Below, piece by piece: positions 1 to 64,000 of a stretch of DNA of 64,000 bases; position 1 is the first letter of the stretch, and each line of letters starts with the position of its first letter. The notes under the pieces were generated by a model, which was not told the origin of the DNA, made no database searches, and was given only the letters and a program-made list of their open reading frames with translations. The translations under genes were made by a program, and so were the position numbers. The DNA is from Desulfovibrionaceae bacterium (GTDB lineage Bacteria; Desulfobacterota; Desulfovibrionia; Desulfovibrionales; Desulfovibrionaceae): contig WSYE01000010.1 of assembly GCA_009773665.1 (NCBI GenBank), forward strand, positions 62,001-126,000, in the 5' to 3' direction.

Positions 1-1087
1 CCAGCACCACGCGGACTTTGGGCAGCAGCAGGTTGTCCGGGTTCTGCTCTATGACCACGGCTCTTTTCCCGTTGTTCAGCACCACGATGGACCCGACCGG
101 GTAGACCCCGATGAATTTCACGAAGCGGTCCACCAGGGCAGGCGAGAAGGAACTGGCGCGCAGGTTGAAGATGATGCTGAGCGCCTTGTGCGCATGCATG
201 GCCTTGCTGTAGCAGCGGTCTGTGGTCAAAGCGTCGAAGGTGTCCACGATGCTTATCAGCGAGGACGCCCGGCTGATCTGGTCGTACTGCAACCCCTGGG
301 GGTAGCCGCCGCCGGCAAAGTGCTCATGATGCTCATGGACTGCGCGGATCACGTCCTGTGGGATGTTCTTCTGCTTGAGGAGAATGTCCCGGCTGTGAAT
401 CGGGTGGCGCTTCACTTCCGCATACTCCGCAGCGGACAGCTTGTGGGGTTTCTTCAGTATCCGCTCAGGGATGAGGATCTTGCCGATGTCGTGGAACAGG
501 CCGGACAGGCCGAGCACCATGAGGTTGTCTTGCCCAAGCCCGATGCATTGCCCGAACAGGATGGAGAACATGGCCACGTTGAGGTTGTGCGTGTAGGAAT
601 ACTCGTCGTATTTCTGGAGCTTTGACAGAAAGACAAGCGCGCTGCCCAGGCTGCCTGCATGGCTTATGATCGACCGTGTGAATTCCTGGCTGTCTTCGAG
701 GTTGATGTTGCGCGTCTCGAAAAGCCGCTGCGTGAATGTTCTTACATATTCGAGCAGTTCGCCGTAATATTGGTCCGCCTCGTTTATGATGTTGCCGATG
801 TCGTCGAAGTTCGATCTCGTGTTCACCTCGTACGGGTTGTCCGTGGAGACGACGGTGAACGGAGTCTCAAGGCGTAATTTTTCCTGTCTGTTCTCCTGAA
901 AATACTCGCCTTTCTCCGTGTCGACGAATACTTCCACGTAGTTTTTCTGATGAAGGGCAATGATCTGACTCTCGCTGGTGATGTCTGTCTCAGCGAGAAA
1001 GATGTGGGGGTTGTTCTCGCCTGAAAGGCCAGGGTTGGCTATGTGCATTCCGGGCTTCAGGTCTTTGGTGTATATCTTGACTATCAT
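1..1087 (-). CDS. HD-GYP domain protein, probable cyclic-di-GMP phosphodiesterase (C-terminus outside window)
   Basis: Reading leftward from ATG 1087 gives an open frame that runs off the window, at least 362 residues. The N-terminal part (about residues 1-110, starting MIVKIYTKDLKPGMHIA) looks like the DUF3391 region that often precedes HD-GYP domains. The HD-GYP signature follows: HDIGK near residue 199, HEHHEHFAGGGYP near residue 256, then a DxFDALTTDR-type segment. HD-GYP enzymes hydrolyse cyclic-di-GMP in the cytoplasm using a di- or tri-iron centre held by these residues, all of which are present. No receiver domain or membrane segment is visible, so the input is unknown. It stands alone on its strand. 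The function is a family-level inference. Confidence 0.9.
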   Translation of the reverse strand, partial: MIVKIYTKDLKPGMHIANPGLSGENNPHIFLAETDITSESQIIALHQKNYVEVFVDTEKGEYFQENRQEKLRLETPFTVVSTDNPYEVNTRSNFDDIGNIINEADQYYGELLEYVRTFTQRLFETRNINLEDSQEFTRSIISHAGSLGSALVFLSKLQKYDEYSYTHNLNVAMFSILFGQCIGLGQDNLMVLGLSGLFHDIGKILIPERILKKPHKLSAAEYAEVKRHPIHSRDILLKQKNIPQDVIRAVHEHHEHFAGGGYPQGLQYDQISRASSLISIVDTFDALTTDRCYSKAMHAHKALSIIFNLRASSFSPALVDRFVKFIGVYPVGSIVVLNNGKRAVVIEQNPDNLLLPKVRVVL

Positions 1088-1637
1088 GCTGGTCAGTCTT
1101 TCCGGTTTATGGGTGCTTTGCCGCGCAGTCCCGGGGATGGTACCTGCAATGAGAGGGTATGCCCTCGTATATATGGAGACAAGATAGAGTTTCCCTACAT
1201 TTGAGTAATGTCGGCCAAAACATGCCGTAGGGCCGGACGTGACCTGGCGACCCCGGAGTCCGGATTCTTGCTTCTTCGCTCAGGCTGCTTATCTTATCTC
1301 TAATACTCGAAGACACCTCCGTGTGGAGCCCATAAGGGAGAGGACGCTTTCTGCGTGGGCGGAAATCCATGGGCTGGGCGCTGGATACGGCACGGTGGGG
1401 CTGTGGCACAAAAGGATTCTTCAGCTGCATTGTCCGTAACGAAGAGGCTTTGCAGGCCGTCTTTACTGAAGATGACTGTTTTTTCATGGTGGAAACGGTT
1501 GACGTATCCCGCAAAATGAAGTGAGGACACCCCGACCGGCGGCTACCCACGTGGCCTCATGCCGGACGGAACCCGCGTACGGACGAACTTCCCGACGCTG
1601 AAACAACATCTCTCACGGAGAGCCTGAAGAGGACCCG
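1088..1637. other. 550-base gap with no convincing gene
   Basis: This gap lies upstream of both the HD-GYP gene (minus) and the DUF1571 locus (plus), so it should hold both promoters. Several short frames exist on both strands but have low-complexity, shadow-like translations. The only one with protein-like composition is the 51-codon frame at 1369-1524, listed separately. No strong hairpin or tRNA-like fold was seen. Confidence 0.5.
1369..1524 (+). CDS. possible small ORF or gene remnant, 51 codons
   Basis: ATG 1369 to TGA 1522-1524. The last 30 residues (from VRNEEALQAVFTEDD to VSRKMK) have ordinary protein-like composition, acidic then hydrophobic then basic, unlike the neighbouring frames. 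A purine-rich stretch GGCGGAAA lies just before the ATG. I do not recognise a family, and the frame is blocked upstream by a stop, so it may be the tail of a decayed gene. Low confidence. Confidence 0.2.
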   Translation: MGWALDTARWGCGTKGFFSCIVRNEEALQAVFTEDDCFFMVETVDVSRKMK

Positions 1638-2308
1638 ATGAAGTTTTGCACATTCCCTTTGTTCGCATATATTCTCATGATGACCGTGGTTACCGTGCGC
1701 CCTGCCCTGGCCGCAAGTGACAACGGGGAGCTGTTGCTGATCGTGGATCAGGTGGAGGCGGGATACGCCAAGGTCCAGGATTACACTGCCACGTTCCTGA
1801 AACAGGAGCGGGTGGAGGGCAAGCTGCTTGATCAGGAGCGCATCTCCATCAAGTTCATGAAGCCGTTCAAGGTGTACATGAAGTGGCTGGAGGTTTCCGT
1901 GAAGGAGGCGCTCTACGTGCAGGGAGCCTACAGCGACAAGGTGCAGGCGCGTTGCGACGGCCTGCTCGGCCTGTGGACCTGGTCCTTCAGCCCCCGCGAC
2001 CCCAGGCTGATGGAGGGCAACCGCCACCCCATCACGGACATCGGGTTTGGCTTCATCATCGACGTCAGCCCTTCGATGGCAGGCCCACCATGCGAGTGGA
2101 GGCCAGATTCACGCCCAAGGACGGCCAGCAGTACTACACCTCCCACATGATCGCCCACATCGACAAGGAGCACATGCTCCCCGTGGGCATCACCTGCTAC
2201 GACGACAAGGGCCAGTTGCAGGAGCAGTATGGCTACAAAGACCTGAAGGTGAACGTGGGGCTGACCGAGAACGATTTTTCCAAGGCCAACAAGGCCTACA
2301 AGTTCTAG
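1638..2308 (+). pseudogene. DUF1571-type envelope protein, frame broken near 2070
   Basis: The gene starts at ATG 1638 with a signal peptide (cleavage about VRPALA/AS). The first frame carries DUF1571 features: DYTATFLKQERV, ISIKFMKPFKVYMKWL, and EGNRHPITDIGFGFIIDV. It then degenerates at about 2068-2075 and ends at 2150. The rest of the family continues in another frame (GRPTMRVEARF through KVNVGLTENDFSKANKAYKF, ending at 2308). From memory of the family, about 20 residues that normally lie between these two blocks are also missing, so the lesion looks like a small out-of-frame deletion rather than one lost base. A sequencing or assembly error is the alternative. Intact members are exported proteins of unknown function common in Desulfovibrio-like bacteria. 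Confidence 0.8.
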
Positions 2309-2367
2309 TCTGGCGCTGCTTGCGTGGACGTTGCGCCGAAAACGTGCGCGCCGCTGAAGATACCGGG

Positions 2368-2397
2368 AAGGGATTGGACCATGAGGTTCAATCCCTT
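2368..2397 (+). terminator. hairpin after the DUF1571 locus
   Basis: Inverted repeat of 13 bases (AAGGGATTGGACC, 2368-2380, against 2385-2397) with a four-base loop and one wobble pair, followed by TCTCATTT. It lies 60 bases after the stop at 2308 and is a good candidate for rho-independent termination. Confidence 0.7.
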
Positions 2398-2536
2398 TCT
2401 CATTTGAGGGCAGAGGCGGGGCTTTCGTTTGTTTGGCAGGTACGAGGCGATACGTCTGCTTTCCCAATGTGTCCCTCGTCGTGAGAATCCGTCAACCGGA
2501 CGGCGCGGATGAAACGGCGAGAGGACCGGAAATAGG

Positions 2537-2571
2537 AAAAGGGGTTGAACCGTTACGGTCCAACCCCTTTT
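2537..2571. terminator. bidirectional hairpin terminator of the Mla operon
   Basis: A 16-base stem (AAAAGGGGTTGAACCG, 2537-2552, against 2556-2571) with a three-base loop ends in an A-run on one side and a T-run on the other. It sits 30 bases past the minus-strand lipoprotein stop at 2601, so it can serve the Mla operon. Its core resembles the hairpin at 2368-2397. Confidence 0.8.
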
Positions 2572-2600
2572 TGCGTTCAGGAGCGAAAGTTTGGAGTCCG

Positions 2601-3221
2601 CTAGGGCTTCAAGGTCCTGACCTTGGCGGCGATGTCCTGGGCCAGCCGCGCCACCAGCCTGCTCTGGGCCGAGGCCAGGTGGGTGTAGTCCGCCCCGCCG
2701 GGGCTCTCCTTGAACATGGAGGTCTGCCAGGCAACGGCCTGGCCGGATGCGTCGATCACCGACCAGTCGGCCTGGAGCACGGCCTCGCCCCCCAGGGTCC
2801 CGTCGAAGCGGCGCACCTGGATGGTTACCTGATAGTCGGGCCGAACTCCGGCTGGCCAGGGAAACAGCACCAGGGGCTTGGTGCAGGTCACTCCGGTCAG
2901 ATCGGCGATGAGGGTGCGCTTGAAGTTGTCGTGCAGAGGTTCGATCCACTGGTCGAAGTCGGCCACGATCATCTGGTGGCTTCCGTTGCGGGTCACGATC
3001 TGGTTGCGGTCCAGGTAGGGAGGGAAGTCCACCGGGCCGATGCCCAGGGAGGGGCAGGGCTGGCCTGGGGCGGCTTTGTCCGCCTGAGCGTCCTGCACAA
3101 CCGGGTCCGGGGCCAGGGTATAGAAGCGGGTGGGGGCGCTCTTGCCGCAGCCGCCCAGAAGGGGCGCGGTCAGGGCCAGTGCGGCGAGCATCATGGCGAG
3201 TGCGTTGGCGCGTGTGAACAT
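2601..3221 (-). CDS. ABC-type transport auxiliary lipoprotein of the Mla/Pqi kind
   Basis: 206 residues with a lipoprotein signal peptide; the lipobox LGGC places the lipidated cysteine at residue 25. The body (FYTLAPDP near the new N-terminus, then LGIGPVDFPPYLDRNQIVTR and QWIEPLHDNFKRTLIADL) matches the ABC-type transport auxiliary component family related to PqiC and the MCE-associated lipoproteins. It would sit on a membrane facing the periplasm and assist the MCE transporter. It is the last gene of the four-gene operon, 3 bases after the MCE gene, and is followed by the 2537-2571 terminator. The family call is confident; the exact partner and lipid cargo are inferred from context. Confidence 0.88.
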   Translation of the reverse strand: MFTRANALAMMLAALALTAPLLGGCGKSAPTRFYTLAPDPVVQDAQADKAAPGQPCPSLGIGPVDFPPYLDRNQIVTRNGSHQMIVADFDQWIEPLHDNFKRTLIADLTGVTCTKPLVLFPWPAGVRPDYQVTIQVRRFDGTLGGEAVLQADWSVIDASGQAVAWQTSMFKESPGGADYTHLASAQSRLVARLAQDIAAKVRTLKP

Positions 3222-3224
3222 GCC

Positions 3225-4235
3225 TTATCTCCTGTTGGTGCCCTTGCCCTGGATCAGGGCTTCCGGGTGGCGTTCAAGATAATCGGCCAGAGTGCGGATG
3301 GAGCGGGCCGCCGCCGCGATCTCGGAAAGGGCCTTGTTCAGGTCCGTGATGGTGGGCGAATCCGGGCTGACTACCTTGTCCATCTTGGTAAGGGTCTGGC
3401 GTCCGTCCTTGAGGGCTGCGTCCAGCACCTTGAGGGTGTTGTTCACGGAACCTGTGAGGCCGGATGCACGCTGGTCCAGGTTGTCGGCCAGATCCTTGTA
3501 GCTCTTGAGGGTTCCGTCAACGCTCTTGGACAGGGGGTCGACCCTGGTGCGGATGTCCTGGGTCAGCGTCCGGAACTCGACCAGGGCCGCGTCCAGGTTG
3601 GCGGGCACCTGGGCCATCTGGGGCGAGTTGATGAACTTCTCGATGCCGGTCACGGCACCGATGAGCCGGTTCACCAACTCCTCCAGGGGCAGGTGCTTGA
3701 GGGTCTGGGACAGTTCGTCGAACATGGACGGCACGGTGGGAATCTCGGGCAGCTTGCTTGCGCCCACCAGCCGGGCCTGCGTGTTGGGCATGAGGTCCAG
3801 GGACACGGCCAACTGGCCGGTGACGAAGCTCTGGGTGACCAGCTGGGCGCGCAGGCCTTTCTCCACCAGATCCTTGAGGACTTCCTCCATGCCTTCCTTG
3901 CGGGCATCCATCAGGGTTTCCTTCGACTGCGAACCTTTGCCGGAGCTCATGTTCAGCAGGCCGCTCTGAAGCTCGATGGTTACCGGGATGTAGAAGTGCA
4001 GGTTGTGCGGGTCGGCGATGACCCCGATCTCGGTGACCAGCCCGATGGGCACGCCGCGAAACACCACGGGCGCGCCGATGGTCAAGCCGCTGACCGAGTT
4101 GTCGAAGAACATGATGAACTTGAACTTCTTGGTGAAGAACATGCCCGATCCCAGTGCGACCACTCCAGCCACGGCCAGGGCCAGCGCTCCCAGCACGAAC
4201 GCGCCGATCATGCCCTTGTTTACTTTGGTGCTCAC
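3225..4235 (-). CDS. mlaD: MlaD-family MCE protein, lipid transport substrate-binding component
   Basis: 336 residues starting at a GTG (4235) with a GGGG purine run 9 bases upstream. One N-terminal transmembrane helix (about residues 9-30, IGAFVLGALALAVAGVVALG) is followed by a single MCE domain (about 38-120, including FRGVPIGLVTEIGV) and a long helical tail rich in Leu/Asp heptads. MCE proteins form hexameric rings in the periplasm that carry phospholipids between the membranes. The tail is longer than in E. coli MlaD (about 180 residues) and is more like the YrbD/Ttg2-type MCE proteins with extended helices. It follows the ATPase gene by 33 bases. Confidence 0.9.
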   Translation of the reverse strand: MSTKVNKGMIGAFVLGALALAVAGVVALGSGMFFTKKFKFIMFFDNSVSGLTIGAPVVFRGVPIGLVTEIGVIADPHNLHFYIPVTIELQSGLLNMSSGKGSQSKETLMDARKEGMEEVLKDLVEKGLRAQLVTQSFVTGQLAVSLDLMPNTQARLVGASKLPEIPTVPSMFDELSQTLKHLPLEELVNRLIGAVTGIEKFINSPQMAQVPANLDAALVEFRTLTQDIRTRVDPLSKSVDGTLKSYKDLADNLDQRASGLTGSVNNTLKVLDAALKDGRQTLTKMDKVVSPDSPTITDLNKALSEIAAAARSIRTLADYLERHPEALIQGKGTNRR

Positions 4236-4268
4236 GAGAGAAATCCCCTGGTTTGCATGGGAATGCGG

Positions 4269-5042
4269 TTACTCTTTGCCCCGGGTGAGGAAATGCCGCA
4301 GGACCGGGTCGGTGGATTCTTCCAACAGCTTCTTCGGGTCGCCGTGGGCGGTCATGGTGCGGGTCTCGACGTCCAGATAAACCGAGTTGTTGCCGATGGC
4401 GAAGATGCTGGCCAGTTCGTGGGTCACCACCACGAAGGTGGCCTTCAGGCTGTCGCGCAACTCAAGGATCAGCTCGTCCAGGAGGTTGGCGCTCACAGGG
4501 TCCAGCCCGGCGGAGGGCTCGTCGAAAAAGAGGATGTCCGGGTCCAGGGCCATGGCTCTGGCCAGCCCGGCGCGCTTGCACATGCCGCCGCTTATCTCCG
4601 AGGGGTAGAAGTCCTCGAAACCGGCTAGGCCAACCAGCGCGAGCTTCAAGGCCACCACCTCCCGGATGTCGCGGGGTCTTAGCCTCGTGTACTGTTGCAG
4701 GGGCAGGGCGATGTTCTCGGCCAGGGTCATGGAGCTGAACAGGGCTCCGCTCTGGAAGAGCACTCCGGCCCGGCGCAGGATCGCGGCGCGGGTGTCCTCG
4801 TCGGTGCGCCACAGGCTGCCCTCTTCGTAGAGCACTTCGCCGCCGGACGGGGACTTAAGGCCCACCAGCACGCGCATCAGGGTGCTCTTGCCGCAGCCGC
4901 TGCCGCCCATGATGATGAAGATGTCCCCGCGCCTGATGGTGAAGTTGAGGTCGCGCATGATGACGAAATCGCCGTAGGCGATGTCCAGGTGGTCGACGGT
5001 CAGGCGCGGCGCGGGTTCTTGGGCTTCCGGTTGCAGAGTCAT
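4269..5042 (-). CDS. mlaF: Mla-type ABC transporter ATP-binding protein
   Basis: 257 residues with a complete ABC ATPase layout: Walker A GGSGCGKST at residues 46-54, a Q-loop (LFQSGALFSSMT), a signature ISGGMCKRAGLARAM, and Walker B ILFFDEPSAGLDP. The modified signature SGGM.KR and the SGALFSSMT segment are characteristic of MlaF/Ttg2A proteins. It would drive the MCE-based phospholipid transporter in the inner membrane. Its stop is 33 bases upstream of the MCE gene start, and its start lies 4 bases after the permease stop, so the genes are co-transcribed. Confidence 0.93.
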   Translation of the reverse strand: MTLQPEAQEPAPRLTVDHLDIAYGDFVIMRDLNFTIRRGDIFIIMGGSGCGKSTLMRVLVGLKSPSGGEVLYEEGSLWRTDEDTRAAILRRAGVLFQSGALFSSMTLAENIALPLQQYTRLRPRDIREVVALKLALVGLAGFEDFYPSEISGGMCKRAGLARAMALDPDILFFDEPSAGLDPVSANLLDELILELRDSLKATFVVVTHELASIFAIGNNSVYLDVETRTMTAHGDPKKLLEESTDPVLRHFLTRGKE

Positions 5043-5046
5043 GGAC

Positions 5047-6201
5047 TTAGACGCCTATTATTTCGCAGACCACGGTGATGATGGCCGTGGCGATGATGAT
5101 GCTCAAAATGCTGGTGACCACCGCCGAGGTGGTGGCCTGTCCCACGGCCAGGGCGCTGCGGCCGCAGCGCATGCCCCGGTAGCAGCCGGCCAGGGCGATC
5201 AGCACGCCGAATACCGTGCTGTGCACGAGGCCTATCCACAGGTTGGCCAGGGGCACCGAGTTCCAGGTGCTGTGCAGGTACTGGAGCGGATTTATGTCCA
5301 GCATGACCACACCCACGATGAAGCCCCCCAGGATGCCCATGAGGTCGGCGTAGATGCACAGAAGCGGCATCATGAGCACCAGGGCCAAAACGCGCGGCAG
5401 CACCAGGAACTCCGCCGGGGAGAAGCCGAAGGTGCGCAGCGCGTCGATCTCCTCGTTGACCTGCATGGTGCCAAGCTCTGCGGCGAAGGCCGCGCCGGTG
5501 CGTCCGGCCATGATGATGCCGGTCATGATGGCCCCCATCACGCGCACCATGGCGATGCCCACGATGGTGGACACGTAGATCTGCGCCCCGAACTGGCGCA
5601 GCTGGATGGCCCCCACGAAGGCCAGGATCAGGCCAACCAGAAGGCTTATGAGCGAGACGATGGGCACGGCGTCGATGCCGGTCTGCTTGATGAGCGACCA
5701 CAGCGTGGAGCGCTGGTATACGGCGCGCCCCTTGGCGAGACTCACGCAGGCCAGGGCCACCTCGCCAATGAACTCCAGAAGCGACAGGAAGTTGTCACGC
5801 GCGGTCAGGGTCCAGTCGCCGATACGCTCCAGAAGTGGCGCGGAAGAGGCGGTACGGGCCGCGCCTTTGCGCTCGGGAACCTTGGCGGCCAGGTCCAGAA
5901 GACTCTCGACCCCCGGAGGCAGCCCGGAGGTGTCCACGGTGAGCTTCATCTCGGCGGCCACTGCCAGCATGGCCCGACAGGTGCTCAGAAACAGGCTGTC
6001 CCAGCCGGTCACCTGGGCGCATTCGAACCGGAGCGCCTTGGCAGCCGGGTAGGAACGCATGGAGCGGCGCGCGGCCTCGGCGTCGGGCAGTTCGCTGCCC
6101 ACGCGCCACGACCCGGCGAAAGCGACCAGAAGATCGCCGCCTTCGAGCGTCACCTGACATGCGGCCTTTTCGGCGGCGCTATTTCCGGTTCCTTTTGCCA
6201 T
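5047..6201 (-). CDS. mlaE: MlaE-family permease with N-terminal STAS-like domain
   Basis: 384 residues from ATG 6201 (a TTG at 6210 is possible but weaker). The C-terminal 250 residues carry the MlaE permease signature: multiple membrane segments, TGIIMAGRTGAAFAAELGTM and NEEIDALRTFGFSP. The first 110 or so residues are soluble and resemble a STAS fold (ALRFECAQVTGWDSLFLSTCRAM). In E. coli the STAS subunit MlaB is a separate protein; here the domain is fused to the permease, a known arrangement in many MlaE homologues. It is the first gene of the operon and diverges from the response regulator at 6568. Confidence 0.92.
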   Translation of the reverse strand: MAKGTGNSAAEKAACQVTLEGGDLLVAFAGSWRVGSELPDAEAARRSMRSYPAAKALRFECAQVTGWDSLFLSTCRAMLAVAAEMKLTVDTSGLPPGVESLLDLAAKVPERKGAARTASSAPLLERIGDWTLTARDNFLSLLEFIGEVALACVSLAKGRAVYQRSTLWSLIKQTGIDAVPIVSLISLLVGLILAFVGAIQLRQFGAQIYVSTIVGIAMVRVMGAIMTGIIMAGRTGAAFAAELGTMQVNEEIDALRTFGFSPAEFLVLPRVLALVLMMPLLCIYADLMGILGGFIVGVVMLDINPLQYLHSTWNSVPLANLWIGLVHSTVFGVLIALAGCYRGMRCGRSALAVGQATTSAVVTSILSIIIATAIITVVCEIIGV

Positions 6202-6460
6202 CAGCTGCAACCCGCCAGGGAAATGTTTGAACGTGGAGACTGCCGGTTGTCCGCGCGGGCTGCGAATGGGCCTGCGCTCGACTGCGAACTCATATGCGAC
6301 AACGCGCGGTGTGGCAACGTATAGGGCGCACGTGTGTCGGCAGCGAGGCGCATCGTGCCTGAGCAGCGGGATTCTTCAATCATCCGGATAATGCGTTCCG
6401 GATGAAAGTGATGTCAAAACGTGAGGTAGCCTCGATACCGGCGAATTTCCGGCCATTTTG

Positions 6461-6489
6461 TGGACAGGCGGTCCCCTGCGCGGTATTAT
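6461..6489 (+). promoter_or_regulatory. candidate sigma-70 promoter for the response regulator
   Basis: TGGACA (6461-6466) and TATTAT (6484-6489) are separated by exactly 17 bases, about 75 bases before the response regulator start. It lies within the 366-base gap between the divergent mla and regulator genes, which otherwise holds no gene. Called by eye; no transcript data. Confidence 0.45.
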
Positions 6490-6567
6490 TGAAAGCCTTC
6501 CGAAGCAAAACGCTGGTTTCCATGGATTATTGCTTCACGAACCCACTCAGGGAGGCAGGGGGCACCC

Positions 6568-7293
6568 ATGCGGTCCGTGCTGGTCATCGACGACGAGAAG
6601 CCGACCCTCTCCATGTTCAGCCTGCTGCTGGAGGCCATGGGTTATGGCGCGCTCACTGCGGACAGCGGCGCGCTCGGGCTTGAAATCTTCGAGCGCGAAC
6701 GCCCCCGCATCGTCTTCACCGACATCAAGATGCCGGACATGGACGGCCTGGTGGTGCTGGCCCGCATCAAGGCCATGGACCCTTCCGCCGAAGTCATCGT
6801 GGTCACCGGGCATGGAGACGTGGAGCTGGCGCTCAATTCCCTCAACCTGGACGCCGCCGACTTCATCGACAAGCCCATCCGCGCCGAGGCGCTCTCGCAG
6901 GCCCTGGCGCGCGCCGAGGAGCGCCTGTGCCAGTCCGGGGAATGCCGGGAGCAGGTGGTGGTGCGAGACGCCGAGCAGGCCTCCGTGGTCGGCGTGCGCG
7001 GGCGGCTGTCGGCCTCCTCGGAGGGGGCCGTGACCTCCGCGACGGCCCAGGCCGTGAACGGAGGCAAACCGGTGCTGGTGGCGCTGGACGCCTCGGTCGA
7101 GCTGACCGGCGCGGGCATCGCCCTGGTGACGCAGCTTCTGCTGGAGTGCGCGGGCAAGGGGCTTCGCGTGGCGATCAGCGCTCCCCGGCAGAGCCAGAGA
7201 AACGTCCTGGAAGCGGCGGGCGTCGCACAAGCCGCACCCATCCACGAGGCCGAGGCCCAGGCGCTTTCGTCGCTGTCCTCGCCCGCACCCTGA
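6568..7293 (+). CDS. response regulator: receiver domain plus C-terminal STAS-like domain
   Basis: 241 residues. The receiver domain (1-120) has all key residues: acidic pair D8/D9, phosphoacceptor D52 in FTDIKMPD, T81 and K103. A linker (about 125-165) leads to a C-terminal segment of about 70 residues (PVLVALDASVELTGAGIALVTQLLLECAGKGLRVAISAP) that reads like a STAS/anti-anti-sigma half-domain rather than a DNA-binding domain. The output is therefore probably protein-protein interaction, not transcription. No histidine kinase gene is adjacent. It diverges from the Mla operon, whose permease also bears a STAS-like domain; a functional link is speculation. The start is supported by a GGGAGGCAGG purine run upstream. 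Confidence 0.85.
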   Translation: MRSVLVIDDEKPTLSMFSLLLEAMGYGALTADSGALGLEIFERERPRIVFTDIKMPDMDGLVVLARIKAMDPSAEVIVVTGHGDVELALNSLNLDAADFIDKPIRAEALSQALARAEERLCQSGECREQVVVRDAEQASVVGVRGRLSASSEGAVTSATAQAVNGGKPVLVALDASVELTGAGIALVTQLLLECAGKGLRVAISAPRQSQRNVLEAAGVAQAAPIHEAEAQALSSLSSPAP

Positions 7294-7306
7294 CCTGGAG
7301 AGTCTC

Positions 7307-7876
7307 ATGACACGCTCGTTTCCCCGTTTTTCGGTCCTGGTCCTCTTTTGTCTGCTGACCGTGCCCGCCCTGGCCAACCAGGGCTTATGCGTGGAACCGC
7401 CCAAGGTGGGCGGCGCGGTGCCCCCAGGGCTCACGCTGCGCGGGCCGCTCAGCCCCGAGGACCGGTCCTACCTGGGCATCGGCGCGGGCGAGTCCTTCAA
7501 GTTGTCCGAGGTCAAGGGCGGGTTTGTGCTCCTGGAAGTGGTGGGCGTGTATTGCCCCCAGTGCCACATCCAGGCTCCTCTTTTCGACAAGCTCTTCGCC
7601 CGCCTGCGCCAGGACCCGGATCTGGGCGGCAAGGTGAAGATGCTGGGCATGGCCGCCGGGGCCACCAAAGAGGAGATGGAATACCTGCGCGAAACGGGAG
7701 TCTACCCATTCCCGGTGGCCAGCGACCCTGATTACGCGGCCCACAAGCTCCTCGGCGAGCCCAAAACCCCCTTCACCATGCTTTTGGACGCCAAGGGCAA
7801 GGTGCTTTACGCGCACCTGGGCATCGTGGAGGACGTGAACGCGCTCTACGAACAGATAGTGGCCCTGACGCGCTAG
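7307..7876 (+). CDS. exported thioredoxin-like (TlpA/AhpC-type) redox protein
   Basis: 189 residues with a Sec signal peptide (cleavage about residue 23, PALA/N) and a thioredoxin-like domain. The active site is C83-P-Q-C86 in VVGVYCPQCHIQAP, and the cis-proline region appears later as KTPFTMLL. It would act in the periplasm on thiols or as a peroxidase-like reductant. It starts 13 bases after the response regulator stop, so it may be co-transcribed with it. It is followed by hairpin repeat copy A and then by further genes of an envelope redox cassette. The CPQC dipeptide differs from the CPPC or CGPC of classical TlpA or thioredoxin, so specificity cannot be assigned. Confidence 0.85.
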   Translation: MTRSFPRFSVLVLFCLLTVPALANQGLCVEPPKVGGAVPPGLTLRGPLSPEDRSYLGIGAGESFKLSEVKGGFVLLEVVGVYCPQCHIQAPLFDKLFARLRQDPDLGGKVKMLGMAAGATKEEMEYLRETGVYPFPVASDPDYAAHKLLGEPKTPFTMLLDAKGKVLYAHLGIVEDVNALYEQIVALTR

Positions 7877-7882
7877 CATCGC

Positions 7883-7931
7883 GTTTTTGAAAAACATGAA
7901 ATGTTTTTCAAAAACAAATTGAATGGTTCTC
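7883..7931 (-). repeat. 3'-end hairpin repeat, copy A
   Basis: A perfect 15-base stem (7883-7897 against 7901-7915) has a GAA loop and central motif AACAT/ATGTT. It is followed on the right by AATGGTTCTC, that is GAGAACCA on the minus strand (7931-7924). The hairpin begins 7 bases after the stop of the thioredoxin-like gene. It belongs to the five-copy family discussed in the findings and may act as terminator or 3'-UTR element. Confidence 0.85.
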
Positions 7932-8014
7932 TTGGTTCAGCTTCATACTTTGTACGAACGTATTTCGAGAACGTCACACGAGGGCAGCGCCCCGCTAACC
8001 GAGGATCGTTCCCC

Positions 8015-9721
8015 ATGGACGGCTCCACACCCCGCACCGGCCCGGACAGGCGGCTTTTTGACCTGGGGCTCCTGCACGACGCCGCGAGCGAGCTGAGCGG
8101 CCTGTCCACGCCGCAACAGATCGCCAGGGCGTTTCTGCTGACAGCCATGGGCGCTCTCGGGGCGGTCTCCGGCTTCATTCTGGTGACGGGAGCGCCCGAG
8201 CGGGATGGGGGGCGCGAGGCTACGGACCCGCTGGTACTGCACCGTGGCCTGGACGAGGCCAGCGCCGAGCGCCTGCTCGACGGCGCAGGGGCGGTCCGGC
8301 TGGACTGGCTGGCCTGCGGCCCCGGCGGGCGGCCTCCGAGGCTGCCGCACCTCATCGCGGCTTCGAATCTGGCGGAGGATTCCCCCTTCCCCAGGGACAG
8401 CCGACTGCTGGCGCGCTGGACCCTGGACGGCGGCAGCTGCGGCATCCTGGGGCTTGGCCCGAAGCTCGGCAGTGCAAGACCCGGCATCCCGGACTCCTGC
8501 CCCGGATATGGGCCGGAGGACTCCTCCCTCCTCCTGAATCTGGTGGACTGCCTGGTCACCGCGCTTTCGCGCTCCATGCTCACCCAGCGCCTGGCGGCCA
8601 TGGGCCAGGACCTGGCCTCGCGCAACACGGAGCTTGACCGGCGCGTGTTCCAGCAGGAGACCCTCATCCAGGCTCTTGGCGAGATGAACTCCCTGACCGA
8701 TTCGGACAAGCTTCTGGAAAGTTTTCTTCTCTTCCTGATGGGAACAGCCGGGTCTGGCCACGGCTTCGCCCTGCTGCTGGACGCCGCCGGCCAGATGGCA
8801 GGGTTCTGCGGCAAGGGCGTGGACGCGGGGCAGATGCGCGCCCTGGACCCGGTGCGCCTGCGCCAGACCGCCACGCGCGGCCTGTTCTCGGGCGGCGGAC
8901 GCCGCGTCGGCTGGCTGGACGACCCCGGACAGTTCGCCCAGATCGGCCTGCCGCCGGGGTATTGCGGCATCTGGTTCCTGGCAGACGAGAACGTCTACGG
9001 GTTCGCTGGCCTGGGCTCCAGGCTGGACGGGGCGCAACTGGACGAGGCACAGCGCGAGACGCTTCTGGCCGTGGCCGGGGGGTTCCTCACCTGCCTGCGC
9101 ACGGTGCGCCTGCTGGAGGCCACGCGGAGCCTTAACAGCGAACTGGCGGCCAGGAACCTGGAACTGCAGCAGACCCTGGACCAGATCACCGGCTACCGCA
9201 TCGAGATCGACGGCCTGGAGCGGGCCAAGGCCCGCATCAAGGAGCTGGTCCTGCGCGAAATGGACCGCGTCTCCCGAGTGTCCTGGGCGGATTTCGCCAT
9301 CCTGCTGACTGTGTCCGTGGCCATGGGTTTTTTGTTTAACTGGGCCAGTCCGTCGGGCGTCAACCTGATCCCCTCGCACTGGTCGCGCCCGGCCACAGCC
9401 TCGGTGCCAGTCCTGAAGGCCAAGGGCATGCTGGACAAGGGGCAGTATGTGCTGGTGGATGCCCGGCCCCCGGAGTCCTTCAAGCAGGCGCGCATCCCTG
9501 GCGCGCTCAACCTGACCCCGGACCTCTTCGATTTTCTCTACGGCATGCGCCTGGCCAAGCAGCCGAAAGACAAGCCGGTGCTGGTCTACGGCCGCACGAT
9601 CAGCAGGCTCTACGACGAGGACGTGGCCGGGCTTCTGGTCAGGCGCGGCCACAAAAACGTCATGCTTCTTTCTGGAGGCCTCCAGGCCTGGAAGCAGGCG
9701 GGATTCCCGGTGCAGCCATGA
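8015..9721 (+). CDS. GAF-like sensor region with membrane anchor and C-terminal rhodanese-like domain
   Basis: 568 residues from ATG 8015, which has GAGGA at 8001-8005. An in-frame ATG at 7901 lies inside hairpin A and is rejected. The first 400 residues look like two GAF-type regions (about 15-175 and 220-370) joined by helical linkers. A coiled-coil follows, then one membrane helix (about 425-447, FAILLTVSVAMGFLFNW) and a rhodanese-like domain (about 460-566, VLVDARPPESFKQARIPGALNL). The expected active-site cysteine is absent: the loop reads VLVYGRTISRLYD, with Gly where YC would be. So sulfurtransferase activity is unlikely and a binding role is more plausible. It overlaps the next gene by 4 bases (ATGA). 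Confidence 0.75.
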   Translation: MDGSTPRTGPDRRLFDLGLLHDAASELSGLSTPQQIARAFLLTAMGALGAVSGFILVTGAPERDGGREATDPLVLHRGLDEASAERLLDGAGAVRLDWLACGPGGRPPRLPHLIAASNLAEDSPFPRDSRLLARWTLDGGSCGILGLGPKLGSARPGIPDSCPGYGPEDSSLLLNLVDCLVTALSRSMLTQRLAAMGQDLASRNTELDRRVFQQETLIQALGEMNSLTDSDKLLESFLLFLMGTAGSGHGFALLLDAAGQMAGFCGKGVDAGQMRALDPVRLRQTATRGLFSGGGRRVGWLDDPGQFAQIGLPPGYCGIWFLADENVYGFAGLGSRLDGAQLDEAQRETLLAVAGGFLTCLRTVRLLEATRSLNSELAARNLELQQTLDQITGYRIEIDGLERAKARIKELVLREMDRVSRVSWADFAILLTVSVAMGFLFNWASPSGVNLIPSHWSRPATASVPVLKAKGMLDKGQYVLVDARPPESFKQARIPGALNLTPDLFDFLYGMRLAKQPKDKPVLVYGRTISRLYDEDVAGLLVRRGHKNVMLLSGGLQAWKQAGFPVQP

Positions 9722-10221
9722 CCACGGCCACGCAGACGAAACCCGGCCTGACCGCCAGACTGAAGGAACTGGCCACCAGCCCCTGGCTGGCCTTTGCCCT
9801 GCGCCTGTACATGGGCGGGCTGTTCATCTACGCCAGCGTGTATAAAATAAACTATCCCGCTGAGTTCGCGGGTTCCATCGCCAGCTACGAGCTGGTTCCC
9901 TACTGGGCTGTCGGGGCCATGGCCATGGTCATGCCCTGGCTTGAGCTCATCAGCGGGGTTCTGGTGGTTACGGGCATCCGGCCCAAGGCGGCAATCCTGG
10001 TGCTGGCGGGCATGATGGCGCTCTTCACCGTGACCATCGTCATCACCCTGTTGCGCGGCGTGCCTATCGGCTGCGGCTGTTTTCATTCCATGGAAGATCC
10101 CATCACCTGGCGGACCTTTTTCAGGGACATCCTCTGGCTGGGCATGACCCTGCACGTCTATTTCTATGACCGGAAACTGCACCTGGAACACCTGTTCCTG
10201 GTGAAGGTGAAGGAGCTGTGA
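9718..10221 (+). CDS. MauE/DoxX-family redox-associated membrane protein
   Basis: 167 residues with four predicted membrane helices (about 22-42, 64-86, 91-113, 133-150) and a conserved cysteine pair C119/C121 in GVPIGCGCFHS. MauE-like DoxX-superfamily proteins support disulfide formation or reduction in exported proteins; the CxC pair facing the membrane surface fits that. The start overlaps the rhodanese-like gene (ATGA) and the stop overlaps the lipoprotein start (TGATG), so the three are translationally coupled. Context with an exported thioredoxin-like protein supports an envelope redox role. Which substrate is served cannot be told. Confidence 0.82.
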   Translation: MTTATQTKPGLTARLKELATSPWLAFALRLYMGGLFIYASVYKINYPAEFAGSIASYELVPYWAVGAMAMVMPWLELISGVLVVTGIRPKAAILVLAGMMALFTVTIVITLLRGVPIGCGCFHSMEDPITWRTFFRDILWLGMTLHVYFYDRKLHLEHLFLVKVKEL

Positions 10222-10544
10222 TGCGCGTTCTCCTCCTGTGTGCGGCGGCTTTGCTCGTTCTGGCGGGGTGCGAGGGGTCTCCCGGCGTGGAAGGCAAGTA
10301 TCTGGCGCAGGGGCAGGACGGGAAAAATGTCACGCTGACGCTCAAGGCGGGCTTCACCGGAGAGTGGGAGACAGCTACGGACTCGGTGCCCGTGCGCTGG
10401 GAGGTTCGCGGCGGCGAGGTCTGGCTGCACTCCAAGAGCGGGGGCATCCTGCGGGGAATCCTTCAGGATGGGACGCTCCGCGTCGTGCTGCCGGGAGAAG
10501 GGGAGCTGGTATTCGCCAGGCCCGGGGCAAAGCCGGGCGGCTAA
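10221..10544 (+). CDS. small putative lipoprotein of the redox cassette
   Basis: 107 residues from ATG 10221, overlapping the previous stop. The signal sequence RVLLLCAAALLVLAGC has a clear lipobox LAGC with Cys16. The mature part (VEGKYLAQGQDGKNVTLTL, GFTGEWETATDSVPVRWEVRGGEVWLHSKSG) is a small beta-rich domain. Its G.Y....GK...LTL pattern is seen in many short lipoproteins that bind or report on small ligands, but I cannot name a family. An in-frame GTG at 10218 is a less likely start. It ends the operon. Confidence 0.75.
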   Translation: MRVLLLCAAALLVLAGCEGSPGVEGKYLAQGQDGKNVTLTLKAGFTGEWETATDSVPVRWEVRGGEVWLHSKSGGILRGILQDGTLRVVLPGEGELVFARPGAKPGG

Positions 10545-10602
10545 GGCTGTTCTACGGCGTTCTCCCAAGAAGTTGCCGTGAACATGCGCCGCAGTTCGGA
10601 AA

Positions 10603-10648
10603 CTATATGGGTGTCCAGAGGGCGCAGCCCTTTGGCCGCCGGAGGCAT
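10603..10648 (+). repeat. GC-rich intergenic repeat, copy F1
   Basis: CTATATGGGTGTCC leads into a hairpin CCAGAGGGC / GCCCTTTGG (10615-10635, loop GCA), then CCGCCGGAGGCAT. Near-identical copies occur at 19738-19778 (plus) and 29463-29506 (minus), with a diverged copy at 30773-30810. It lies between the convergent lipoprotein and acyltransferase genes. Confidence 0.8.
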
Positions 10649-10712
10649 TCCCCGCTGAGACAAGCCTCATGAACGACTACCGTCCGCAACCACCCTCTCC
10701 CTTATCGCGCCT

Positions 10713-11822
10713 CTACGGCACTATCCTGTTCAGCCAGGGGACGCGCTTCAGCCCTGCGGTCAGAAGCGCCGACAGCACGAAGGTGGAAAGGCCCGTTATC
10801 ACGGGGCCGATCCAGGGGTGCAGCGTGTTCCAGTCCAGCCCGTGGCCGTAGGTGAACAGGATGGGTAGCTGCCCCGTGAGGATGGACAGCACCAGGATGT
10901 GCGATAAAAACACCCCATAGCTCAGGCCGCTGACCTCATGCACCAGCTTCGCGCGCTTTCTGGCGGCGGAGGGCTTCCACCCCTTGAAGAACAGGAAAAT
11001 GGACGCGGTCATCAGCACGGTCAGGGGCTGCTGGTAGCTGAAGAAGGTGTTGGGCAGCATGGTGTTGGCCCCAAACGCCACGAACTCACCCGCCGCAGTG
11101 ATCGTGGCGCAGGCCAGGAACACCACGGCCAGCAGAGCCTTGCCACCAGGAATCCGCACGGGCGTTCGGTTGAGCAGGTGCCCCAGTACGAAATAGGCCA
11201 GATAGTAGGGCATCACCGCCCCGGACAGGAAGCGGTTCAGGTCCTGCTCCCAGAGAAGGCGCGTGACGAAGTTCAGCGCCTGCAAGCCGAATATGATGCC
11301 CACGAACACCGTGGCCCGCCCGGAGTTCAGGTCCGCGAAGGCCGGGCGCAGGAAGGGCACCATCAGGTACACGCCCGCAATCATGTACAGAAACCACAGC
11401 GGTCCGGACCACATGCCGGTCAAAAAACGCTTCACAAAGCTTATGACGTTGGGCGCGGACTCGGTCTGCGCGCACAGGATCAGATAATAGATGAGCGACC
11501 AGCCCAAAAGCGGCAGCAGGATCTTCACGAAGCGCTTGCCGTAGAATTTCGAGAGGCTCATGGGGCGCTGGTCCCCGAGCATCAGCGCGCCGCTTATCAT
11601 GAGCATGGCCGGGACGCAGAACAGGCTGAGCGACGAATAGAACAGGCCCGAGGCCATGGCCGAAATCTGGAGGCTGCCAAGAAGCGGAGAGGCGCTGTGC
11701 ATGACCACCACGCCCACGATGGCCAGGCAGCGCAGCAGGTCGAGGTATTCCAGGCGTTCCGGGGACGCGCAGTCAGCCGGGGAGGCATGTCCGTGCCGCA
11801 CCAGCGAGATGTGTTTCGTCAT
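10713..11822 (-). CDS. acyltransferase family 3 membrane protein
   Basis: 369 residues with about ten hydrophobic helices along the whole length. The N-terminal motif YLDLLRCLAIVGVVVMHSASP contains the R-X10-H pair (R31, H42) diagnostic of the acyltransferase-3 (OafA/NodX-like) family. Such proteins transfer acetyl or other acyl groups to sugars or lipids at the inner membrane. No glycosyltransferase or polysaccharide gene is adjacent, so the acceptor is unknown. It follows chrA by 90 bases on the same strand and could be a late member of that operon or separate. The start MTKHISL at ATG 11822 fits family length. Confidence 0.88.
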   Translation of the reverse strand: MTKHISLVRHGHASPADCASPERLEYLDLLRCLAIVGVVVMHSASPLLGSLQISAMASGLFYSSLSLFCVPAMLMISGALMLGDQRPMSLSKFYGKRFVKILLPLLGWSLIYYLILCAQTESAPNVISFVKRFLTGMWSGPLWFLYMIAGVYLMVPFLRPAFADLNSGRATVFVGIIFGLQALNFVTRLLWEQDLNRFLSGAVMPYYLAYFVLGHLLNRTPVRIPGGKALLAVVFLACATITAAGEFVAFGANTMLPNTFFSYQQPLTVLMTASIFLFFKGWKPSAARKRAKLVHEVSGLSYGVFLSHILVLSILTGQLPILFTYGHGLDWNTLHPWIGPVITGLSTFVLSALLTAGLKRVPWLNRIVP

Positions 11823-11911
11823 GGCGCGGCATTAAGGCAAGCCTGCGCGAAATGCAAACCCGGCTGTAACAATAAAGGCTGGCGATGCTTTCGCAGGCCA
11901 TCGCGCACAGA

Positions 11912-13201
11912 TCAGGAATTAAATCCCCAGAAGAACCCCAGCAGGCCGCACCCGACGATAAGCACGTGCATGGACACCTTGAACCGCACCAGCGCCACGA
12001 GCGTAACGCCTGCGAGCACGATGGCAAACCAGTCCGGGGCGGACGCTGCCGGAAAGAAGGTGTGGCGCGCAAAAAACACGGCCAGTTGCAGCACCACGCC
12101 CACCACGGCGGCGGTAATGCCGGTGAGGGCCGCGCCCAGGCGGGGATTGGCGGTTATGGCCATGATGAAGGGCGCGCCAGCGAAGATGAACAGAAAACTC
12201 GGCAGGAAGGTGGCGAAGGTGGTCAACAGGCCCCCGGCCACGGCGTAGCCCAGGCTCGGCCCGCCCAGCCCGCCAGTCGCGTTCCAGGCTGCCATGAAGC
12301 CCACGAACTGCGTCACCATGATCAGCGGGCCGGGCGTAGTCTCGGCCAGGCCCAGACCCAGGAGCATCTGCGCCTGGGACAGCCAGGAGAGCTCCACGGC
12401 GTACTGGGCGATGTAGGCCAGCACGGCGTAGGCTCCGCCGAAAGTGACGAAGGCCGCCTGGGTGAAGAACAGGATGATCCGCGAGAGCGTGTCGTCGAAG
12501 CCGAATATCGCGAACACGGGCAGGGCCACGGCGGCCCAGATGGCCGCGAACACCGCCGTAACCCGGACCAGATGCCAGGCCGAGGGCAGTGCGGCGGAGG
12601 CTTCCTGCTCGGCCATGGAGCACTCCCTGGAACCGCTGGCGCGGTGGCAGAATATTTCCGGGTGGGAGGGCGACAGAACCATCCCGGAAAGCCCGGCGCA
12701 CAGGACGATGAGCGGGAAAGGCACTCCCAGGAAATACCCCAGCACGAAGGCGATGCCCGCGAAGGCGTACAGGGCCGGATGCCTGAGGGATTTCTTCCCG
12801 ATGCGCCACACCGCCTCGAACACGATGGCCACCACGGCGGCGGCGATGCCGTGGAATATGGCGGCCACGGCGGGCACGTTGCCCTTGGCCGCCGCCAGCC
12901 AGGACAGCCCCAGCATGATGGCCACCGAGGGCAGCACGAAGAACACCCCCGCGACTGTCCCTCCAGCGTAGCCGTGCATGCGCCAGCCCAGATACACGGC
13001 CAGTTGGTGCGCCTCCGGGCCGGGCAGCAGCATGCAGAAGTTCAGGGCCTGGAGGAAGGTGCGCTCGTCCACCCAGCGTCGCTGATCCACCAGATCCTTG
13101 TGCATCATGGCGATCTGCCCGGCAGGGCCGCCGAAGTTTATGAACCCCAGCGAGAACCAGTAGCGCAGGGCCGTTCTGAAGCTGACAGAAGTGTCGGACA
13201 T
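11912..13201 (-). CDS. chrA: chromate efflux transporter, two-domain ChrA
   Basis: 429 residues, the usual length of the long-chain CHR family, with two homologous halves of about six helices each. The first half carries FINFGGPAGQIAMMH and LLPGPEAHQLAVYLGW; the second carries FVTFGGAYAVLAYIAQ and LAETTPGPLIMVTQFVGF. ChrA exports chromate from the cytoplasm. The gene begins 8 bases after the large PEP/pyruvate-binding-type gene and looks co-transcribed with it. The partner regulator/resistance gene chrB lies about 7 kb away at 20346-21320, not adjacent as in most chr operons. Family assignment is confident; chromate as the physiological substrate here is assumed from the family. Confidence 0.92.
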   Translation of the reverse strand: MSDTSVSFRTALRYWFSLGFINFGGPAGQIAMMHKDLVDQRRWVDERTFLQALNFCMLLPGPEAHQLAVYLGWRMHGYAGGTVAGVFFVLPSVAIMLGLSWLAAAKGNVPAVAAIFHGIAAAVVAIVFEAVWRIGKKSLRHPALYAFAGIAFVLGYFLGVPFPLIVLCAGLSGMVLSPSHPEIFCHRASGSRECSMAEQEASAALPSAWHLVRVTAVFAAIWAAVALPVFAIFGFDDTLSRIILFFTQAAFVTFGGAYAVLAYIAQYAVELSWLSQAQMLLGLGLAETTPGPLIMVTQFVGFMAAWNATGGLGGPSLGYAVAGGLLTTFATFLPSFLFIFAGAPFIMAITANPRLGAALTGITAAVVGVVLQLAVFFARHTFFPAASAPDWFAIVLAGVTLVALVRFKVSMHVLIVGCGLLGFFWGFNS

Positions 13202-13208
13202 GTTTCTC

Positions 13209-16200
13209 CTAAATCGGGAACCGGCGTGCCTGCCCGTCCGCGCTTGTCGAAGCCAGGTCAGCGAACTCGGTGATCGAGTCGGCCTTGCTCCACAGGCCCA
13301 GGAGCCCTCGCGGCGTCTCGTCGAAGTGGTGCACCAAGTACGGCTTGCCGTCCACGAAGCAGGTCACCCGTCCGCCCTTCACCTCCACGGACAGCTCGCG
13401 CCACACGCCGGTCTCCACGGGCAGTAAGGCGCTGGACAGCTCCTTGCGCACGCCGTCGGTGAACGAAAAGAGCATCACGTTATCCTCCAGGGCGTTTATG
13501 CGCAGCGCCAGATAGGTTCCGGCGGCGCGCACCGCGAAGGCCAGCCCGGCGGCTTGGTCGATGGTCCCGGCCACGGGGCGCACCTTAAGGCTTACGCGGC
13601 CCTCGCCCATATCCGAATCTTTGGCCACGGCCAGGGGGAAGTGGAAATAGGCCTCGATGGAGTCCAGGAAACGCTGGTAACGCTGCCCGGCCACGCGGCC
13701 CATGAGGCCCGCGAAGCTTTTGGAGAGTCCGGTGGCCCACTTGGAGCCGTCCTGCCTAGCGATAGCGCCGCCTTGGCCGTCGGAAGGCTCCAGCCGTTCC
13801 CAGTCGCCCTGGGTCAGGTGGAAGCCGGGCAGGGGGCTCTCGGCGCGCTTGGAGAGCAGGTCGTAGTCGGCACGCAGGAAGGCCTCGGCCATGGAATCGA
13901 TCTCGGCCTGCCCGGTTATGGCCATGTCCAGGAGTCTGCTCGAAGCCAGGAGGCGTCCCAGCTGGTCCAGGGCGGCCTCGGTTTCGGCCCTGGGCGCGCC
14001 CTTGAAGGAGGCGTCCAGCACGTCGCCGTTTGCCTCCACCGTGAAGCCCAGGCGGGCCAGTACCTGTGATAAAAACGCCACCCGCAGGCACTTGCCGGAA
14101 AAGCCGCCCGCCCCGCCTGCGAAGCGCAGGTTCACGTGGTTCTGCCCGGCCTGATCGCCGCAGAAGGCGTCCACGTTGGCGAAGTGGTAGCCGAAGCGGG
14201 CCGAGAGGTTCAGGTAGTCGCGACCCAGCATGGCGTAGGAGTCGCCGCCGGGCGTGCCTCCGCCGACGTCCGCCGTGGCCGAGGAGGCCATGAGGGTCAT
14301 GAAGCTTCGGGCGTCGAAGGCCACGGAGCCGGACCAGGTGATGCCCGGATGGGTGAAGCCGCGCCACACCGCCAGCATGGGTACGCTTCGCAGGTCGTCC
14401 GGAGTGATGTCGTCGCAGGTGGTCAGGTTCTCGCGCAGGCCCCCGCCCAGGTCCACGCAGTAGAGCACCAAGGGAATCTTGGCCTTGAGCCGCGCCACAA
14501 GCACGTCGTCCTCCTCGGCGTGCCCGGACAGACCGAACATCTCGCGCATGCCCGTCTCGTGGGCGAAGCGCACCACGTCGTGCAGGGTCTCGCAGCCCTC
14601 GGGCACGAAATTGGCGGCCTGGGGGTCGGTGAGGGTCAGGGGGGAGATGTGGTCCAGAGCGGCCCGCAGGCGGCGGTGCATGGGGCTGTCCACCATGCGC
14701 GAGCGCGTGCGGCCAGCCGTGAGCAGGGCTTCCACACGTCCTTCCAGTATGTGCCCTCCCGTGGCGTCCAGGGTGACGATCTGGCCGTTGGCCAGTGTCT
14801 CCGGGCAGCCGGGAACCCCGAACAGGGCCGGGATGCCCATCTCGCGGGCCACCGAGGCCAGATGGCTGGCCGCGCCGCCCATGGCCGTGACGATGCCCCC
14901 GGCCCGGTCCAAGAGCGCCGCCAGCTCGGGGGCTGCGTTCCTGGCTGCCAGGATGGCTCCGTCCGGTATCGTCGTTGGGATGGCCCCTTCCACGCGCAGG
15001 ACCTCACCGCTGGTTGCGCCGGGGCTGGCGGCAACGCCCCCGGACAGCAGCACGCGATGGCCGGTGATGTCCCCGGCAGGTGCAGGTGGGGCAGCTGCGG
15101 CATCATCTGGCCCGAGCGGGCGCGACTGCACCACGAACACGTGCCCGGCCTCATCCAGGCACCATTCCACATCCTGGGGCGCACCGAAGTGCTCCTCCAG
15201 CACGAGTCCCATACGGCCAAGCTCCAGGACCTGGGCGTCTGTCAGCAGGGGCGCGGCGGGACGGGAAGAAATTCCGAGGGGCTCGCGCGCCAGCGCATAC
15301 ACCGACGGTAACGCCTCCCCCGACACCAGCTTCTCGCCAAGCCCCAGGACCGCGTCCAGGCGCATGACCCTTTGCGACCGGGAGGCCGGGTCCAGGGTGT
15401 AGAGCACGCCGCTGGCCGTGCTCTGGACCATGGCCAGCACCAGCACGGCCATGGGCACGTCCGCGTCGTCCAGGCCGTGGCGCAGGCGGTAGAGGATGGC
15501 GCGCGGGGAATACTTGCTGGCGAACACCCGGCGGCAAGTCGCTTCCAGATCCGCCGGGGGCACGTTCAGTACGGACTCGTACTGTCCGGCGAAGCTGGCC
15601 GCGCCGTCCTCGCCCACGGCGCTGGAGCGCACGGCCAGCGAGAGCCCCGGTCCGTGTTCGGCGGTGAGCTGTTTTAGCGCCTCGGCCAGGGCGTCGCTCA
15701 CGTCGGGTGGCATGGGCGCGTCCTGAACTGCCTCGCGGATGCGTCGAGAGCGGGCTTCCAGGTCCGGCAGGTCCAGGGGCGAGATGGGGGCCAGCTCGTC
15801 AGCGATGCGCTCCCCCAGCCAGCCCTCGAGCATGAAGGCCTGGAAGGCGGCGGTGGTCAGCACGAAGCCGCCTGGCGTCGGCAGGGCGGCAGCGTTTCGC
15901 ACGCGGGCCAGATTGGCGGCCTTGCCGCCGAGCAAAGCGGCCACATCGACGGTTTTGCCCAGAGATTGGCTCGTCTCGACGGCAACGTCCTGCAACGCGA
16001 GCGCCAGCGGCCCGCCCTGCGCCGTCTGCCCGGGCTCCAGCGTCGTAAGCGCCAGCTTCAGCACCCGGTCCAGGGCCGGATACAGCCCCAGGTGATGTTG
16101 CCGCGACATTTCGTTCAGCGCATTGACCATGCCGTGCGTGGCCTCGCCGATGTTCAGGCAGGTGCGCCGCGCGGCGTCGGAGGTGAAGGGCTCGCCGCCG

Positions 16201-16355
16201 TAGTAGGCCTGTTCGAGCGCGGCCAGTCCGTCCAGCACGGAGTCGTTGTGGGCAAGCATGTCTCGGAAATGGCGGTACTTGCGCGCGGCCTTGTCGTCAG
16301 GGTCCGCCAGGAGGCGGCAGGCGTTCTGCTTCTTGAGGAATCCGAACAGGCTCAT
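13209..16355 (-). CDS. large PEP/pyruvate-binding-type protein with phosphohistidine domain and LamG-like C-terminus
   Basis: 1048 residues. The N-terminal 130 residues are helical. Residues of about 145-450 match the PPDK/PEP-synthase ATP-grasp domain (LGGKAANLARVRN, LAVRSSAVGEDGAASFAGQYESVLNV, QDVEWCLDEAGHVFVVQSRP). The phosphohistidine swivelling domain follows with GGAASHLASVAREMGIPALFG (His near 496). The TIM-barrel PEP/pyruvate domain expected next is absent. Instead there is an unrecognised middle region (about 540-900) and a C-terminal beta-rich domain (about 905-1040) that reads like a LamG/concanavalin fold. It may phosphorylate an unknown acceptor. The gene sits between an MFS transporter (20-base gap) and chrA (8-base gap) in one operon. 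Confidence 0.8.
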   Translation of the reverse strand: MSLFGFLKKQNACRLLADPDDKAARKYRHFRDMLAHNDSVLDGLAALEQAYYGGEPFTSDAARRTCLNIGEATHGMVNALNEMSRQHHLGLYPALDRVLKLALTTLEPGQTAQGGPLALALQDVAVETSQSLGKTVDVAALLGGKAANLARVRNAAALPTPGGFVLTTAAFQAFMLEGWLGERIADELAPISPLDLPDLEARSRRIREAVQDAPMPPDVSDALAEALKQLTAEHGPGLSLAVRSSAVGEDGAASFAGQYESVLNVPPADLEATCRRVFASKYSPRAILYRLRHGLDDADVPMAVLVLAMVQSTASGVLYTLDPASRSQRVMRLDAVLGLGEKLVSGEALPSVYALAREPLGISSRPAAPLLTDAQVLELGRMGLVLEEHFGAPQDVEWCLDEAGHVFVVQSRPLGPDDAAAAPPAPAGDITGHRVLLSGGVAASPGATSGEVLRVEGAIPTTIPDGAILAARNAAPELAALLDRAGGIVTAMGGAASHLASVAREMGIPALFGVPGCPETLANGQIVTLDATGGHILEGRVEALLTAGRTRSRMVDSPMHRRLRAALDHISPLTLTDPQAANFVPEGCETLHDVVRFAHETGMREMFGLSGHAEEDDVLVARLKAKIPLVLYCVDLGGGLRENLTTCDDITPDDLRSVPMLAVWRGFTHPGITWSGSVAFDARSFMTLMASSATADVGGGTPGGDSYAMLGRDYLNLSARFGYHFANVDAFCGDQAGQNHVNLRFAGGAGGFSGKCLRVAFLSQVLARLGFTVEANGDVLDASFKGAPRAETEAALDQLGRLLASSRLLDMAITGQAEIDSMAEAFLRADYDLLSKRAESPLPGFHLTQGDWERLEPSDGQGGAIARQDGSKWATGLSKSFAGLMGRVAGQRYQRFLDSIEAYFHFPLAVAKDSDMGEGRVSLKVRPVAGTIDQAAGLAFAVRAAGTYLALRINALEDNVMLFSFTDGVRKELSSALLPVETGVWRELSVEVKGGRVTCFVDGKPYLVHHFDETPRGLLGLWSKADSITEFADLASTSADGQARRFPI

Positions 16356-16374
16356 GATGTTCTCCCTGATGCGG

Positions 16375-17535
16375 TCAGGTGTTCATGCGTCCAGGCCCGG
16401 CCCAGACCCATGCGGACACGGCCAGCAGCACGACTGCGCCCGTGGCGAAGGCTCCGGCGCTGCCGAAAAGCGCTGCGGCAAAACCCGCGACCAGCGGGCC
16501 GGTGCTGTGCCCCACGTCCATGATGGACCCCAGGAGCCCCATGGCCCCGCCCCGGTTCTCCCGGCGGCTCAAGTCCGCCACGTAGGCGGACGTGGCCGAG
16601 GTGGCCACGGACAAGGCCAGCCCCAGCAGCACGGACAGCGCAAACAACGACCCAAGCCCCGGCGCGAAGGGGATGGCCGCGCAGGCCCCTGCGGTCAGGG
16701 CCGCGCCGCCGAGCATCTGCCCCATGCGCCCGTGGCGGTCGGAAAAGCGTCCGAAAAAGGGCTTGGTCAGGGCCACGGTGACCACCTGGGCCGAAAAAAG
16801 CGTCCCGGTCAGCCAGGCCGGGTGTCCCCGCTCCTGCGAGACGATGGGCAAAAACGCCTCGAAGCTCCCGTAGGCGAACAGTATCCCGGCCTCCAGAAGG
16901 CATCCGGCCAGGATGCCCCGGCTGGCCAGCAATTCGCGTAAGCTGTCCCGAAACGGGGGGCGGCATGTTGGCGTCCCACCCTCATGATGCCCCTCGAAAT
17001 TCGGCAGCTTCCAGGCCAGCAGCATCGCGCCTATCCCGGCCAGCCCGCACAGGACGTACACGCCGGAATATCCCAGCCACAGGGCCGCGCCGCCAAGCAT
17101 AGGAGCCACGAAGCGCCCGGCCAGCGTGGCCGAGGAGAACGTGCCCAGCTTCTCGCCGCGCGCCGCGTCGAAGGCGTCGGCAACCGCCGCCTGGGCAACC
17201 GGCATGAAGATGCCCGTGGCCAGCCCGTGGTAAAACCGGGCCAGGGCCAGCCCCCACACGTCCGACACCAGCAGGTACGCGAACGGCGCGCTGGCGAATA
17301 TCAGCGAGGAGGCCAGCAGCATGCGCCGCCTGCCGAAGCGGTCCGAGCACAGGCCGCCGGGAATGCCCACCAGCACTCCGGCCAGGGGCGAGAGCGCGGA
17401 CACAAGCCCCACGCCTTCCGGGCCGGCCCCCAGGTGCGCGGCAAACAGCGGCAGCACCGGGTTCTTGGCCATGGTGGTGGACAGGATGGCCAGGAATCCC
17501 GCACCGCACAGCAGCCTAAACGGGGAGGGACGCAT
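16375..17535 (-). CDS. MFS transporter (paralogue of the one at 18078-19286)
   Basis: 386 residues with twelve predicted helices and the MFS loop motif SDRFGRRRMLLAS after helix 2. The N-terminal region (ARNPVLPLFA-like block, here AKNPVLPLFAAHLGAGPEGVGL) is shared almost word for word with the second MFS gene upstream, so the two are duplicates. The start codon lies 20 bases inside the preceding HD gene, implying translational coupling. Substrate unknown; the overall look is of drug or metabolite exporters of the DHA type. Confidence 0.88.
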   Translation of the reverse strand: MRPSPFRLLCGAGFLAILSTTMAKNPVLPLFAAHLGAGPEGVGLVSALSPLAGVLVGIPGGLCSDRFGRRRMLLASSLIFASAPFAYLLVSDVWGLALARFYHGLATGIFMPVAQAAVADAFDAARGEKLGTFSSATLAGRFVAPMLGGAALWLGYSGVYVLCGLAGIGAMLLAWKLPNFEGHHEGGTPTCRPPFRDSLRELLASRGILAGCLLEAGILFAYGSFEAFLPIVSQERGHPAWLTGTLFSAQVVTVALTKPFFGRFSDRHGRMGQMLGGAALTAGACAAIPFAPGLGSLFALSVLLGLALSVATSATSAYVADLSRRENRGGAMGLLGSIMDVGHSTGPLVAGFAAALFGSAGAFATGAVVLLAVSAWVWAGPGRMNT

Positions 17536-18088
17536 TCCCCGCCGCCGCGATCAGGCCCTGTATCTCCCGGTGGTAGCCGAAATACCGGGCCATGGTGACC
17601 GCGTTCTTGCCGTATTTCGGGTAGGTCTTGAGGATTTCCTCGAAGCGCTCCTCGGCGTCGCGCGCGTCGCGCAGGGGCACCTTGCCTTCGGTGATGATGT
17701 CCACCAGCCGGTCGGCGTAGATGATGATGCGTTCTTCCAGGCGGTGCAGGTCGTAATCCTTGACCGGCAGGCCGAATTCGATGGCCTCGGCCTTGGTCAG
17801 CCCGCCCCGGATGTGCTTCTCCATCACCGCGCACACTTCAGGCGGCAGGCCGAGCTTCGCGCCCATTTTCGCGCCGATCAGCCCATGCTCGATGGCGTGG
17901 GTGGCGGCCTTGCCCAGGTCATGGAACAGGGCTCCTCGTCCAACCAGTTCCATGTCCAGGGGGACGTTGACGCGATGGGCCAGCTCCAGGGCCAGTCCGG
18001 CCACGGCCATGGAGTGCTCGATGTCCTCGTCGTTCATGCCCTGGGAGCGCAGGAGTTGCACGTCGGTGGGGTCGATGTCATGAAGCAT
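17516..18088 (-). CDS. HD domain phosphohydrolase
   Basis: 190 residues containing a classic HD domain: H25 in DIEHSMAVAGLALELA, H56-D57 in ALFHDLGKAATHAIEHG, then H/D residues further on (KHIRGG, IIIYADRLVDI). The D-E-R segment at the end of the domain matches HDIG/HDOD-like hydrolases that act on nucleotides or phosphoesters. It overlaps the MFS gene on each side (11 bases upstream, 20 bases downstream), so the three proteins are made together. No transmembrane part. The real substrate is not evident. Confidence 0.87.
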   Translation of the reverse strand: MLHDIDPTDVQLLRSQGMNDEDIEHSMAVAGLALELAHRVNVPLDMELVGRGALFHDLGKAATHAIEHGLIGAKMGAKLGLPPEVCAVMEKHIRGGLTKAEAIEFGLPVKDYDLHRLEERIIIYADRLVDIITEGKVPLRDARDAEERFEEILKTYPKYGKNAVTMARYFGYHREIQGLIAAAGNASLPV

Positions 18089-19286
18089 GGGGCGTCTCCT
18101 CGAAGTCTTGGGGCACGTATTTCAGAAAAATGGGGATAGCCAGGAACAGCACGGACGCCATCAGGGGGAAGCTTATCTGATATCCCATCCATCCCACCAG
18201 AAGTCCACCCAGAATGGGGCCTGATGCATGTCCCACGTCGAAAATGGTCCCGAAAGCCCCCATGGCCGAGCCGAAATGCCGCTCCCGGCACAAATCCGCC
18301 ACCATGGCCGCCGAGGACGATGTGACCAGCGCCTCGCCCAGGCCGAAAACCAGGCTTGCCATCAGCAACGTCCAGAACCCCTGCATGAACGGCACTGCCG
18401 CGAAGGAAACCCCGCACAGCACAAGACCCGCCACGATCAGCGGCCTGCGCCCGTGCGAGTCGGACACACGGCCCATCAGTGGTTTGGACAGCATGGTCAC
18501 CACGATCTGCGCGCCCCACAACAGGCCCGCCTGGAACTCCGACAAGCCCACCACCGTGACAGCGTACACCGGCAGAAACGCCTCAAGCGCCCCCATGGTC
18601 ATGTTCTGCACGCCCTCCATGGACGAGGCCGTGACGATGCGCCTGTCCGAGAGCACCTCTCGGATGCCCTCCCGGAAGCGGCGCAGCCGCTCGCCAAACC
18701 CCACGCCGTGCTCCACGCGCTCTTTGACGCCCAGGGTGCGAAGCCCCAGCACCAGTGCTGCCACGCCAGCCAGGGCGCTCACCGCGAACACCAGCCGGAA
18801 CTGCCACAGCACCGGCCCGCCCGTCTGGCCCGCGTCCAGGATGAAACCGCCGATGGGAGCGCCCAGGAGCGTTCCGATGATGCCCACCGACGAAAACCAG
18901 GACAGCATCTCGCCCTTGCGCGCTCCGGCCACGTCCGCCACCACCGCCATGGAAACAGGGCCGTAGATGGCCGTGGCCAGGCCGTGCAGGAAGCGTACGG
19001 CCACCAGCGCCGTGTACGACGAGATGAACAGGTACGCGAAGGGCATCACCCCGAATACCACCAGCCCCGCCAGCATGGTGCGTCTGCGGCCCACCACGTC
19101 CGACAGTGCACCCGAGGGCAGCTTGAAGAAGATGCCCGTGACGGTCGAGATGCCGACAGCCAGGCCGATGGCCTCCGGGCCTGCGCCCAGGAACAGGGCG
19201 AAAAGCGGCAGCACCGGGTTCCTGGCCAGCGCGTAGGAGAAGCGGGCCAGGAAACCTACGGTGCAGAGATTCTTGAATGCGTCCAT
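18078..19286 (-). CDS. MFS transporter, first gene of the MFS-HD-MFS-PEP-ChrA operon
   Basis: 402 residues, twelve helices, loop motif SDVVGRRRTMLAG after helix 2 and a second RVSDSHGRRP after helix 8. It is a paralogue of the transporter at 16375-17535 (shared ARNPVLPLFALFLGAGPEAIGL). The last 11 bases overlap the HD gene start. Upstream is a 511-base repeat-rich gap that must contain the operon promoter. Substrate is unknown. Confidence 0.88.
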   Translation of the reverse strand: MDAFKNLCTVGFLARFSYALARNPVLPLFALFLGAGPEAIGLAVGISTVTGIFFKLPSGALSDVVGRRRTMLAGLVVFGVMPFAYLFISSYTALVAVRFLHGLATAIYGPVSMAVVADVAGARKGEMLSWFSSVGIIGTLLGAPIGGFILDAGQTGGPVLWQFRLVFAVSALAGVAALVLGLRTLGVKERVEHGVGFGERLRRFREGIREVLSDRRIVTASSMEGVQNMTMGALEAFLPVYAVTVVGLSEFQAGLLWGAQIVVTMLSKPLMGRVSDSHGRRPLIVAGLVLCGVSFAAVPFMQGFWTLLMASLVFGLGEALVTSSSAAMVADLCRERHFGSAMGAFGTIFDVGHASGPILGGLLVGWMGYQISFPLMASVLFLAIPIFLKYVPQDFEETPHAS

Positions 19287-19360
19287 TGAATAGTGTCCTT
19301 AGTAAGTTGGGGAGAGGAACTGGGCTCCGCCCAGACCCGGCGGGCTCTGCCCTGCACCCG

Positions 19361-19388
19361 CCAGGGGGAGAAGCCTCCCCCTGGACCC
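19361..19388 (-). repeat. partial GC-rich repeat, copy F5
   Basis: Reading the minus strand, GGGTCCAGGGGG is followed by CCCCCTGGCGG, the same layout as F4 (30773-30810) but lacking the GGAGGCAT end. Treated as a decayed member of the family. Confidence 0.5.
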
Positions 19389-19467
19389 GGCTTTCCGCTT
19401 CGCGTCGTGCGCGGACAGATTGCGCTGTGCGGAGTCTGGGTGCTGTTCCGTCCGTGTCCTGGCGGGC

Positions 19468-19575
19468 GGGTGCCGAGGACTGTCCCGTTCGCGTCCTGCT
19501 CGGCGGGCTAGAACCGATTTGAAGACTATTCGTCGCCCGCCGAGCAGGACGCGACCGCTACAGCCTTCGGCACCC
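19468..19575. repeat. long imperfect inverted repeat with perfect 20-base core
   Basis: TCGCGTCCTGCTCGGCGGGC at 19489-19508 is perfectly complemented at 19535-19554, with a 26-base spacer. The outer flanks GGGTGCCGAGG (19468-19478) and CCTTCGGCACCC (19564-19575) also pair. The total span is 108 bases. The structure is too long for an ordinary terminator and may be a miniature mobile-element remnant. No target duplication was found by eye. Confidence 0.75.
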
Positions 19576-19648
19576 GCGTGAACCACACGCTATCTGGCCC
19601 CGAACGAGGCCCGTGGGCTGCCAGCACGCAGCCTCCTTGAAGCTCCAG

Positions 19649-19735
19649 TCTACCGCTCTGAAATGCGAAGCCGTCATAGGCCTCTTATGCTTTCCCCGCT
19701 GATCGTCGTTCTACCGCGCTGGAATGCGAAGCGGT
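19649..19735. repeat. pair of 26-base direct repeats
   Basis: TCTACCGC-CTG-AATGCGAAGC-GT occurs at 19649-19674 and again at 19710-19735 with three differences. The second copy runs directly into repeat F2. Function unknown. Confidence 0.65.
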
Positions 19736-19737
19736 GC

Positions 19738-19778
19738 AGGGTGTCCAGAGGGCGGAGCCCTTTGGCCGCCGGAGGCAT
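19738..19778 (+). repeat. GC-rich intergenic repeat, copy F2
   Basis: It differs from F1 (10608-10648) at a single loop base over GGGTGTCC, the CCAGAGGGC/GCCCTTTGG hairpin and CCGCCGGAGGCAT. It ends 20 bases before the 3' end of the DUF2148 gene. Confidence 0.8.
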
Positions 19779-19797
19779 ATTCGTCTTTGTCTTCGTC

Positions 19798-20349
19798 TTA
19801 ATGCTTCGGCACGGCGCGGTCATAGAAGATGGACTTGCCGTAGAATCCCACCGGGATGCCCATGGCCACGCCAGCTTCGATGTACCCCAGCGCCCGCGCC
19901 GCCGCGCCCACGCGCTGCTGCACGCGGTTGTCCAGGTTCAGGATGCTGGCGGTTTTGGCCGCTGACACCAGCGCCGCGCCGATGTCCATCATGCGCATCA
20001 TGCAGTGCGGGCCGTCGTAGCCCATGTTCTTGTCGGTCATGACGCGCCCCGCTTCGAACTCCTTGCAGGTGGCGTAGCCGCAGGCCCCGCAGTCGTAGCC
20101 TGCGGCCAGCGACTTGCCGAGGCCCACCAGCACCAGGGCGTGGCAGCTCTCGATGTTGGCGGCGTCGCGCAGCCAGTAGGCCTCGTTGGTGCTTTTGGGC
20201 GCGTAGTCCTTCATGGCCTGGGCGATCTTCCTGAGGTCGTCCTCTTGGGAGACAACGGCGATCTCCAGGAAATCCTTGCCTCCGGCCTTGGGAGCGGTGC
20301 GGGCGGAAGCGGCCATGAGGTTCGCGACCTGTATTGCGATGTCCTTCAT
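19798..20349 (-). CDS. DUF2148 ferredoxin-like protein
   Basis: 183 residues. The cysteine cluster YDCGACGYATCKEFE together with GPHCMMRMMDIG is characteristic of the DUF2148 'ferredoxin domain' family, which resembles the FeS domain of ACS/CODH-type proteins and probably binds one [4Fe-4S] cluster. The remainder is a soluble alpha/beta protein. It overlaps the chrB stop by 4 bases (ATGA at 20349-20346), so it is made from the chrB transcript. The combination suggests a redox accessory to metal-oxyanion response, but that is inferred from position only. Confidence 0.85.
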   Translation of the reverse strand: MKDIAIQVANLMAASARTAPKAGGKDFLEIAVVSQEDDLRKIAQAMKDYAPKSTNEAYWLRDAANIESCHALVLVGLGKSLAAGYDCGACGYATCKEFEAGRVMTDKNMGYDGPHCMMRMMDIGAALVSAAKTASILNLDNRVQQRVGAAARALGYIEAGVAMGIPVGFYGKSIFYDRAVPKH

Positions 20350-21320
20350 TTGTGTTCTCCGTTGGTTGGGGTGGAGTAGGACGCCAGCAGCGCGTCGAAG
20401 AGGGCCAGGGCGTTGTCGGTGAGGAGCATGTCGTCGGGCTGGGCGATGGTCATGCCGTCCAGCACCTGTTTGACGCCCAGCGCCTCGGACGGCCCGGCCT
20501 CGATGTCGTTCAAATCAATGGCCCGGATGACCTCGCGCAGGCGTGCCGGGACACGGGCCTCCAGCGAGAACGCAGCGCACAGCACCTCGAAGGTGGTTAG
20601 CGGGCCGACGTGGGTGAACTCGGCCTTGGCCATGTCGAAGCGCACGGCATCGGCACGGGCGGCGGGCTGTGCGTCTGGCTGGACGAATTCGAGGCGCGCG
20701 TTCGGGTCGATGAAGCGGCGCACCAGCCAGAAGGACGCGAGGCGGTCGATGTAGGGGCGCTGGCGCGTCAGCCAGATTTTGCCCAGGTAGTCTGAGGCGG
20801 CCAGCTTCGGGACGGCCGGGCCGCTTGGAGCATCAGGGCCGTCACCGGCCAGCAACGCGGCCAGTTCGGCCAGCAGGGCGGCCACGCGCGGGCCGCGCCC
20901 GCCGGGGAAGTAGTCGATGGCCTGGAGGGCGTCAGCGCGCTTGGCGAGCTTGCGGCGAGCGGATTCAAGCGCGTCTGCGTCGAAGCCGGGCTGGCGGGCC
21001 TGGTCCAGCAGAGGCAGGATTTCCTGCTCGATGGCCTGCCAGTCGGCGTCGCGGGCCTGGGTGAAGCAGGCGGCAAGGTCCGAGGACGTCATGTTGGCGG
21101 GTGTTCCCGTCTCCAGGAACAGGGCCTCGCCGCCCAGTTCGTCCACTTCCTTGGCCAGCCAGGTGAGCTGTTCGTGCAGGTCGGGCCGTGCGGGCAGGGC
21201 GTAGAGAGCGCCTTTTATGATCACCGCGCCAAGCCCGTTCAGGCGACGCCAGACGCGCATGCGGGCGGTCTGGTTCTTGGCGGGCAGCGTGAAGGAAAAG
21301 AAGAACCACTTGTTATTCAT
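20346..21320 (-). CDS. chrB: chromate resistance protein ChrB
   Basis: 324 residues from ATG 21320 (MNNKWFFFSFTLPAKNQTARMRVWRRLNGLGAVIIKG in pieces: WFFFSF, RVWRRLNGLGA). A longer frame from 21371 would cover the probable promoter and is less likely. The N-terminal part matches the ChrB N domain and the C-terminal half the chrB C-terminal domain (DYLGKIWLTRQRP, DRLASFWLVRRFIDPNA, FDMAKAEFTHVGPLTTFEVL). ChrB acts as a chromate-responsive regulator or resistance factor. chrA is 7 kb away. Immediately upstream are TGACA/TGTCA inverted motifs that could be its own operator. Confidence 0.85.
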   Translation of the reverse strand: MNNKWFFFSFTLPAKNQTARMRVWRRLNGLGAVIIKGALYALPARPDLHEQLTWLAKEVDELGGEALFLETGTPANMTSSDLAACFTQARDADWQAIEQEILPLLDQARQPGFDADALESARRKLAKRADALQAIDYFPGGRGPRVAALLAELAALLAGDGPDAPSGPAVPKLAASDYLGKIWLTRQRPYIDRLASFWLVRRFIDPNARLEFVQPDAQPAARADAVRFDMAKAEFTHVGPLTTFEVLCAAFSLEARVPARLREVIRAIDLNDIEAGPSEALGVKQVLDGMTIAQPDDMLLTDNALALFDALLASYSTPTNGEHK

Positions 21321-21321
21321 G

Positions 21322-21354
21322 TGACATTGATTGTCATGCTTATAACAAATGTCA
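21322..21354 (-). promoter_or_regulatory. candidate operator/promoter of chrB
   Basis: TGACA (21322-21326) and TGTCA (21332-21336) form an inverted repeat one base upstream of the chrB ATG, and a further TGTCA lies at 21350-21354. On the minus strand a TTATAA (about 21345-21340) could be a -10 box. Called by eye. Confidence 0.35.
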
Positions 21355-21370
21355 AGGGGCTGCTTCGACA

Positions 21371-21403
21371 AAAAACGCGCCGTCCACCGTGTAACCGGTG
21401 GAC
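21371..21403 (-). terminator. terminator of the porin gene
   Basis: GTCCACCG (21382-21389) pairs with CGGTGGAC (21396-21403) around a six-base loop. On the minus strand the hairpin is followed by GGCGCG and TTTTTT. It begins 14 bases past the porin stop and separates porin from chrB. Confidence 0.8.
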
Positions 21404-21416
21404 GCCTCAGCCTCGG

Positions 21417-22865
21417 CTAGAACTTGTACCTGAAGCCCAGCGACGCCTTCCAGGTGTCGCCGCTACGCGAGGCGTTCACCAGCCTGCGTCCCCAGACGGA
21501 GCTGTCGAATTCTCCGTGGGCCCAGCCGGTTTCCATGATGAGGGCGAGGTTCTTGTAGATGTTGTACTGGCTGTCGATGTTAACAGCCAGAATATGCTCG
21601 GTGGTGGCCAGCTCGCGTCCCATCTGGAAGTAGTTGCCGTAGCCCCAGAGCGCGACGCCCGCGCGCAGGGCCTGGGGGGAGTTGAGTCCCTTGGCGAAGG
21701 TGAAGCTTATGCGGCTGGTGAGGTCCTCGATAAACGAGATCTTGTCCAGGGTGGCGATGAAGCCCCACGCGCCCAGGTAGTCCACGCCGATGAAGCCCCG
21801 GCTGAATTCCTGGGTGGAGTCGAACAGGAAGGAGTTGCCCGCGCCCCAGGCGCTGGTGATGACAGGCATGCGCTCCGAGCCGTTGCGGGTGGAGGAGTCC
21901 TCGCCGGTGGCGTACCAGAAGGAGATCTGCGGGGTCATGAAGGACAGGCCCACGTATTCGGCGGCCACGTCGAAGAACAGGCCGCCGCGCTGGTTCTTGG
22001 AGCGCTCGGTGGCTCCGCCCGCGCCGTAGATCACGTCGGCGTAGAACTTGAAGGGGTCCAGGGCGGTGAGGCTGAACGCGCCGCCCACCCACCAGTACAG
22101 GTCCTGGGCGTCGCGCTGCCCGACAGGGGCGAGGCGGCTTCCGGCGGAATAGAGGTTGCTGGCCAGGGTCTGGTTCGCGCCAGCGCCGCCGGTGCTCACG
22201 CCGGGGAGGTTGGCGTTGCGGCCCACCACGCCGAGGAGCCCCCAGGGGGTGGCGGAGAAGCCTTCCATGGTGATGGGCAGGGCCAGATAGTAGGCGTCAA
22301 ACTCGTCGGGAACCTGGGTGGTGGTGGGGTCGAAGTCGCGGTTGGCGTCCACGAAGCGCAGGAAGCCGGCGACGGCCTTGAAACTGTCGCACACGGGGAC
22401 GGTCACGAACGCGCCGGGGCCGCGAATGCCGCCCAGCACCGGGTTGGCGGAGAGAATCTCGCCGGAGATGGGCAGGTTGATGTCCTGCTGGCCGATGCTG
22501 AACTCGATCTGCGTGCCGGGCCAGTAGAACTGAAGATAGGCCTGGTAGACGTCGATGACCACGGCGGGGTTGTCCACGGTGTAGGTGCCGTTGCCCCAGG
22601 CTGTGTTGTTCACGCGGATGCCCAGGCGGAACTTCAGACCCTCGTTGGCGATGAAGTCGGTGCGCAGGCGGAAGCGCTGCCACACGGTGAAGGGATCGCC
22701 GGTGCGGGTTCCGGCTCCGTTCCAGCCGGTGAAATAGGGCTTGGACCAGAAGGTGCCGTGGACGCGGGCGTCGCCGGTCATGACCACTTCCGTGGCGGCC
22801 TGGGCCACGACGGAGAATGCAAAGAGAAGCGCGAAGAGCGCCGCCAGGACGGAGAAGCGTTTCAT
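21417..22865 (-). CDS. outer-membrane homotrimeric porin of the Desulfovibrio type
   Basis: 482 residues with a Sec signal peptide (cleavage about VAQA/AT near residue 24) and a mature protein made of alternating beta-strands ending in KASLGFRYKF, the terminal Phe typical of outer-membrane beta-barrels. The N-terminal strand EVVMTGDARVHGTFWSKPYFTGWNG and the segment FSIGQQDINLPISGE match the abundant trimeric porins of Desulfovibrionales. It would form general diffusion channels. It is monocistronic, with a hairpin terminator at 21371-21403. Confidence 0.9.
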   Translation of the reverse strand: MKRFSVLAALFALLFAFSVVAQAATEVVMTGDARVHGTFWSKPYFTGWNGAGTRTGDPFTVWQRFRLRTDFIANEGLKFRLGIRVNNTAWGNGTYTVDNPAVVIDVYQAYLQFYWPGTQIEFSIGQQDINLPISGEILSANPVLGGIRGPGAFVTVPVCDSFKAVAGFLRFVDANRDFDPTTTQVPDEFDAYYLALPITMEGFSATPWGLLGVVGRNANLPGVSTGGAGANQTLASNLYSAGSRLAPVGQRDAQDLYWWVGGAFSLTALDPFKFYADVIYGAGGATERSKNQRGGLFFDVAAEYVGLSFMTPQISFWYATGEDSSTRNGSERMPVITSAWGAGNSFLFDSTQEFSRGFIGVDYLGAWGFIATLDKISFIEDLTSRISFTFAKGLNSPQALRAGVALWGYGNYFQMGRELATTEHILAVNIDSQYNIYKNLALIMETGWAHGEFDSSVWGRRLVNASRSGDTWKASLGFRYKF

Positions 22866-22941
22866 GAGCGGGCATGCCTCCTGTATGATGGGCCGGTTTA
22901 TGGTCGGAACCGGGCCTGTGTACGGTGCTTAGGCACGCGAA

Positions 22942-23799
22942 TCAACTGTCTTGTGGCGAGTTGTCCAGGATTTCCAGGGGGGGAGCCTGGGTTATGAAGC
23001 CGTGCTCGGCCAGACATTCGAAGAAGCGCGACAACCCCTGCTGCTCTTCGGGGCCAAGGTCGTAGCTCAGATGGCCGAAGTAGCGCCGTATTTCGGCGCG
23101 GCTCATCTTGGGCTTGGTAAGCGAGGCCAGGCTGACAACTTCCTCGATGGCGGCAACGCCGGCACGTTTGGACTGACACAGGATGCGCGAAGCGGCGGCC
23201 ACGGCCTCGCGGCGCTCCTCCACGGCCTCGCGCCGGGCCACCCACACCCCGAACACGAAGGGCAGGCCGGTCCAGTCGCGCCAGACCTCGCCCAGGTCCA
23301 GCTGATAGGGAAACCTTGGATCGGTGCGCATGGCAAGGGCCTCGTCGCCGATGGCCAGCACGGCGGGGTTCTGTGCGCCCTGGGCCAAGGCCTGGCGCAC
23401 GGAACCGGGGGACTTGACGAAGGCTGGCTTCACGTTGTGGACGCGCTCCAGCACGATGCGCAGAAGCGCCGCAGAGGTGTGGGTCTCGGCTGTGACCAGG
23501 ATGCTGGCGTCCGCGAGCTTGTGCAGGGGGACGCGGCTTAAGAGCAGCACGCTTTTCACCGGCCCCCGGCTGCCGATGGCCAAGTCGGGCAACAGGTAAT
23601 AGCGCTCGGGGTTTCTGGCGTACTCGATGGACGAGCAGGCCGAGAGGTCCAGCCCGCCCGCGCGGATGAGGTCGTTCAGCGTGGCCGGAGGGCCGGACAC
23701 AATATCGAAGCCGTGCTTGACCCAGCCGTCCTCCAGGGGATGGTAGATGGGCAGGACGTTCAAATAGCTGATGCGCCCGAGGCGCAGGTTCACAGGCAT
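22942..23799 (-). CDS. mqnA: chorismate dehydratase, futalosine pathway (MqnA)
   Basis: 285 residues. The N-terminus LRLGRISYLNVLPIYHPLE and the block LSACSSIEYARNPERYYLLPDLAIGSRGPVKSVLLLSR (in pieces SSIEYA, LPDLAIGS, VKSVLLLS) are typical of MqnA, which converts chorismate to 3-enolpyruvylbenzoate, the first step of menaquinone synthesis by the futalosine route. The fold is periplasmic-binding-protein-like but cytoplasmic. Its start overlaps the mqnC stop by one base (23799), so it is translationally coupled. It is the last gene of the tetR-mqnE-mqnC-mqnA operon. Confidence 0.93.
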   Translation of the reverse strand: MPVNLRLGRISYLNVLPIYHPLEDGWVKHGFDIVSGPPATLNDLIRAGGLDLSACSSIEYARNPERYYLLPDLAIGSRGPVKSVLLLSRVPLHKLADASILVTAETHTSAALLRIVLERVHNVKPAFVKSPGSVRQALAQGAQNPAVLAIGDEALAMRTDPRFPYQLDLGEVWRDWTGLPFVFGVWVARREAVEERREAVAAASRILCQSKRAGVAAIEEVVSLASLTKPKMSRAEIRRYFGHLSYDLGPEEQQGLSRFFECLAEHGFITQAPPLEILDNSPQDS

Positions 23800-24863
23800 T
23801 ACAGAGACTCCAGCAGGCTATAGTCCATGGCCCGGCGCACGGGCCTGAATCCGGCGTCGGTGATGGCTTGGCGCACGCCCGGCTCGTCCATGCGGAAACG
23901 GACCCCGGCGGCGGCCACCACGTTTTCCTCGATCATGGTGGAGCCGAAGTCGTTGGCTCCGTAAAAGAGTGACGCCTGGGCGATCTCGCGCCCCATGGTC
24001 ACCCAGGAGGCCTGGACGCTCAGGAAATTGTCCAGCATCAGGCGGGAGATGGTCAGCACCCGCAGATACTCCTGCGGGGAGCACTTGCGCCCGCCCAGGG
24101 CGGTGTTGTCGGGCTGGAAGCCCCAGGGGATGAACGCGGTGAAGCCGCGCGTCTCGTCCTGGAGGTCGCGCAGCGCCAGCAGATGCTCGATGCGCTCGGC
24201 CCAGGTCTCCACGTGGCCGAACATCATGGTGGCCGTGGTGCGAAGCCCCTGAAGGTGCGCCTGACGCATCACATTCAGCCACTCGGCCGAGGAGCACTTG
24301 GCCGGGGCCACGGCCTGGCGCACGCGGTCCACCAGGATCTCCGCGCCGCCGCCAGGGATGGAGGCCAGCCCGGCGGCCTTGAGCCGCGCCACCACCTCGG
24401 CCACGCCAAGACCGGCGAGCTCGGCGAAATAGACGATCTCAGGCGGCGAGAAGCCGTGCACGTGGATGTCCGGGTAGGTCTCGCGCACGAAGTGCAGCAG
24501 GGCCTCATAGTATTCCAGGCCCATGTCCGGGTTATGGCCGCCTTGCAGCAGGATCTGCCTGCCGCCCAGGACCAGGGTCTCTTCTATCTTCTGGCCGAGC
24601 TCCTCGCGGGTGAGCGAATAGCCCCCGGCCTGTCCCGGCGCCTTGAAGAAGGCGCAGAAGCGGCAGCCGCACTGGCAGATGTTGGTGGAATTGACGTTTC
24701 TATCCACCACGTAGGTGACCACCGGGGCCGGATGCTTGCGCAGGCGCGCGCGGTGGGCCAGACTGCCCAAAAGCGGCAGGCTTGCGGACTCGGACAGGAT
24801 GAGGGCCGAGTCGGCCTTGCGGGCCACGGCGAGAACCTGGGCGTGATCGAATATCGCGGACAT
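23799..24863 (-). CDS. mqnC: cyclic dehypoxanthinyl futalosine synthase (MqnC)
   Basis: 354 residues, a radical-SAM enzyme with the cluster-binding motif C63-x3-C67-x2-C70 (NICQCGCRFCAF) after VVTYVVDRNVNSTN. Later blocks SIPGGGAEILVDRVR and TAFIPWGFQPDNTAL are conserved in MqnC. It cyclises dehypoxanthinyl futalosine during menaquinone synthesis. It begins 3 bases after the mqnE stop. Distinguished from MqnE by the N-terminal SRRA-like start and by the order of these blocks; the neighbour is the clear MqnE. Confidence 0.93.
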   Translation of the reverse strand: MSAIFDHAQVLAVARKADSALILSESASLPLLGSLAHRARLRKHPAPVVTYVVDRNVNSTNICQCGCRFCAFFKAPGQAGGYSLTREELGQKIEETLVLGGRQILLQGGHNPDMGLEYYEALLHFVRETYPDIHVHGFSPPEIVYFAELAGLGVAEVVARLKAAGLASIPGGGAEILVDRVRQAVAPAKCSSAEWLNVMRQAHLQGLRTTATMMFGHVETWAERIEHLLALRDLQDETRGFTAFIPWGFQPDNTALGGRKCSPQEYLRVLTISRLMLDNFLSVQASWVTMGREIAQASLFYGANDFGSTMIEENVVAAAGVRFRMDEPGVRQAITDAGFRPVRRAMDYSLLESL

Positions 24864-24866
24864 TCC

Positions 24867-25952
24867 TTAAGCCTCCCGGAAAAGCCCGTCGCGGCGCACG
24901 GGCGTGAAGCCGCTTGAGCGGATGGCGTCCTCGAGGTCGGCGATGGACAGGGCCTGGGCCGAGTCGCTGCCCGCCTCATGGCCGATCTTTTCCTCAACCA
25001 CGGTGCCGTCCAGGTCGTCCGCTCCCCAGGACAGACACAGCTGCGAAAGTTTCAACCCCAGCATCACCCAGTAGGCCTTGATGTGCGCAATGTTGTCCAG
25101 CATCAGGCGCGACACGGCCATGGTGCGCAAAACGTCCATGGCCGAGGGGCCGCGCGCCTCCTCGCCCAGCGGGTTGTTGCCGGGAAGGTAGGGCAGGGGG
25201 ATGAAGCACACGAATCCGCCTGTTGCGTCCTGCTGGCGGCGCAGGGCGTCCATGTGCTCCAGGCGGTGGCGGGTGGTCTCCAGGTGGCCGAACAGCATGG
25301 TGGCGTTGGTGCGAAGGCCCACGTCGTGAGCCTCGGCCATCACGGACAGCCATGCCTCGCCGCCGATCTTCTCGGGGCAGAGCGCCTTGCGGGGGACGTC
25401 CGCAAAGATCTCCGCGCCGCCGCCGGGAAGCATGTCCACGCCGGAAGCTTTCAAACGCATGAGCACCTCGCGGATGCTTACGCCCGAAAGCTTGGCCAGA
25501 TGGTCCACCTCCACGGCAGTCAGGGCCTTGATGGACGCCTTGGGGTACGCGGCGCGCACCCTGGCGGCCAGGTCTTCGTAGTAGTCGAGGCCCAGGCTAG
25601 GGTGGCATCCGCCCACGATGTGCACCTCGTCCACGGCTCCGGCCTCGCGCAGCTTGGCCAGGGCCTGATCCGGGGTGAGCACGTAGGCGCCCTCCTGCCC
25701 CTCGTCGCGGCGGTAGGCGCAGAAGCGGCAGCGGTTCACGCAGACGTTGGTGGGGTTCACGTGGCGGTTGACCACATAGTGCACCCGGTCGCCGTGCAGG
25801 CGCTTGCGGGCGTGGGCGGCCAGGGCCGCCGGGACGTGCGGGTCCGGGCAGTCGAACAGGGCTTGGCCCTGCTCAAGGGTCAGGCGCTTGCCGGAGAGCA
25901 CCGCATCCAGCACGGGCTCCAGGCCAAGCGAGGCGATGTGCGATCTATCCAA
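24867..25952 (-). CDS. mqnE: aminofutalosine synthase (MqnE), TTG start
   Basis: 361 residues. Radical-SAM motif C71-x3-C75-x2-C78 in NVCVNRCRFCAYRRDE, then EVHIVGGCHPSLGLDYYED and DMLPGGGAEIFADVPRK, as in MqnE, which joins 3-enolpyruvylbenzoate-derived radical to adenosine from SAM. The start is TTG 25952: GGAGG lies 8 bases upstream, and the frame begins inside the last codons of tetR (8-base overlap), so coupling explains the weak start. Part of the mqn operon. Confidence 0.92.
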   Translation of the reverse strand: MDRSHIASLGLEPVLDAVLSGKRLTLEQGQALFDCPDPHVPAALAAHARKRLHGDRVHYVVNRHVNPTNVCVNRCRFCAYRRDEGQEGAYVLTPDQALAKLREAGAVDEVHIVGGCHPSLGLDYYEDLAARVRAAYPKASIKALTAVEVDHLAKLSGVSIREVLMRLKASGVDMLPGGGAEIFADVPRKALCPEKIGGEAWLSVMAEAHDVGLRTNATMLFGHLETTRHRLEHMDALRRQQDATGGFVCFIPLPYLPGNNPLGEEARGPSAMDVLRTMAVSRLMLDNIAHIKAYWVMLGLKLSQLCLSWGADDLDGTVVEEKIGHEAGSDSAQALSIADLEDAIRSSGFTPVRRDGLFREA

Positions 25953-26589
25953 CGTGGAATCCTCCAGCCAGCATGGCGGCCAGCTTTCTGGCGGCCTGCC
26001 GTGAGTTTTCAGGGTCGTCCAGGCTTAAGCCGAGGCCGATGTCCATCCAGGGCTGGGCCTGGGCCTGGACGAAGCGGTCCAGCACGGCGTCCAGCACGAA
26101 CACGGCCAGGGTGGCGTCCAAAGTTTCGGGCAGCTCACCCGAGGCTTTGGCTTCAACGATGATGGGGGTCAGGAACCGGGCGGACAGGGCGCGAACCTTG
26201 CCCAGGAATTGCTCGCGCAGGGGAAAGTCGCCCCCGGCCAGCATTTTCAGATAAATGGCGTAGATGTCGGGGTGGGTGCGCACGAACTCCGTGCCCACCA
26301 GCAAAAGGCGCTCCAGGCGCTCGGCCAGGGGGCGGGCTTTTGTCTCATCGCGGGCCTCGCGCAGAAACAGCGCGAAGTGCTCCACCGCGCCGTCGAACAC
26401 GCGCGAGAAGAGCCCCTCCTTGCTGCCGAAATACTTGAACAGCGACCCCTTGGCGATGCCCAGGCGCGCGGACAGCCTGTTCATGCTGGCCCCCAGGAAG
26501 CCCTGCTGGGCGAACTCGCGCCGGGCCTCGCCAAGCACGCGCTGCTGCTTGTCTGTGGGGATGTTCTGGAAGGTGGGGCTTGCGTCCAT
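25945..26589 (-). CDS. TetR-family regulator of the mqn genes
   Basis: 214 residues. An N-terminal helix-turn-helix (about residues 16-60; FAQQGFLGASMNRLSARLGIAKGSLFKYFGSKEGLFSRVF read in pieces: GASMNRLSARLGIAKGSLF, KYFGSKEGLF) is of TetR type, followed by a helical ligand-binding domain. It is the first gene of an operon with mqnE, mqnC and mqnA, overlapping mqnE by 8 bases, and diverges from mqnD with only 25 bases between the start codons. A perfect GTGACC/GGTCAC palindrome in that gap is the likely operator. The effector is unknown; a menaquinone precursor or fatty-acyl ligand would be a guess. Confidence 0.88.
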   Translation of the reverse strand: MDASPTFQNIPTDKQQRVLGEARREFAQQGFLGASMNRLSARLGIAKGSLFKYFGSKEGLFSRVFDGAVEHFALFLREARDETKARPLAERLERLLLVGTEFVRTHPDIYAIYLKMLAGGDFPLREQFLGKVRALSARFLTPIIVEAKASGELPETLDATLAVFVLDAVLDRFVQAQAQPWMDIGLGLSLDDPENSRQAARKLAAMLAGGFHVG

Positions 26590-26606
26590 GGGGCCTCATG
26601 CGTAAA

Positions 26607-26622
26607 GTGACCGGGTGGTCAC
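26607..26622. promoter_or_regulatory. palindromic operator candidate between tetR and mqnD
   Basis: GTGACC (26607-26612), spacer GGGT, GGTCAC (26617-26622) is a perfect inverted repeat. It covers the start of mqnD (GTG 26615) and lies 18 bases upstream of the tetR start. Dyads of TGACC/GGTCA form are common TetR-family operators, so it probably mediates joint control of both divergent units. Confidence 0.6.
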
Positions 26623-27484
26623 CGATACTCCCCCCAGCACCCCCCGTCAACTGAGGCCGCTTAGTTTGGGCATCTCGCCGTGCCCCAACGATACGTTCAT
26701 CTTCCACGCCCTGCTGCACGGCCTCGCGCCCAGGGAACCGGGATTTCCGCTCTCCCGGCTGGTGATGGCCGACGTGGAGGAGCTGAACTCCCTGGCCGCG
26801 CGCGGCGAGCTGGACGTGGTGAAGATATCCATGGCCGCCATGGCTGACGCCGCCCCGCATTATCGGCTTCTGCCCTGCGGCGGGGCGCTGGGGCGCGGGT
26901 GCGGCCCGCTGTTGGTCACCCGCGCTGATCGAACACCTGGCACACCCATCGAGACCTTGGCCCTGCCCGGCGCGCGCACCACGGCGTCGCTCCTGGCGGA
27001 GCTTTCCGGGATACCTGGCAGGCGCGTGCAGATGCGCTACGACGAGGTGATGCCCGCCGTGATCCGGGGCGAAGTGGACGCGGGCGTGGTCATCCACGAG
27101 GGGCGCTTCACCTACGCGGCGCAGGGTCTGGCCCTGCTTCAGGATTTCGGCGTGTGGTGGGAGGGGCGCTACGGCCTGCCGCTGCCGTTGGGGGTCATCG
27201 CCGCCCGCCGTGACCTGGGGGAGCCGGGCGCGCAGTTCGCCGCGCAGGCCATCCGCGAAAGTCTGCAACACGCCTGGAAGCACCCGCAGGACAGCAAGGC
27301 CTTCATCGCCGAGCATGCCCAGGAGCTTTCGCCCGAGGTGTGCCAGTCGCACATCGAGACCTTCGTGACGCCGTTCAGCCTGGAGATCGGGCAGGAAGGG
27401 CGCAGAGCCATAGAAGCCTTGGCCGAGGCGGCCTTCAGGCTGGCCGGACGGCCCGGCGACGTGCCGGATGATCTGTTCTGGTAG
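26615..27484 (+). CDS. mqnD: 1,4-dihydroxy-6-naphthoate synthase (MqnD), GTG start
   Basis: 289 residues from GTG 26615; no ATG is available before the conserved SLGISPCPNDTFIFHALLHG block (residues 17-36), which defines MqnD. Later RGEVDAGVVIHEGRFTY and GLPLPLGVIAARRDLG also match. The enzyme cleaves cyclic dehypoxanthine futalosine to dihydroxynaphthoate. It is transcribed away from the tetR-mqnECA operon, so the pathway is split into two divergent units sharing one control region. mqnB is not in the window. Confidence 0.92.
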   Translation: MVTDTPPSTPRQLRPLSLGISPCPNDTFIFHALLHGLAPREPGFPLSRLVMADVEELNSLAARGELDVVKISMAAMADAAPHYRLLPCGGALGRGCGPLLVTRADRTPGTPIETLALPGARTTASLLAELSGIPGRRVQMRYDEVMPAVIRGEVDAGVVIHEGRFTYAAQGLALLQDFGVWWEGRYGLPLPLGVIAARRDLGEPGAQFAAQAIRESLQHAWKHPQDSKAFIAEHAQELSPEVCQSHIETFVTPFSLEIGQEGRRAIEALAEAAFRLAGRPGDVPDDLFW

Positions 27485-27494
27485 ACTCCGGCGA

Positions 27495-27926
27495 TCAGGC
27501 CTGCTCCTGGACGATGCGCCCGGAGCTCGCTTCCGGGGCGACCGGACGCGTTTCGGCAGGCAGGTCCAGGCCCAGTGGAAGTGACTGGTTCCGCGCGGGC
27601 GCGGCGGCAGCCGCGTTGGCAGCGATGGTCGAGGGATTGTCCGGCCCGTCCTTGACCACGGTGAGCTCCTGGCCTTCGGGCACCGGAGCCTGGAAAGAGC
27701 TCATCGCCGCCGCGATCTTGCTGGGGTTGTCCGAGTCCGGCAGGCTGTTCAGCACCCCCTCCAGGAAGGCCCGGTCCCTGTTGCTGGGCCGTTCGGGATC
27801 GTTCAACGGCCTTTCGTACGCCATTCCCTGTGAATAGGCGTCGTGGGCCAGACGCTGCTCCTTGCGCATCTGCTTGGCCGGTTCGGCCCCTGCGTAACGT
27901 AAAAAGTTGCGGTCCCAGATTTTCAT
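27495..27926 (-). CDS. hypothetical protein, acidic/Ala-Pro-rich, 143 residues
   Basis: Not recognised. Soluble, no signal peptide or membrane segment. The first 50 residues are charged (KIWDRNFLRYAGAEPAKQMRKEQRL). The rest is low complexity and contains a near-repeat, DNPSKIAAAM at about 66-75 and DNPSTIAANA near 96-105. It ends 10 bases from the mqnD stop (convergent) and lies 16 bases downstream of the DUF4239 gene on the same strand, so it may be the second gene of that pair. A start at ATG 27926 gives a compact gene. Confidence 0.6.
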   Translation of the reverse strand: MKIWDRNFLRYAGAEPAKQMRKEQRLAHDAYSQGMAYERPLNDPERPSNRDRAFLEGVLNSLPDSDNPSKIAAAMSSFQAPVPEGQELTVVKDGPDNPSTIAANAAAAAPARNQSLPLGLDLPAETRPVAPEASSGRIVQEQA

Positions 27927-27942
27927 GGCGGATATTCCGGAC

Positions 27943-28740
27943 TCAGCGCGGCGCGCCCTGGAGGGTGAGCATTCCGGCGTGCACTTCCGTAAATGGCGCA
28001 GCCGACACGTTCAGCACCCCGGAAAACGGCGTGGCGATGTCCAGGATGAAGTACACGCAGGAGAACATCAGGAAGGCCACGATGATCTCCAGCGCCACCT
28101 GCGGGCGCGTCTGCTCCGGGTTGGTGAGCAAAAGCCCCACGAACACCCCCAGTAAGCCAAATCCCAGGATTATCCACACGGGCGGGTACAGGTTGCCGGA
28201 CAAGGTCTGGGAGCGGGCCACCCGCTGGCGGTTCAGGTCCGCCAGGGCCTGGCCCAGCCCGGCATAGTAGGACTGGTTATCCGCGCCTGTGGGCTTCATT
28301 GCGTAGAAGGCCTCCCAGATGTCGCCCAGGCGGTCGGAGGCCCTCACGCTCATGGACTGATCGTGGTCCATGGCGGGCCATTCGTCCTCCACCACGGCCT
28401 TGGAGTAGGCGGTCAGGGCCTGCCGGAATCCCTCCGAGCCCGGAAGCGGCACTGACAAACGGTAGGCCACCATCACCGCGCCCGCTTCGGCGCTGACCAG
28501 GCTCTTAGCCGAACCGTACGCGCCCCACAGCGTGACGATGGCGAAACCAAGGAAAAACGCATAGACTGAAGCGAAGAGTGAGAAAATTTCTGATGAGATG
28601 AGCTTTCGCGAAGCGTCGCCACGCGCCAGAGTCTTGCGGCGCAGGGCGTAAAGAAAGCCCGGCGCGGCCAGCGACAGGGTCAGTATGACCCCGAACACCA
28701 GGTAGTATTGCGGGTCGAAGTCCTTGAATTCGGAGAGCAT
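27943..28740 (-). CDS. DUF4239 (bestrophin-like) membrane protein
   Basis: 265 residues with four predicted membrane helices: about 14-33, 50-72, then two near 185-205 and 215-235 after a large soluble loop (about 80-180). The pattern, with SSEIFSLFASVYAFFLGFAIVTLW and SLSGNLYPPVWIILGFGLLGV-like blocks, fits the DUF4239 family, whose members are often described as bestrophin-like. Role unknown; possibly ion permeation. It is divergent from the peroxiredoxin gene, 135 bases away. Confidence 0.78.
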   Translation of the reverse strand: MLSEFKDFDPQYYLVFGVILTLSLAAPGFLYALRRKTLARGDASRKLISSEIFSLFASVYAFFLGFAIVTLWGAYGSAKSLVSAEAGAVMVAYRLSVPLPGSEGFRQALTAYSKAVVEDEWPAMDHDQSMSVRASDRLGDIWEAFYAMKPTGADNQSYYAGLGQALADLNRQRVARSQTLSGNLYPPVWIILGFGLLGVFVGLLLTNPEQTRPQVALEIIVAFLMFSCVYFILDIATPFSGVLNVSAAPFTEVHAGMLTLQGAPR

Positions 28741-28875
28741 GGCTGTCCATAGCGTGTTCGGGGTTGCATGGAAAGTTCCCGGTCGTCTCGCGCTTTCCGG
28801 GAAACAGCAAAACTAAAGCATTTCGTCAGTCTTATCGGCAATCACCTGACCAACTTAAGAGCTAAGGAGGGCGCA

Positions 28876-29364
28876 ATGGCGGCTTTCGAACCAGGGGCCA
28901 AGGCCCCGGATTTCACCCTTGCGGCGGCCATGCCGGACGGGTCCGAGACGCAGGTCAGCCTGTCCGGGCTCGCGGGCGGCTGGGTTGTGGTGTTCGTCTA
29001 CCCCAAGGATTCCACCTCGGGCTGAACGGTGGAGGCTCTGGAGTTTTCAGAGCGCGCGCGTGAGTTCGCCCAGGCCGGGGCGCAGGTGTTCGGCCTGTCC
29101 AAGGATTCGCTCAAGTCTCACCACGGGTTCATCGCCAAGAAAGGCCTGACTGTCCCGCTTCTGAGCGACCCTTCCACCGAGGCCATCAAGGCGCTGGGAG
29201 CCTGGGGCGTGAAGAAGCTGTACGGCAAGGAGTCCGAGGGCGTGGTCCGCTCCACGGTGCTCATCGCGCCGGACGGCACCGTGGCCCGCCACTGGCCAAA
29301 GGCCCCAAGTGCCGGGCATGCTCAGGAGGTGCTGGAGGCTGTGTTGAAGCTGGCTGGCAAGTGA
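28876..29364 (+). CDS. selenocysteine-containing peroxiredoxin (Bcp/PrxQ type)
   Basis: 162 residues if the in-frame TGA at 29023-29025 is read as selenocysteine. Sequence before it is MAAFEPGAKAPDFTLAAAM...VVVFVYPKDSTSG, and after it TVEALEFSERAREF through APDGTVARHWPKAP. In Bcp proteins the peroxidatic site reads YPKD.TPGCT.EA, so the TGA falls exactly on the catalytic Cys (residue 50). The frame is open on both sides and the protein has normal Bcp length. A small hairpin 9 bases downstream (29035-29053) can serve as SECIS. RBS GGAGGGCGCA sits directly upstream of ATG 28876. It reduces hydroperoxides with thiol donors in the cytoplasm. An automated caller would split it in two. Confidence 0.88.
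29035..29053 (+). promoter_or_regulatory. putative bacterial SECIS hairpin
   Basis: GCTCTG (29035-29040), loop GAGTTTT, CAGAGC (29048-29053). The loop starts with G and lies 16-22 bases after the TGA, within the distance expected for SelB recognition in bacteria. It is inside the coding sequence. Confidence 0.6.
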
Positions 29365-29462
29365 CAAGGGGGAGTCGGGAGGCGGATACTGACGAAAGAT
29401 GGGCAGGAGGCTCTGTTTACTCCCCTTGTGTGGTGTTTAGGGGACGGATATGGACGGAAGAA

Positions 29463-29506
29463 GGCCTCCGGCGGCCAAAGGGCTACGCCCTTTGGAAACC
29501 CATATA
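29463..29506 (-). repeat. GC-rich intergenic repeat, copy F3
   Basis: On the minus strand it reads TATATGGGTTTCC, hairpin CCAAAGGGC/GCCCTTTGG, then CCGCCGGAGGCC. It is the inverted counterpart of F1, including the TATATGGG lead. It lies between the convergent peroxiredoxin and the small gene at 29589. Confidence 0.8.
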
Positions 29507-29588
29507 GGGTCTGTGGTTCCGGCAAGTTCTATCGAGAGGAAGGCGGCACGATGAGAGCCGGGGCTCAAAGAAAGAGTGTCTCGCCGAC

Positions 29589-29804
29589 TCAGGCCTGCTG
29601 TTTGGGCGGAGCGACGGGCAGGGAGTCCTGTTTGGCCTTGGCGTTCCAGTGGTCGCGCACGGCAAGGCAGTCTTCCTTGGGCAGGGTGCGGTCCATGAGG
29701 GCGAAGAAGCGCGAACGCAGGATCACCAGATCATGGTAGCTCTCGGCCTGGTCGATGAGTCGCTTATAATAGGCGGCTGATTGCTGTTCATCCATGACCT
29801 GCAT
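29589..29804 (-). CDS. small hypothetical protein, 71 residues
   Basis: From ATG 29804 (or ATG 29795). The sequence (MDEQQSAAYYKRLIDQAESYHDLVILRSRFFALMD in parts: YYKRLIDQAESYHDLV, LRSRFFALMDRTLP) is a charged, helical, gene-like protein with no signal or membrane part. It resembles short proteins of unknown role found in sulfate reducers, but I cannot name a family. It stands alone, between repeat F3 and the divergent SH3 gene. Confidence 0.6.
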   Translation of the reverse strand: MQVMDEQQSAAYYKRLIDQAESYHDLVILRSRFFALMDRTLPKEDCLAVRDHWNAKAKQDSLPVAPPKQQA

Positions 29805-29974
29805 TTATCACCACAATCTGGTGGTTGGCAACAGTCTGGAAGCAAATGCGCGGGCTGGCGTAAGGCTCTTGAACTTGTGGTCTTTCTTGGATAGTCTCAC
29901 CCCCCGATGCCGAAGCGGCTGGGGTGGCGTTTTTTCGGTTAGTTGCATCTGTATAGAACGATCTGGCGGACACC

Positions 29975-30640
29975 ATGCGTATCCTGCGATATATAGCCGT
30001 ATGTTCGGCCTTGCTATGCCTCCCTTCGCTGGCTGCCGGGCAGCAGTTTTTTGTTTCCGACGTGCAGGAAATCACCGTGCGTACCGGGCCGTCGCTCGAC
30101 AACAAGATCATTCAGATGGTCCGCAGCGGCGCCAAAATGGACAAGATCAAGGAAGAGGGCGAGTGGGCCATGGTGCGCACGGACACCGGCAAGGAAGGCT
30201 GGGTGCTCAAGCGGTATCTTTCTCCTGACACGCCTGTGAAGGTGCAGTTCGAGGAGTTCAAGACCCGCAATGCCCAGATGATCGAAAAGGCCGGGCAGGT
30301 GGAAGCCATCGTGGGCAAGTTCGAGGAGGAGAACAAGAACCTCCAGAAGAACCTGGCCGGGCTTCAGGGCGAATACGGCAAGCTCAAGTCCGAATATGAG
30401 ACTCTCTCCAAGGCCAACGCCAACGTGGCCGAGATGACCAAGAGCTTTCAGGAAATGAAGACCGCGTCCGAGACTGCGCGCCAGGAGACGGACCGCCTGA
30501 AGCGCGAGAACGAGACCTTGCGCGACATCTCCGACGTGAAGTGGTTCCTGGCCGGGGCCGGGGTGCTGTTCGCGGGGTGGGTGTTCGGGTATCTGTTGGG
30601 GCGCTCGGCCCGCAAGAAGTCCAACCGGATGTATTTATAA
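29975..30640 (+). CDS. SH3-domain and membrane-anchor protein (TIGR04211/YgiM type)
   Basis: 221 residues. Signal peptide (cleavage about LAAG/Q near 22), a bacterial SH3 domain (about 25-85, VQEITVRTGPSLDNKIIQMV and GWVLKRYLS), a long coiled coil (about 95-190, FEEENKNLQKNLAGLQ), then a C-terminal membrane helix (about 193-211) and a basic tail RSARKKSNRMYL. This layout defines the TIGR04211 'SH3 and anchor' family, including E. coli YgiM. It sits in the inner membrane with SH3 in the periplasm, perhaps linked to cell-wall turnover. It is transcribed alone and is followed by hairpin repeat B. Confidence 0.9.
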   Translation: MRILRYIAVCSALLCLPSLAAGQQFFVSDVQEITVRTGPSLDNKIIQMVRSGAKMDKIKEEGEWAMVRTDTGKEGWVLKRYLSPDTPVKVQFEEFKTRNAQMIEKAGQVEAIVGKFEEENKNLQKNLAGLQGEYGKLKSEYETLSKANANVAEMTKSFQEMKTASETARQETDRLKRENETLRDISDVKWFLAGAGVLFAGWVFGYLLGRSARKKSNRMYL

Positions 30641-30700
30641 GCATACGCTCCAGTTGTTGCATTTCGTGCGCGCGTCCATGCGCATATAATGCCTGACGAA

Positions 30701-30748
30701 GAGAACCAGTATTATTTTGTAGAAAAAACATGTTCATGTTTTTTCTAC
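30701..30748 (+). repeat. 3'-end hairpin repeat, copy B
   Basis: GAGAACCA (30701-30708) is followed by a perfect 14-base stem GTAGAAAAAACATG (30719-30732) / 30735-30748 with loop TT. The outer stem bases differ from copies A and D but are compensated on both arms. It lies 60 bases beyond the SH3 gene and 25 bases before repeat F4. Confidence 0.85.
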
Positions 30749-30772
30749 TTATCTTGTCGCGAAGCCCACTGA

Positions 30773-30810
30773 GGGTCCAGGGGGATCATCCCCCTGGCCG
30801 CCGGAGGCAT
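30773..30810 (+). repeat. GC-rich intergenic repeat, copy F4
   Basis: GGGTCCAGGGGGATCATCCCCCTGG in parts (GGGTCC, hairpin CCAGGGGG/CCCCCTGG with loop ATCAT-like) followed by CCGCCGGAGGCAT. The stem sequence differs from F1-F3 but is self-complementary. It lies between hairpin copies B and C. Confidence 0.75.
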
Positions 30811-30864
30811 CTTCCAGCCTTTCTCCCCTCGCGTTTTCCGGTGGAACCAGTCGTAACAAGCTAA

Positions 30865-30904
30865 AACCATTATAAGAGTAAAAACATATTCATGTTTTTA
30901 CTCT
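30865..30904 (+). repeat. 3'-end hairpin repeat, copy C
   Basis: AACCATTAT (30865) is followed by a stem GAGTAAAAACAT (30876-30887) / ATGTTTTTACTC (30892-30903) with loop ATTC; an extra A-T pair extends it. It ends 5 bases before the stop of the ModC-like gene (minus). The flank is less complete than in the other copies. Confidence 0.75.
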
Positions 30905-30908
30905 CGCC

Positions 30909-31658
30909 TTAGTCTCTGCTGTCCTGTTCCTCCAGAAGCGCGATCACTTCCGGCATGCGCCTCTTCCTCTCGTCTTCGCTCTCCATCTCCAACTGCTCCA
31001 CCACGCATCCGTTCCGGTAGACCACCAGGGTCTTGGCGAAAGCGGCCACGTCGTCGGGGTCGTGGGTGATGAGCACGGCGGGGATGCCGAACTTCTCCAG
31101 CGTCCCAGCGAGTTCGCGGCGCATGCGCACGCGCAGCAGCGGGTCCAGCGCGGAGAAGGGCTCGTCCAGCAGCAGTGCGGCGGGGCTGGCCATCATGGCC
31201 CGCGCCAGGGCCACGCGCTGGCGCTGCCCGCCGGACAGGCGCACCGGGCGCTCGGCGGCAAGCTGGCCCAGCCCGAAGGTGTCCAGCATGGCGCGCACCC
31301 GGTCGTTCTGTTCGCGCGAGAGTTTTCCGGGCCAGCCTGGATTCAGGCCGAAGCCGACGTTCCCGGCCACACTCAGATGGGGAAAGAGCGCATAATCCTG
31401 GAAAAGATAGCCGAGCCCCCGGCGCATGGGGGGCAGGTCGATCCCTGCGGCGTGGTCGAAGAGCGTGCGCCCATCCAACTCGATGCGCCCGCCGGAGGGA
31501 CGCATGAGTCCGGCCATGGCCTGAAGGGTGAGAGTCTTGCCGGAGCCGGATGGGCCGAACAGCACCACGGCGTCGCCGGAGGCCTCGAAGGCCGAGCGCA
31601 GATGGAAGCTGCGGTCCCCCGAGGAGAGCACTGCCTCGATGTCTACGCGTACTCTCAT
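30909..31658 (-). CDS. modC: molybdate-type ABC transporter ATP-binding protein, short form
   Basis: 249 residues. Walker A GPSGSGKT at 35-42, signature LSGGQRQRVALARAM, Walker B ALLLDEPFSALDP, followed by the switch His in LITHDPDDV. The loop regions match ModC-type importers. Classical ModC has an additional C-terminal TOBE/Mop domain to about 350 residues; it is absent here. The start overlaps the modB stop (ATGA), so the two are coupled. It would power oxyanion uptake with ModB. No modA gene is in the neighbourhood. Confidence 0.82.
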   Translation of the reverse strand: MRVRVDIEAVLSSGDRSFHLRSAFEASGDAVVLFGPSGSGKTLTLQAMAGLMRPSGGRIELDGRTLFDHAAGIDLPPMRRGLGYLFQDYALFPHLSVAGNVGFGLNPGWPGKLSREQNDRVRAMLDTFGLGQLAAERPVRLSGGQRQRVALARAMMASPAALLLDEPFSALDPLLRVRMRRELAGTLEKFGIPAVLITHDPDDVAAFAKTLVVYRNGCVVEQLEMESEDERKRRMPEVIALLEEQDSRD

Positions 31659-32323
31659 GCGCGCGCCCGCAGCAGTTTGCCGGAAGCCACCAGGATGGAC
31701 AGGCTGACCAGGGACACCACACAGACCAGGAACAGGGCCTGATCGTCGCGCCCGGCCATGACCGCATCGTACACGGCCAGGGAGAGGGTCTGGGTCTTGC
31801 CGGGGATGTTGCCCGCGATCATGAGGGTCGCGCCGAATTCACCCATGCCGCGCGCGAAGGCCAGCATGGCCCCGGCCAGGATGCCGCGCCGGGCCAGGGG
31901 CAGGCTGACGCGGGCGAACACGGAGAAGCCGGGCGCGCCCAGGGTGCGGGCGGCGTTCACTAAATTGGGGTCCACGGCGTCGAAGGCGGCGCGGGCCGTG
32001 GTGAAGACCAGGGGGAAGGCCACCACGCACGAGGCCAGGGCAGCGCCCTGCCAGCTGAACATGAGGGTCACCCCGAAATACTCGTTCAGCACCTTGCCGA
32101 TGACGCCCTGGCGGCCGAACAGCACCAGGAGATAATAGCCCAGGACAGTGGGCGGCAGCACCATAGGCAGGGTGGCCAGGGCGTCCAGGAGGGCGCGACC
32201 GGGGAAGTCCTTGCGGCTTAAGGCGTAGGCGGCGGGCACTCCCAGCGTCAAGGCCCCCAAGGTGGCCACGAGCGCCACCTTGAGAGTCAGGACCAGGGGG
32301 ACGAGCACCGGGCCTGTGGTCAT
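31655..32323 (-). CDS. modB: molybdate ABC transporter permease
   Basis: 222 residues from ATG 32323, which overlaps the stop of the small upstream ORF (ATGA). The longer frame starting at 32470 has an arginine-rich N-terminus that is a read-through of the small ORF region and is rejected. Five to six membrane helices; the cytoplasmic loop GEFGATLMIAGNIPGKTQTL is the ModB EAA motif. It forms the inner-membrane channel for molybdate or tungstate with the ModC-like ATPase. Confidence 0.9.
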   Translation of the reverse strand: MTTGPVLVPLVLTLKVALVATLGALTLGVPAAYALSRKDFPGRALLDALATLPMVLPPTVLGYYLLVLFGRQGVIGKVLNEYFGVTLMFSWQGAALASCVVAFPLVFTTARAAFDAVDPNLVNAARTLGAPGFSVFARVSLPLARRGILAGAMLAFARGMGEFGATLMIAGNIPGKTQTLSLAVYDAVMAGRDDQALFLVCVVSLVSLSILVASGKLLRARA

Positions 32324-32478
32324 CTGGTGTGGCGACGGCGCGGGGAGCGGCGCGCGGGTGCGGGCTCCAGGGACAATTCGGAGCACCACATGGAGCGGTC
32401 GCGCCCCGGAAGGAGTTCGAACAGCCAGTGCAATGCGACTATGGCCAACAGTGTTGCGACGAGCAGCCAATCAATCAT
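32320..32478 (-). CDS. 52-residue membrane peptide coupled to modB
   Basis: ATG 32478 with a strong RBS GGGAGGTAA 6 bases upstream. The peptide has one N-terminal hydrophobic helix (about 4-22, WLLVATLLAIVALHWLFELL) and an arginine-rich tail ending RSPRRRHTR. Its stop overlaps the modB start (ATGA), while modB itself has no clear RBS, so translation of modB probably depends on this ORF. It could be a true small subunit or a leader peptide. Not recognised as a known family. Confidence 0.65.
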   Translation of the reverse strand: MIDWLLVATLLAIVALHWLFELLPGRDRSMWCSELSLEPAPARRSPRRRHTR

Positions 32479-32613
32479 GGCGATTACCTCCCGTTTGGGA
32501 CACAGGCGCTTGTCACGCCTTGCCTCCATAAGGGCAACAACCATGCCAGCGCAGTGCAGATGCTAATAGGCCTGAATCGCAGGTGATGTCTGTGCAGCGG
32601 GTTGATACCGGAT

Positions 32614-32657
32614 CATACAAAATTGTAGCAAAGTGTCACGTACTACAATTTTGTATG
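32614..32657. repeat. perfect 15-base inverted repeat at the end of the phosphatase gene
   Basis: CATACAAAATTGTAG (32614-32628) is exactly complemented at 32643-32657, with a 14-base spacer. It overlaps the last codons and the stop (32636-32638) of the minus-strand phosphatase. There is no T-run, so it may be a processing or regulatory structure rather than a simple terminator. It separates that gene from the mod leader. Confidence 0.75.
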
Positions 32658-33976
32658 GGTAGCCCGCCGTTCTGAAGCGCCTTGAGCACCACCAGGGTCA
32701 TGTCGTCCTGGCGCTGGGCCTGGCCCTGGAAATGATTCACGTCGTCCAGGGCGGCCTGGAGGATGTCGCGGACGTGCAGGCTGGAGTGGTCGGCGATCAC
32801 CTGGCGCAGGCGCGTCTTGCCGTACATCTCGCCCGCCTTGTTGCGGCACTCCCAGATTCCGTCGGTGCCGATCGCGATGATCTCGCCCGCTTCGATGCCA
32901 CGCCGGGAGGCCTGCTCAAACCCCCAGCAGCCTTCCACGCCCAGGGGGATGCCCTTCACGTCCAGCTCCTGGAAGGTGTTGGTGCGCGGATTGTAGACCA
33001 GGGCCGGGTCGTGTCCGGCCTTCACGTAGGACAGGTGGCCGCGTTCGGGATCGATGGCCAGCCAGAAGAGAGTCATAAAGCGCCCGGACTGGCCGGTGTC
33101 GCGGCTCATGAGGCGGTTCACGTCGCTCAGCATCTCGCTGAGCATGCCGGGCATATTGGCCCTGGCGCGGATGAAGGCCCTGGCGCTGGCCATGAGCAGC
33201 GCCGCCGGGATGCCGTGCCCGCTCACGTCGCCCACGGCCACGGAAAAGCCGCTGGATGCTGGGTCTGGGTGAGGCAGGTAGTCGTAGTAGTCGCCGCCAG
33301 TGGAGTCGCAGGATATGGACGCTCCGGCCAGCTCGAACCCCGGCACGCAGGGCGGGGTGTGGGGCAGGAAATCGCGCTGGATGCTGGCGGCGATCTCCAG
33401 CTCGAACTCCATGCGCTGCTTGGCCAGCATGGCCGTGTGCAGCCGGGCGTTGTCGATGGCGATGGAGGCCTGTGCGCCGATGATGGTAAAGAGTTCCAGG
33501 TCTTCTTCGCTGAAGGGGCCGCCGCCGTTCTTGTTCATGAGCGAGGCCACGCCGATGGGCCGGTTCTTCACGGCCAGGGGGACGCTCATGATGGTGTTGG
33601 TGCGGTAGCCGGTCTGGCGGTCCACCTCGCGGTTGAAGCGGGGGTCGGTGTAGGCGTCGGGGACCAGCACAGGCTTTTCGTTCACCTGCACCCAGCCCGC
33701 GACGCCCTCGCCCCGGCGCAGTACGCGCCCTTTGGGCAACAGATGCGCCACCGGCCCCTGGGCCACGGTGAACACCAGATCGCCCGATTCCGGGTCGGTG
33801 AGCAGCAGGCTGCACGTCTCGGCGTCCAGGGCCTGGCGCGAGGCGGTCATGATGCGCTCCAGCACGTCGTCGATGTCGATGGAGGAGCTTATCAGGGCGC
33901 ACAACTCGAAGCAGCGCCGCAGGCTGTCCACGCGCTGTTTGAGACGCTCTGGGCTGGTATCGTCTGAGAAGACCAT
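32636..33976 (-). CDS. GAF-domain SpoIIE/PP2C-type serine phosphatase
   Basis: 446 residues from ATG 33976; the longer frame to 34147 has no domain support. A GAF domain (about 35-190; ALDAETCSLLLTDPESGDLVFTVAQG, split by position) precedes a SpoIIE domain (about 215-440): GASISCDSTGGDYYDYL, VGDVSGHGIPAALLMASARA, and GTDGIWECRNKAGEMYG, with the metal-binding aspartates present. Such proteins dephosphorylate anti-sigma antagonists (STAS proteins) in partner-switching pathways, so a cytoplasmic signal acts through GAF. No anti-sigma gene is adjacent. Confidence 0.88.
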   Translation of the reverse strand: MVFSDDTSPERLKQRVDSLRRCFELCALISSSIDIDDVLERIMTASRQALDAETCSLLLTDPESGDLVFTVAQGPVAHLLPKGRVLRRGEGVAGWVQVNEKPVLVPDAYTDPRFNREVDRQTGYRTNTIMSVPLAVKNRPIGVASLMNKNGGGPFSEEDLELFTIIGAQASIAIDNARLHTAMLAKQRMEFELEIAASIQRDFLPHTPPCVPGFELAGASISCDSTGGDYYDYLPHPDPASSGFSVAVGDVSGHGIPAALLMASARAFIRARANMPGMLSEMLSDVNRLMSRDTGQSGRFMTLFWLAIDPERGHLSYVKAGHDPALVYNPRTNTFQELDVKGIPLGVEGCWGFEQASRRGIEAGEIIAIGTDGIWECRNKAGEMYGKTRLRQVIADHSSLHVRDILQAALDDVNHFQGQAQRQDDMTLVVLKALQNGGLPIQNCST

Positions 33977-34089
33977 GGCATTTTCATGCACGGATTCGCG
34001 GCGGCTGTCCAGAGGACGGGCGGCGGGAGTGAGAGATGGGGTAAAGGCGAGGTTAAGCAGGCAGCATCTGCGCACCAGCGAATAACCAT

Positions 34090-34118
34090 TTGCGGAACCA
34101 AGTATATGTCGATATGTT
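34090..34118 (+). promoter_or_regulatory. candidate promoter for the autotransporter gene
   Basis: TTGCGG (34090-34095) and TATGTT (34113-34118) are spaced by 17 bases, 60 bases before the ATG at 34178. By-eye match; AT-rich surroundings support it. Confidence 0.4.
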
Positions 34119-34177
34119 AATTGCCTGAATGTTAAGGGAAATATCAATAAAACTCATCAGAAACCGGAGCGTGGCGA

Positions 34178-36172
34178 ATGCAGCCGAACACCGCAGGATT
34201 TCGCATCAAGCCGCATCTCAAATCGTTGCGCACAGTGTTGCTTTGCTCCATTGCGGCTGTGCTCTGCTTGTTCACGCCAGCAAAGGCCCAACTGGCGATT
34301 TCCACGCCAATCCTGCCGTCCGTCACCAATTTCAGAGATCTGGCGGGAATCCCAGCCAGTTTCGGGGGAACCGGGTACGTCAACCCCACCGCCAACTTCG
34401 GGCTGATGCGAGCCGGTGTCATCTACCGTTCCAACACCCTGACTCTCAGCAATACTGACTTTGCGACCATCTCGCGGCTAGGCATCGGTCGGGACATCGA
34501 TTTGCGCACCCCCACCGAGATCAGCCAGACGCCGGACGTAGTGCCGACTGGAACCATATATACCAACATCAATGTCATAGGCACTCCGGCCATGCCTCCG
34601 GTCACCGCGTTTTTAGACCCGCAAGGGTCCCTCCTGAGCATTGGGCAGAATGGATACCGGACATTCGTCACCAACCCGACCGAACGGGCAGGGTTCGGCG
34701 CGGTCCTCGTCACCCTGGCTCATGACTCCCGGCCTGATTTGTTTCACTGTTCGGAGGGCAAGGACCGCACCGGGTGGACGGCGGTCATGCTGCAAAGCAT
34801 CGCCGGTGTGTCGCCTGCTACCATCATGACGGACTACCTGGCTTCCAACACCTATCTGGCCGGGAGAATCAATTCCCAGGCGGCTGCCCTTCAGGCGGCG
34901 ATTCCGGGGCTCTCCGGAGTGAATCTCACCCCGCTGCTCGGGGTGGACGCCAGTTATCTCCAGGCCGCGTTCGATCAGGTGGTCGCGTCCTACGGGTCCA
35001 TGTATGGGTATCTGACCCAGGGACTGGGCCTGAGCCAGGCGGACATCTACGTTCTGCGCGCTCGGATGGTGTATTATCCCGCGCTGCCCGGACAAATCGG
35101 CTCATCCGGCAACGCCGCCTCGGGAGCCGCGCTCTTGAACGCGTTGCAGAACTCCCCTCTGTCGGGCCGCTATACCAACTACAACTTCTACCTGCAGTCG
35201 GCAGTGGACCAGGGCACGCTCGGGGGCGTCCAGACCCAGGTCGGCGGGCAGGTTCATGCCGATGCCGCCTCGTATCTGCTGCGCCAGCCCCTGCGGACCG
35301 AAGAGGCCATCTCGCCCTATGCCAGCGGCAGCGATCTTGGAGAGGGGCAGTCCCGAGCCTGGCTGGCCGGTTCCGGAGGTGAATTCCGGTCCGCTGGCCA
35401 GAGCGGCGTTGCAGACAGCACGGAGTATAGCGCCGGTTCGGTGGTGGGAGTCACCTACCGCATGAACAAACAGGCCAGCGCCAATTTCGGCGTAGGCTAC
35501 AATTGGGGGTCGGTGGGGAGCGCGGACGCCACGGCCACGGTGAACACCGTCCTGGCCACGCTTGGCGGGCGGTACGGGTTTACGGCCCTCGAATCGGGTA
35601 TCTTTATGGATGCACGCGCAGACGCCGGTTGGACCGACTATCAGAGCAGGCGCTCACTGGGCGCAGGCCTGGGAACCGCCACCGGCAACACCAACGGCGT
35701 CGTGTACAGCGGTCGGCTCGGTCTTGGCGACGTGTATTACCTGGCTCCAGCCACGTTCACGCTGCAAGCCGGGATTCGGGCCAGCGGCGTGTCCCTTGGC
35801 GGCTTCAAGGAGAGCGGCAGCGATCTGGCCCTGAACGTCCATGGCTTGAACAAGACGTCCTCCAGCCTGCTGGTCGACCTGGACGCAAGCCTTGACCGGC
35901 AAACCGTCGGCTCCTGGAGCATCGCCCCCGCCCTCACGCTCGGATATGAACGGGTGCTCGGAAATCCCCAGTCCGACAGCCTCGGAACGCTTTACGGCGT
36001 CGCCGTGAGCCAGAAGTCCGCCTATGACAGCCACGACCTCATGAAGGCCGGTCTGGGCCTGACCGCCACGCGTGACGCCTTCACCGTCAAGGCCAGGGGC
36101 AACGGCGTCCTTGGGGATGGAGCAAGGAGTTCCGGGATCAGCGGGCAGCTGTCGATCGCGTACAGATTCTGA
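34178..36172 (+). CDS. autotransporter with tyrosine-phosphatase passenger domain
   Basis: 664 residues. A long signal peptide ends about AKA/Q37. Residues about 45-270 form a Y_phosphatase3-type domain: NFRDLAG at the front, FGLMRAGVIYRSNTLT, RDIDLRTPTE, and the active-site loop HCSEGKDRTGW with catalytic C191 and R197. A linker leads to a C-terminal autotransporter beta-barrel (about 395-664) with strand repeats, ending in QLSIAYRF. The passenger would be exposed on the cell surface or released, where it could dephosphorylate tyrosine or phosphoinositide substrates. RBS GGAG lies 8 bases before ATG. Followed by a bidirectional terminator at 36182-36218. Confidence 0.87.
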   Translation: MQPNTAGFRIKPHLKSLRTVLLCSIAAVLCLFTPAKAQLAISTPILPSVTNFRDLAGIPASFGGTGYVNPTANFGLMRAGVIYRSNTLTLSNTDFATISRLGIGRDIDLRTPTEISQTPDVVPTGTIYTNINVIGTPAMPPVTAFLDPQGSLLSIGQNGYRTFVTNPTERAGFGAVLVTLAHDSRPDLFHCSEGKDRTGWTAVMLQSIAGVSPATIMTDYLASNTYLAGRINSQAAALQAAIPGLSGVNLTPLLGVDASYLQAAFDQVVASYGSMYGYLTQGLGLSQADIYVLRARMVYYPALPGQIGSSGNAASGAALLNALQNSPLSGRYTNYNFYLQSAVDQGTLGGVQTQVGGQVHADAASYLLRQPLRTEEAISPYASGSDLGEGQSRAWLAGSGGEFRSAGQSGVADSTEYSAGSVVGVTYRMNKQASANFGVGYNWGSVGSADATATVNTVLATLGGRYGFTALESGIFMDARADAGWTDYQSRRSLGAGLGTATGNTNGVVYSGRLGLGDVYYLAPATFTLQAGIRASGVSLGGFKESGSDLALNVHGLNKTSSSLLVDLDASLDRQTVGSWSIAPALTLGYERVLGNPQSDSLGTLYGVAVSQKSAYDSHDLMKAGLGLTATRDAFTVKARGNGVLGDGARSSGISGQLSIAYRF

Positions 36173-36181
36173 AAAGAGGCA

Positions 36182-36218
36182 CGGGCGACGAGAGACTTCG
36201 CGCGTCTCCCGTCGCCCG
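36182..36218. terminator. bidirectional hairpin between convergent genes
   Basis: CGGGCGACG-A-GAGAC (36182-36196) pairs with GTCTC-C-CGTCGCCCG (36204-36218), loop of seven. It lies between the autotransporter stop (36172) and the RNA methyltransferase stop (36228). Confidence 0.8.
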
Positions 36219-36227
36219 GGCCGGAAT

Positions 36228-37577
36228 CTACAGGCTGGCCCTGCGTTCCAGCGTGGCCACGCACTCGATGTGCGAGGTGTGCGGGAACAGGTCCACGGGG
36301 GTGACGCGGCTCACGGAGTACTGGTCGCTCAGGCGACCCAGGTCGCGGGCCAGGGTGGAGGGGTTGCAGGACACGTACACCAGGCGCGGCGCGGCGATCT
36401 TGTGCAGGATCTCGATGGTGTCCGGGTGCAGCCCGGCCCTGGGCGGGTCGATGATCACCACATCAGGTTTGGATTTCTGCCGGGCCACGGCGTCCTTCAG
36501 GTCTCCGGCCACGAAGGCGCAGTTGTACAGGTCGTTCTGGGCGGCGTTTGTACGTGCGTCCTCCACGGCGGGCTCGGAGATCTCGAACCCGATGACCTTC
36601 TTGGCGGCGCGCGCCATGTAGGCGGTCAGGCCCCCGGCCCCGCAGTACAAGTCCCACACGGTTTCCTCGCCGGTGAGGTTCGCGGCTTCCACGGCCTTGG
36701 CGTAGAGGAGCGTCGCGGCACGGGTGTTGGTCTGGAAGAAGGCGTCGGCGCTTACGCGGAGCGTGAGGCCGTCCAGATCCTCCTCCAGGAAGTCCTCGCC
36801 CACCAGCTTGCCCCGCGTCTCGGCGATGGCAAAATCCGCGCGGTCGCGCCTGATGCCCACCACCACGCCGGAGAGCTGCTCGTATTCGTCCATGAGCGTT
36901 TCCACCAGCGAGGAGAGCCGCTTGAAGGGCGTCTTGGGGCCGACGATGATCTGGGCCAGCCAGGAGTCGCTCTTTTCGGAGTGGCGCAGCACGAGATGGC
37001 GCCACGCGCCCGTGCCGGTGCGCGAGAAATAGGGCGGCAGCTGCGTGGCCAGGGTCAGGCGCCGCACGGTGCGCAGGATGTCCATGGCCAGGGGCGGCAT
37101 CAGATGGCAGGTTTCCACCTCCAGCACCCGGCCCGGATTCAGGCGCTCACGCAGGCCAAGGCGCAGGCCGTGGCCCTGTCCCGGCCCGAAGGCGAACTCC
37201 ATCTTGTTGCGGTAGAGGCGCTCCAGGGGCGAGGCCATTGTCTCGTCCACCTGGGTTTCGATGCCGCCCAGACGCTTGAGCTGTTCGCTCACGATGTCGC
37301 GCTTCCAGGTGAGCTGGGCCGGATAGGCCGCGTCCTGCCAGGTGCAGCCGCCGCAGGTTCCGAAGTGGGCGCAGAAGGGCTCGGCGGCCTGGGGCGACGG
37401 GTCGAGCACTTTCTCGGCCACGGCGCGCAGGCAGCTTTTTTCTTCTTTCAGTACGCGGGCCAGGACGCGCGATCCCGGCAGGCCGCCCTCTACGAAGACG
37501 ATGCGCCCCTCATGGCGGGCAAGCCCAGCTCCGCCGTAGGCGGGCTGTTCAATGGTCAGTTCGAGCTGTTGTGACAT
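36228..37577 (-). CDS. rlmD: 23S rRNA (uracil-5)-methyltransferase, RlmD/TrmA family
   Basis: 449 residues from ATG 37577. An N-terminal TRAM-like region (about 5-60) is followed by the Fe-S cysteines C69, C75, C78 in PFCAHFGTCGGCTWQ. The Rossmann methyltransferase domain has VWDLYCGAGGLTAYMAR, IDPPRAGLH, and the catalytic Cys in YVSCNPSTLARDL. The enzyme methylates U at position 5 using SAM. RlmD and RlmC are hard to separate by eye; the cluster motif favours RlmD-like. It diverges from the SPOR protein gene, 87 bases apart. Confidence 0.9.
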   Translation of the reverse strand: MSQQLELTIEQPAYGGAGLARHEGRIVFVEGGLPGSRVLARVLKEEKSCLRAVAEKVLDPSPQAAEPFCAHFGTCGGCTWQDAAYPAQLTWKRDIVSEQLKRLGGIETQVDETMASPLERLYRNKMEFAFGPGQGHGLRLGLRERLNPGRVLEVETCHLMPPLAMDILRTVRRLTLATQLPPYFSRTGTGAWRHLVLRHSEKSDSWLAQIIVGPKTPFKRLSSLVETLMDEYEQLSGVVVGIRRDRADFAIAETRGKLVGEDFLEEDLDGLTLRVSADAFFQTNTRAATLLYAKAVEAANLTGEETVWDLYCGAGGLTAYMARAAKKVIGFEISEPAVEDARTNAAQNDLYNCAFVAGDLKDAVARQKSKPDVVIIDPPRAGLHPDTIEILHKIAAPRLVYVSCNPSTLARDLGRLSDQYSVSRVTPVDLFPHTSHIECVATLERRASL

Positions 37578-37664
37578 GGGGGCAGCATGCACGGCGCAGG
37601 GCTCGCTGGCAAGCCTTGTGGAGTGGGCCGGAGAAGGGTAGAGCGGCTGCGGAGGGACTCGCCC

Positions 37665-38840
37665 ATGAAGGTTTTCGCCCAGAAACAGATCGCCGCAGCG
37701 GGCATGCTCGCCGCTCTCTTCGTCATGATGTCGGCTGGCTGTGCTCCGGCCCAGGCCCAGGCTCCACAGGACTGGCAGGTCCGGGGAGTCTGCGACCTGC
37801 GCAAGGGCGCTGGCGGGACCGGACGCCGGGAGGAGTGTTTCCAGTTGGCCGCTGAGGTGCTGATGCTGCTCCCTGAGAAGGCAGGGCCGGGAAACGTGGC
37901 CGTGCTGGCCGAGTTCACCGACAATATGGAGAAGGCCGGAACCAGCTGGGAAGCGCCCTGCCGCGATCCCAAGCACTGCCCGGACACCGCCTATACCATC
38001 CGTTACGCCTTCATCTCCCGCAAAATTCTGACCATCCCCAAGGACAAAATTTTCACCGCCCTGGTCTGCCGGGAGGGATTCTCCGAAACCGCGCCCGACG
38101 ACGCCACCTGCCGCCTGAAGCTCATGAAGGTGCTGCGCGAGATGGTGATGCGGGCCAGGAAGGAGGGGTCGCTGCTGGCCGTGCTCAAGTGCGGCGGGAC
38201 CGAGAGCGAGGGCGTGCGCCCCGATGGGGCCGGAGTGGCCGGATACGAGCTGATGTACGCTTTCGTGCAGCTGCCGGACATGTTGCCTATGGCAGGAGCC
38301 GACCCCAAGGCGGCAGCCAAGTTCGGGGTGGATCAACTTGTTGAACCGCAGGAGGACGTGGCCGCAAGCGGTCAGGGAAAGCCTAAGGCCGTGCAAACCA
38401 ACGCCCCCGCGTCACTCCCTGCGTCAGGCCCCGCGCCTGTCGCTCCACAGGCGGCGAAACCGTCGGGGACGTTCCCACCCGCCCAGGCATCCGCTCCTGC
38501 GGTCACGCCCGGCCCGGCTGCGCAGGCTCCGGCTTCCGGCCAGCGCTCCGGCCCAGCTTCTGGCCCGGCCTCGGGGGAGCAGGCCCCTGCGGCGTCCTGG
38601 GTCATGCAGCCCCTGGCCACCGGGGAGATGGTCATGCAGGTGGCCGCGCTGCCGAGCCTCGTGCAGGCCGAGACTGTGGCCGACAGGCTCTCCGGCAAGG
38701 GCATCGAGGCCGGTTTCGAGCGGGCCGAGGTGAATGGCAAGGAAGTGTACCGCGTGCTGGCGCGCGGCACAGGAAGCCCCGAGGCCTTCCGGCAGAAGCT
38801 CGCGGAAATGGGATATCCGGGGGCCATTCAGAGGCGCTAG
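37665..38840 (+). CDS. putative lipoprotein with C-terminal SPOR domain
   Basis: 391 residues from ATG 37665 (an upstream in-frame ATG at 37587 lies before the true signal sequence). The signal sequence ends MMSAGC, a plausible lipobox with Cys26. Residues about 35-220 form a cysteine-containing region (DPKHCPD, ALVCREGF, ATCRLKL) of unknown fold. A Pro/Ala-rich linker of about 100 residues follows. The C-terminal 75 residues (VMQVAALPSLVQAETVADRLSGKG, split, and EVYRVLARGTGSPEAFRQ-like end) are a SPOR domain that binds denuded peptidoglycan at the septum. It is probably a divisome or envelope protein. Followed by hairpin copy D. Confidence 0.8.
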   Translation: MKVFAQKQIAAAGMLAALFVMMSAGCAPAQAQAPQDWQVRGVCDLRKGAGGTGRREECFQLAAEVLMLLPEKAGPGNVAVLAEFTDNMEKAGTSWEAPCRDPKHCPDTAYTIRYAFISRKILTIPKDKIFTALVCREGFSETAPDDATCRLKLMKVLREMVMRARKEGSLLAVLKCGGTESEGVRPDGAGVAGYELMYAFVQLPDMLPMAGADPKAAAKFGVDQLVEPQEDVAASGQGKPKAVQTNAPASLPASGPAPVAPQAAKPSGTFPPAQASAPAVTPGPAAQAPASGQRSGPASGPASGEQAPAASWVMQPLATGEMVMQVAALPSLVQAETVADRLSGKGIEAGFERAEVNGKEVYRVLARGTGSPEAFRQKLAEMGYPGAIQRR

Positions 38841-38887
38841 AGAAGCGCCCTCACGATGCGTTTACGCGACTTTTAGATTCAACCCAA

Positions 38888-38936
38888 GAGAACCATTGAT
38901 TATATTTTTGAAAAACATGTTCATGTTTTTCAAAAA
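38888..38936 (+). repeat. 3'-end hairpin repeat, copy D
   Basis: GAGAACCATT (38888) is followed by a perfect 15-base stem TTTTTGAAAAACATG (38905-38919) / CATGTTTTTCAAAAA (38922-38936), loop TT. It ends 12 bases before the stop of the minus-strand peptidase. Nearly identical to copy A in stem and flank. Confidence 0.85.
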
Positions 38937-38948
38937 CGCGGCCGGGCC

Positions 38949-40988
38949 TCAGCGAAACGTCCAGATCATGGGCGAATTTGGCGCGTCCAGCGTCTCTTTG
39001 AGCACGTTTCTCCCTTCCTTGAATCCCACGACACTAAACGATCCGTAGTGCGTCACCTTGGCTGCGGTTGCTGCCACGTCCTTGGGTGCGGCGTCCGGCG
39101 TGGCCTGGAACACGGCGGTGAAGCCGCCCTGGCGGGGCAGCGCGGCGAACACGGTGTCCGCCCCCTGGGCCTGGGCCAGCATGTCCTTGTGGCCGGGGAT
39201 GGCCGCGCGCGGCTTTCCGGCCACCAGTATCGCCTCCTGGCGGGCCAGGTCCGCGATTTTGTCCGGCGACAGGTCACGCTCACGAACTATGCGGGCGCGC
39301 TCCTGCCCGAGCCCCGCCAGAAGCTGGGGCAGAGCGGCGCGCAGGCTCTCGGGCGCATCATCGGCCAGGAGCACCGTGAGTTTCTCCGCGCCCTTCACCG
39401 AGTTGACCGAGGGCGGAATCTCGGACTGCTCCAGCACCCTGAAGCTGTCGGCCTGCGGGTCCAGCAGGATGCGCCTGGGCGCGGCGGACACCTCCAGGGT
39501 GACCTCGGTGCGCGCGCCGTCCAGCATCACGGTGGATTCGGCGCTCTGTCCGTCCGTCTCCACAGTGAGGGGCAGCTTCAGCAGGTAGGGTTGTCCTGGT
39601 TGGGCCTGCTCCACGCTGATGTTTACGCTGTAGCCCCCGGAGGGGTTGGCCGTGGCCGCAGCGTCAGCGATCCGCAGGCGCGGCCCGCCCGTGTGTGTGA
39701 GCCACTGGGCGAAAAAGGCGCGGCTTTGGGCCTCGTCGAAGCCCGGCAGCCCGGCGAAGGTCCGCCGGATGTCCTCCCAGGAGGCGCTCTGGAAGAGCTT
39801 GTCGGCGTACAGGCGGCGCAGCCCCTGCCAGAAGGCCTCATCCCCAACGAACTCCCGCAACATGTGAAATACGAACAAGGTCTTGCCGTAGCCCACGGCC
39901 TGGCTGGCCGGGGAGAAGCGCGAGCCGAACTCCGACAGGGTCATGTCGCCGCCCTGGCGGACCAGATCGGCAAAGCCGCGCAACACGCGCTGCCGGTAGG
40001 CACGCCCGGCCTGGGGGGAGTCGCGCTCCTGGGCCAGATAGTCGGCCACGTAGGTGGTCAGGCCCTCGCACCAGTTGCCCTGGGCGTAGTCCACCAGCAC
40101 GCCGTTGCCCCACCAGGAGTGCGCGATCTCGTGGCGCAGGCTGGTGGCCGGGATGAAGGGCAGGGCTATCACCTGGGAACCCAGCAGCGTGTAGGACGGA
40201 AACCCGTAGCCCGTGGGCAGCGGGTTTTCCACCACGGCGAACTTCTCCAGCGGATAGGGGCCGTGCAGCTCTTGATAAAAACGCAGATGGCTGGCGGATG
40301 CCTCCAGATAGGTGGGCGCAAGCCTCGCAGACCCTTCCAGCAGGAAGGTCTGCACCGGGACTGGCCCCTGGCGCGACTCCTCGAACCGGTAGCGGGCCAG
40401 GCAGAGCCCCAGCCTGCCCACGGGCTTGTCCACGGTCCAGGCGCTGAGCGTAGCCTGGGGCGTGTCCTCGAAGCCGCCAAGCGCCCCCTGGGTGACGGCC
40501 TTCACCCCCGGTGGAGCGGATACGCGCAGGCGATAGGTGCCCTTCGCGCCTTGCACTTCGGGGTGCCACAGGCTGCCGGGCATGAGCATGGCCCAGTCCG
40601 GGCCGCAGGCCGCGTCGGATGCCAGCGCGCCGGGGTTGTCCTGGGTGGCGGGAAGCGATGCTGGCGGCGGGTCCAGGGGCAGCGCATAGGCCAGGGATAT
40701 GCTGCTTGCGCCTGCCGGGAGAGACACGCGCACGGTCTCCCCCGAGCGGGAGAAGCGCACGGGCTTGCCCCCGTTCGAGACTGCGAGCCCCATGGCGCGC
40801 GGCGAAAGACTGACGAGCACCTCCGGCGAAGGCGCGCCCGAGAGATTGAGCGTGGCGCTTACGCGCAGGCGCTTGGCCCCAGGTTCGAACGCGGCCTCGA
40901 TGCTGTTGCCCGAAGGGGCTGCCAGGGCGGAGACGGCGAGACCCGCCAGGAAGAACGCTGCAAGCGTCAGGGAGATCATCCTGCTCAT
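38949..40988 (-). CDS. M1-family aminopeptidase-like exported protein
   Basis: 679 residues from ATG 40988 with a signal peptide (cleavage about VSALA/A near 22); the longer upstream frame lacks a signal peptide. The zinc site is HEIAHSWWGN followed by E in GNWCEGLTTY (HExxH-18-E of M1), near residue 285. The exopeptidase GxMEN motif is replaced by VVENPLPTGYGFPSYT, so typical aminopeptidase activity is uncertain. A C-terminal module of about 120 residues (VLLADDAPESLRAALPQLL) follows. It would act in the periplasm. Its 3' end abuts hairpin copy D. Confidence 0.87.
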   Translation of the reverse strand: MSRMISLTLAAFFLAGLAVSALAAPSGNSIEAAFEPGAKRLRVSATLNLSGAPSPEVLVSLSPRAMGLAVSNGGKPVRFSRSGETVRVSLPAGASSISLAYALPLDPPPASLPATQDNPGALASDAACGPDWAMLMPGSLWHPEVQGAKGTYRLRVSAPPGVKAVTQGALGGFEDTPQATLSAWTVDKPVGRLGLCLARYRFEESRQGPVPVQTFLLEGSARLAPTYLEASASHLRFYQELHGPYPLEKFAVVENPLPTGYGFPSYTLLGSQVIALPFIPATSLRHEIAHSWWGNGVLVDYAQGNWCEGLTTYVADYLAQERDSPQAGRAYRQRVLRGFADLVRQGGDMTLSEFGSRFSPASQAVGYGKTLFVFHMLREFVGDEAFWQGLRRLYADKLFQSASWEDIRRTFAGLPGFDEAQSRAFFAQWLTHTGGPRLRIADAAATANPSGGYSVNISVEQAQPGQPYLLKLPLTVETDGQSAESTVMLDGARTEVTLEVSAAPRRILLDPQADSFRVLEQSEIPPSVNSVKGAEKLTVLLADDAPESLRAALPQLLAGLGQERARIVRERDLSPDKIADLARQEAILVAGKPRAAIPGHKDMLAQAQGADTVFAALPRQGGFTAVFQATPDAAPKDVAATAAKVTHYGSFSVVGFKEGRNVLKETLDAPNSPMIWTFR

Positions 40989-41282
40989 GTGAGGGGATAT
41001 ACGCCTGGATGAACCTGGAGGGAAGAGAGGGCGGGTATCACCAATGCCTGGACCATGCGCGCTGGTTTCACGCCGCAGGGTTTGTTCGGGTGAAATGGAG
41101 GGAAATCGTAATTCAAGGCCGCTTGACGGCCTGTTCGCTAGCCGATAAGTGGTCGGCTTTGTCTGGTAGAAGTCCGGCTTGATGCATTCTGTATCGCGCA
41201 GACGTGCTTCGCATGCCAGATGAAATGCAGTCCGCCGTGTTTGATATTCGTGCCGTACAATGGTGAACTCAGGGGGTAAGGG

Positions 41283-42602
41283 ATGTTGTTGGTTCGTTTG
41301 CTGGCCGTGCTTGTCGTGTCTTTCTCTCTGTTCGGGTGCGGCATGAGCACCCCGCCGATCAAGGAGCACAATTCCATTGAGGTTCCCGACGGCAAGAACA
41401 CCAAAACCATCGAACTTTTCAAGATTACCTCACGAGTGTCCCGTGGAACGCATATAGGCAAGATCGGAGAAGGCTGGGGCTGCATCTACATAGGCAAGAT
41501 GGTCTGGAAATCCGGTCGTGCCAACGTGGCGGACGAGGAAGTAAAGTCCATCTTCGTGGAGGAGCTCAAGCGCTTCAACTACAACGTTATCGGCGACCCG
41601 GACAACCTGTTCGACAACAAGAGTGGGCGGGCGATGTATCGGGTGGGCGCCGTGATCACCAACATCCGCTGGGACGTCTGCTTCCTGGCCGGCTATCTCG
41701 ACGGCTGGAGCTCCGGTTCGACGTATGTCGAACTTGATGTGGAGTGGCAGGTCTACAATGCTCTGGACAAGAAGACGGTCTACAAGTGCATGAGCAACGG
41801 CCAGGGCAAGGCGGATTTCAGCGCCAGGGATACCGACCAGGGGTTCCAGCAGGCCCTGGCTCACGCCGTGCGCGGGCTCATGGCCGACAAGGGGTTCTAC
41901 AGCCTGGTTTCGGGTGAAAAGAACGAGAAGAAGCAGGGCAGCCCCTCGGACCCTCCCATGGGCGGCCTGATCGATGAGCCGCAGGACATGAGTTCCCGTG
42001 GCAACACGTCGTCCGCTCCTGATTCCCCGGCGGGAGGCGTGACGGTCTCCAAGAGCAAAACCACCCCCCTCAACGATATCGCCAAGAGCGTCGTCGTCAT
42101 CCAGACTCCCGGAGCGCATGGCTCTGGTTTCTTCATCGACAACCAGGGGCATATTCTGACGAACCAGCATGTGGTGGACGACGAAGAGACCGTTCGCGTG
42201 ATCTTGCAGAACAGAACCAAAGTCGAGGGCCGGGTCCTGGCCAGGGACGCGAAGCGCGACGTGGCCCTGGTCAAGGTGGATTCCCAGGTAGGCGTTCCGC
42301 TGGGCGTCCGGTTGGGCGACCTGCCTGTCGGAACGGACGTTTTCGCCATCGGGGCTCCCATTGAGATGGGCATGCAGGGTTCGGTGACCAAGGGCATCGT
42401 GAGCAGTTATCGGCCGGTGAATTCGAAGAGGATGCTGCAAAGCGACGTGGCGGTCTTCGGCGGCAACAGCGGCGGTCCGCTGGTCGACGCGCAGGGCCGG
42501 GTGGTGGGGATTTGCCAGAGTGGAATGACGGCCACTCAGGGGTTCAACTTCTTCATCCCCATCGATGAGGGCCTGGACAAGCTGAACGTTTCCGCAAAAT
42601 AG
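41283..42602 (+). CDS. trypsin-like (S1C/DegP-type) serine protease lipoprotein
   Basis: 439 residues. The lipobox LFGC gives Cys19. The N-terminal half (about 25-215) has an unrecognised cysteine-poor domain (RANVADEEVKSIFVEELKR, WDVCFLAGYLDGWSSGSTYVELDVEWQV in parts) and a Ser/Pro linker. The C-terminal half (about 260-435) is a chymotrypsin-fold protease with catalytic His in TNQHVVDD, Asp in RDVALVKV and Ser in GGNSGGPL (near 395). No PDZ domain is present, unlike DegP. It would be anchored in the envelope and degrade or sense misfolded proteins. Followed by a strong terminator at 42658-42684. Confidence 0.85.
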   Translation: MLLVRLLAVLVVSFSLFGCGMSTPPIKEHNSIEVPDGKNTKTIELFKITSRVSRGTHIGKIGEGWGCIYIGKMVWKSGRANVADEEVKSIFVEELKRFNYNVIGDPDNLFDNKSGRAMYRVGAVITNIRWDVCFLAGYLDGWSSGSTYVELDVEWQVYNALDKKTVYKCMSNGQGKADFSARDTDQGFQQALAHAVRGLMADKGFYSLVSGEKNEKKQGSPSDPPMGGLIDEPQDMSSRGNTSSAPDSPAGGVTVSKSKTTPLNDIAKSVVVIQTPGAHGSGFFIDNQGHILTNQHVVDDEETVRVILQNRTKVEGRVLARDAKRDVALVKVDSQVGVPLGVRLGDLPVGTDVFAIGAPIEMGMQGSVTKGIVSSYRPVNSKRMLQSDVAVFGGNSGGPLVDAQGRVVGICQSGMTATQGFNFFIPIDEGLDKLNVSAK

Positions 42603-42657
42603 CGGCCCGGACAGGCGGCCATTGCCGCCATGTCCACGTGTGCTGAAGTTATTTATG

Positions 42658-42684
42658 AGCGCCCCAGCCATTGGCCGGGGCGCT
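42658..42684 (+). terminator. terminator of the protease gene
   Basis: AGCGCCCC (42658-42665) pairs with GGGGCGCT (42677-42684), followed by TTGTGTT. It lies 56 bases past the stop and 18 bases before the convergent gene at 42702. Confidence 0.8.
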
Positions 42685-42701
42685 TTGTGTTGGAGCCCGA
42701 A

Positions 42702-43727
42702 CTAGAGGAACGAACTCACCGCCTTGCTGCCTGCGGAGATGAGCCCTCCGGCGATCTGCCCGCCAGGAATCATGCCCACCACGCCGCCGAGCAGCCCTCC
42801 CACCGAGGAGACGATGCCACCCGCGCCTGACTTCTTATCCGCAGCGGTGGCCTGCTCCTTGAGAAGCATCTTCTCGTAGTGTTCGATCTCCGGGTCCACG
42901 CGGCCCCAGATGTTGAAGGTGCGGTCCCAGGCCGCGTCGTTCTGGGCGGTGTTCCACTGCAAGCCCTGCATGTCCCAGTCCTGGCGGTTCTGGGCCAGCA
43001 TGTTGTTGTAGTCGATCTGGCGCATGGCCTGCGAATCGTTCCAGTCCCGCTGGGCGGTGCTGGCCTGCCAGTTCCATGCGTTGCTGGCCGCGTTGTTCTG
43101 GAAGAGCAGGTTGTTCATGGCCTGGTTTTCGTCCATGCGCGCGCTCCAGACGTTGTAGCCCATCTGGTTGGCGGCCTGGTTCTCCTGGAGGCGCGCCTGC
43201 CACTCGGCCATGGACTGCTGCTGGGCGAACTGCTGGTCCTGGGCCTGGAAGTCGTAGCGCTTGGCCGCCGCGCCCGCCGCGTTGTCGGCCACGGCGTCCA
43301 TGTAGGAGCGGTTCACCTGACCGTCCATCTGCCGGGTGAACTGGCTGGAGCCGTACATGCCGCGCGAGGAATAGGCGTCTGTCAGGTCGCGCCTGGCCGT
43401 TTCATAGGCGCGGCTGGCGGCCTGTTCGCCAGGGTTTCGCAGGGACAGCTCATAGCGGTCGTAGTCGCCGTCGTTCATGCCCTTGTACTGGGGCGCGGCC
43501 TGCCCATAGGTCTTGTAGCTGGGGTCGGAACCGGAGCCGTACTTCTGGTATTGGAAGTTCTGGTAACTGGGTGAGCTCCACTGGGTGTTGGCCGGGGCCT
43601 GGGCCTTGTTGCCCCACCACTGGGAGTCGTCCAGGAATTTCGCCGGTTTGTACGGGTCCACGCCGTTCTGGCTGGCGATCATGTGGGACTGCGTCAGCCC
43701 GAATGTGGAAGGTCCTTCATAGCTCAT
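42702..43727 (-). CDS. phage-virion-like protein, Gln/Asn-rich helical, 341 residues
   Basis: Not a named family. The protein has long stretches rich in Gln, Asn, Trp and Tyr (YKTYGQAAPQYKGMND, QAANQMGYNVWSARMDENQ), predicted coiled coil in the middle, and a C-terminal glycine-rich hydrophobic segment (SSVGGLLGGVVGMIPGG). This composition is usual in podovirus internal or DNA-ejection proteins and in tail-associated structural proteins. No signal peptide. RBS and a short upstream gap place it downstream of the larger structural-like gene at 43747. Function in the host is unknown. Confidence 0.6.
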   Translation of the reverse strand: MSYEGPSTFGLTQSHMIASQNGVDPYKPAKFLDDSQWWGNKAQAPANTQWSSPSYQNFQYQKYGSGSDPSYKTYGQAAPQYKGMNDGDYDRYELSLRNPGEQAASRAYETARRDLTDAYSSRGMYGSSQFTRQMDGQVNRSYMDAVADNAAGAAAKRYDFQAQDQQFAQQQSMAEWQARLQENQAANQMGYNVWSARMDENQAMNNLLFQNNAASNAWNWQASTAQRDWNDSQAMRQIDYNNMLAQNRQDWDMQGLQWNTAQNDAAWDRTFNIWGRVDPEIEHYEKMLLKEQATAADKKSGAGGIVSSVGGLLGGVVGMIPGGQIAGGLISAGSKAVSSFL

Positions 43728-43746
43728 GTGTGTTCTCCGTTTTGGT

Positions 43747-45240
43747 TTATCCGCGAACCTGTGCGATCTCGGCCAGGCAGAGCCTCAGCCGGATGCGTCC
43801 GCTGGTGGTTGTGATCTGGAATGACATGGCCGCGTCCCGGAAGCGGGTGCGGCTTACCATCTGGGTTTCCGCCGACACCCCCAGGGGTTGGGAGGCGTCG
43901 CTCACCGGCCCGATGGCTTCGGCCAGCTTGCCAAGGCCCGGGTTGGCGCTCCAGGAGTTAAGCATCACCGGGCTGACCTGATCCGAGCCGAACACCTGGA
44001 GTTTCCCCGTGCCGGGAGTGATGGCTTCGCAGTTGAGGCGGGTCTTGCGCAGCACCATCTCGCCCTGGGCGGTGAACACCTTGGAACGGGCCAGGGCGCG
44101 AATCTCGGCGAACTGGCCGGGAGCCACCTCGTCGCGCGATTCGCCCATGCCCAGCCGGTAGAGATGCCCGTTGTGCCCGGCCAGATAGACGCTGTTCCCC
44201 GCCTGGCAGGCGCTGGAGAGGAACAACCCCTGGAAGTCCAGGCGGGTCCAGGCCTGGTTGTGCGGATGGTAGACCAGCACCTGGCTGTCGCCCTCCACGA
44301 AGGCCAGCATCACGCCGAGCCTGGGCAGAAAGCGCATCTCGGCCACGTTTTTGCCGTTTAAGGCGGGGTTGACCGGACGCCCGACGCCGCCCACCTGGAT
44401 GTCGCCGTACTGCTGCACCCCGGCCAGATCCATGATGCCGCCCTGGCCAGCGAAGAGCAGGTTGTTGCCTACGAACTCCATGGCGCGCGGGCCGTTGGCC
44501 GTCACGTTGCGCGAGAGCTGCGAGAGCGACCAGGACGAACTCGCGCCCGCTGTCTGCAAGCGCATGATGCGCTTGCCCGAATCACCGGCCTTGAACACCA
44601 CCAGGTCCTGCCCGATGACCCCGAAGCCGATGACCCGCAGTCCATCGCCGTAGCCCGCGCGCAGAAACACCGCGCCCCCCTGGTCGATGTTCCAGTCGGT
44701 TTCGTCGTAGGGGCCGCACAGGGCCACGCCGTCCAGGTCCTGGGCGGAGTTGGCCGCAAGACGGCCGCCGATCTCCACCACGGCGGTGGCCGAGGGAGAC
44801 CCGGCAAGCGTGGTGAGTTCCTCTCCGTCCCAGGCCCGCAGGTGCGGCCCGCCGTCGGCGATGATGAGTTTCCCGTGGAAGGTGGCCAGGCTCGGCGACA
44901 GGCCGGGCTGGGCGAGATCAGCCAGATGGACCCAGCCCGCAGGCTGGTCCAGCCGGTAGAGCTTGCCGTCGGACGTGGCCGCGACCAGCATCCCTTCGAG
45001 CGCGTCGCGCTCGAACCAATGCAGGGCCACGACGGCTCCCCCGCCCGGAGGCGGCTCGGCGGCGTGCACCAGTCCGGGCCGGGTGGTCAGGACGGTCCTG
45101 CCTTCCTCGTAGAACATGTTGACCACGTCGGCCAACTGGTTGTCGGGTAGGGCGTCGGGGTTGTCCGCCAGGTTGAGGCCGCCGTCGAAGGCGATGGCCG
45201 CCTGGTTGACGCCTTGCTGCTTGACTGAAGATTTCGCCAT
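43747..45240 (-). CDS. phage-structural-like protein, beta-propeller-rich, 497 residues
   Basis: From ATG 45240 with GGAGCGTAC upstream; the 45300 start lacks support. The opening (QAAIAFDGGLNLADNPDALP and NQLADVVNMFYEEGRTVLTT, residues 11-51) resembles phage virion or stabilisation proteins. The rest is a series of beta-rich repeats (ALHWFERD, DGKLYRLDQP, GHNGHLYRLGMGES) like a beta-propeller. It precedes the helical protein at 42702 on the same strand (19-base gap). No capsid, portal, terminase or integrase gene is near, so this may be a domesticated remnant. Confidence 0.6.
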   Translation of the reverse strand: MAKSSVKQQGVNQAAIAFDGGLNLADNPDALPDNQLADVVNMFYEEGRTVLTTRPGLVHAAEPPPGGGAVVALHWFERDALEGMLVAATSDGKLYRLDQPAGWVHLADLAQPGLSPSLATFHGKLIIADGGPHLRAWDGEELTTLAGSPSATAVVEIGGRLAANSAQDLDGVALCGPYDETDWNIDQGGAVFLRAGYGDGLRVIGFGVIGQDLVVFKAGDSGKRIMRLQTAGASSSWSLSQLSRNVTANGPRAMEFVGNNLLFAGQGGIMDLAGVQQYGDIQVGGVGRPVNPALNGKNVAEMRFLPRLGVMLAFVEGDSQVLVYHPHNQAWTRLDFQGLFLSSACQAGNSVYLAGHNGHLYRLGMGESRDEVAPGQFAEIRALARSKVFTAQGEMVLRKTRLNCEAITPGTGKLQVFGSDQVSPVMLNSWSANPGLGKLAEAIGPVSDASQPLGVSAETQMVSRTRFRDAAMSFQITTTSGRIRLRLCLAEIAQVRG

Positions 45241-45295
45241 GTACGCTCCTTTGCCAGGGCAGGAGCGATTATCTCCAGAAACAGTCCGGCGTATA

Positions 45296-45315
45296 CCCAC
45301 ATAGCGCTATGTGGG
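45296..45315. repeat. perfect 20-base palindrome
   Basis: CCCACATAGC followed directly by GCTATGTGGG. It is located in the 111-base gap between the stop of the gene at 45352 and the start at 45240. It could be an operator or a recombination/attachment site for the phage-like genes. Confidence 0.7.
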
Positions 45316-45351
45316 CACAAAGCGGAAAATAATGAGAGGCGGGACCTCTGA

Positions 45352-46140
45352 TTACGCGGTGTTTTCCGGGTTGCGCCGCGCTGGAAGGAAAAAGCCCACC
45401 TCGTGGTAGACGTCGTGGTCCCGGCTGATCTCCGGGCGCGGGGCCACGTTCCAGGTCCAGGTGCGCACAGGCGGGGGCAGCAGGGCGCCACGCAGGGGAT
45501 TCTCGATGCCAGAGGTCCCGTGCCAGCGGATGTCCGCAATGAGGCAGGCCGTGCCGGGGCAGGCTTCCAGCAGGCTGACGTGCTCCGCCAGGAGGCGGGA
45601 CGCGAAGGCCTCCAGCTCAAGCGGCGCGTGGAGGCCCGAGGCTTTCAGGCGCCGCAGGGGTAGAAGCGGCAGTTGGGAGAGGATGTTGGCGGAAACGATA
45701 AGGTCCGGGGCCTCGCGCTTAAGCAGGTCGCACAGGGCCAGCGGCGTAGAGTCCGGGATGCCCGGCCCGTGTGCCAGGGCGGCAAGCGTCCCGGTCACGT
45801 CCAGGGTCATACAGCGCACGTTGTACAGGCGGCGCACGCGCCAGCGCGCGGCCAGGGGGTGGACCACGTCGGCCAGCACCACGCGTTCGAACATCCGGGC
45901 CAGCTGCTCCACGGGTACGTCCAGGAGCGCGCCGGAGCCCAGCACCAGGGCGCATTTTCTACCCGAACTGGCTTGTGCAGCCTCCATGATGGCGGCCCGG
46001 CTGTTCTCCAGATGGCTCTGCCACGCGGCCCGGCAGCGCCGGTGCCGCGCGCGGATGGCCACGGCCTCGGTGAGGTAACCCAGCTTGCGCGCAGGCAACG
46101 GGCAGGACGTGAGCAGATACTCCACGAGTTCGGCCAGCAT
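45352..46140 (-). CDS. hypothetical protein with Rossmann-like fold, upstream of the phage-like pair
   Basis: 262 residues from ATG 46140 (AGGAG 6 bases upstream). A glycine-rich Rossmann-like start (ALVLGSGALLDVPVEQLARM) with ERVVLADVVHPL afterwards suggests a nucleotide- or SAM-binding fold; the region LIVSANILSQLPLLPL and a late ADIRWHGTSG segment are consistent with a class I methyltransferase. No family named with confidence. It is the first of three same-strand genes that end in the phage-like proteins. Not obviously phage-encoded. Confidence 0.55.
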   Translation of the reverse strand: MLAELVEYLLTSCPLPARKLGYLTEAVAIRARHRRCRAAWQSHLENSRAAIMEAAQASSGRKCALVLGSGALLDVPVEQLARMFERVVLADVVHPLAARWRVRRLYNVRCMTLDVTGTLAALAHGPGIPDSTPLALCDLLKREAPDLIVSANILSQLPLLPLRRLKASGLHAPLELEAFASRLLAEHVSLLEACPGTACLIADIRWHGTSGIENPLRGALLPPPVRTWTWNVAPRPEISRDHDVYHEVGFFLPARRNPENTA

Positions 46141-46230
46141 GTAAGGCTCCTGAGACTGGTGGCAAGTGCGCGGGCGTCGAACCCGTCCGGAGACACGGGC
46201 GGCACCGCCGGGCTCTTGTAGCGGAAAACA

Positions 46231-46271
46231 CAAAAAAAGAAACGGGACAGGTCCATGCGAACCCGCCCCGT
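46231..46271 (-). terminator. terminator of the chemoreceptor gene
   Basis: On the minus strand ACGGGGCGGGT (46271-46261) pairs with ACCTGTCCCGT (46252-46242) including two wobble pairs, then TTCTTTTTTTGTG. It lies 22 bases beyond the receptor stop. Confidence 0.85.
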
Positions 46272-46292
46272 CCTGATGTGTATCCTGCGGTC

Positions 46293-48344
46293 TTACGCTT
46301 CCAGCTGATTGCTGCGCAGCTGGCCGATGACCGTTTCCAGTGACTCGCTCTGGGTGCCCAGGGTGCGCAGGATGTCCTCGGAGCGGGTCATGCCCTGGGA
46401 GATACGCCCGGCCAGTTCGCGGATCTCGTCCACGGAGCGGGTGATCTGCTCACTGGCGGCGGACTGCTCCTCGCTGGCCGTGGCAATGGCCCGGACCTGA
46501 TCGGAGGTTGTCTCCACCAGGGAGACGATCTCAGCCAAAGCCCCGCCGGAGGTTTTTGCCAGGGAACTGGCCTGGCTGGCGGCCTGAGTCATGTCCTCCA
46601 CCTTGGATACGTTCTCCTGGGTGCCGCTCTGGATGGCGCTGATGGTCGTGCCCACTTCGCGGGTGGCCACCATGGTCTTTTCGGCGAGTTTGCGCACCTC
46701 GTCGGCCACCACGGCGAAACCGCGCCCGGCGTCTCCCGCGCGCGCGGCCTCGATGGCGGCGTTCAGAGCCAGCAGGTTGGTCTGGTCCGCAATGTCGGAA
46801 ATGACGGTCAGCACCTGATCCACCGCCTTGGTGCGCGAAGCCAGTCCGTCCATGGCCTGTTTGAGCTCCCCGGCCAGCGTGTCCACACCGGAGATGGCGG
46901 CCACGGCCTGCTCCACCAGATGTTTACCGTCGTTGGCCTTCTCGCTGGCCATGCTTGTCTGGTTGGCGGCCTGCTGGGCGCTGCGGGCCACCTCCAGGAT
47001 GGTGGCATTCATCTGCTCCATGGCGGTGGCGGTCTGCATGGTGCGGTCCTGCTGGGACTGGGCGTCACCGATGGCTTCGTCCATCTGCCGGGTGAGCAGG
47101 TCCGATGAGTCGTTCACGCCGGTCACCACGCCCTCCAGGCGCGAAGCAGCCTCGGCCAGCCCTTCCAGGCGGGAGCTCTCGGCCTTGCACCCGGCGATTT
47201 CGGCCTGACGCAGAGCCTCCTCAGCTTTTTCGGCCTGAGCGTTGGCAAGGGCCTGCTTTTCGGCGATGCTGGCCAGGTTGTCTTTCAGGGTGGACACCAG
47301 TTCGGAGAGCGACAGGGACAGTTCACGAAGTTCCGTGCAGCTGGTTTCGGTGGCCAATTGCCGCCCCAGTTCACCTCCGGCCACAGCCTTGGCGAAGCCC
47401 AGGCAGCGGGTCAGCGGCCCGGTGACCACCTTGGCCGAGAGCAGCCAGATGGCCGCTGCCAGCACCACGGTCACCACCGCCGCCAGCAAAGCCTGTCGGT
47501 TGATGGAGCTTTTCACCTGGGCGATCAGGTCTTCCATGGGGGCCAGCACGCAGAAGGTCCAGCCGGTGAAGGCGTCCTTGCGCACTGCGGTCAGGCGTCC
47601 GTCCGCCGAGGTGAGCAGGGCATCGCCGGACACGGCCAGGGCTTTCTGGATAAGTTCGTTCTTGGAGGATTCGTCCTTCAGGAGCTGGGCCGGATCGTGA
47701 TGGGCGATGGCCTTGCCGTCCGGTTCGTAGATGAGCACATGGCCGGTGGAGCCGATCTTGGTGGCGGAGACGGCACCGGTCAGGGCCGCGAGGTCCACGG
47801 CGGCGGTGAGCACACCAGTGATCGCGCCTGCGGTGGATTTAACCGGCACGGCCACCACCAGCACGGGCTTGTTGGAGATGCGGCTTACGATGGCCTTGGA
47901 TAGAAAGGAGTCCTTGCCGCCGCTGGTCACGGCCTTGAAGTAGTCGCGGTCGCCCATGTTGGCCTTGGCCAGGGGGCCGGTCAGGCTGGAGCCCACCAGA
48001 TCGCCTTTGCTATTGTAGAGGCTCACGTAGTCGATGCCCAGGCTCTTCATGCCGGATACCGTGGCGCTCATGCGCTTGAGGAAGGCCTCCTGGTCGCCTG
48101 TGCCCTCGGCGGTGGCCTTGACCACGGCGATGTCGGTCCAGGTTTTCAGTGCCTCGGTTTTCAGGCGCATGGAGTCGGACACGTCCTTGACGATGGCCTG
48201 GGCGATGATGGGCATGTCGGAGCGCAGCATGACTGTGGCCGAATCACGCGTGGCGTTGGCTCCCATCCAGACCAGTCCGGCCAGTCCGGCGGTGACCACC
48301 AAAAGAACCGGGGTCAGAAACGCAGCCTTCAAAGACAGCCTCAT
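46293..48344 (-). CDS. methyl-accepting chemotaxis protein with dCache-type sensor
   Basis: 683 residues from ATG 48344 (GGAGG 8 bases upstream; a longer frame to 48494 has no RBS). TM1 (about 5-27) and TM2 (about 298-320) flank a periplasmic sensor (about 30-295) of dCache type ([49 protein letters not shown]). A HAMP-like region follows, then a signalling domain with the conserved tip [21 protein letters not shown] and [12 protein letters not shown]. No CheR pentapeptide ends the protein. It sends stimulus information to CheA; the ligand is not predictable. A clear terminator follows. Confidence 0.93.
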
Positions 48345-48777
48345 GGTCAAACCTCCACGTATGCAATGCGTTAGGTCGCTGCCGTGCAGCGGCGCAAAAT
48401 TCATACTTTTGCAGTACAGTTGGCAGGCTGGACAGAAATGCATCCCTCCACTCGGGGCGGCGTTCATGTCGGGAGAACATGAACGGCGATTCAAAACTGC
48501 TTTTTAGGTCTTAGTGGATATGGCCAAGGGCATCAAGCGGAATCGGAATGTAACGTGTGCAACCGGAGATCAGCCTGTCAGGGGGCAGTTCCCGCCGGAG
48601 CGTATTGGAGCGACGCAGGAGCTGCCTGTCGCATTCCCTTGCGCCCGCATATAGGATCGGACGCAAGGGAATCATGTGCTGAAAGGTTGATGGATAACGA
48701 TTCAATATGATGTCGTGGCTGAATAAGCCATTTCATTCGTGCGCATAAACATGTGAGAGTAGTGCGCGAGAGTTCCG
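48345..48777. other. 433-base gap upstream of the chemoreceptor
   Basis: No gene supported. It holds the chemoreceptor promoter (minus strand) and one inverted repeat, ATTCCCTTGCG (48633-48643) with CGCAAGGGAAT (48662-48672), around an 18-base loop. No flagellar-type sigma-28 box was evident by eye. Confidence 0.55.
48633..48672. repeat. 11-base inverted repeat downstream of flxA
   Basis: A perfect 11-base arm on each side, loop 18. It lies about 105 bases beyond the flxA stop on the minus strand, so it may end the long hdr-flx transcript. No T-run. Confidence 0.55.
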
Positions 48778-49614
48778 CTAGAGTTCGCTGGGGAGTTTCT
48801 TGAGCTCCGCATAGGTGAACACCGGCCCGTCCATGCAGACGTATTTCGTGCCGATATTGCAGCGACCGCAGATTCCCACGCCGCACTTCATGCGTTTTTC
48901 CAGAGTGGTGTAGATGGATTCGTCCGGGAAGCCCAGTTTCTTGAGCGCCTGGAGCGTGAACTTGATCATGATGGGCGGCCCGCAGGTGACGGCCACGGTG
49001 TTCTCGGGCGAGGGGTTCATATCCAGGAGCACGTTGGGGATGAGGCCCACGGTGTGCTCCCAGCCCGGAGCTTCGCGGTCGATGGTCAGAACCGTCTTCA
49101 TATCCTTGCGGGTGGTCCAGTCGGGCAGGTCGTAGCGGAAGGCCATGTCTTCGGGGCTGCGCGCGCCGTAGAGCAGGGAGATGTCCCCGTAGTCCTTGCG
49201 GTTGTCCAGCATGAAGAGCAGCAGGGTGCGCAGCGGGGCCATGCCGATGCCGCCGCCTACGAACACCACGTTCTTGCCTTTCATGGACTCGTAGGGGAAG
49301 GCGTTGCCAAGCGGGGCGCGCACGCCGATCTGGTCGCCAGCTTTCAGCGAATGCAGCCTGGAGGTTACTTCGCCTGCTGCCATCACCGAGAACTGGAGGT
49401 AGTCCATGCGGGTGGGGGGCGAGTTGATGACGAAGGTTGCCTCGCCCACGCCGAACACCGAGAGCTGGCCCACCTGGCCCGGTTCGTACCGGAAGGACTT
49501 CATGCGCTCGGGGGTGTTCAGGGTCACCCGGAAGGTCTTGATGGCCGGGGTCTCCTGGATGGTCTCGATGATCGTGGCGATCTCGGGGATGTAGGGATTT
49601 GGCAGGGTGGTCAT
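48778..49614 (-). CDS. flxA: FlxA, FAD/NAD(P)H-binding electron-transfer subunit
   Basis: 278 residues. An FAD-binding beta-barrel (about 10-105, RYEPGQVGQLSVFGVGEA) and an NAD-binding domain (about 110-220, VVFVGGGIGMAPLRTLL) are followed by a [2Fe-2S] motif C-x4-C-x2-C (MKCGVGICGRCNIG, then VCMDGPVF). This is the layout of FlxA, related to AsrB/HydG-type subunits. It is the last gene of hdrCBA-flxDCBA. In Desulfovibrio this complex is proposed to oxidise NADH and bifurcate electrons to ferredoxin and a disulfide such as DsrC; here it would do the same. Confidence 0.9.
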   Translation of the reverse strand: MTTLPNPYIPEIATIIETIQETPAIKTFRVTLNTPERMKSFRYEPGQVGQLSVFGVGEATFVINSPPTRMDYLQFSVMAAGEVTSRLHSLKAGDQIGVRAPLGNAFPYESMKGKNVVFVGGGIGMAPLRTLLLFMLDNRKDYGDISLLYGARSPEDMAFRYDLPDWTTRKDMKTVLTIDREAPGWEHTVGLIPNVLLDMNPSPENTVAVTCGPPIMIKFTLQALKKLGFPDESIYTTLEKRMKCGVGICGRCNIGTKYVCMDGPVFTYAELKKLPSEL

Positions 49615-49626
49615 ACTGGGGGCTCC

Positions 49627-50688
49627 CTACTTGTTTTCCGGCTTGGCCGTGGGGCGTTCGATGGACAGGCGCACGATCTCGCGGATGTCCACGCTCACCG
49701 GGCACAGCGAGATGCAGCGTCCGCAGCCACAGCAGGCGATGGGGCCGCCGTGGATCTCCGGGTAGTAGCTGAACTTGTGGCCGACGCGGTTTTTCAGCCT
49801 GTGGGCCTTGGTGGGACGGGGGTTGTGCCCGCTGGCCTCCAGGGTGAACAGGTAGGACATGCAGGTGTCCCAGGTGCGGATGCGCTCGCCCTTCATGCCG
49901 GTGCGCTCGTCGGTGACGTTGAAGCAGTAACAGGTGGGGCAGAGGTACGTGCAGGCACCGCAGCTGATGCACTTGGCGGACACGTCCTCCCAGAAGCCCA
50001 TGTCCTCGAACTTCTCGATAAGCTTGGCCTTGGCCGGGGAGGGGTTCCAGGCGGGGCCGAGCGCGCTCAGGGCCGAAGCGTGCACGGTCTTGGCCTCTTC
50101 GCGCAGGGCATTGCCGTCGCTCAGGAGCTTCGATTCTACAAGTTCCTTGCCGCGCTCCGATGCGCACTCCACCAGATAGCCGCCGGAAACAGGCGTCAGC
50201 AGCACGTCCGAGCCGGTGGCGTCGTAGGGGGAGCTGCCTATGCTGTTGCAGAAGCAGGTGTTCTGCGGGTCGTCGCAGGCCAGGGTCACGAACAGGGTGT
50301 TTTCGCGCCGCTTCTTGTAAGCGGTATCCTGGATTTTGGGGGTGTCGTACACCCGGTCGAACACCAGGAAGCCGCGCGCGTCGCAGGGGCGGCCTCCGAA
50401 GACCACCGTGGGCGGCGCGTCGATGGTTTCGTGCACCTCCACGGCCACCTGCCCCAGGTTCTCGGGGTTTTTGGTGTAGCGGAAGCTCATGAGCGCCTCC
50501 GAGGCCGGGAACACGCTGGCCTTGGGCGGCACGTTGGCCTGACGGTCCAGCACCGGGGTCACGCCCGCTGCGTAAGGGCGAAACACCACGGCCTCACGCT
50601 CCCGGACGGGAACCAGCACCCGGCGCGCGGCGGCGAGTTCGCCAAGCCACGCGGACAATTTGTCGTCTGCGAGAAACAAGGCGTCCAT
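49627..50688 (-). CDS. flxB: FlxB, iron-sulfur electron-transfer subunit
   Basis: 353 residues from ATG 50688, whose A is the last base of the flxC stop (TGATG). Two ferredoxin-like clusters occur: CISCGACTYLCPTCYC near 243 and CCGCGRCISLCPVS near 320. The remainder (ALMSFRYTKNPENLGQ, FGGRPCDARGFLVFDRV) matches AsrA/HydB-type subunits that carry electrons between the flavin and heterodisulfide reductase modules. It lies between flxC and flxA; the gap to flxA is 12 bases. Confidence 0.88.
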   Translation of the reverse strand: MDALFLADDKLSAWLGELAAARRVLVPVREREAVVFRPYAAGVTPVLDRQANVPPKASVFPASEALMSFRYTKNPENLGQVAVEVHETIDAPPTVVFGGRPCDARGFLVFDRVYDTPKIQDTAYKKRRENTLFVTLACDDPQNTCFCNSIGSSPYDATGSDVLLTPVSGGYLVECASERGKELVESKLLSDGNALREEAKTVHASALSALGPAWNPSPAKAKLIEKFEDMGFWEDVSAKCISCGACTYLCPTCYCFNVTDERTGMKGERIRTWDTCMSYLFTLEASGHNPRPTKAHRLKNRVGHKFSYYPEIHGGPIACCGCGRCISLCPVSVDIREIVRLSIERPTAKPENK

Positions 50689-51656
50689 CACCAGCCCCTC
50701 TCGTTGATGGTGTCTTCCTGGACCTTGAAGTTCAGGAGCGGCGGCTTGGCGTCGGGATCGGTCCCGGCGCGGTAGTCGAACAGCTCCAGAATCTCCTTGC
50801 CGAGCTTGCGCTTCAGGAGCAGCAGCGGGATGTCCACGGGGCAGGCCCGCTCGCACTCGCCGCACTCGGTGCAGCGCCCGGCCAGGTGCGTGGCGTGGAT
50901 CATCTGGAAGAAGAACTTCTCCTCCAGGCCGTCGCGCTGGCTGACCCAGTTGGGTTCGCGGCTCTGGCCGATGCAGTAGTCGCGGCACACGCACAGGGGG
51001 CAGGCGTTGCGGCAGGCGTAGCAGCGCACACAGCGCTCCATCTGCTCGCGCCAGAACTCCATGCGCTCCTCCAGGGTCTGCTCCTCGAAGGCGGCGACGT
51101 CCGCGTAGGTGTCCGGGGCCGCTTCCGTGATGGGCTGGCCCGCGAATTCGTCATGGATGACCGCGTTGTGGTAGCGGCAGCGCCCGCATTTGTCGGCCTG
51201 CACTTCGGCCATGGGCAGGCGGATCTCCTGGCCCGACACGGTGACGACCAGATCGCCGTCCGCGAAGCTGGCGGCGCGCACCCGGCCCATGTCCAGGTCC
51301 TTGGCGGCCAGGGCGCGCTTGACCTTGCCCAGGTCGGCCACGCCCTCGCAGGGCAGCCCGAACACCATCACCTTGTCGCGGTGGATGAGTTTTTCCTGCA
51401 AGAGTTCCACTACCGAGCGGCTGTCGCAGCCCTTGACCACCACGCCGATGCGCTTGGCGCTGCCGTAGCGGGTGAGGTAGGTGGACAGGTTGTGCACGCA
51501 CAGCGGGTCGAAGACCAGCTTGTCAACGTCTGCCTCGCTGGTGATGAACAGGGGCGTGCGGTGCAGGGAGTCGTACCCCTGGCCCCAGCCGATGACCACG
51601 TCCAGCTCCGGGAGGCGCTTGACGATCTGCGCCTTGAGTTCATCTTGTAACGACAT
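50688..51656 (-). CDS. flxC: FlxC, iron-sulfur subunit (coenzyme F420 hydrogenase beta-like)
   Basis: 322 residues. The central part (VVGWGQGYDSLHR-like, VVKGCDSRSVVELLQEKLIHR, VMVFGLPCEGVADLGKVKR in parts) is typical of the F420-hydrogenase-beta-like family. Two [4Fe-4S] motifs lie towards the C-terminus: RCVRCYACRNACPLCVC near 208 and CTECGECERACPVD near 262. It transfers electrons within the Flx complex. Start overlaps none; flxD lies 12 bases upstream on the strand. Confidence 0.88.
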   Translation of the reverse strand: MSLQDELKAQIVKRLPELDVVIGWGQGYDSLHRTPLFITSEADVDKLVFDPLCVHNLSTYLTRYGSAKRIGVVVKGCDSRSVVELLQEKLIHRDKVMVFGLPCEGVADLGKVKRALAAKDLDMGRVRAASFADGDLVVTVSGQEIRLPMAEVQADKCGRCRYHNAVIHDEFAGQPITEAAPDTYADVAAFEEQTLEERMEFWREQMERCVRCYACRNACPLCVCRDYCIGQSREPNWVSQRDGLEEKFFFQMIHATHLAGRCTECGECERACPVDIPLLLLKRKLGKEILELFDYRAGTDPDAKPPLLNFKVQEDTINERGW

Positions 51657-51668
51657 ATGTGTCTCCGC

Positions 51669-52130
51669 CTAGGCCAAAGGCTCGAGGACCGTACCCAGCG
51701 AACAGGCCTTGGCAAGAGACTGCCTGCCGATGCGCTGGACGGGACCCAGGGCGTGTATCTGGTTGGTGAAGGAGGTCACCACGTGCTGCCAGCGCTGGCC
51801 CTCCGAGGCCGAAACCCAGGTGTACTCGAAGCGGCCCGGATCGATGCCGATGATGGGCAGGAAGCGCTTGAGCACCTCCAGGCGGCGTCTGGCGTAGTAG
51901 TTGCCTTCGGCGTAGTGGCAGTCGCGCGGGTGGCAGCCGGAGACCAGCACGCCGTCCGCGCCGCCGATCAGCGTCTTCAGCACGAACAGCGGGTCGATGC
52001 GCCCGGAGCAGGGCATGCGGATGATGCGCAGGTCAGTGGGCTGCACGAAGCGCCCCACGCCTGCGGTATCCGCGCCTCCGTAGGAGCACCAGTTGCAGAG
52101 GAAGCCTACGATGCGAAGTTCCTTGTCCAT
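51669..52130 (-). CDS. flxD: FlxD, MvhD-like [2Fe-2S] subunit
   Basis: 153 residues. The N-terminal block IVGFLCNWCSYGGADTAG, then RIIRMPCSGRIDPLFVLKTL, and SGCHPRDCHYAEGNYYARRR match MvhD, the [2Fe-2S] protein that links hydrogenase or formate dehydrogenase to HdrA in methanogens. In the Flx-Hdr complex it connects FlxABC with HdrA. It follows hdrA by 3 bases. Conserved cysteines are all present. Confidence 0.93.
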   Translation of the reverse strand: MDKELRIVGFLCNWCSYGGADTAGVGRFVQPTDLRIIRMPCSGRIDPLFVLKTLIGGADGVLVSGCHPRDCHYAEGNYYARRRLEVLKRFLPIIGIDPGRFEYTWVSASEGQRWQHVVTSFTNQIHALGPVQRIGRQSLAKACSLGTVLEPLA

Positions 52131-52133
52131 CTC

Positions 52134-54107
52134 CTAAGCCTCCTCCGTCTCGCTGGAAAGCAACGCGTTGACCTCGGCCAGTATCTGGTTGTCGGTGAAG
52201 TTCTGAAGCTGGATGGCCCCCTGGCGGCAGGTGGAGGTGCAGATGCCGCAGCCCTGGCAGATGGTCTCGATGACCTGGGCCTTGATCTCTCCGCGCACCT
52301 CGGTCTCCTTGATGGCTCCGAAGGGGCAGGTGATCGCGCACTTCATGCAGCCCACGCAGCGCTTGAGGTCCACCTTGGACACCTGGGGGTCGCTCTGGAG
52401 CTGGTCCTTGGAGAAGAGCGAGAGCACCTTGGCGGCGGCGGCGCTGCCCTGGGCCACGGAGGACGGGATGTCCTTGGGGCCTTGGGCGCAGCCCGCCAGA
52501 TAGACGCCCGCCGTGTTGGTCTCGACGGGTTTCAGCTTGGGATGGCCTTCCATGAAGAAGCCGTAGGAATCATACGAGATGCGAAGCTTCTCGGCCAGCT
52601 GGGCCGAGCCCGCCGCGCCTTCCGCGCCAACGGCCAGCACCACGAGGTCCGCCTCGACCTCCACCTGCGCTCCGGCCAGGGTGTCCACGCCGCGCACGAT
52701 CATCTTGCCGTCCTGGGGGTAGACCATGGACACGCGGCCGCGAATGTACTTCGCGCCGTATTCCTCCATGGCCCGCCGGGTGAACTCGTCGTACATCTTT
52801 CCGGGGGCGCGGATGTCCATGTAGAACACGTAGGACTCGCTGTCGGGGATGTGGTCCTTGGTCAGGATGGCCTGCTTGGCCGTGTACATGCAGCAGAAGC
52901 CGGTGCAGTAGGGCCTGCCCACGGACTTGTCGCGTGAGCCAACGCACTGGATGAACACGATGGTCTTGGGCTCTTTCTTGTCAGAAGGACGCTTGATGTG
53001 CCCGCCCGTTGGGCCGGACGCCGAGAGCATCCGCTCGTACTGGAGGCTGGTGATGACGTCCGGGTAGCGGCCCGCGCCGTACTGGCCGTACACGTGCCAG
53101 TCCATCAGGTCGAAGCCGGTGGCCGCGATGATGGCGCCCACTTCCTCGGTGATCATCTCGTCCTGCTGGTCGTAGTCGATGGCCTTGGTGGGGCAGACTT
53201 TGGCGCAGATGCCGCACTTGCCGGTCTTGAATTTGATGCAGGAGTCGCGGTCGATGGAGGCTCGCTTGGGGATGGCCTGCGGGAAGGGAATGTTGATGGC
53301 CGTGGTGGTGCCGATCAGCTCGTTGAACGGGTCCTTGCTCTTCTTGCTGGGGCACTTTTCCATGCAGGCCCCGCAGCCGGTGCAGGTCTTCCAGTTCACG
53401 TAGGTGGCCTTCTTGCGCACCTCAACCTGATAGTTGCCCACGTAGCCGAACACCTCGTCCACTTCGGCGCTGGCGTGCAGGGTGATGTTGGGGTGCTGGG
53501 CCACGTCCACCATGCGGGGGCCGAGGATGCAACTGGAGCAGTCCACGGTGGGGAAGGTCTTGTCGAGCTTCGCCATCTTGCCGCCGATGGTGGTGGTCTT
53601 CTCCACCAGCACCACTTGCAGGCCGCCGTCAGCGCAGTCCAGGGCGGCCTGTATGCCCGCCACGCCGCCGCCGATTATCATCACGCGCTTGTTGATGCTG
53701 AAGCTCTGGGAGTAGAGCGGCTTGTTCTGGGCCAGCTTGGCAACAGCCATGCGCACCAGGTCGATGGCCTTTCTGGTGTTGGCGACCTTGTCCTTGCCGA
53801 TCCAGGAGACGTGTTCACGGATGTTGGCCATCTCGAACATGTAGGGGTTCAGCCCCGCGCGGGCCACGGTGCGCATGAAGGTGGAGCCGTGCATGCGCGG
53901 CGTGCAGGAGGCCACCACCGCGCCGTCCAGGCCCATCTCTTTGATGGCGTCTATGATGCCCTGCTGGCCGGGCTCGGAGCAGGCGTACATGGTGTCCTTG
54001 GCGAAGGCCACCTCGGGCATGGACTTGGCCGCTTCGGCCACCTGCACCACGTCCACGGTTCCGGCGATGTTGGAGCCGCAGTGGCAGACGAAAACTCCTA
54101 TCTTCAT
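52134..54107 (-). CDS. hdrA: HdrA, flavin-containing heterodisulfide reductase subunit
   Basis: 657 residues. The N-terminal domain (1-130, VFVCHCGSNIAGTVDV) precedes an FAD-binding Rossmann core: VMIIGGGVAGIQAALDCADGG, split over the line, and VDCSSCILGPRMVD. [4Fe-4S] clusters are bound by CTGCGACMEKCP, CGICAKVCP, CVGCMKCAITCP and CQGCGICTSTC. The flavin of HdrA performs electron bifurcation in methanogens. The stop overlaps nothing downstream; the hdrB stop at 54104 overlaps its start by four bases (ATGA). No in-frame TGA, so this HdrA is not a selenoprotein. Confidence 0.95.
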   Translation of the reverse strand: MKIGVFVCHCGSNIAGTVDVVQVAEAAKSMPEVAFAKDTMYACSEPGQQGIIDAIKEMGLDGAVVASCTPRMHGSTFMRTVARAGLNPYMFEMANIREHVSWIGKDKVANTRKAIDLVRMAVAKLAQNKPLYSQSFSINKRVMIIGGGVAGIQAALDCADGGLQVVLVEKTTTIGGKMAKLDKTFPTVDCSSCILGPRMVDVAQHPNITLHASAEVDEVFGYVGNYQVEVRKKATYVNWKTCTGCGACMEKCPSKKSKDPFNELIGTTTAINIPFPQAIPKRASIDRDSCIKFKTGKCGICAKVCPTKAIDYDQQDEMITEEVGAIIAATGFDLMDWHVYGQYGAGRYPDVITSLQYERMLSASGPTGGHIKRPSDKKEPKTIVFIQCVGSRDKSVGRPYCTGFCCMYTAKQAILTKDHIPDSESYVFYMDIRAPGKMYDEFTRRAMEEYGAKYIRGRVSMVYPQDGKMIVRGVDTLAGAQVEVEADLVVLAVGAEGAAGSAQLAEKLRISYDSYGFFMEGHPKLKPVETNTAGVYLAGCAQGPKDIPSSVAQGSAAAAKVLSLFSKDQLQSDPQVSKVDLKRCVGCMKCAITCPFGAIKETEVRGEIKAQVIETICQGCGICTSTCRQGAIQLQNFTDNQILAEVNALLSSETEEA

Positions 54108-55042
54108 GACTGCGCCCCCTTGCTTGCAGGCTTTTTCGCTGCCTGGGCTTGGGCTTCAGCCCTGGCGGGTAGGCTCTCCAGAAGCGCCATGGGGCTGACC
54201 TCCAGCTTTTCAAGGCCCACCTGGGACGGCGTCATGCCCAGGGCCAGCCCGATGAGCTGCGTGTAATAGAACACCGGCATGTTGTGGCTGGTGTTGTTGG
54301 CCACGTTTATCTGGTCCTGGCGCAGATCCAGGTTCATCTGGCACAGCGGACAGGCCGTGACCACCGCGTCGGCCCCGTTGGAGGCCGCCGTGTCCAGCAG
54401 CTTCCCGGAGAGCTTCTGCACGATGTCTCGCCGGGCCACGCCGAAGGACGCGCCGCAGCACTCCACCTTGAGGGGGAAGGTCACCGCTTCGGCCCCGATG
54501 GCCTCCATGAGCTGGTCCATGGCGATGGGGTTCTCGTGGTCATCGAACTCCATGATGTGCGGCGGACGGTTCATGATGCAGCCGTAGTAGGGCGCGAGCT
54601 TCAGGCCGGTCAGGAGCCTGACCGCCTTGGGGCGCAGGGCGTCCGGGCCGACGTCTTCATAGATGGCCTGGAGGATGGACTTCACGGGCAGGGTGTTGCG
54701 CACCGGAAAGTCCAGCAGGGCGTTGACCTCGGCGGCGAACTCCGGGTCCTTCATCTTGTGGGCGGACACCTTGAGGTTGGTCAGGCAGCTGGGGCAGGGG
54801 GTCAGGATGGCGGACACCCCTTCCAGACGCTCGGCCAGGGCCAGATTTCGACCGGACAGGGCGCTTGAGAGTCGATGGTCCACGGTGTGGGCCGGGGAGG
54901 AGCCGCAGCAGCTCCAGTCCGGGATGTCCACCAGTTCCATGCCCAGGGCCTCGCACACGGCGCGGGTGGACTGCTCATATTCCTTGGACGTGCCCTGGCC
55001 GGAGCAGCCGGGGTAGTAGGCGTAGCGGAGCTTCTGGCTCAT
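54104..55042 (-). CDS. hdrB: HdrB, heterodisulfide reductase catalytic subunit
   Basis: 312 residues from ATG 55042. Two CCG-type repeats, DWSCCGSSPAH with CPSCL, and VECCGASFGVAR with CPLCQ, provide the cysteines for two noncubane [4Fe-4S] clusters that reduce disulfides. The HdrB of Flx operons probably reduces DsrC-like disulfides. It overlaps hdrC by 4 bases (ATGA) and hdrA likewise. A slightly extended C-terminus rich in Ala/Lys ends the protein. Longer upstream frames are not supported. Confidence 0.93.
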   Translation of the reverse strand: MSQKLRYAYYPGCSGQGTSKEYEQSTRAVCEALGMELVDIPDWSCCGSSPAHTVDHRLSSALSGRNLALAERLEGVSAILTPCPSCLTNLKVSAHKMKDPEFAAEVNALLDFPVRNTLPVKSILQAIYEDVGPDALRPKAVRLLTGLKLAPYYGCIMNRPPHIMEFDDHENPIAMDQLMEAIGAEAVTFPLKVECCGASFGVARRDIVQKLSGKLLDTAASNGADAVVTACPLCQMNLDLRQDQINVANNTSHNMPVFYYTQLIGLALGMTPSQVGLEKLEVSPMALLESLPARAEAQAQAAKKPASKGAQS

Positions 55043-55599
55043 TTCTGACACTCCTGCCTGAAGCGCTCGAAGATTTTGGCGATGGCCTCGGGGTTTTTCA
55101 CCTTGTGGGGAAGCGGCGAGAGCTTGCCCTTGGGCAGAATCTTGGGCGCCAGATCGACGTCGGTCCAGAAGCGCCCGGTCTTGCCGATGAAGCGCAGCAA
55201 AAGGCCCATCTCGAAGGCCCTGCCGTTCTTCTCGACCGATTCCAGAAAGCTGTCCACGAAGGATTTGACCCCGTACTCCGTGGAGTAGCCCTCGCGCCGG
55301 GCCATGTGGCGCAGCACATCGACAATGTGGGCCACGTCGATGTTGTTGGGGCAGCGGGTGGTGCAGGATTGGCACGTGGCGCACAGCCAGACGGAGCGGC
55401 AGGAGAGCAGGGCCTCTTTCTGCCCGGCCTGGAGAAGGCGCATCATCTGGTGCACGGGTATGTCGTAAACGAAGGTATAGGGGCAGCCTGCGGTGCAGTT
55501 GCCGCACTGGTAGCAGAGACTGACGTTCTGGCCGGACTCCTTCTCCACCTGGGCGATGAAGTCCCGGTCCTGGCTGTGCGAGAGGGCGATGACGTTCAT
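55039..55599 (-). CDS. hdrC: HdrC, ferredoxin-like heterodisulfide reductase subunit
   Basis: 186 residues from ATG 55599 (an upstream TTG at 55611 is possible). Two [4Fe-4S] motifs: CYQCGNCTAGCP (about 30-41) and CATCQSCTTRCP (about 75-86). It relays electrons from HdrA to HdrB. It is the first gene of the hdrCBA-flxDCBA operon; the 400-base region upstream holds the promoter and hairpin elements. Confidence 0.93.
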   Translation of the reverse strand: MNVIALSHSQDRDFIAQVEKESGQNVSLCYQCGNCTAGCPYTFVYDIPVHQMMRLLQAGQKEALLSCRSVWLCATCQSCTTRCPNNIDVAHIVDVLRHMARREGYSTEYGVKSFVDSFLESVEKNGRAFEMGLLLRFIGKTGRFWTDVDLAPKILPKGKLSPLPHKVKNPEAIAKIFERFRQECQK

Positions 55600-55664
55600 A
55601 GAGCCGGTCAACCTTGCGTTAGAGGATGGTGCTCGTTTTCAGCGCTTTTGGGCGTGGGTGGTCC

Positions 55665-55693
55665 TCATAACAGGCATGGCAAATCCGCCGCAA
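55665..55693 (-). promoter_or_regulatory. candidate promoter of the hdr-flx operon
   Basis: On the minus strand TTGCGG (55693-55688) and TTATGA (55670-55665) are 17 bases apart, about 66 bases before the hdrC start. The match to consensus is moderate; no Rex-like box was recognised around it. The 410-base gap 55600-56010 holds no supported gene. Confidence 0.3.
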
Positions 55694-55923
55694 GTCCTTT
55701 GAGAGGAACGCGGGGACTAAATCCCTGGACGTTTGTACGCCTGGACATGTCACTGCCTGTCATGGGCTCTTCGGGACGACCCCCCTGAAACGCCTGGCGC
55801 GGACCGAGTACGCGTTGGCAGACCATCCGCCGCACGCGTTGTTCGCACTCGCCCGCTCGCCAAAGCTGCCGCGCCAGGCGGTCCAGGGAGGCCGTCCCGA
55901 TTTTCTAGCGTCGCGTTCTCACA

Positions 55924-55949
55924 TTTCGTTCATCAGGCGATGAACGAAA
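55924..55949. repeat. 11-base perfect hairpin next to repeat E
   Basis: TTTCGTTCATC, loop AGGC, GATGAACGAAA. It is immediately followed by the GAGAACCA flank of copy E, so two hairpins stand in tandem between hdrC and nfnB. Confidence 0.75.
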
Positions 55950-55954
55950 GCCTA

Positions 55955-56003
55955 GAGAACCAATTCCATAATTTTTGAAAACCATGCTCATGGCTTTCAA
56001 AAA
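55955..56003 (+). repeat. 3'-end hairpin repeat, copy E
   Basis: GAGAACCA (55955-55962) is followed by the stem TTTTTGAAAACCATG (55972-55986) / CATGGCTTTCAAAAA (55989-56003), loop CT. One A-C mismatch in the stem. It ends 7 bases before the nfnB stop (minus strand). Flank and stem match copies A and D. Confidence 0.85.
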
Positions 56004-56010
56004 CGCGACA

Positions 56011-57444
56011 CTAACCCAAAAGTCTTCTGGCGATCTCCTTCGCCGCCCGCCGTCCCGCACCCATGGCCGATATGACCGTGGCCGCACCGGTGACGATGTC
56101 GCCTCCGGCAAAGACATTGGGGATGGACGTCTCGCCCGTATCCTCGTTGACCGTTATGTAACCCCATTTGTTGAGTTCAAGTCCGGGAGTGGAATTGGTC
56201 ATCAGCGGGTTGGAGCCCGTGCCCACCGCGATGATGGCCATGTCGCAGGGAATGTCGCAGAACTGGCCGTCGCAGGCGATGGGGCTGCACCGGCCCGATT
56301 CGTCGGGCTCGCCCAGCATCATCTTCTGCACGGTCAGGGTCTTGAGCCAGCCCTTTTCGTCCCCTATCAGTTCTACGGGGGCGTTCAGGCACATGAGCTC
56401 GATGCCCTCGTCCTTGGCGTGGTGCAGCTCCTCCAGGCGGGCGGGCATTTCCTTTTCGCTGCGACGGTACACGATCATCACCCGGTCAGCCCCGAGGCGC
56501 TTGGCCGTGCGGGCCGCGTCCATGGCCACGTTGCCCGCGCCGAACACGGCCACGTTCTTGCCGGTGTAGGCCGGGGTGTCCACGGCGGGGAAGGTGTAGG
56601 CCCGGCCCAGGTTCACGCGCGTCAGGTACTCGTTGGCCGAGAACACGCCGATCAGGTTCTCGCCGGGAACGCGCAGGAACTTGGGAAGCCCCGCGCCCAC
56701 GCCGATGAACACGGCGTTGAAGCCCTGGTCGATCAGGTCCTGCACGGTGATGGTCTTGCCGCCCACCCAGTTGGTGTGGAACTCCACACCCTGGGCTTTC
56801 ATGGCCTCGATCTCCTTGCGCACGATCTCCTTGGGCAGACGGAACTCCGGGATGCCGTAGATCAAGACGCCGCCAAGCTCATGCAGCGCCTCGTACACAT
56901 GGACTTTAATCCCGAGCGACGAGAGGTATCCGGCCACGGTGAGGCTCGAAGGCCCCGCGCCGATGCAGGCCACCTTCAGCCCCTCGTGCTCAAGCGAGCA
57001 GGCGTGGGTGCCGGTGAGCTGTTCGCAGGCGTCCGAGGCCATGAAGGTGTCGGCCACGAAGCGCTCCAGGCGTCCGATGGCCACGGGCTCACCCTTCTTG
57101 CCCATGATGCAGGAACCCTCGCACTGGGTCTCCTGGGGGCAGACCCGGCCACACACGGCTGGGAGCGAGTTGGTTTCGCGCAGCACCTTGTAGGATTCGT
57201 GCAGGTCGCCCTCCACGATCTTCTTTATGAATCCCGGGATGTTGATCTCCACCGGGCAGCCCTTGACGCACAGGGGCTTCTTGCACTGGATGCAGCGGTT
57301 GGCTTCGGTGAGGGCCATCTCAGGGGTGTAGCCCAGGGTGACTTCATTGAAGTTGGTGACCCGCACGCTGGCCGGCTGCTCCGGCATCGCTGTGCGGGGA
57401 ACGGCCTTGCCCTTCTTTTTCTCAGTGGGAGCATTTGCAGACAT
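56011..57444 (-). CDS. nfnB: NfnB, glutamate-synthase-small-subunit-like NADPH oxidoreductase
   Basis: 477 residues. The N-terminal Fe-S part has CIQCKKPLCVKGCPVEINIPG and a second cluster CGRVCPQETQCEGSC; two dinucleotide-binding folds follow (VACIGAGPSSLTVAGYLSSLG split, and VAVFGAGNVAMDAARTAKRLG). Together with NfnA it forms NADH-dependent reduced ferredoxin:NADP+ oxidoreductase, which interconverts NADH, NADPH and ferredoxin by bifurcation. It overlaps nfnA by 23 bases. Annotated elsewhere as GltA/GltD-like, but adjacency to nfnA decides. Its 3' end carries hairpin copy E. Confidence 0.93.
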   Translation of the reverse strand: MSANAPTEKKKGKAVPRTAMPEQPASVRVTNFNEVTLGYTPEMALTEANRCIQCKKPLCVKGCPVEINIPGFIKKIVEGDLHESYKVLRETNSLPAVCGRVCPQETQCEGSCIMGKKGEPVAIGRLERFVADTFMASDACEQLTGTHACSLEHEGLKVACIGAGPSSLTVAGYLSSLGIKVHVYEALHELGGVLIYGIPEFRLPKEIVRKEIEAMKAQGVEFHTNWVGGKTITVQDLIDQGFNAVFIGVGAGLPKFLRVPGENLIGVFSANEYLTRVNLGRAYTFPAVDTPAYTGKNVAVFGAGNVAMDAARTAKRLGADRVMIVYRRSEKEMPARLEELHHAKDEGIELMCLNAPVELIGDEKGWLKTLTVQKMMLGEPDESGRCSPIACDGQFCDIPCDMAIIAVGTGSNPLMTNSTPGLELNKWGYITVNEDTGETSIPNVFAGGDIVTGAATVISAMGAGRRAAKEIARRLLG

Positions 57445-58276
57445 GGCTCTTCTTGAACTCCTCGTAGGAAATCTGTTCCATGGCCTTGAAGGCCGAGAGG
57501 CGGCTGGACAACTCCTTGAAGTCCACCAGCTGGCCGTCGAACTCGGGGCCGTCCACGCAGGCGAACTGGGTCTTGCCGCCCACGCTCACTCGGCAGGCGC
57601 CGCACATGCCGATGCCGTCCACCATGATGGAGTTCAGGCTCACCACGGTTTTCACGCCGAACGGCTTGGTGGTGCGGGCCACGGCGGCCATCATGGGCAC
57701 GGGGCCCACGGCCACCACCTCGCCGATGGTGGGGTCGGCCTTGAGCCGAGCCTCCAGGATCTCGGTCACCAGGCCCTTGTGGCCGTAGGAGCCGTCGTCT
57801 GTTGAAACCAGCACCTCGGGACAGAAGCGCTTGAGTTCCTTTTCGAAGAGCAGAAGGTCTTTGGTGCGAGCGCCAATGATGGCGATCACGTGGTTTCCGG
57901 CCATGTGGTGGCCCTTGGCGATGTGGTGCATGGCCGCGATGCCGGTGCCGCCGCCCACGCAGATCACCGGGCCGTCATACTTGTGGATGTCGGTGTCCTT
58001 GCCCAGGGGGCCGCACAGGTCCAGGATGTCGTCGCCTTCCTTGAGGGTTTCCAGTTGGGCGGTGGTCTTGCCCAGCACCAGGTAGACGATGGTGATGGTT
58101 CCGGCCTTTTTGTCGGTGTCGGCGATGGTCAGGGGGATGCGCTCGCCGTTCTCGCTGACCCGCAAGATGACGAAGTTTCCGGGTTTGGCCTTGGCCGCGA
58201 TATGCGGGGCGTCCAGAACCAGCTCACTGGTCTGCCCCGGTATCAGGCTTCGTTTTTTGAGTATCCTGCTAGGCAT
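57422..58276 (-). CDS. nfnA: NfnA, FAD/NAD(H)-binding bifurcating subunit
   Basis: 284 residues from ATG 58276 (AAGGAG 6 bases upstream; GTG 58279 is an alternative). FAD domain at about 10-100 (RIPLTIADTDKKAGTITIVY) and NAD domain (CVGGGTGIAAMHHIAKG), then a [2Fe-2S] motif with GMCGACRVSVGGKTQFACVDGP, in parts. Dihydroorotate-dehydrogenase electron-transfer-subunit-like, as in all NfnA. First gene of nfnAB, downstream of the fumarase hairpins. Confidence 0.93.
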   Translation of the reverse strand: MPSRILKKRSLIPGQTSELVLDAPHIAAKAKPGNFVILRVSENGERIPLTIADTDKKAGTITIVYLVLGKTTAQLETLKEGDDILDLCGPLGKDTDIHKYDGPVICVGGGTGIAAMHHIAKGHHMAGNHVIAIIGARTKDLLLFEKELKRFCPEVLVSTDDGSYGHKGLVTEILEARLKADPTIGEVVAVGPVPMMAAVARTTKPFGVKTVVSLNSIMVDGIGMCGACRVSVGGKTQFACVDGPEFDGQLVDFKELSSRLSAFKAMEQISYEEFKKSHVCKCSH

Positions 58277-58600
58277 CACGAACTCCTTGGGTGGTCTCTT
58301 CCTCGCGTTCAGGCTGCACGGGGCTCAGGGGGCTGCAATTCCTCCCGAAAAGGTAGGAGATGCTGTGGGACCCTGTGCCGTTGAGCGTTCCCACCCCGAC
58401 ACCGGACCGGCAGAGCACAAACCGGTCCGGCCAAAAGCGATGCCGGAGAGGGAGCCGTGCGGCTCTTTCTGTGGCGGCGAGGGGGGGCGTCCTCCCAAAC
58501 GCTTCCCCCGCGCGCGCCGTGGAAGTCTCGAACCGGATAGACGTGATCCGTAGGCAATACGTGCCTGCCAGCCAGCCTCGGAGTCCAAGGGGTTCAAGCC

Positions 58601-58638
58601 TTCCCGCAAGCAGGCGAGCGATCGCTTGCTTGCGGGAA
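58601..58638. terminator. first of two tandem hairpins after the fumarase genes
   Basis: TTCCCGCAAGCA (58601-58612) pairs with TGCTTGCGGGAA (58627-58638), with a self-complementary loop (GGCGAGCGATCGCT). It ends the fumarase transcript on the minus strand or acts both ways. No T-run. Confidence 0.6.
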
Positions 58639-58675
58639 GACCGGTCCGCCAGGGTTGGCTTAAGGCGGACCGGTC
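58639..58675. terminator. second tandem hairpin after the fumarase genes
   Basis: GACCGGTCCGCC (58639-58650) perfectly complements 58664-58675 around a 13-base loop. It starts 12 bases past the fumarase beta stop and abuts the first hairpin. Confidence 0.65.
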
Positions 58676-58687
58676 CCCTGATGTCAG

Positions 58688-59245
58688 CTAGCCTGCGAGG
58701 GCTGCTTCCAGGTTGGGCTTGGTGTAGAGCTCACCGCCGTGACAGTCGTTTATGACCAGCAGGGGGAAGCGCTCGACGGTCAGTTCCCGGATGGCCTCAG
58801 GGCCGAGGTCGTCATAGGCGATGACCTTGGCGGCCTTGATGGCCAGGGACAACAGCGCGCCTGCGCCGCCGGTGGCTCCGAAGTAAGCCGCCTTGTTGGT
58901 GGCCATGGCGTCTTTTACTTCCTGGCTGCGCTTGCCCTTGCCGATGGTGCCCTTGAGGCCCAGGCCGTGCAGGCGCGGGGCGTAGGTGTCCATGCGGTAG
59001 GACGTGGTGGGCCCGGCCGAGCCGATGGGGCGTCCCGGAGGCGCGGGGCTTGGTCCCACGTAGTAGATCAGCGCGCCCTTGAGGTCGAAGGGCAGGGCCT
59101 CGCCCTTGTCCAGGGAGTCGGTCAGGCGCTTGTGGGCGGCGTCGCGGCCCGTGTAGATGGTGCCGGTGATGTACACCACGTCGCCGGACTTGAGCTTCTC
59201 GATGTCCGCATCGGTGAGCGGGGTCTTCAGTTCGTATTCAGCCAT
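58688..59245 (-). CDS. class I fumarate hydratase, beta subunit (C-terminal domain)
   Basis: 185 residues from ATG 59245. YELKTPLTDADIEKLKSGDVVYITG, in parts, TSYRMDTYAPRL and GATGGAGALLSLAI are hallmarks of the C-terminal domain of Fe-S fumarases and tartrate dehydratases. It forms the [4Fe-4S]-dependent hydratase with the alpha subunit encoded just upstream; the ATG shares one base with the alpha stop. It interconverts fumarate and malate. Tartrate dehydratase is the alternative, but fumarate reductase neighbours favour fumarase. Confidence 0.92.
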   Translation of the reverse strand: MAEYELKTPLTDADIEKLKSGDVVYITGTIYTGRDAAHKRLTDSLDKGEALPFDLKGALIYYVGPSPAPPGRPIGSAGPTTSYRMDTYAPRLHGLGLKGTIGKGKRSQEVKDAMATNKAAYFGATGGAGALLSLAIKAAKVIAYDDLGPEAIRELTVERFPLLVINDCHGGELYTKPNLEAALAG

Positions 59246-60084
59246 TAGAGCACCACCTCCTTGTGCCGCGCGGAGTGGCACTGAACGTTCACGGCCAGGG
59301 GCAGGCTGGCCAGGTGGCAGGGGGCCACCAGGATCTTCACGCCCAGGCAGGTGGTTTTGCCGCCCAGGCCCATGGGGCCGATGTTCAGCTTGTTGATGGA
59401 CTCGAGCACTTCGGCCTCAAGCTTGGCGACTTCGGGATCGGGGTGGGTGTCGTCGATGTCGCGCAGCAGGGCCTTCTTGGAGTTGATGGCCGCCAGCTCG
59501 AAGTTTCCGCCGATGCCGATGCCCACCAGGACGGGCGGGCAGGGGTTGGGGCCTGCCTCGGCCACGCGGTTGATGATGAACTCGCGCAGCCCCTTCCACC
59601 CGGCAGCCGGGGGGAACATCATGACGCGGCTCATGTTCTCGGAGCCGCCGCCCTTGGCCATCATCCAGATCTTCAGCTTGTCGCCGGGGACGATGTCGAA
59701 GTGGATGATCGCGGGACCGTTGTCCCCGGTGTTCTTACGGGTGAAGGGATCGCAGGAGGATTTGCGCAGGTAGCCTTCCTTGTAGCCCTTGATCATGCCC
59801 TCGTTGATGGCCTGGCGCAGGCTCATGCCGTCCACGTGGGCGTCCTCGCCCATTTCCACGAAGAACACGGCGAGGCCGCAGTCCTGGCAGAGGGGCAGAC
59901 CGGTGTCCTTGGACAGTTCGGCGTTCTCGATGAGCTGGCGGAAAATCTCCTTGGCGGCGGGATTTTCCTCGGCCGCGAGGCGCTCCTTGAACGTCCTCAT
60001 GACGTCCTCGGGCAGTTCCCGGTTGGCCGCGATGCACATCTCGGCCACCTTGTCGATGATCGTCTGTGCTTGAATCGTACGCAT
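59245..60084 (-). CDS. class I fumarate hydratase, alpha subunit (N-terminal domain)
   Basis: 279 residues from ATG 60084. The block GLPLCQDCGLAVFFVEMGEDAH and the conserved cysteines in PNPCPPVLVGIGIGG and GLGGKTTCLGV-like region bind the catalytic [4Fe-4S] cluster. The long frame to 60210 is not supported. It is downstream of frdB (228-base gap with repeats and a terminator-like hairpin) and upstream of the beta subunit, all on one strand. Confidence 0.93.
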   Translation of the reverse strand: MRTIQAQTIIDKVAEMCIAANRELPEDVMRTFKERLAAEENPAAKEIFRQLIENAELSKDTGLPLCQDCGLAVFFVEMGEDAHVDGMSLRQAINEGMIKGYKEGYLRKSSCDPFTRKNTGDNGPAIIHFDIVPGDKLKIWMMAKGGGSENMSRVMMFPPAAGWKGLREFIINRVAEAGPNPCPPVLVGIGIGGNFELAAINSKKALLRDIDDTHPDPEVAKLEAEVLESINKLNIGPMGLGGKTTCLGVKILVAPCHLASLPLAVNVQCHSARHKEVVL

Positions 60085-60268
60085 CGCATCTCCCTTTTGG
60101 AGGCCGGGGCGGGGGTGTTCCCCCGCGCCCCGTCCGGGGACTTCTCCCCGCCGTGCTGGGGGTGGTGTGTTCTCCCCCAGGCCCCCGTGGTTCATGGCTT
60201 CGTGACTCAACAGTGGCAGTGGTGAGGCCGGCGAAGCACAGTGATTTCCCTCAAAAGAGGCCCGGTGA

Positions 60269-60292
60269 AGGCCCTGCCCACGTGCAGGGCCT
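60269..60292. terminator. hairpin after frdB
   Basis: AGGCCCTGC (60269-60277) pairs with GCAGGGCCT (60284-60292), loop six. On the minus strand it is followed by GGGCCTCTTTTG. It lies 21 bases beyond the frdB stop, so it may reduce read-through into fumarase. Confidence 0.65.
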
Positions 60293-60313
60293 CCCCGACA
60301 GATCTCTTCAGTT

Positions 60314-61075
60314 CTACAGCTTGATGTCCTGCTTCAGGAAACTGGGCAGGATGTTGTTGACGGCGGCGAAGGCCATCTTCTTGCGCAGCTTGCCCAGAAC
60401 GTCCTGCAGGGGCAGGTACTTGGGACAGACGTCCTGACAGGCCAGAAGGCCCATGCACCCGAAGATGCCCTCGTCGGTGCCGATCAGGTCGAAGTACTCC
60501 TTCTCGGTGCGTTCGTCGCGCGGGTCCAGGATGAAGCGGGCCACGCGGTTTAGCGTGGTGGCTCCCAGGAAGTCCTCGCGCATGAGCGCCGTGCCGCATG
60601 CGGCCACGCAGCAGCCGCATTCCACACAGCGGTCCAGCTCGTAGATGGCTTCGGCCACGTCGTTGTCCATGCGCTCTTCGATGGCGTTGGGGTCGAAGAC
60701 CTTCTTGGTGTGGCACCAGGATTCGATCTTCTTGTACATGGCCCGGAACCAGGTTCCGGTGTCCACGGACAGGTCGCCCACCAGCTTGAAGATCGGCAGC
60801 GGCATGAGGGTGATCTCTTCCGGCAGGTCCTTGGTCTTGGTGTGGCAGGCCAGACCGGGGCGACCGTTGATCACCATGGCGCACGCGCCGCAGATGCCCG
60901 CGCGGCAGCAGAAGTCGAACTGGAGCGAGGGGTCCTGCTCTTCACGCAGTCGGTTCAGCACGATGAACAGGGTCATGGACTCTGTTTCATCAATGGAGAA
61001 GCTCTGCATATGCGGGACCGACGCAGGGTCCTGCGGGTTGTAGCGGAATATGTTGAATTTCAGCATTCTGGCCAT
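60314..61075 (-). CDS. frdB: fumarate reductase iron-sulfur subunit
   Basis: 253 residues. [2Fe-2S] ligands in CCRAGICGACAMVING; [4Fe-4S] and [3Fe-4S] ligands in CVECGCCVAACGTALM, and CQDVCPKYLPLQ. This three-cluster wire connects FrdC haems and FrdA flavin. Start at ATG 61075. It follows frdA by 18 bases. Confidence 0.94.
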   Translation of the reverse strand: MARMLKFNIFRYNPQDPASVPHMQSFSIDETESMTLFIVLNRLREEQDPSLQFDFCCRAGICGACAMVINGRPGLACHTKTKDLPEEITLMPLPIFKLVGDLSVDTGTWFRAMYKKIESWCHTKKVFDPNAIEERMDNDVAEAIYELDRCVECGCCVAACGTALMREDFLGATTLNRVARFILDPRDERTEKEYFDLIGTDEGIFGCMGLLACQDVCPKYLPLQDVLGKLRKKMAFAAVNNILPSFLKQDIKL

Positions 61076-61093
61076 TGTACTCTCCTCGCTTCC

Positions 61094-62953
61094 TTAGGCC
61101 TTGGCGCCTTTGGGCGTTGCCGTGGGCGGGTTGTCCATGGGGATGATCTTGCCGCCGCCGTAGCCGCGCTCTCCGGGAGGAATCTCGAACACTTTGGTGG
61201 CGGGTTCGTAGCTCAGCGTGGGGAGATCGTCCGTGGAATTGGCCCAGGTGGCCAGGGTGCGGTTCAGCCAGTCGCGGTCGTTGCGCTCGGGGAAGTCCTC
61301 GCGGGTGTGCGCGCCGCGCGACTCGGTGCGCTGGAGCGCGCCGTAGCACACGCACTGCGCAAGCTTGACCATGCCCTCGATCTTGAGGGCCAGGGACAGC
61401 TCGCCGTTGGCGCCCAGGCCGTTGGACCTAAGGCCCACCTTGCGGGCGCGGTGCAGGATCTCGGTGAGCTTGGTGACGCTCTCGGCCAGGTCCGTTCCGT
61501 TACGGAAGATGCCAGCGCCCTTCATGATGGTGTCGAACATGGCGTTGCGCACCGCGTAGACGTTCTCGCGACCGTTGGACCCGGAGATAAGGGCCTTGAT
61601 GCGCTCCTCCTGCTTCTGCTGGGCCGCGCGGATGGCCTCGGTCTTGAAGATGGTGTCGGTTCCGGCCAGGAACTCGACCACCTTGCCGCCGACCCACATG
61701 CCCGCCACGATGGTCTCGGCCAGGGAGTTGCCGCCCAGGCGGTTGAAGCCGTGCATGTCCCAGCAGGCGGCTTCGCCAGCGGAGAACAGGCCCTTCAGGC
61801 CGTAGGCCGCGCCGTCCTTGTTGGTGCGCACGCCGCCCATGGAGTAGTGCTGGGTGGGGCGCACGGGGATGAGCTGGTGTACGGGGTCCACGCCCAGGAA
61901 GGACTCGCAGATCTCCTGCACTTCGCGCAGCTTAGTGGAGATGTGCTTCTCGCCCAGATGGCGGATGTCCAGCCAGAGGTGGTCTCCGTAGGAGCCCTTG
62001 ACGCCAAGGCCCTTACGGATGTGCTCGGTCATGCGGCGGCTCACCACGTCGCGCGAGGCAAGCTCGGCCTTTTCGGGCTCGTAGTCCGGCATGAAGCGGT
62101 ACTGGTTCACGTCCAGGAGCGTTCCACCGTCGCCTCGGCAGCCTTCGGTGACCAGGATGTCCGTGGGCACGATGCCGGTGGGGTGGAACTGGACGGCCTC
62201 GGGGTTGCCGAAGGGCACTACGCCGGTGTCCAGGCCGATGATCATGCCGCCGCCGTCGCAGATGACCGCGTTGGTGGACTCGCGGTAGATGCGTCCGTAG
62301 CCGCCGGTGGCGATCAGCGTGGCGCGCGACAGGTAGGCGCGCAGTTCGCCGGTCTTCAGGCAGCGCACGATGGCGCCCATGCAGGTGTCGCCGTCGTGGA
62401 TCAGGGCGATGGCCTCGGTCTTGTCGTGCACCTCGACGCCCATCTGGGCGGCGCGGTTGTCCAGAGTGTAGAGCACGGCGTGGCCGGTGCCGTCAGACGT
62501 ATAGCAGGTGCGCCACTTGGCGGTGCCGCCGAAGCTGCGCGAGTGGATCAGACCCTCGTTCTCGGGCTTCTCAAAGGCGGTGAAAGGCTTGCCGCCCTTG
62601 TAGTAGGTTGCCTCGCCGGGAACCACGCGGTTCCAGGGCACGCCCCAGAAAGCCATCTGGCGCATGGCGATGGGGGCGGTGTCCGCGAAGATGCGGGAGC
62701 ATTCCTGGTCCGCGCCCCAGTCGGAGCCCTTCACGGTGTCGGAGAAGTGGACGTCCGGGGAGTCGCCCTCGCCCATGGCCGAGTTGCCCAGTGCCGCCTG
62801 CATGCCGCCCTGTGCGGCGGAGGAGTGGGAGCGCCTGGCCGGAACCAGCGACAGACAGATGACCGAAAATCCGTTTTCCGCAGCCTCGATGGCCACGCGC
62901 TCGCCGGCAAGACCGGCGCCGATGCACAACAGGTCGGTTTGAATGATTTGCAT
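61094..62953 (-). CDS. frdA: fumarate reductase flavoprotein subunit
   Basis: 619 residues from ATG 62953. FAD-binding CIGAGLAGERVAIEAAENG, the covalent-flavin histidine in SHSSAAQGGMQAALG, substrate-site segments EVHDKTEAIAL, ALRGD-like TEGCRGDGGTLLD and HPTGIVPTD are all present. It reduces fumarate or oxidises succinate. Downstream of frdC by 10 bases. The C-A-B order is that of Wolinella-type diheme fumarate reductases. Confidence 0.95.
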   Translation of the reverse strand: MQIIQTDLLCIGAGLAGERVAIEAAENGFSVICLSLVPARRSHSSAAQGGMQAALGNSAMGEGDSPDVHFSDTVKGSDWGADQECSRIFADTAPIAMRQMAFWGVPWNRVVPGEATYYKGGKPFTAFEKPENEGLIHSRSFGGTAKWRTCYTSDGTGHAVLYTLDNRAAQMGVEVHDKTEAIALIHDGDTCMGAIVRCLKTGELRAYLSRATLIATGGYGRIYRESTNAVICDGGGMIIGLDTGVVPFGNPEAVQFHPTGIVPTDILVTEGCRGDGGTLLDVNQYRFMPDYEPEKAELASRDVVSRRMTEHIRKGLGVKGSYGDHLWLDIRHLGEKHISTKLREVQEICESFLGVDPVHQLIPVRPTQHYSMGGVRTNKDGAAYGLKGLFSAGEAACWDMHGFNRLGGNSLAETIVAGMWVGGKVVEFLAGTDTIFKTEAIRAAQQKQEERIKALISGSNGRENVYAVRNAMFDTIMKGAGIFRNGTDLAESVTKLTEILHRARKVGLRSNGLGANGELSLALKIEGMVKLAQCVCYGALQRTESRGAHTREDFPERNDRDWLNRTLATWANSTDDLPTLSYEPATKVFEIPPGERGYGGGKIIPMDNPPTATPKGAKA

Positions 62954-62963
62954 GGCGTTATCC

Positions 62964-63623
62964 TTATTTGGTGGCGAGGAACCAGAAGCGCAGCAAAGTG
63001 ACCACGCCAATGCCAATCATGATAGCCGTGAGCAGGTTCTCCTTCTTCTTGAAGCCGAACCGTCCCTTGCTGTCGATGACGCCCCATTTGATCATGATGC
63101 GGTAGAAGCCGATGCCGACGTGCAGCTCCACCATGGGCAGCAGCACCAGGTAGAAGAGCATCCACCAGCCGCCCTGGATGCGGGCTGCGGACTTTGCGGC
63201 GGTGATGGGCAGGTCGGTGAGGACCACCCACATGTGGATGGAGCCCATGATCAGGATGATCATGGCCGTGACGGCCTGAACCACCCACAGCCAAGTGTCG
63301 GCGTGGCGCATGCGCTTGGCGTTTTGCAGCATGAGCCCCTGTTCCTTGGAGGCGAAGGGGATCTTGCGCGCGGCCAGCACGAAGTGGGTGAGGAAGATGG
63401 CGAAGATCGCCGGACCGCCCAGCTGGGCCATGCCGGTGGCCTCGAAGAAGTGGCCGATGGCGTTCATGACGCCGGGGCCGATGATGACGCTGGAAACCAG
63501 GAACAGGTGCGCCCACATGAACATGATCAGGAAAGCGCCGGACAGCATCTGGCACCAGTCCAGATAGGCCGAGCACTTGCAGCTGGTCATGGGTTTGTGG
63601 GTGGCGATGGACGGGATCGACAT
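62964..63623 (-). CDS. frdC: fumarate reductase cytochrome b subunit (diheme type)
   Basis: 219 residues with five predicted helices and several membrane histidines (SIATHKPMTSCK at the start, MWAHLFLVSS, MRHADTWLWVVQ, GSIHMWVVL, HVGIGFYR). This matches the Wolinella-type FrdC binding two b haems and menaquinol. It anchors FrdAB on the inner side of the cytoplasmic membrane. First gene of frdCAB; the carrier gene lies 87 bases upstream. Confidence 0.93.
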   Translation of the reverse strand: MSIPSIATHKPMTSCKCSAYLDWCQMLSGAFLIMFMWAHLFLVSSVIIGPGVMNAIGHFFEATGMAQLGGPAIFAIFLTHFVLAARKIPFASKEQGLMLQNAKRMRHADTWLWVVQAVTAMIILIMGSIHMWVVLTDLPITAAKSAARIQGGWWMLFYLVLLPMVELHVGIGFYRIMIKWGVIDSKGRFGFKKKENLLTAIMIGIGVVTLLRFWFLATK

Positions 63624-63710
63624 TACATCCTCCGGGTCTGTGTGGAACTGTCCGTCAGAGCGGGACGGGCGTGGTTGGTCCGCCCGCCGCCGCTGTAGTC
63701 GGTTTTGTAC

Positions 63711-64000
63711 TTATGCCTTGTCCGTGGGGCAGGAGCCGTTGGTCACGGACTTGCCTTCGGCCAGCATCTCTTCGGGGTCGTCGGCGAAGTCGCCGGAGAG
63801 GTCACCTGCCAGCACGCACTGGAGCTTGCGCTCGTCCAATGCGCCTTCCCACTTGGCGATCACCAGGGTGGCCACGCCGTTGCCGATCAGGTTGGTGATG
63901 GCGCGGGCTTCGGACATGAAACGGTCAACGCCCAGCAGCAGCGTCAGCGAGGCCAGCGGGATGGAACCCACGGAGCCCAGCGTGGCGGCCAGGGTGATGA
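63711..64000 (-). CDS. dicarboxylate/cation symporter, DctA-like (only C-terminus in window)
   Basis: Only the last 96 or so residues are inside; the frame runs off the right edge. [47 protein letters not shown], read in parts, is the conserved C-terminal region of the DAACS family (DctA, GltP), with the D-x3-S-x2-R/T-N cation and substrate motifs. It would import fumarate, malate or succinate, fitting the fumarate reductase and fumarase genes that follow on the same strand. An acidic tail of about 40 residues ([13 protein letters not shown]) ends the protein. Confidence 0.85.

Follow-up and report, generated by a model that had tools for sequence, protein, structure and literature searches.

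The closest known counterparts of the gene analyzed here include Sec-containing peroxiredoxins of the Bcp type. A table in PMC9312934 lists a selenocysteine (Sec) containing peroxiredoxin of COG1225 (Bcp) with the motif TxxU (WP_011365628.1), so the selenoprotein form of Bcp that had been presumed known when this DNA was described is in print, and the relevant excerpt of PMC13188914 gives the Sec peroxiredoxin as PF00578, again with TxxU. Both reviews refer to a 2001 paper on the Sec peroxiredoxin of Eubacterium acidaminophilum. Switches from Cys to Sec are also already known, because a table in PMC1794560 (2006) lists 12 Sec peroxiredoxins and 5 Cys-to-Sec events. Literature searches that paired Sec with the terms PrxQ, Bcp, 1-Cys or resolving Cys gave no title or abstract about a Sec-Bcp. 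In a 64,000-nucleotide stretch of DNA, called here the window, we found by computation a bcp gene with an in-frame TGA at its active site (sec-bcp). Because the two reviews list a Sec peroxiredoxin with TxxU, we regard sec-bcp as a further member of the known Sec-Bcp family. It resembles the listed protein in its Bcp-type domain, predicted peroxidatic Sec, T-S-G-U motif and bacterial Sec machinery, and no difference in kind was found in a comparison with WP_011365628.1 by its description. Its own particulars are that it has no other Cys and that its genus has Cys orthologs at the same locus. Judging from the sequence, we are highly confident that a selenocysteine-containing Bcp/PrxQ peroxiredoxin is the best explanation of the gene, and its reactive position very probably holds selenocysteine, encoded by a "stop" codon.

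The frame of sec-bcp, MAAFEPGAKAPDFTL...YPKDSTSG-U-TVEALEFSE...LAGK, gives one Bcp protein and is interrupted by TGA just once before it closes with the TGA at 29362-29364. The preliminary description had expected gene callers to split it, and a mechanical ORF list indeed gives two frames, 28768-29025 and 29029-29364. The Pfam AhpC-TSA model (PF00578) matched residues 6-137 with an E value of 1.8e-32 (112.3 bits against a cut-off of 26); this match crosses the TGA, in agreement with the earlier remark that Bcp sequence lies on both sides of it, and, judged by PF00578, gives the product the Bcp/AhpC-TSA domain of the Sec-containing peroxiredoxin (COG1225, TxxU). The AlphaFold model of the product had a pLDDT of 93.9, and the top Foldseek matches were Bcp/PrxQ structures (X. 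campestris PrxQ) and a Burkholderia relative. With Xanthomonas campestris PrxQ/Bcp (5iiz) the product shares 43% identity, and the AlphaFold model gave a TM-score of 0.84/0.86; it differs in that Cys48 of the Xanthomonas enzyme corresponds to Sec50 and C84, which is mutated in 5iph, corresponds to Ile.

Nine NCBIfam models matched the product, none above its own curated cut-off; the PrxQ equivalogs scored 141.2 against 260 bits (NF053650) and 100.9 against 140 bits (NF006960), and membership in PrxU (NF040737) was rejected at 55 bits against a curated cut-off of 270. PrxU, which we take to be the Eubacterium acidaminophilum Sec peroxiredoxin, is likewise a peroxiredoxin with a known selenocysteine form, but its model is longer (233 positions). 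We also observed in relatives a further TGA-containing peroxiredoxin with frames of ~240-314 aa and 31-37% identity (L024-L028, L031-L033, L038), perhaps PrxU-like, and found none in the window's own incomplete genome.

Features of the sec-bcp locus, in window positions
Feature	Position	Strand	Basis or remark
Shine-Dalgarno-like AAGGAGG	28864..28870	+	Sequence; ATG at 28876 begins 5 nt on
sec-bcp (PrxQ) gene	28876..29364	+	162 residues with Sec50; Pfam, AlphaFold, Foldseek
In-frame UGA, probably read as Sec, peroxidatic position	29023..29025	+	Alignment to PrxQ and 17 homologs
Candidate bacterial SECIS apical stem-loop, GCTCTGGA-GTT-TTCAGAGC	29035..29053	+	Conservation, synonymous-codon test, rule count

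The alignment with a Cys-containing Bcp proposed in the preliminary description placed the TGA where it had been said to lie: in a phmmer comparison against the PDB, residue 50, the U of STSG-U-TVEA (whose T-S-G-U fits TxxU), was aligned with the C of YPKDSTPGCTTE, which is the peroxidatic Cys in PrxQ/Bcp from Xanthomonas campestris (5iox). The same codon is TGA in three other members of the genus (G003, G005 and G006) and in a gene of another genus (G338), and TGC in three further congeners (G001, G002 and G004). In 5/5 pairs of Sec genes computed, dN/dS was below 1 on either side of the TGA, at ~0.11-0.64 before it (the highest, ~0.64, for the pair G000-G006) and 0.11-0.27 after it. These results bear on the possibility that sec-bcp is a broken gene or a sequencing error, a TGC changed to TGA, with a protein that ends at residue 49. 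The source genome (G000) is a MAG of 3.0 Mb in 53 contigs that is only 66% complete, its selD is frame-broken, and a Sec-type Bcp of G019 (L022) looks decayed, all of which would suit such an explanation; against it, the frame stays open under dN/dS below 1 beyond the TGA, the hairpin described below is kept, and a sequencing slip, which a correction to TGC or TGT would have revealed, is very unlikely because three congeners carry the identical TGA. We therefore rejected a pseudogene or sequencing error, the probability of which we consider very slight. When 149 in-frame TGA codons of the window were scanned by GC3, the one in sec-bcp came only fifth; the four others that were tested among the 15 listed gave no Pfam match.

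Consistent with Sec decoding, G000 contains a tRNA-Sec (83.9 bits; called by ARAGORN as tRNA-SeC with anticodon tca), SelA (591 bits, cut-off 268) and SelB (355 bits, cut-off 242), so that the absence of selA, selB or selC, named at the outset as grounds for giving up the Sec reading, was not encountered. SelD is present in two pieces with an in-frame TGA of its own (KAAG-U-AAK; G000:C23:14992-15857, loci L047 and L048). A 55-nt deletion relative to the congener G003, which may be a MAG fault or a real loss, breaks its frame and makes the supply of selenophosphate in this strain uncertain. An unbroken selD with one TGA was found in 7/7 relatives examined, and SelA in 24/24 genomes examined. 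The UGA might also be read through as Trp, Cys or Gly with no selenium involved, and our tests do bear more directly on readthrough than on selenium. We nevertheless regard this as highly improbable: chemistry leads one to expect Sec at just the residue on which the UGA falls, the genome has tRNA-Sec, SelA and SelB, and in all 154 matched loci (duplicates included) the codon at this column is TGC, TGT or TGA. In addition, 4/4 Sec genes of the genus end in TGA, and TGA therefore also works as a stop.

All seven genomes of the genus returned by our searches hold the gene. Identity to the G000 protein was 92% (G003), 72% (G005) and 69% (G006) for the TGA forms and 58-61% for the TGC (Cys) forms, and the Sec forms have no Cys besides the Sec position. 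Within the 1.5 kb fetched, each of the six congeners shares at least two neighbor genes with G000: an unnamed gene (at 27495 in the window) in 6/6, a bestrophin-like gene in 5/6 (not in G002), a menaquinone biosynthesis gene in 4/6 and an SH3 gene in 3/6. Because these neighbors are common to them, the six genes occupy the same locus, and Sec and Cys versions of one gene coexist within a single genus. None of these neighbor genes was seen beside the gene in G338 or in four Cys relatives in other genera. Near sec-bcp, the window holds two radical-SAM-like genes (assigned by eye) and a PF02621 menaquinone biosynthesis gene at 23799-27484, which suggests a futalosine-type menaquinone cluster.

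To place the gene among its relatives, we used a class search of 348 genomes, the same number that the order search returned, in which the Bcp profile matched 62 at E 1e-30 and TGA stood at the site in 11, and a phylum draw of 395 genomes, with a Bcp match in 104 and TGA at the site in 22; G000 is counted in both. Removal from the 154 matched loci of those below 110 bits and those identical over the 80-residue core left 110 homologs, 32 Sec and 78 Cys, a ratio that is not a prevalence, as every TGA-flagged match was fetched and the Cys matches only in part. In five TGA-flagged matches (G566, G581, G423, G352 and G388) the site itself is Cys and the TGA lies elsewhere; these are not counted as Sec. 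One of the 110 homologs, L022 of another genus (G019:C378, ~2905-3319), is a Sec-type Bcp with a split match, the motif NTSD-U-TTEAW and no hairpin under the rule given below.

A GCTCTG/CAGAGC hairpin had been noted 9 bases past the internal TGA, and folding recovered it at this distance as an 8-bp stem with the loop GTT. Its 19 nt, GCTCTGGAGTTTTCAGAGC, are identical in 4/4 Sec genes of the genus. The Sec gene of G338 has GCGCTGGAGTTTTCAGCGC, that is, GCGCTGGA-GTT-TTCAGCGC, in which a single apical-stem pair has changed in a compensatory way (U-A to G-C). A second two-sided pair change in the G338 alignment lies in the lower stem, which other rows break and which showed no conservation across the aligned rows. 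In G001, G002 and G004, the Cys orthologs of the genus, this hairpin does not fold. When the genes were recoded synonymously over 24 nt, the native hairpin energy was lower in 5/5 Sec genes (p 0.001-0.017), and 1/8 Cys controls fell under 0.05 (L053, 0.049); over 33 nt, p was <0.05 in 5/5 Sec genes and in 2/8 Cys controls (L051, 0.006; L053, 0.039). Codon usage from the window was applied to every genome in this test, and the hairpin is built with codons that the window seldom uses, such as TCA (3.1% of Ser) and GCT (9.5% of Ala). Dinucleotide shuffles of a 44-nt stretch were not significant (z only -1.26; 24/200 folded equally well), and codon identity over the hairpin did not discriminate, with 7/8 codons kept in 3/3 Cys pairs too.

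We also counted homologs that satisfy a SECIS-like rule, the underlying idea of which comes from bacterial SECIS work: a stem of at least 5 pairs and a loop of 3-8 nt with G in one of its first two places that starts 13-28 nt after the codon. The thresholds were our own, set before the count but after the sequences had been seen. The rule was satisfied by 25/32 Sec and 6/78 Cys homologs (Fisher 4e-13, relatedness ignored) and failed by 7/32 Sec homologs; leaving out the four genus genes and G338, all of which pass, the count was 20/27. An Rfam scan of 28000-30000 returned no SECIS and one snoRNA match at chance level. Folding after the terminal TGA was weak, at -5.5 kcal/mol compared with -15.3 kcal/mol after the internal UGA. 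Taken together, the conservation of the hairpin, the synonymous test and the rule count suggest that the UGA is followed by a SECIS. SelB with Sec-tRNA(Sec) would then read the UGA as Sec because of the hairpin, and the second TGA, which has no comparable hairpin, would end the protein.

A quick tree was built from 109 homologs with the active-site column masked and L022 left out. The seven genus orthologs formed one clade (100, starred), in which the four Sec forms (82) were sister to the three Cys forms (85), neither starred, and this clade lies within a group of 39 rows that, leaving the seven aside, are all Cys but for G338. The best tree requires at least 10 Sec/Cys changes, 5 of them forced by starred branches, and a single clade of all 31 Sec forms was rejected (p-AU 6e-81), so Sec/Cys changes recur. 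In a SelA tree the same four Sec species group together (92/93, not starred). With all seven orthologs in a single clade and mostly Cys forms around them, the simplest history, though not proven, would be one in-situ Cys-to-Sec switch in the ancestor of the four Sec species of the genus, followed by vertical descent. Sec could instead have been the ancestral state of the genus, with Cys replacing it in G001, G002 and G004. The modestly supported sister relation of the Sec four and the Cys three would allow this, as would a clade that joins the Sec four to G338, which was not rejected (p-AU 0.398); we consider this history unlikely, as the group around the seven orthologs is Cys apart from themselves and G338, and the Cys genes of the genus do not form the hairpin.

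The product of sec-bcp contains zero cysteines, and no resolving Cys of an atypical 2-Cys PrxQ was found in it, either in helix 2 (+5) or in helix 3 (~+36). We infer a 1-Sec mechanism with no resolving Cys, in which the Sec selenolate would attack H2O2 or alkyl hydroperoxides and become a selenenic acid; because the protein has no cysteine, a thiol or dithiol from elsewhere, either thioredoxin or a low-molecular thiol, would have to reduce this acid. Within the genus, the four Sec forms have YGKES where the three Cys orthologs have CGKxC. Our guess is that CGKxC is a resolving pair; a gain of this pair in the Cys lineage is more probable than its loss in the Sec lineage, because nearby Cys outgroups (such as L016, L051, L052 and L055) have YGK there. 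Among the 110 homologs, a candidate partner Cys (at +5, at ~+36 or in CGKxC) was present in 0/32 Sec and 36/78 Cys forms (24 at +5, 1 at +36 and 11 with CGKxC), with a Fisher value of 2e-7 uncorrected for relatedness. No other Cys at all was found in 21/32 Sec and 16/78 Cys forms; the remaining 11 Sec forms have Cys elsewhere. Over independent pairs (n=5) the partner-Cys pattern was not significant: on average 3.4 pairs followed it, 1.6 were level and 0 ran against it (p 0.125-0.5).

It is possible, though less likely than not, that Bcp takes up Sec only in lineages that have no resolving Cys, and that a 1-Cys enzyme may be improved either by a peroxidatic Sec or by the gain of a partner Cys, both of which would have occurred at one locus in this genus (YGKES with Sec, n=4; CGKxC with Cys, n=3). 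For annotation, the analysis restores as one gene what mechanical ORF finding cuts in two. With closely related Sec and Cys orthologs at one locus, near-matched enzymes could be used to test what advantage Sec gives over Cys and what a resolving Cys contributes.
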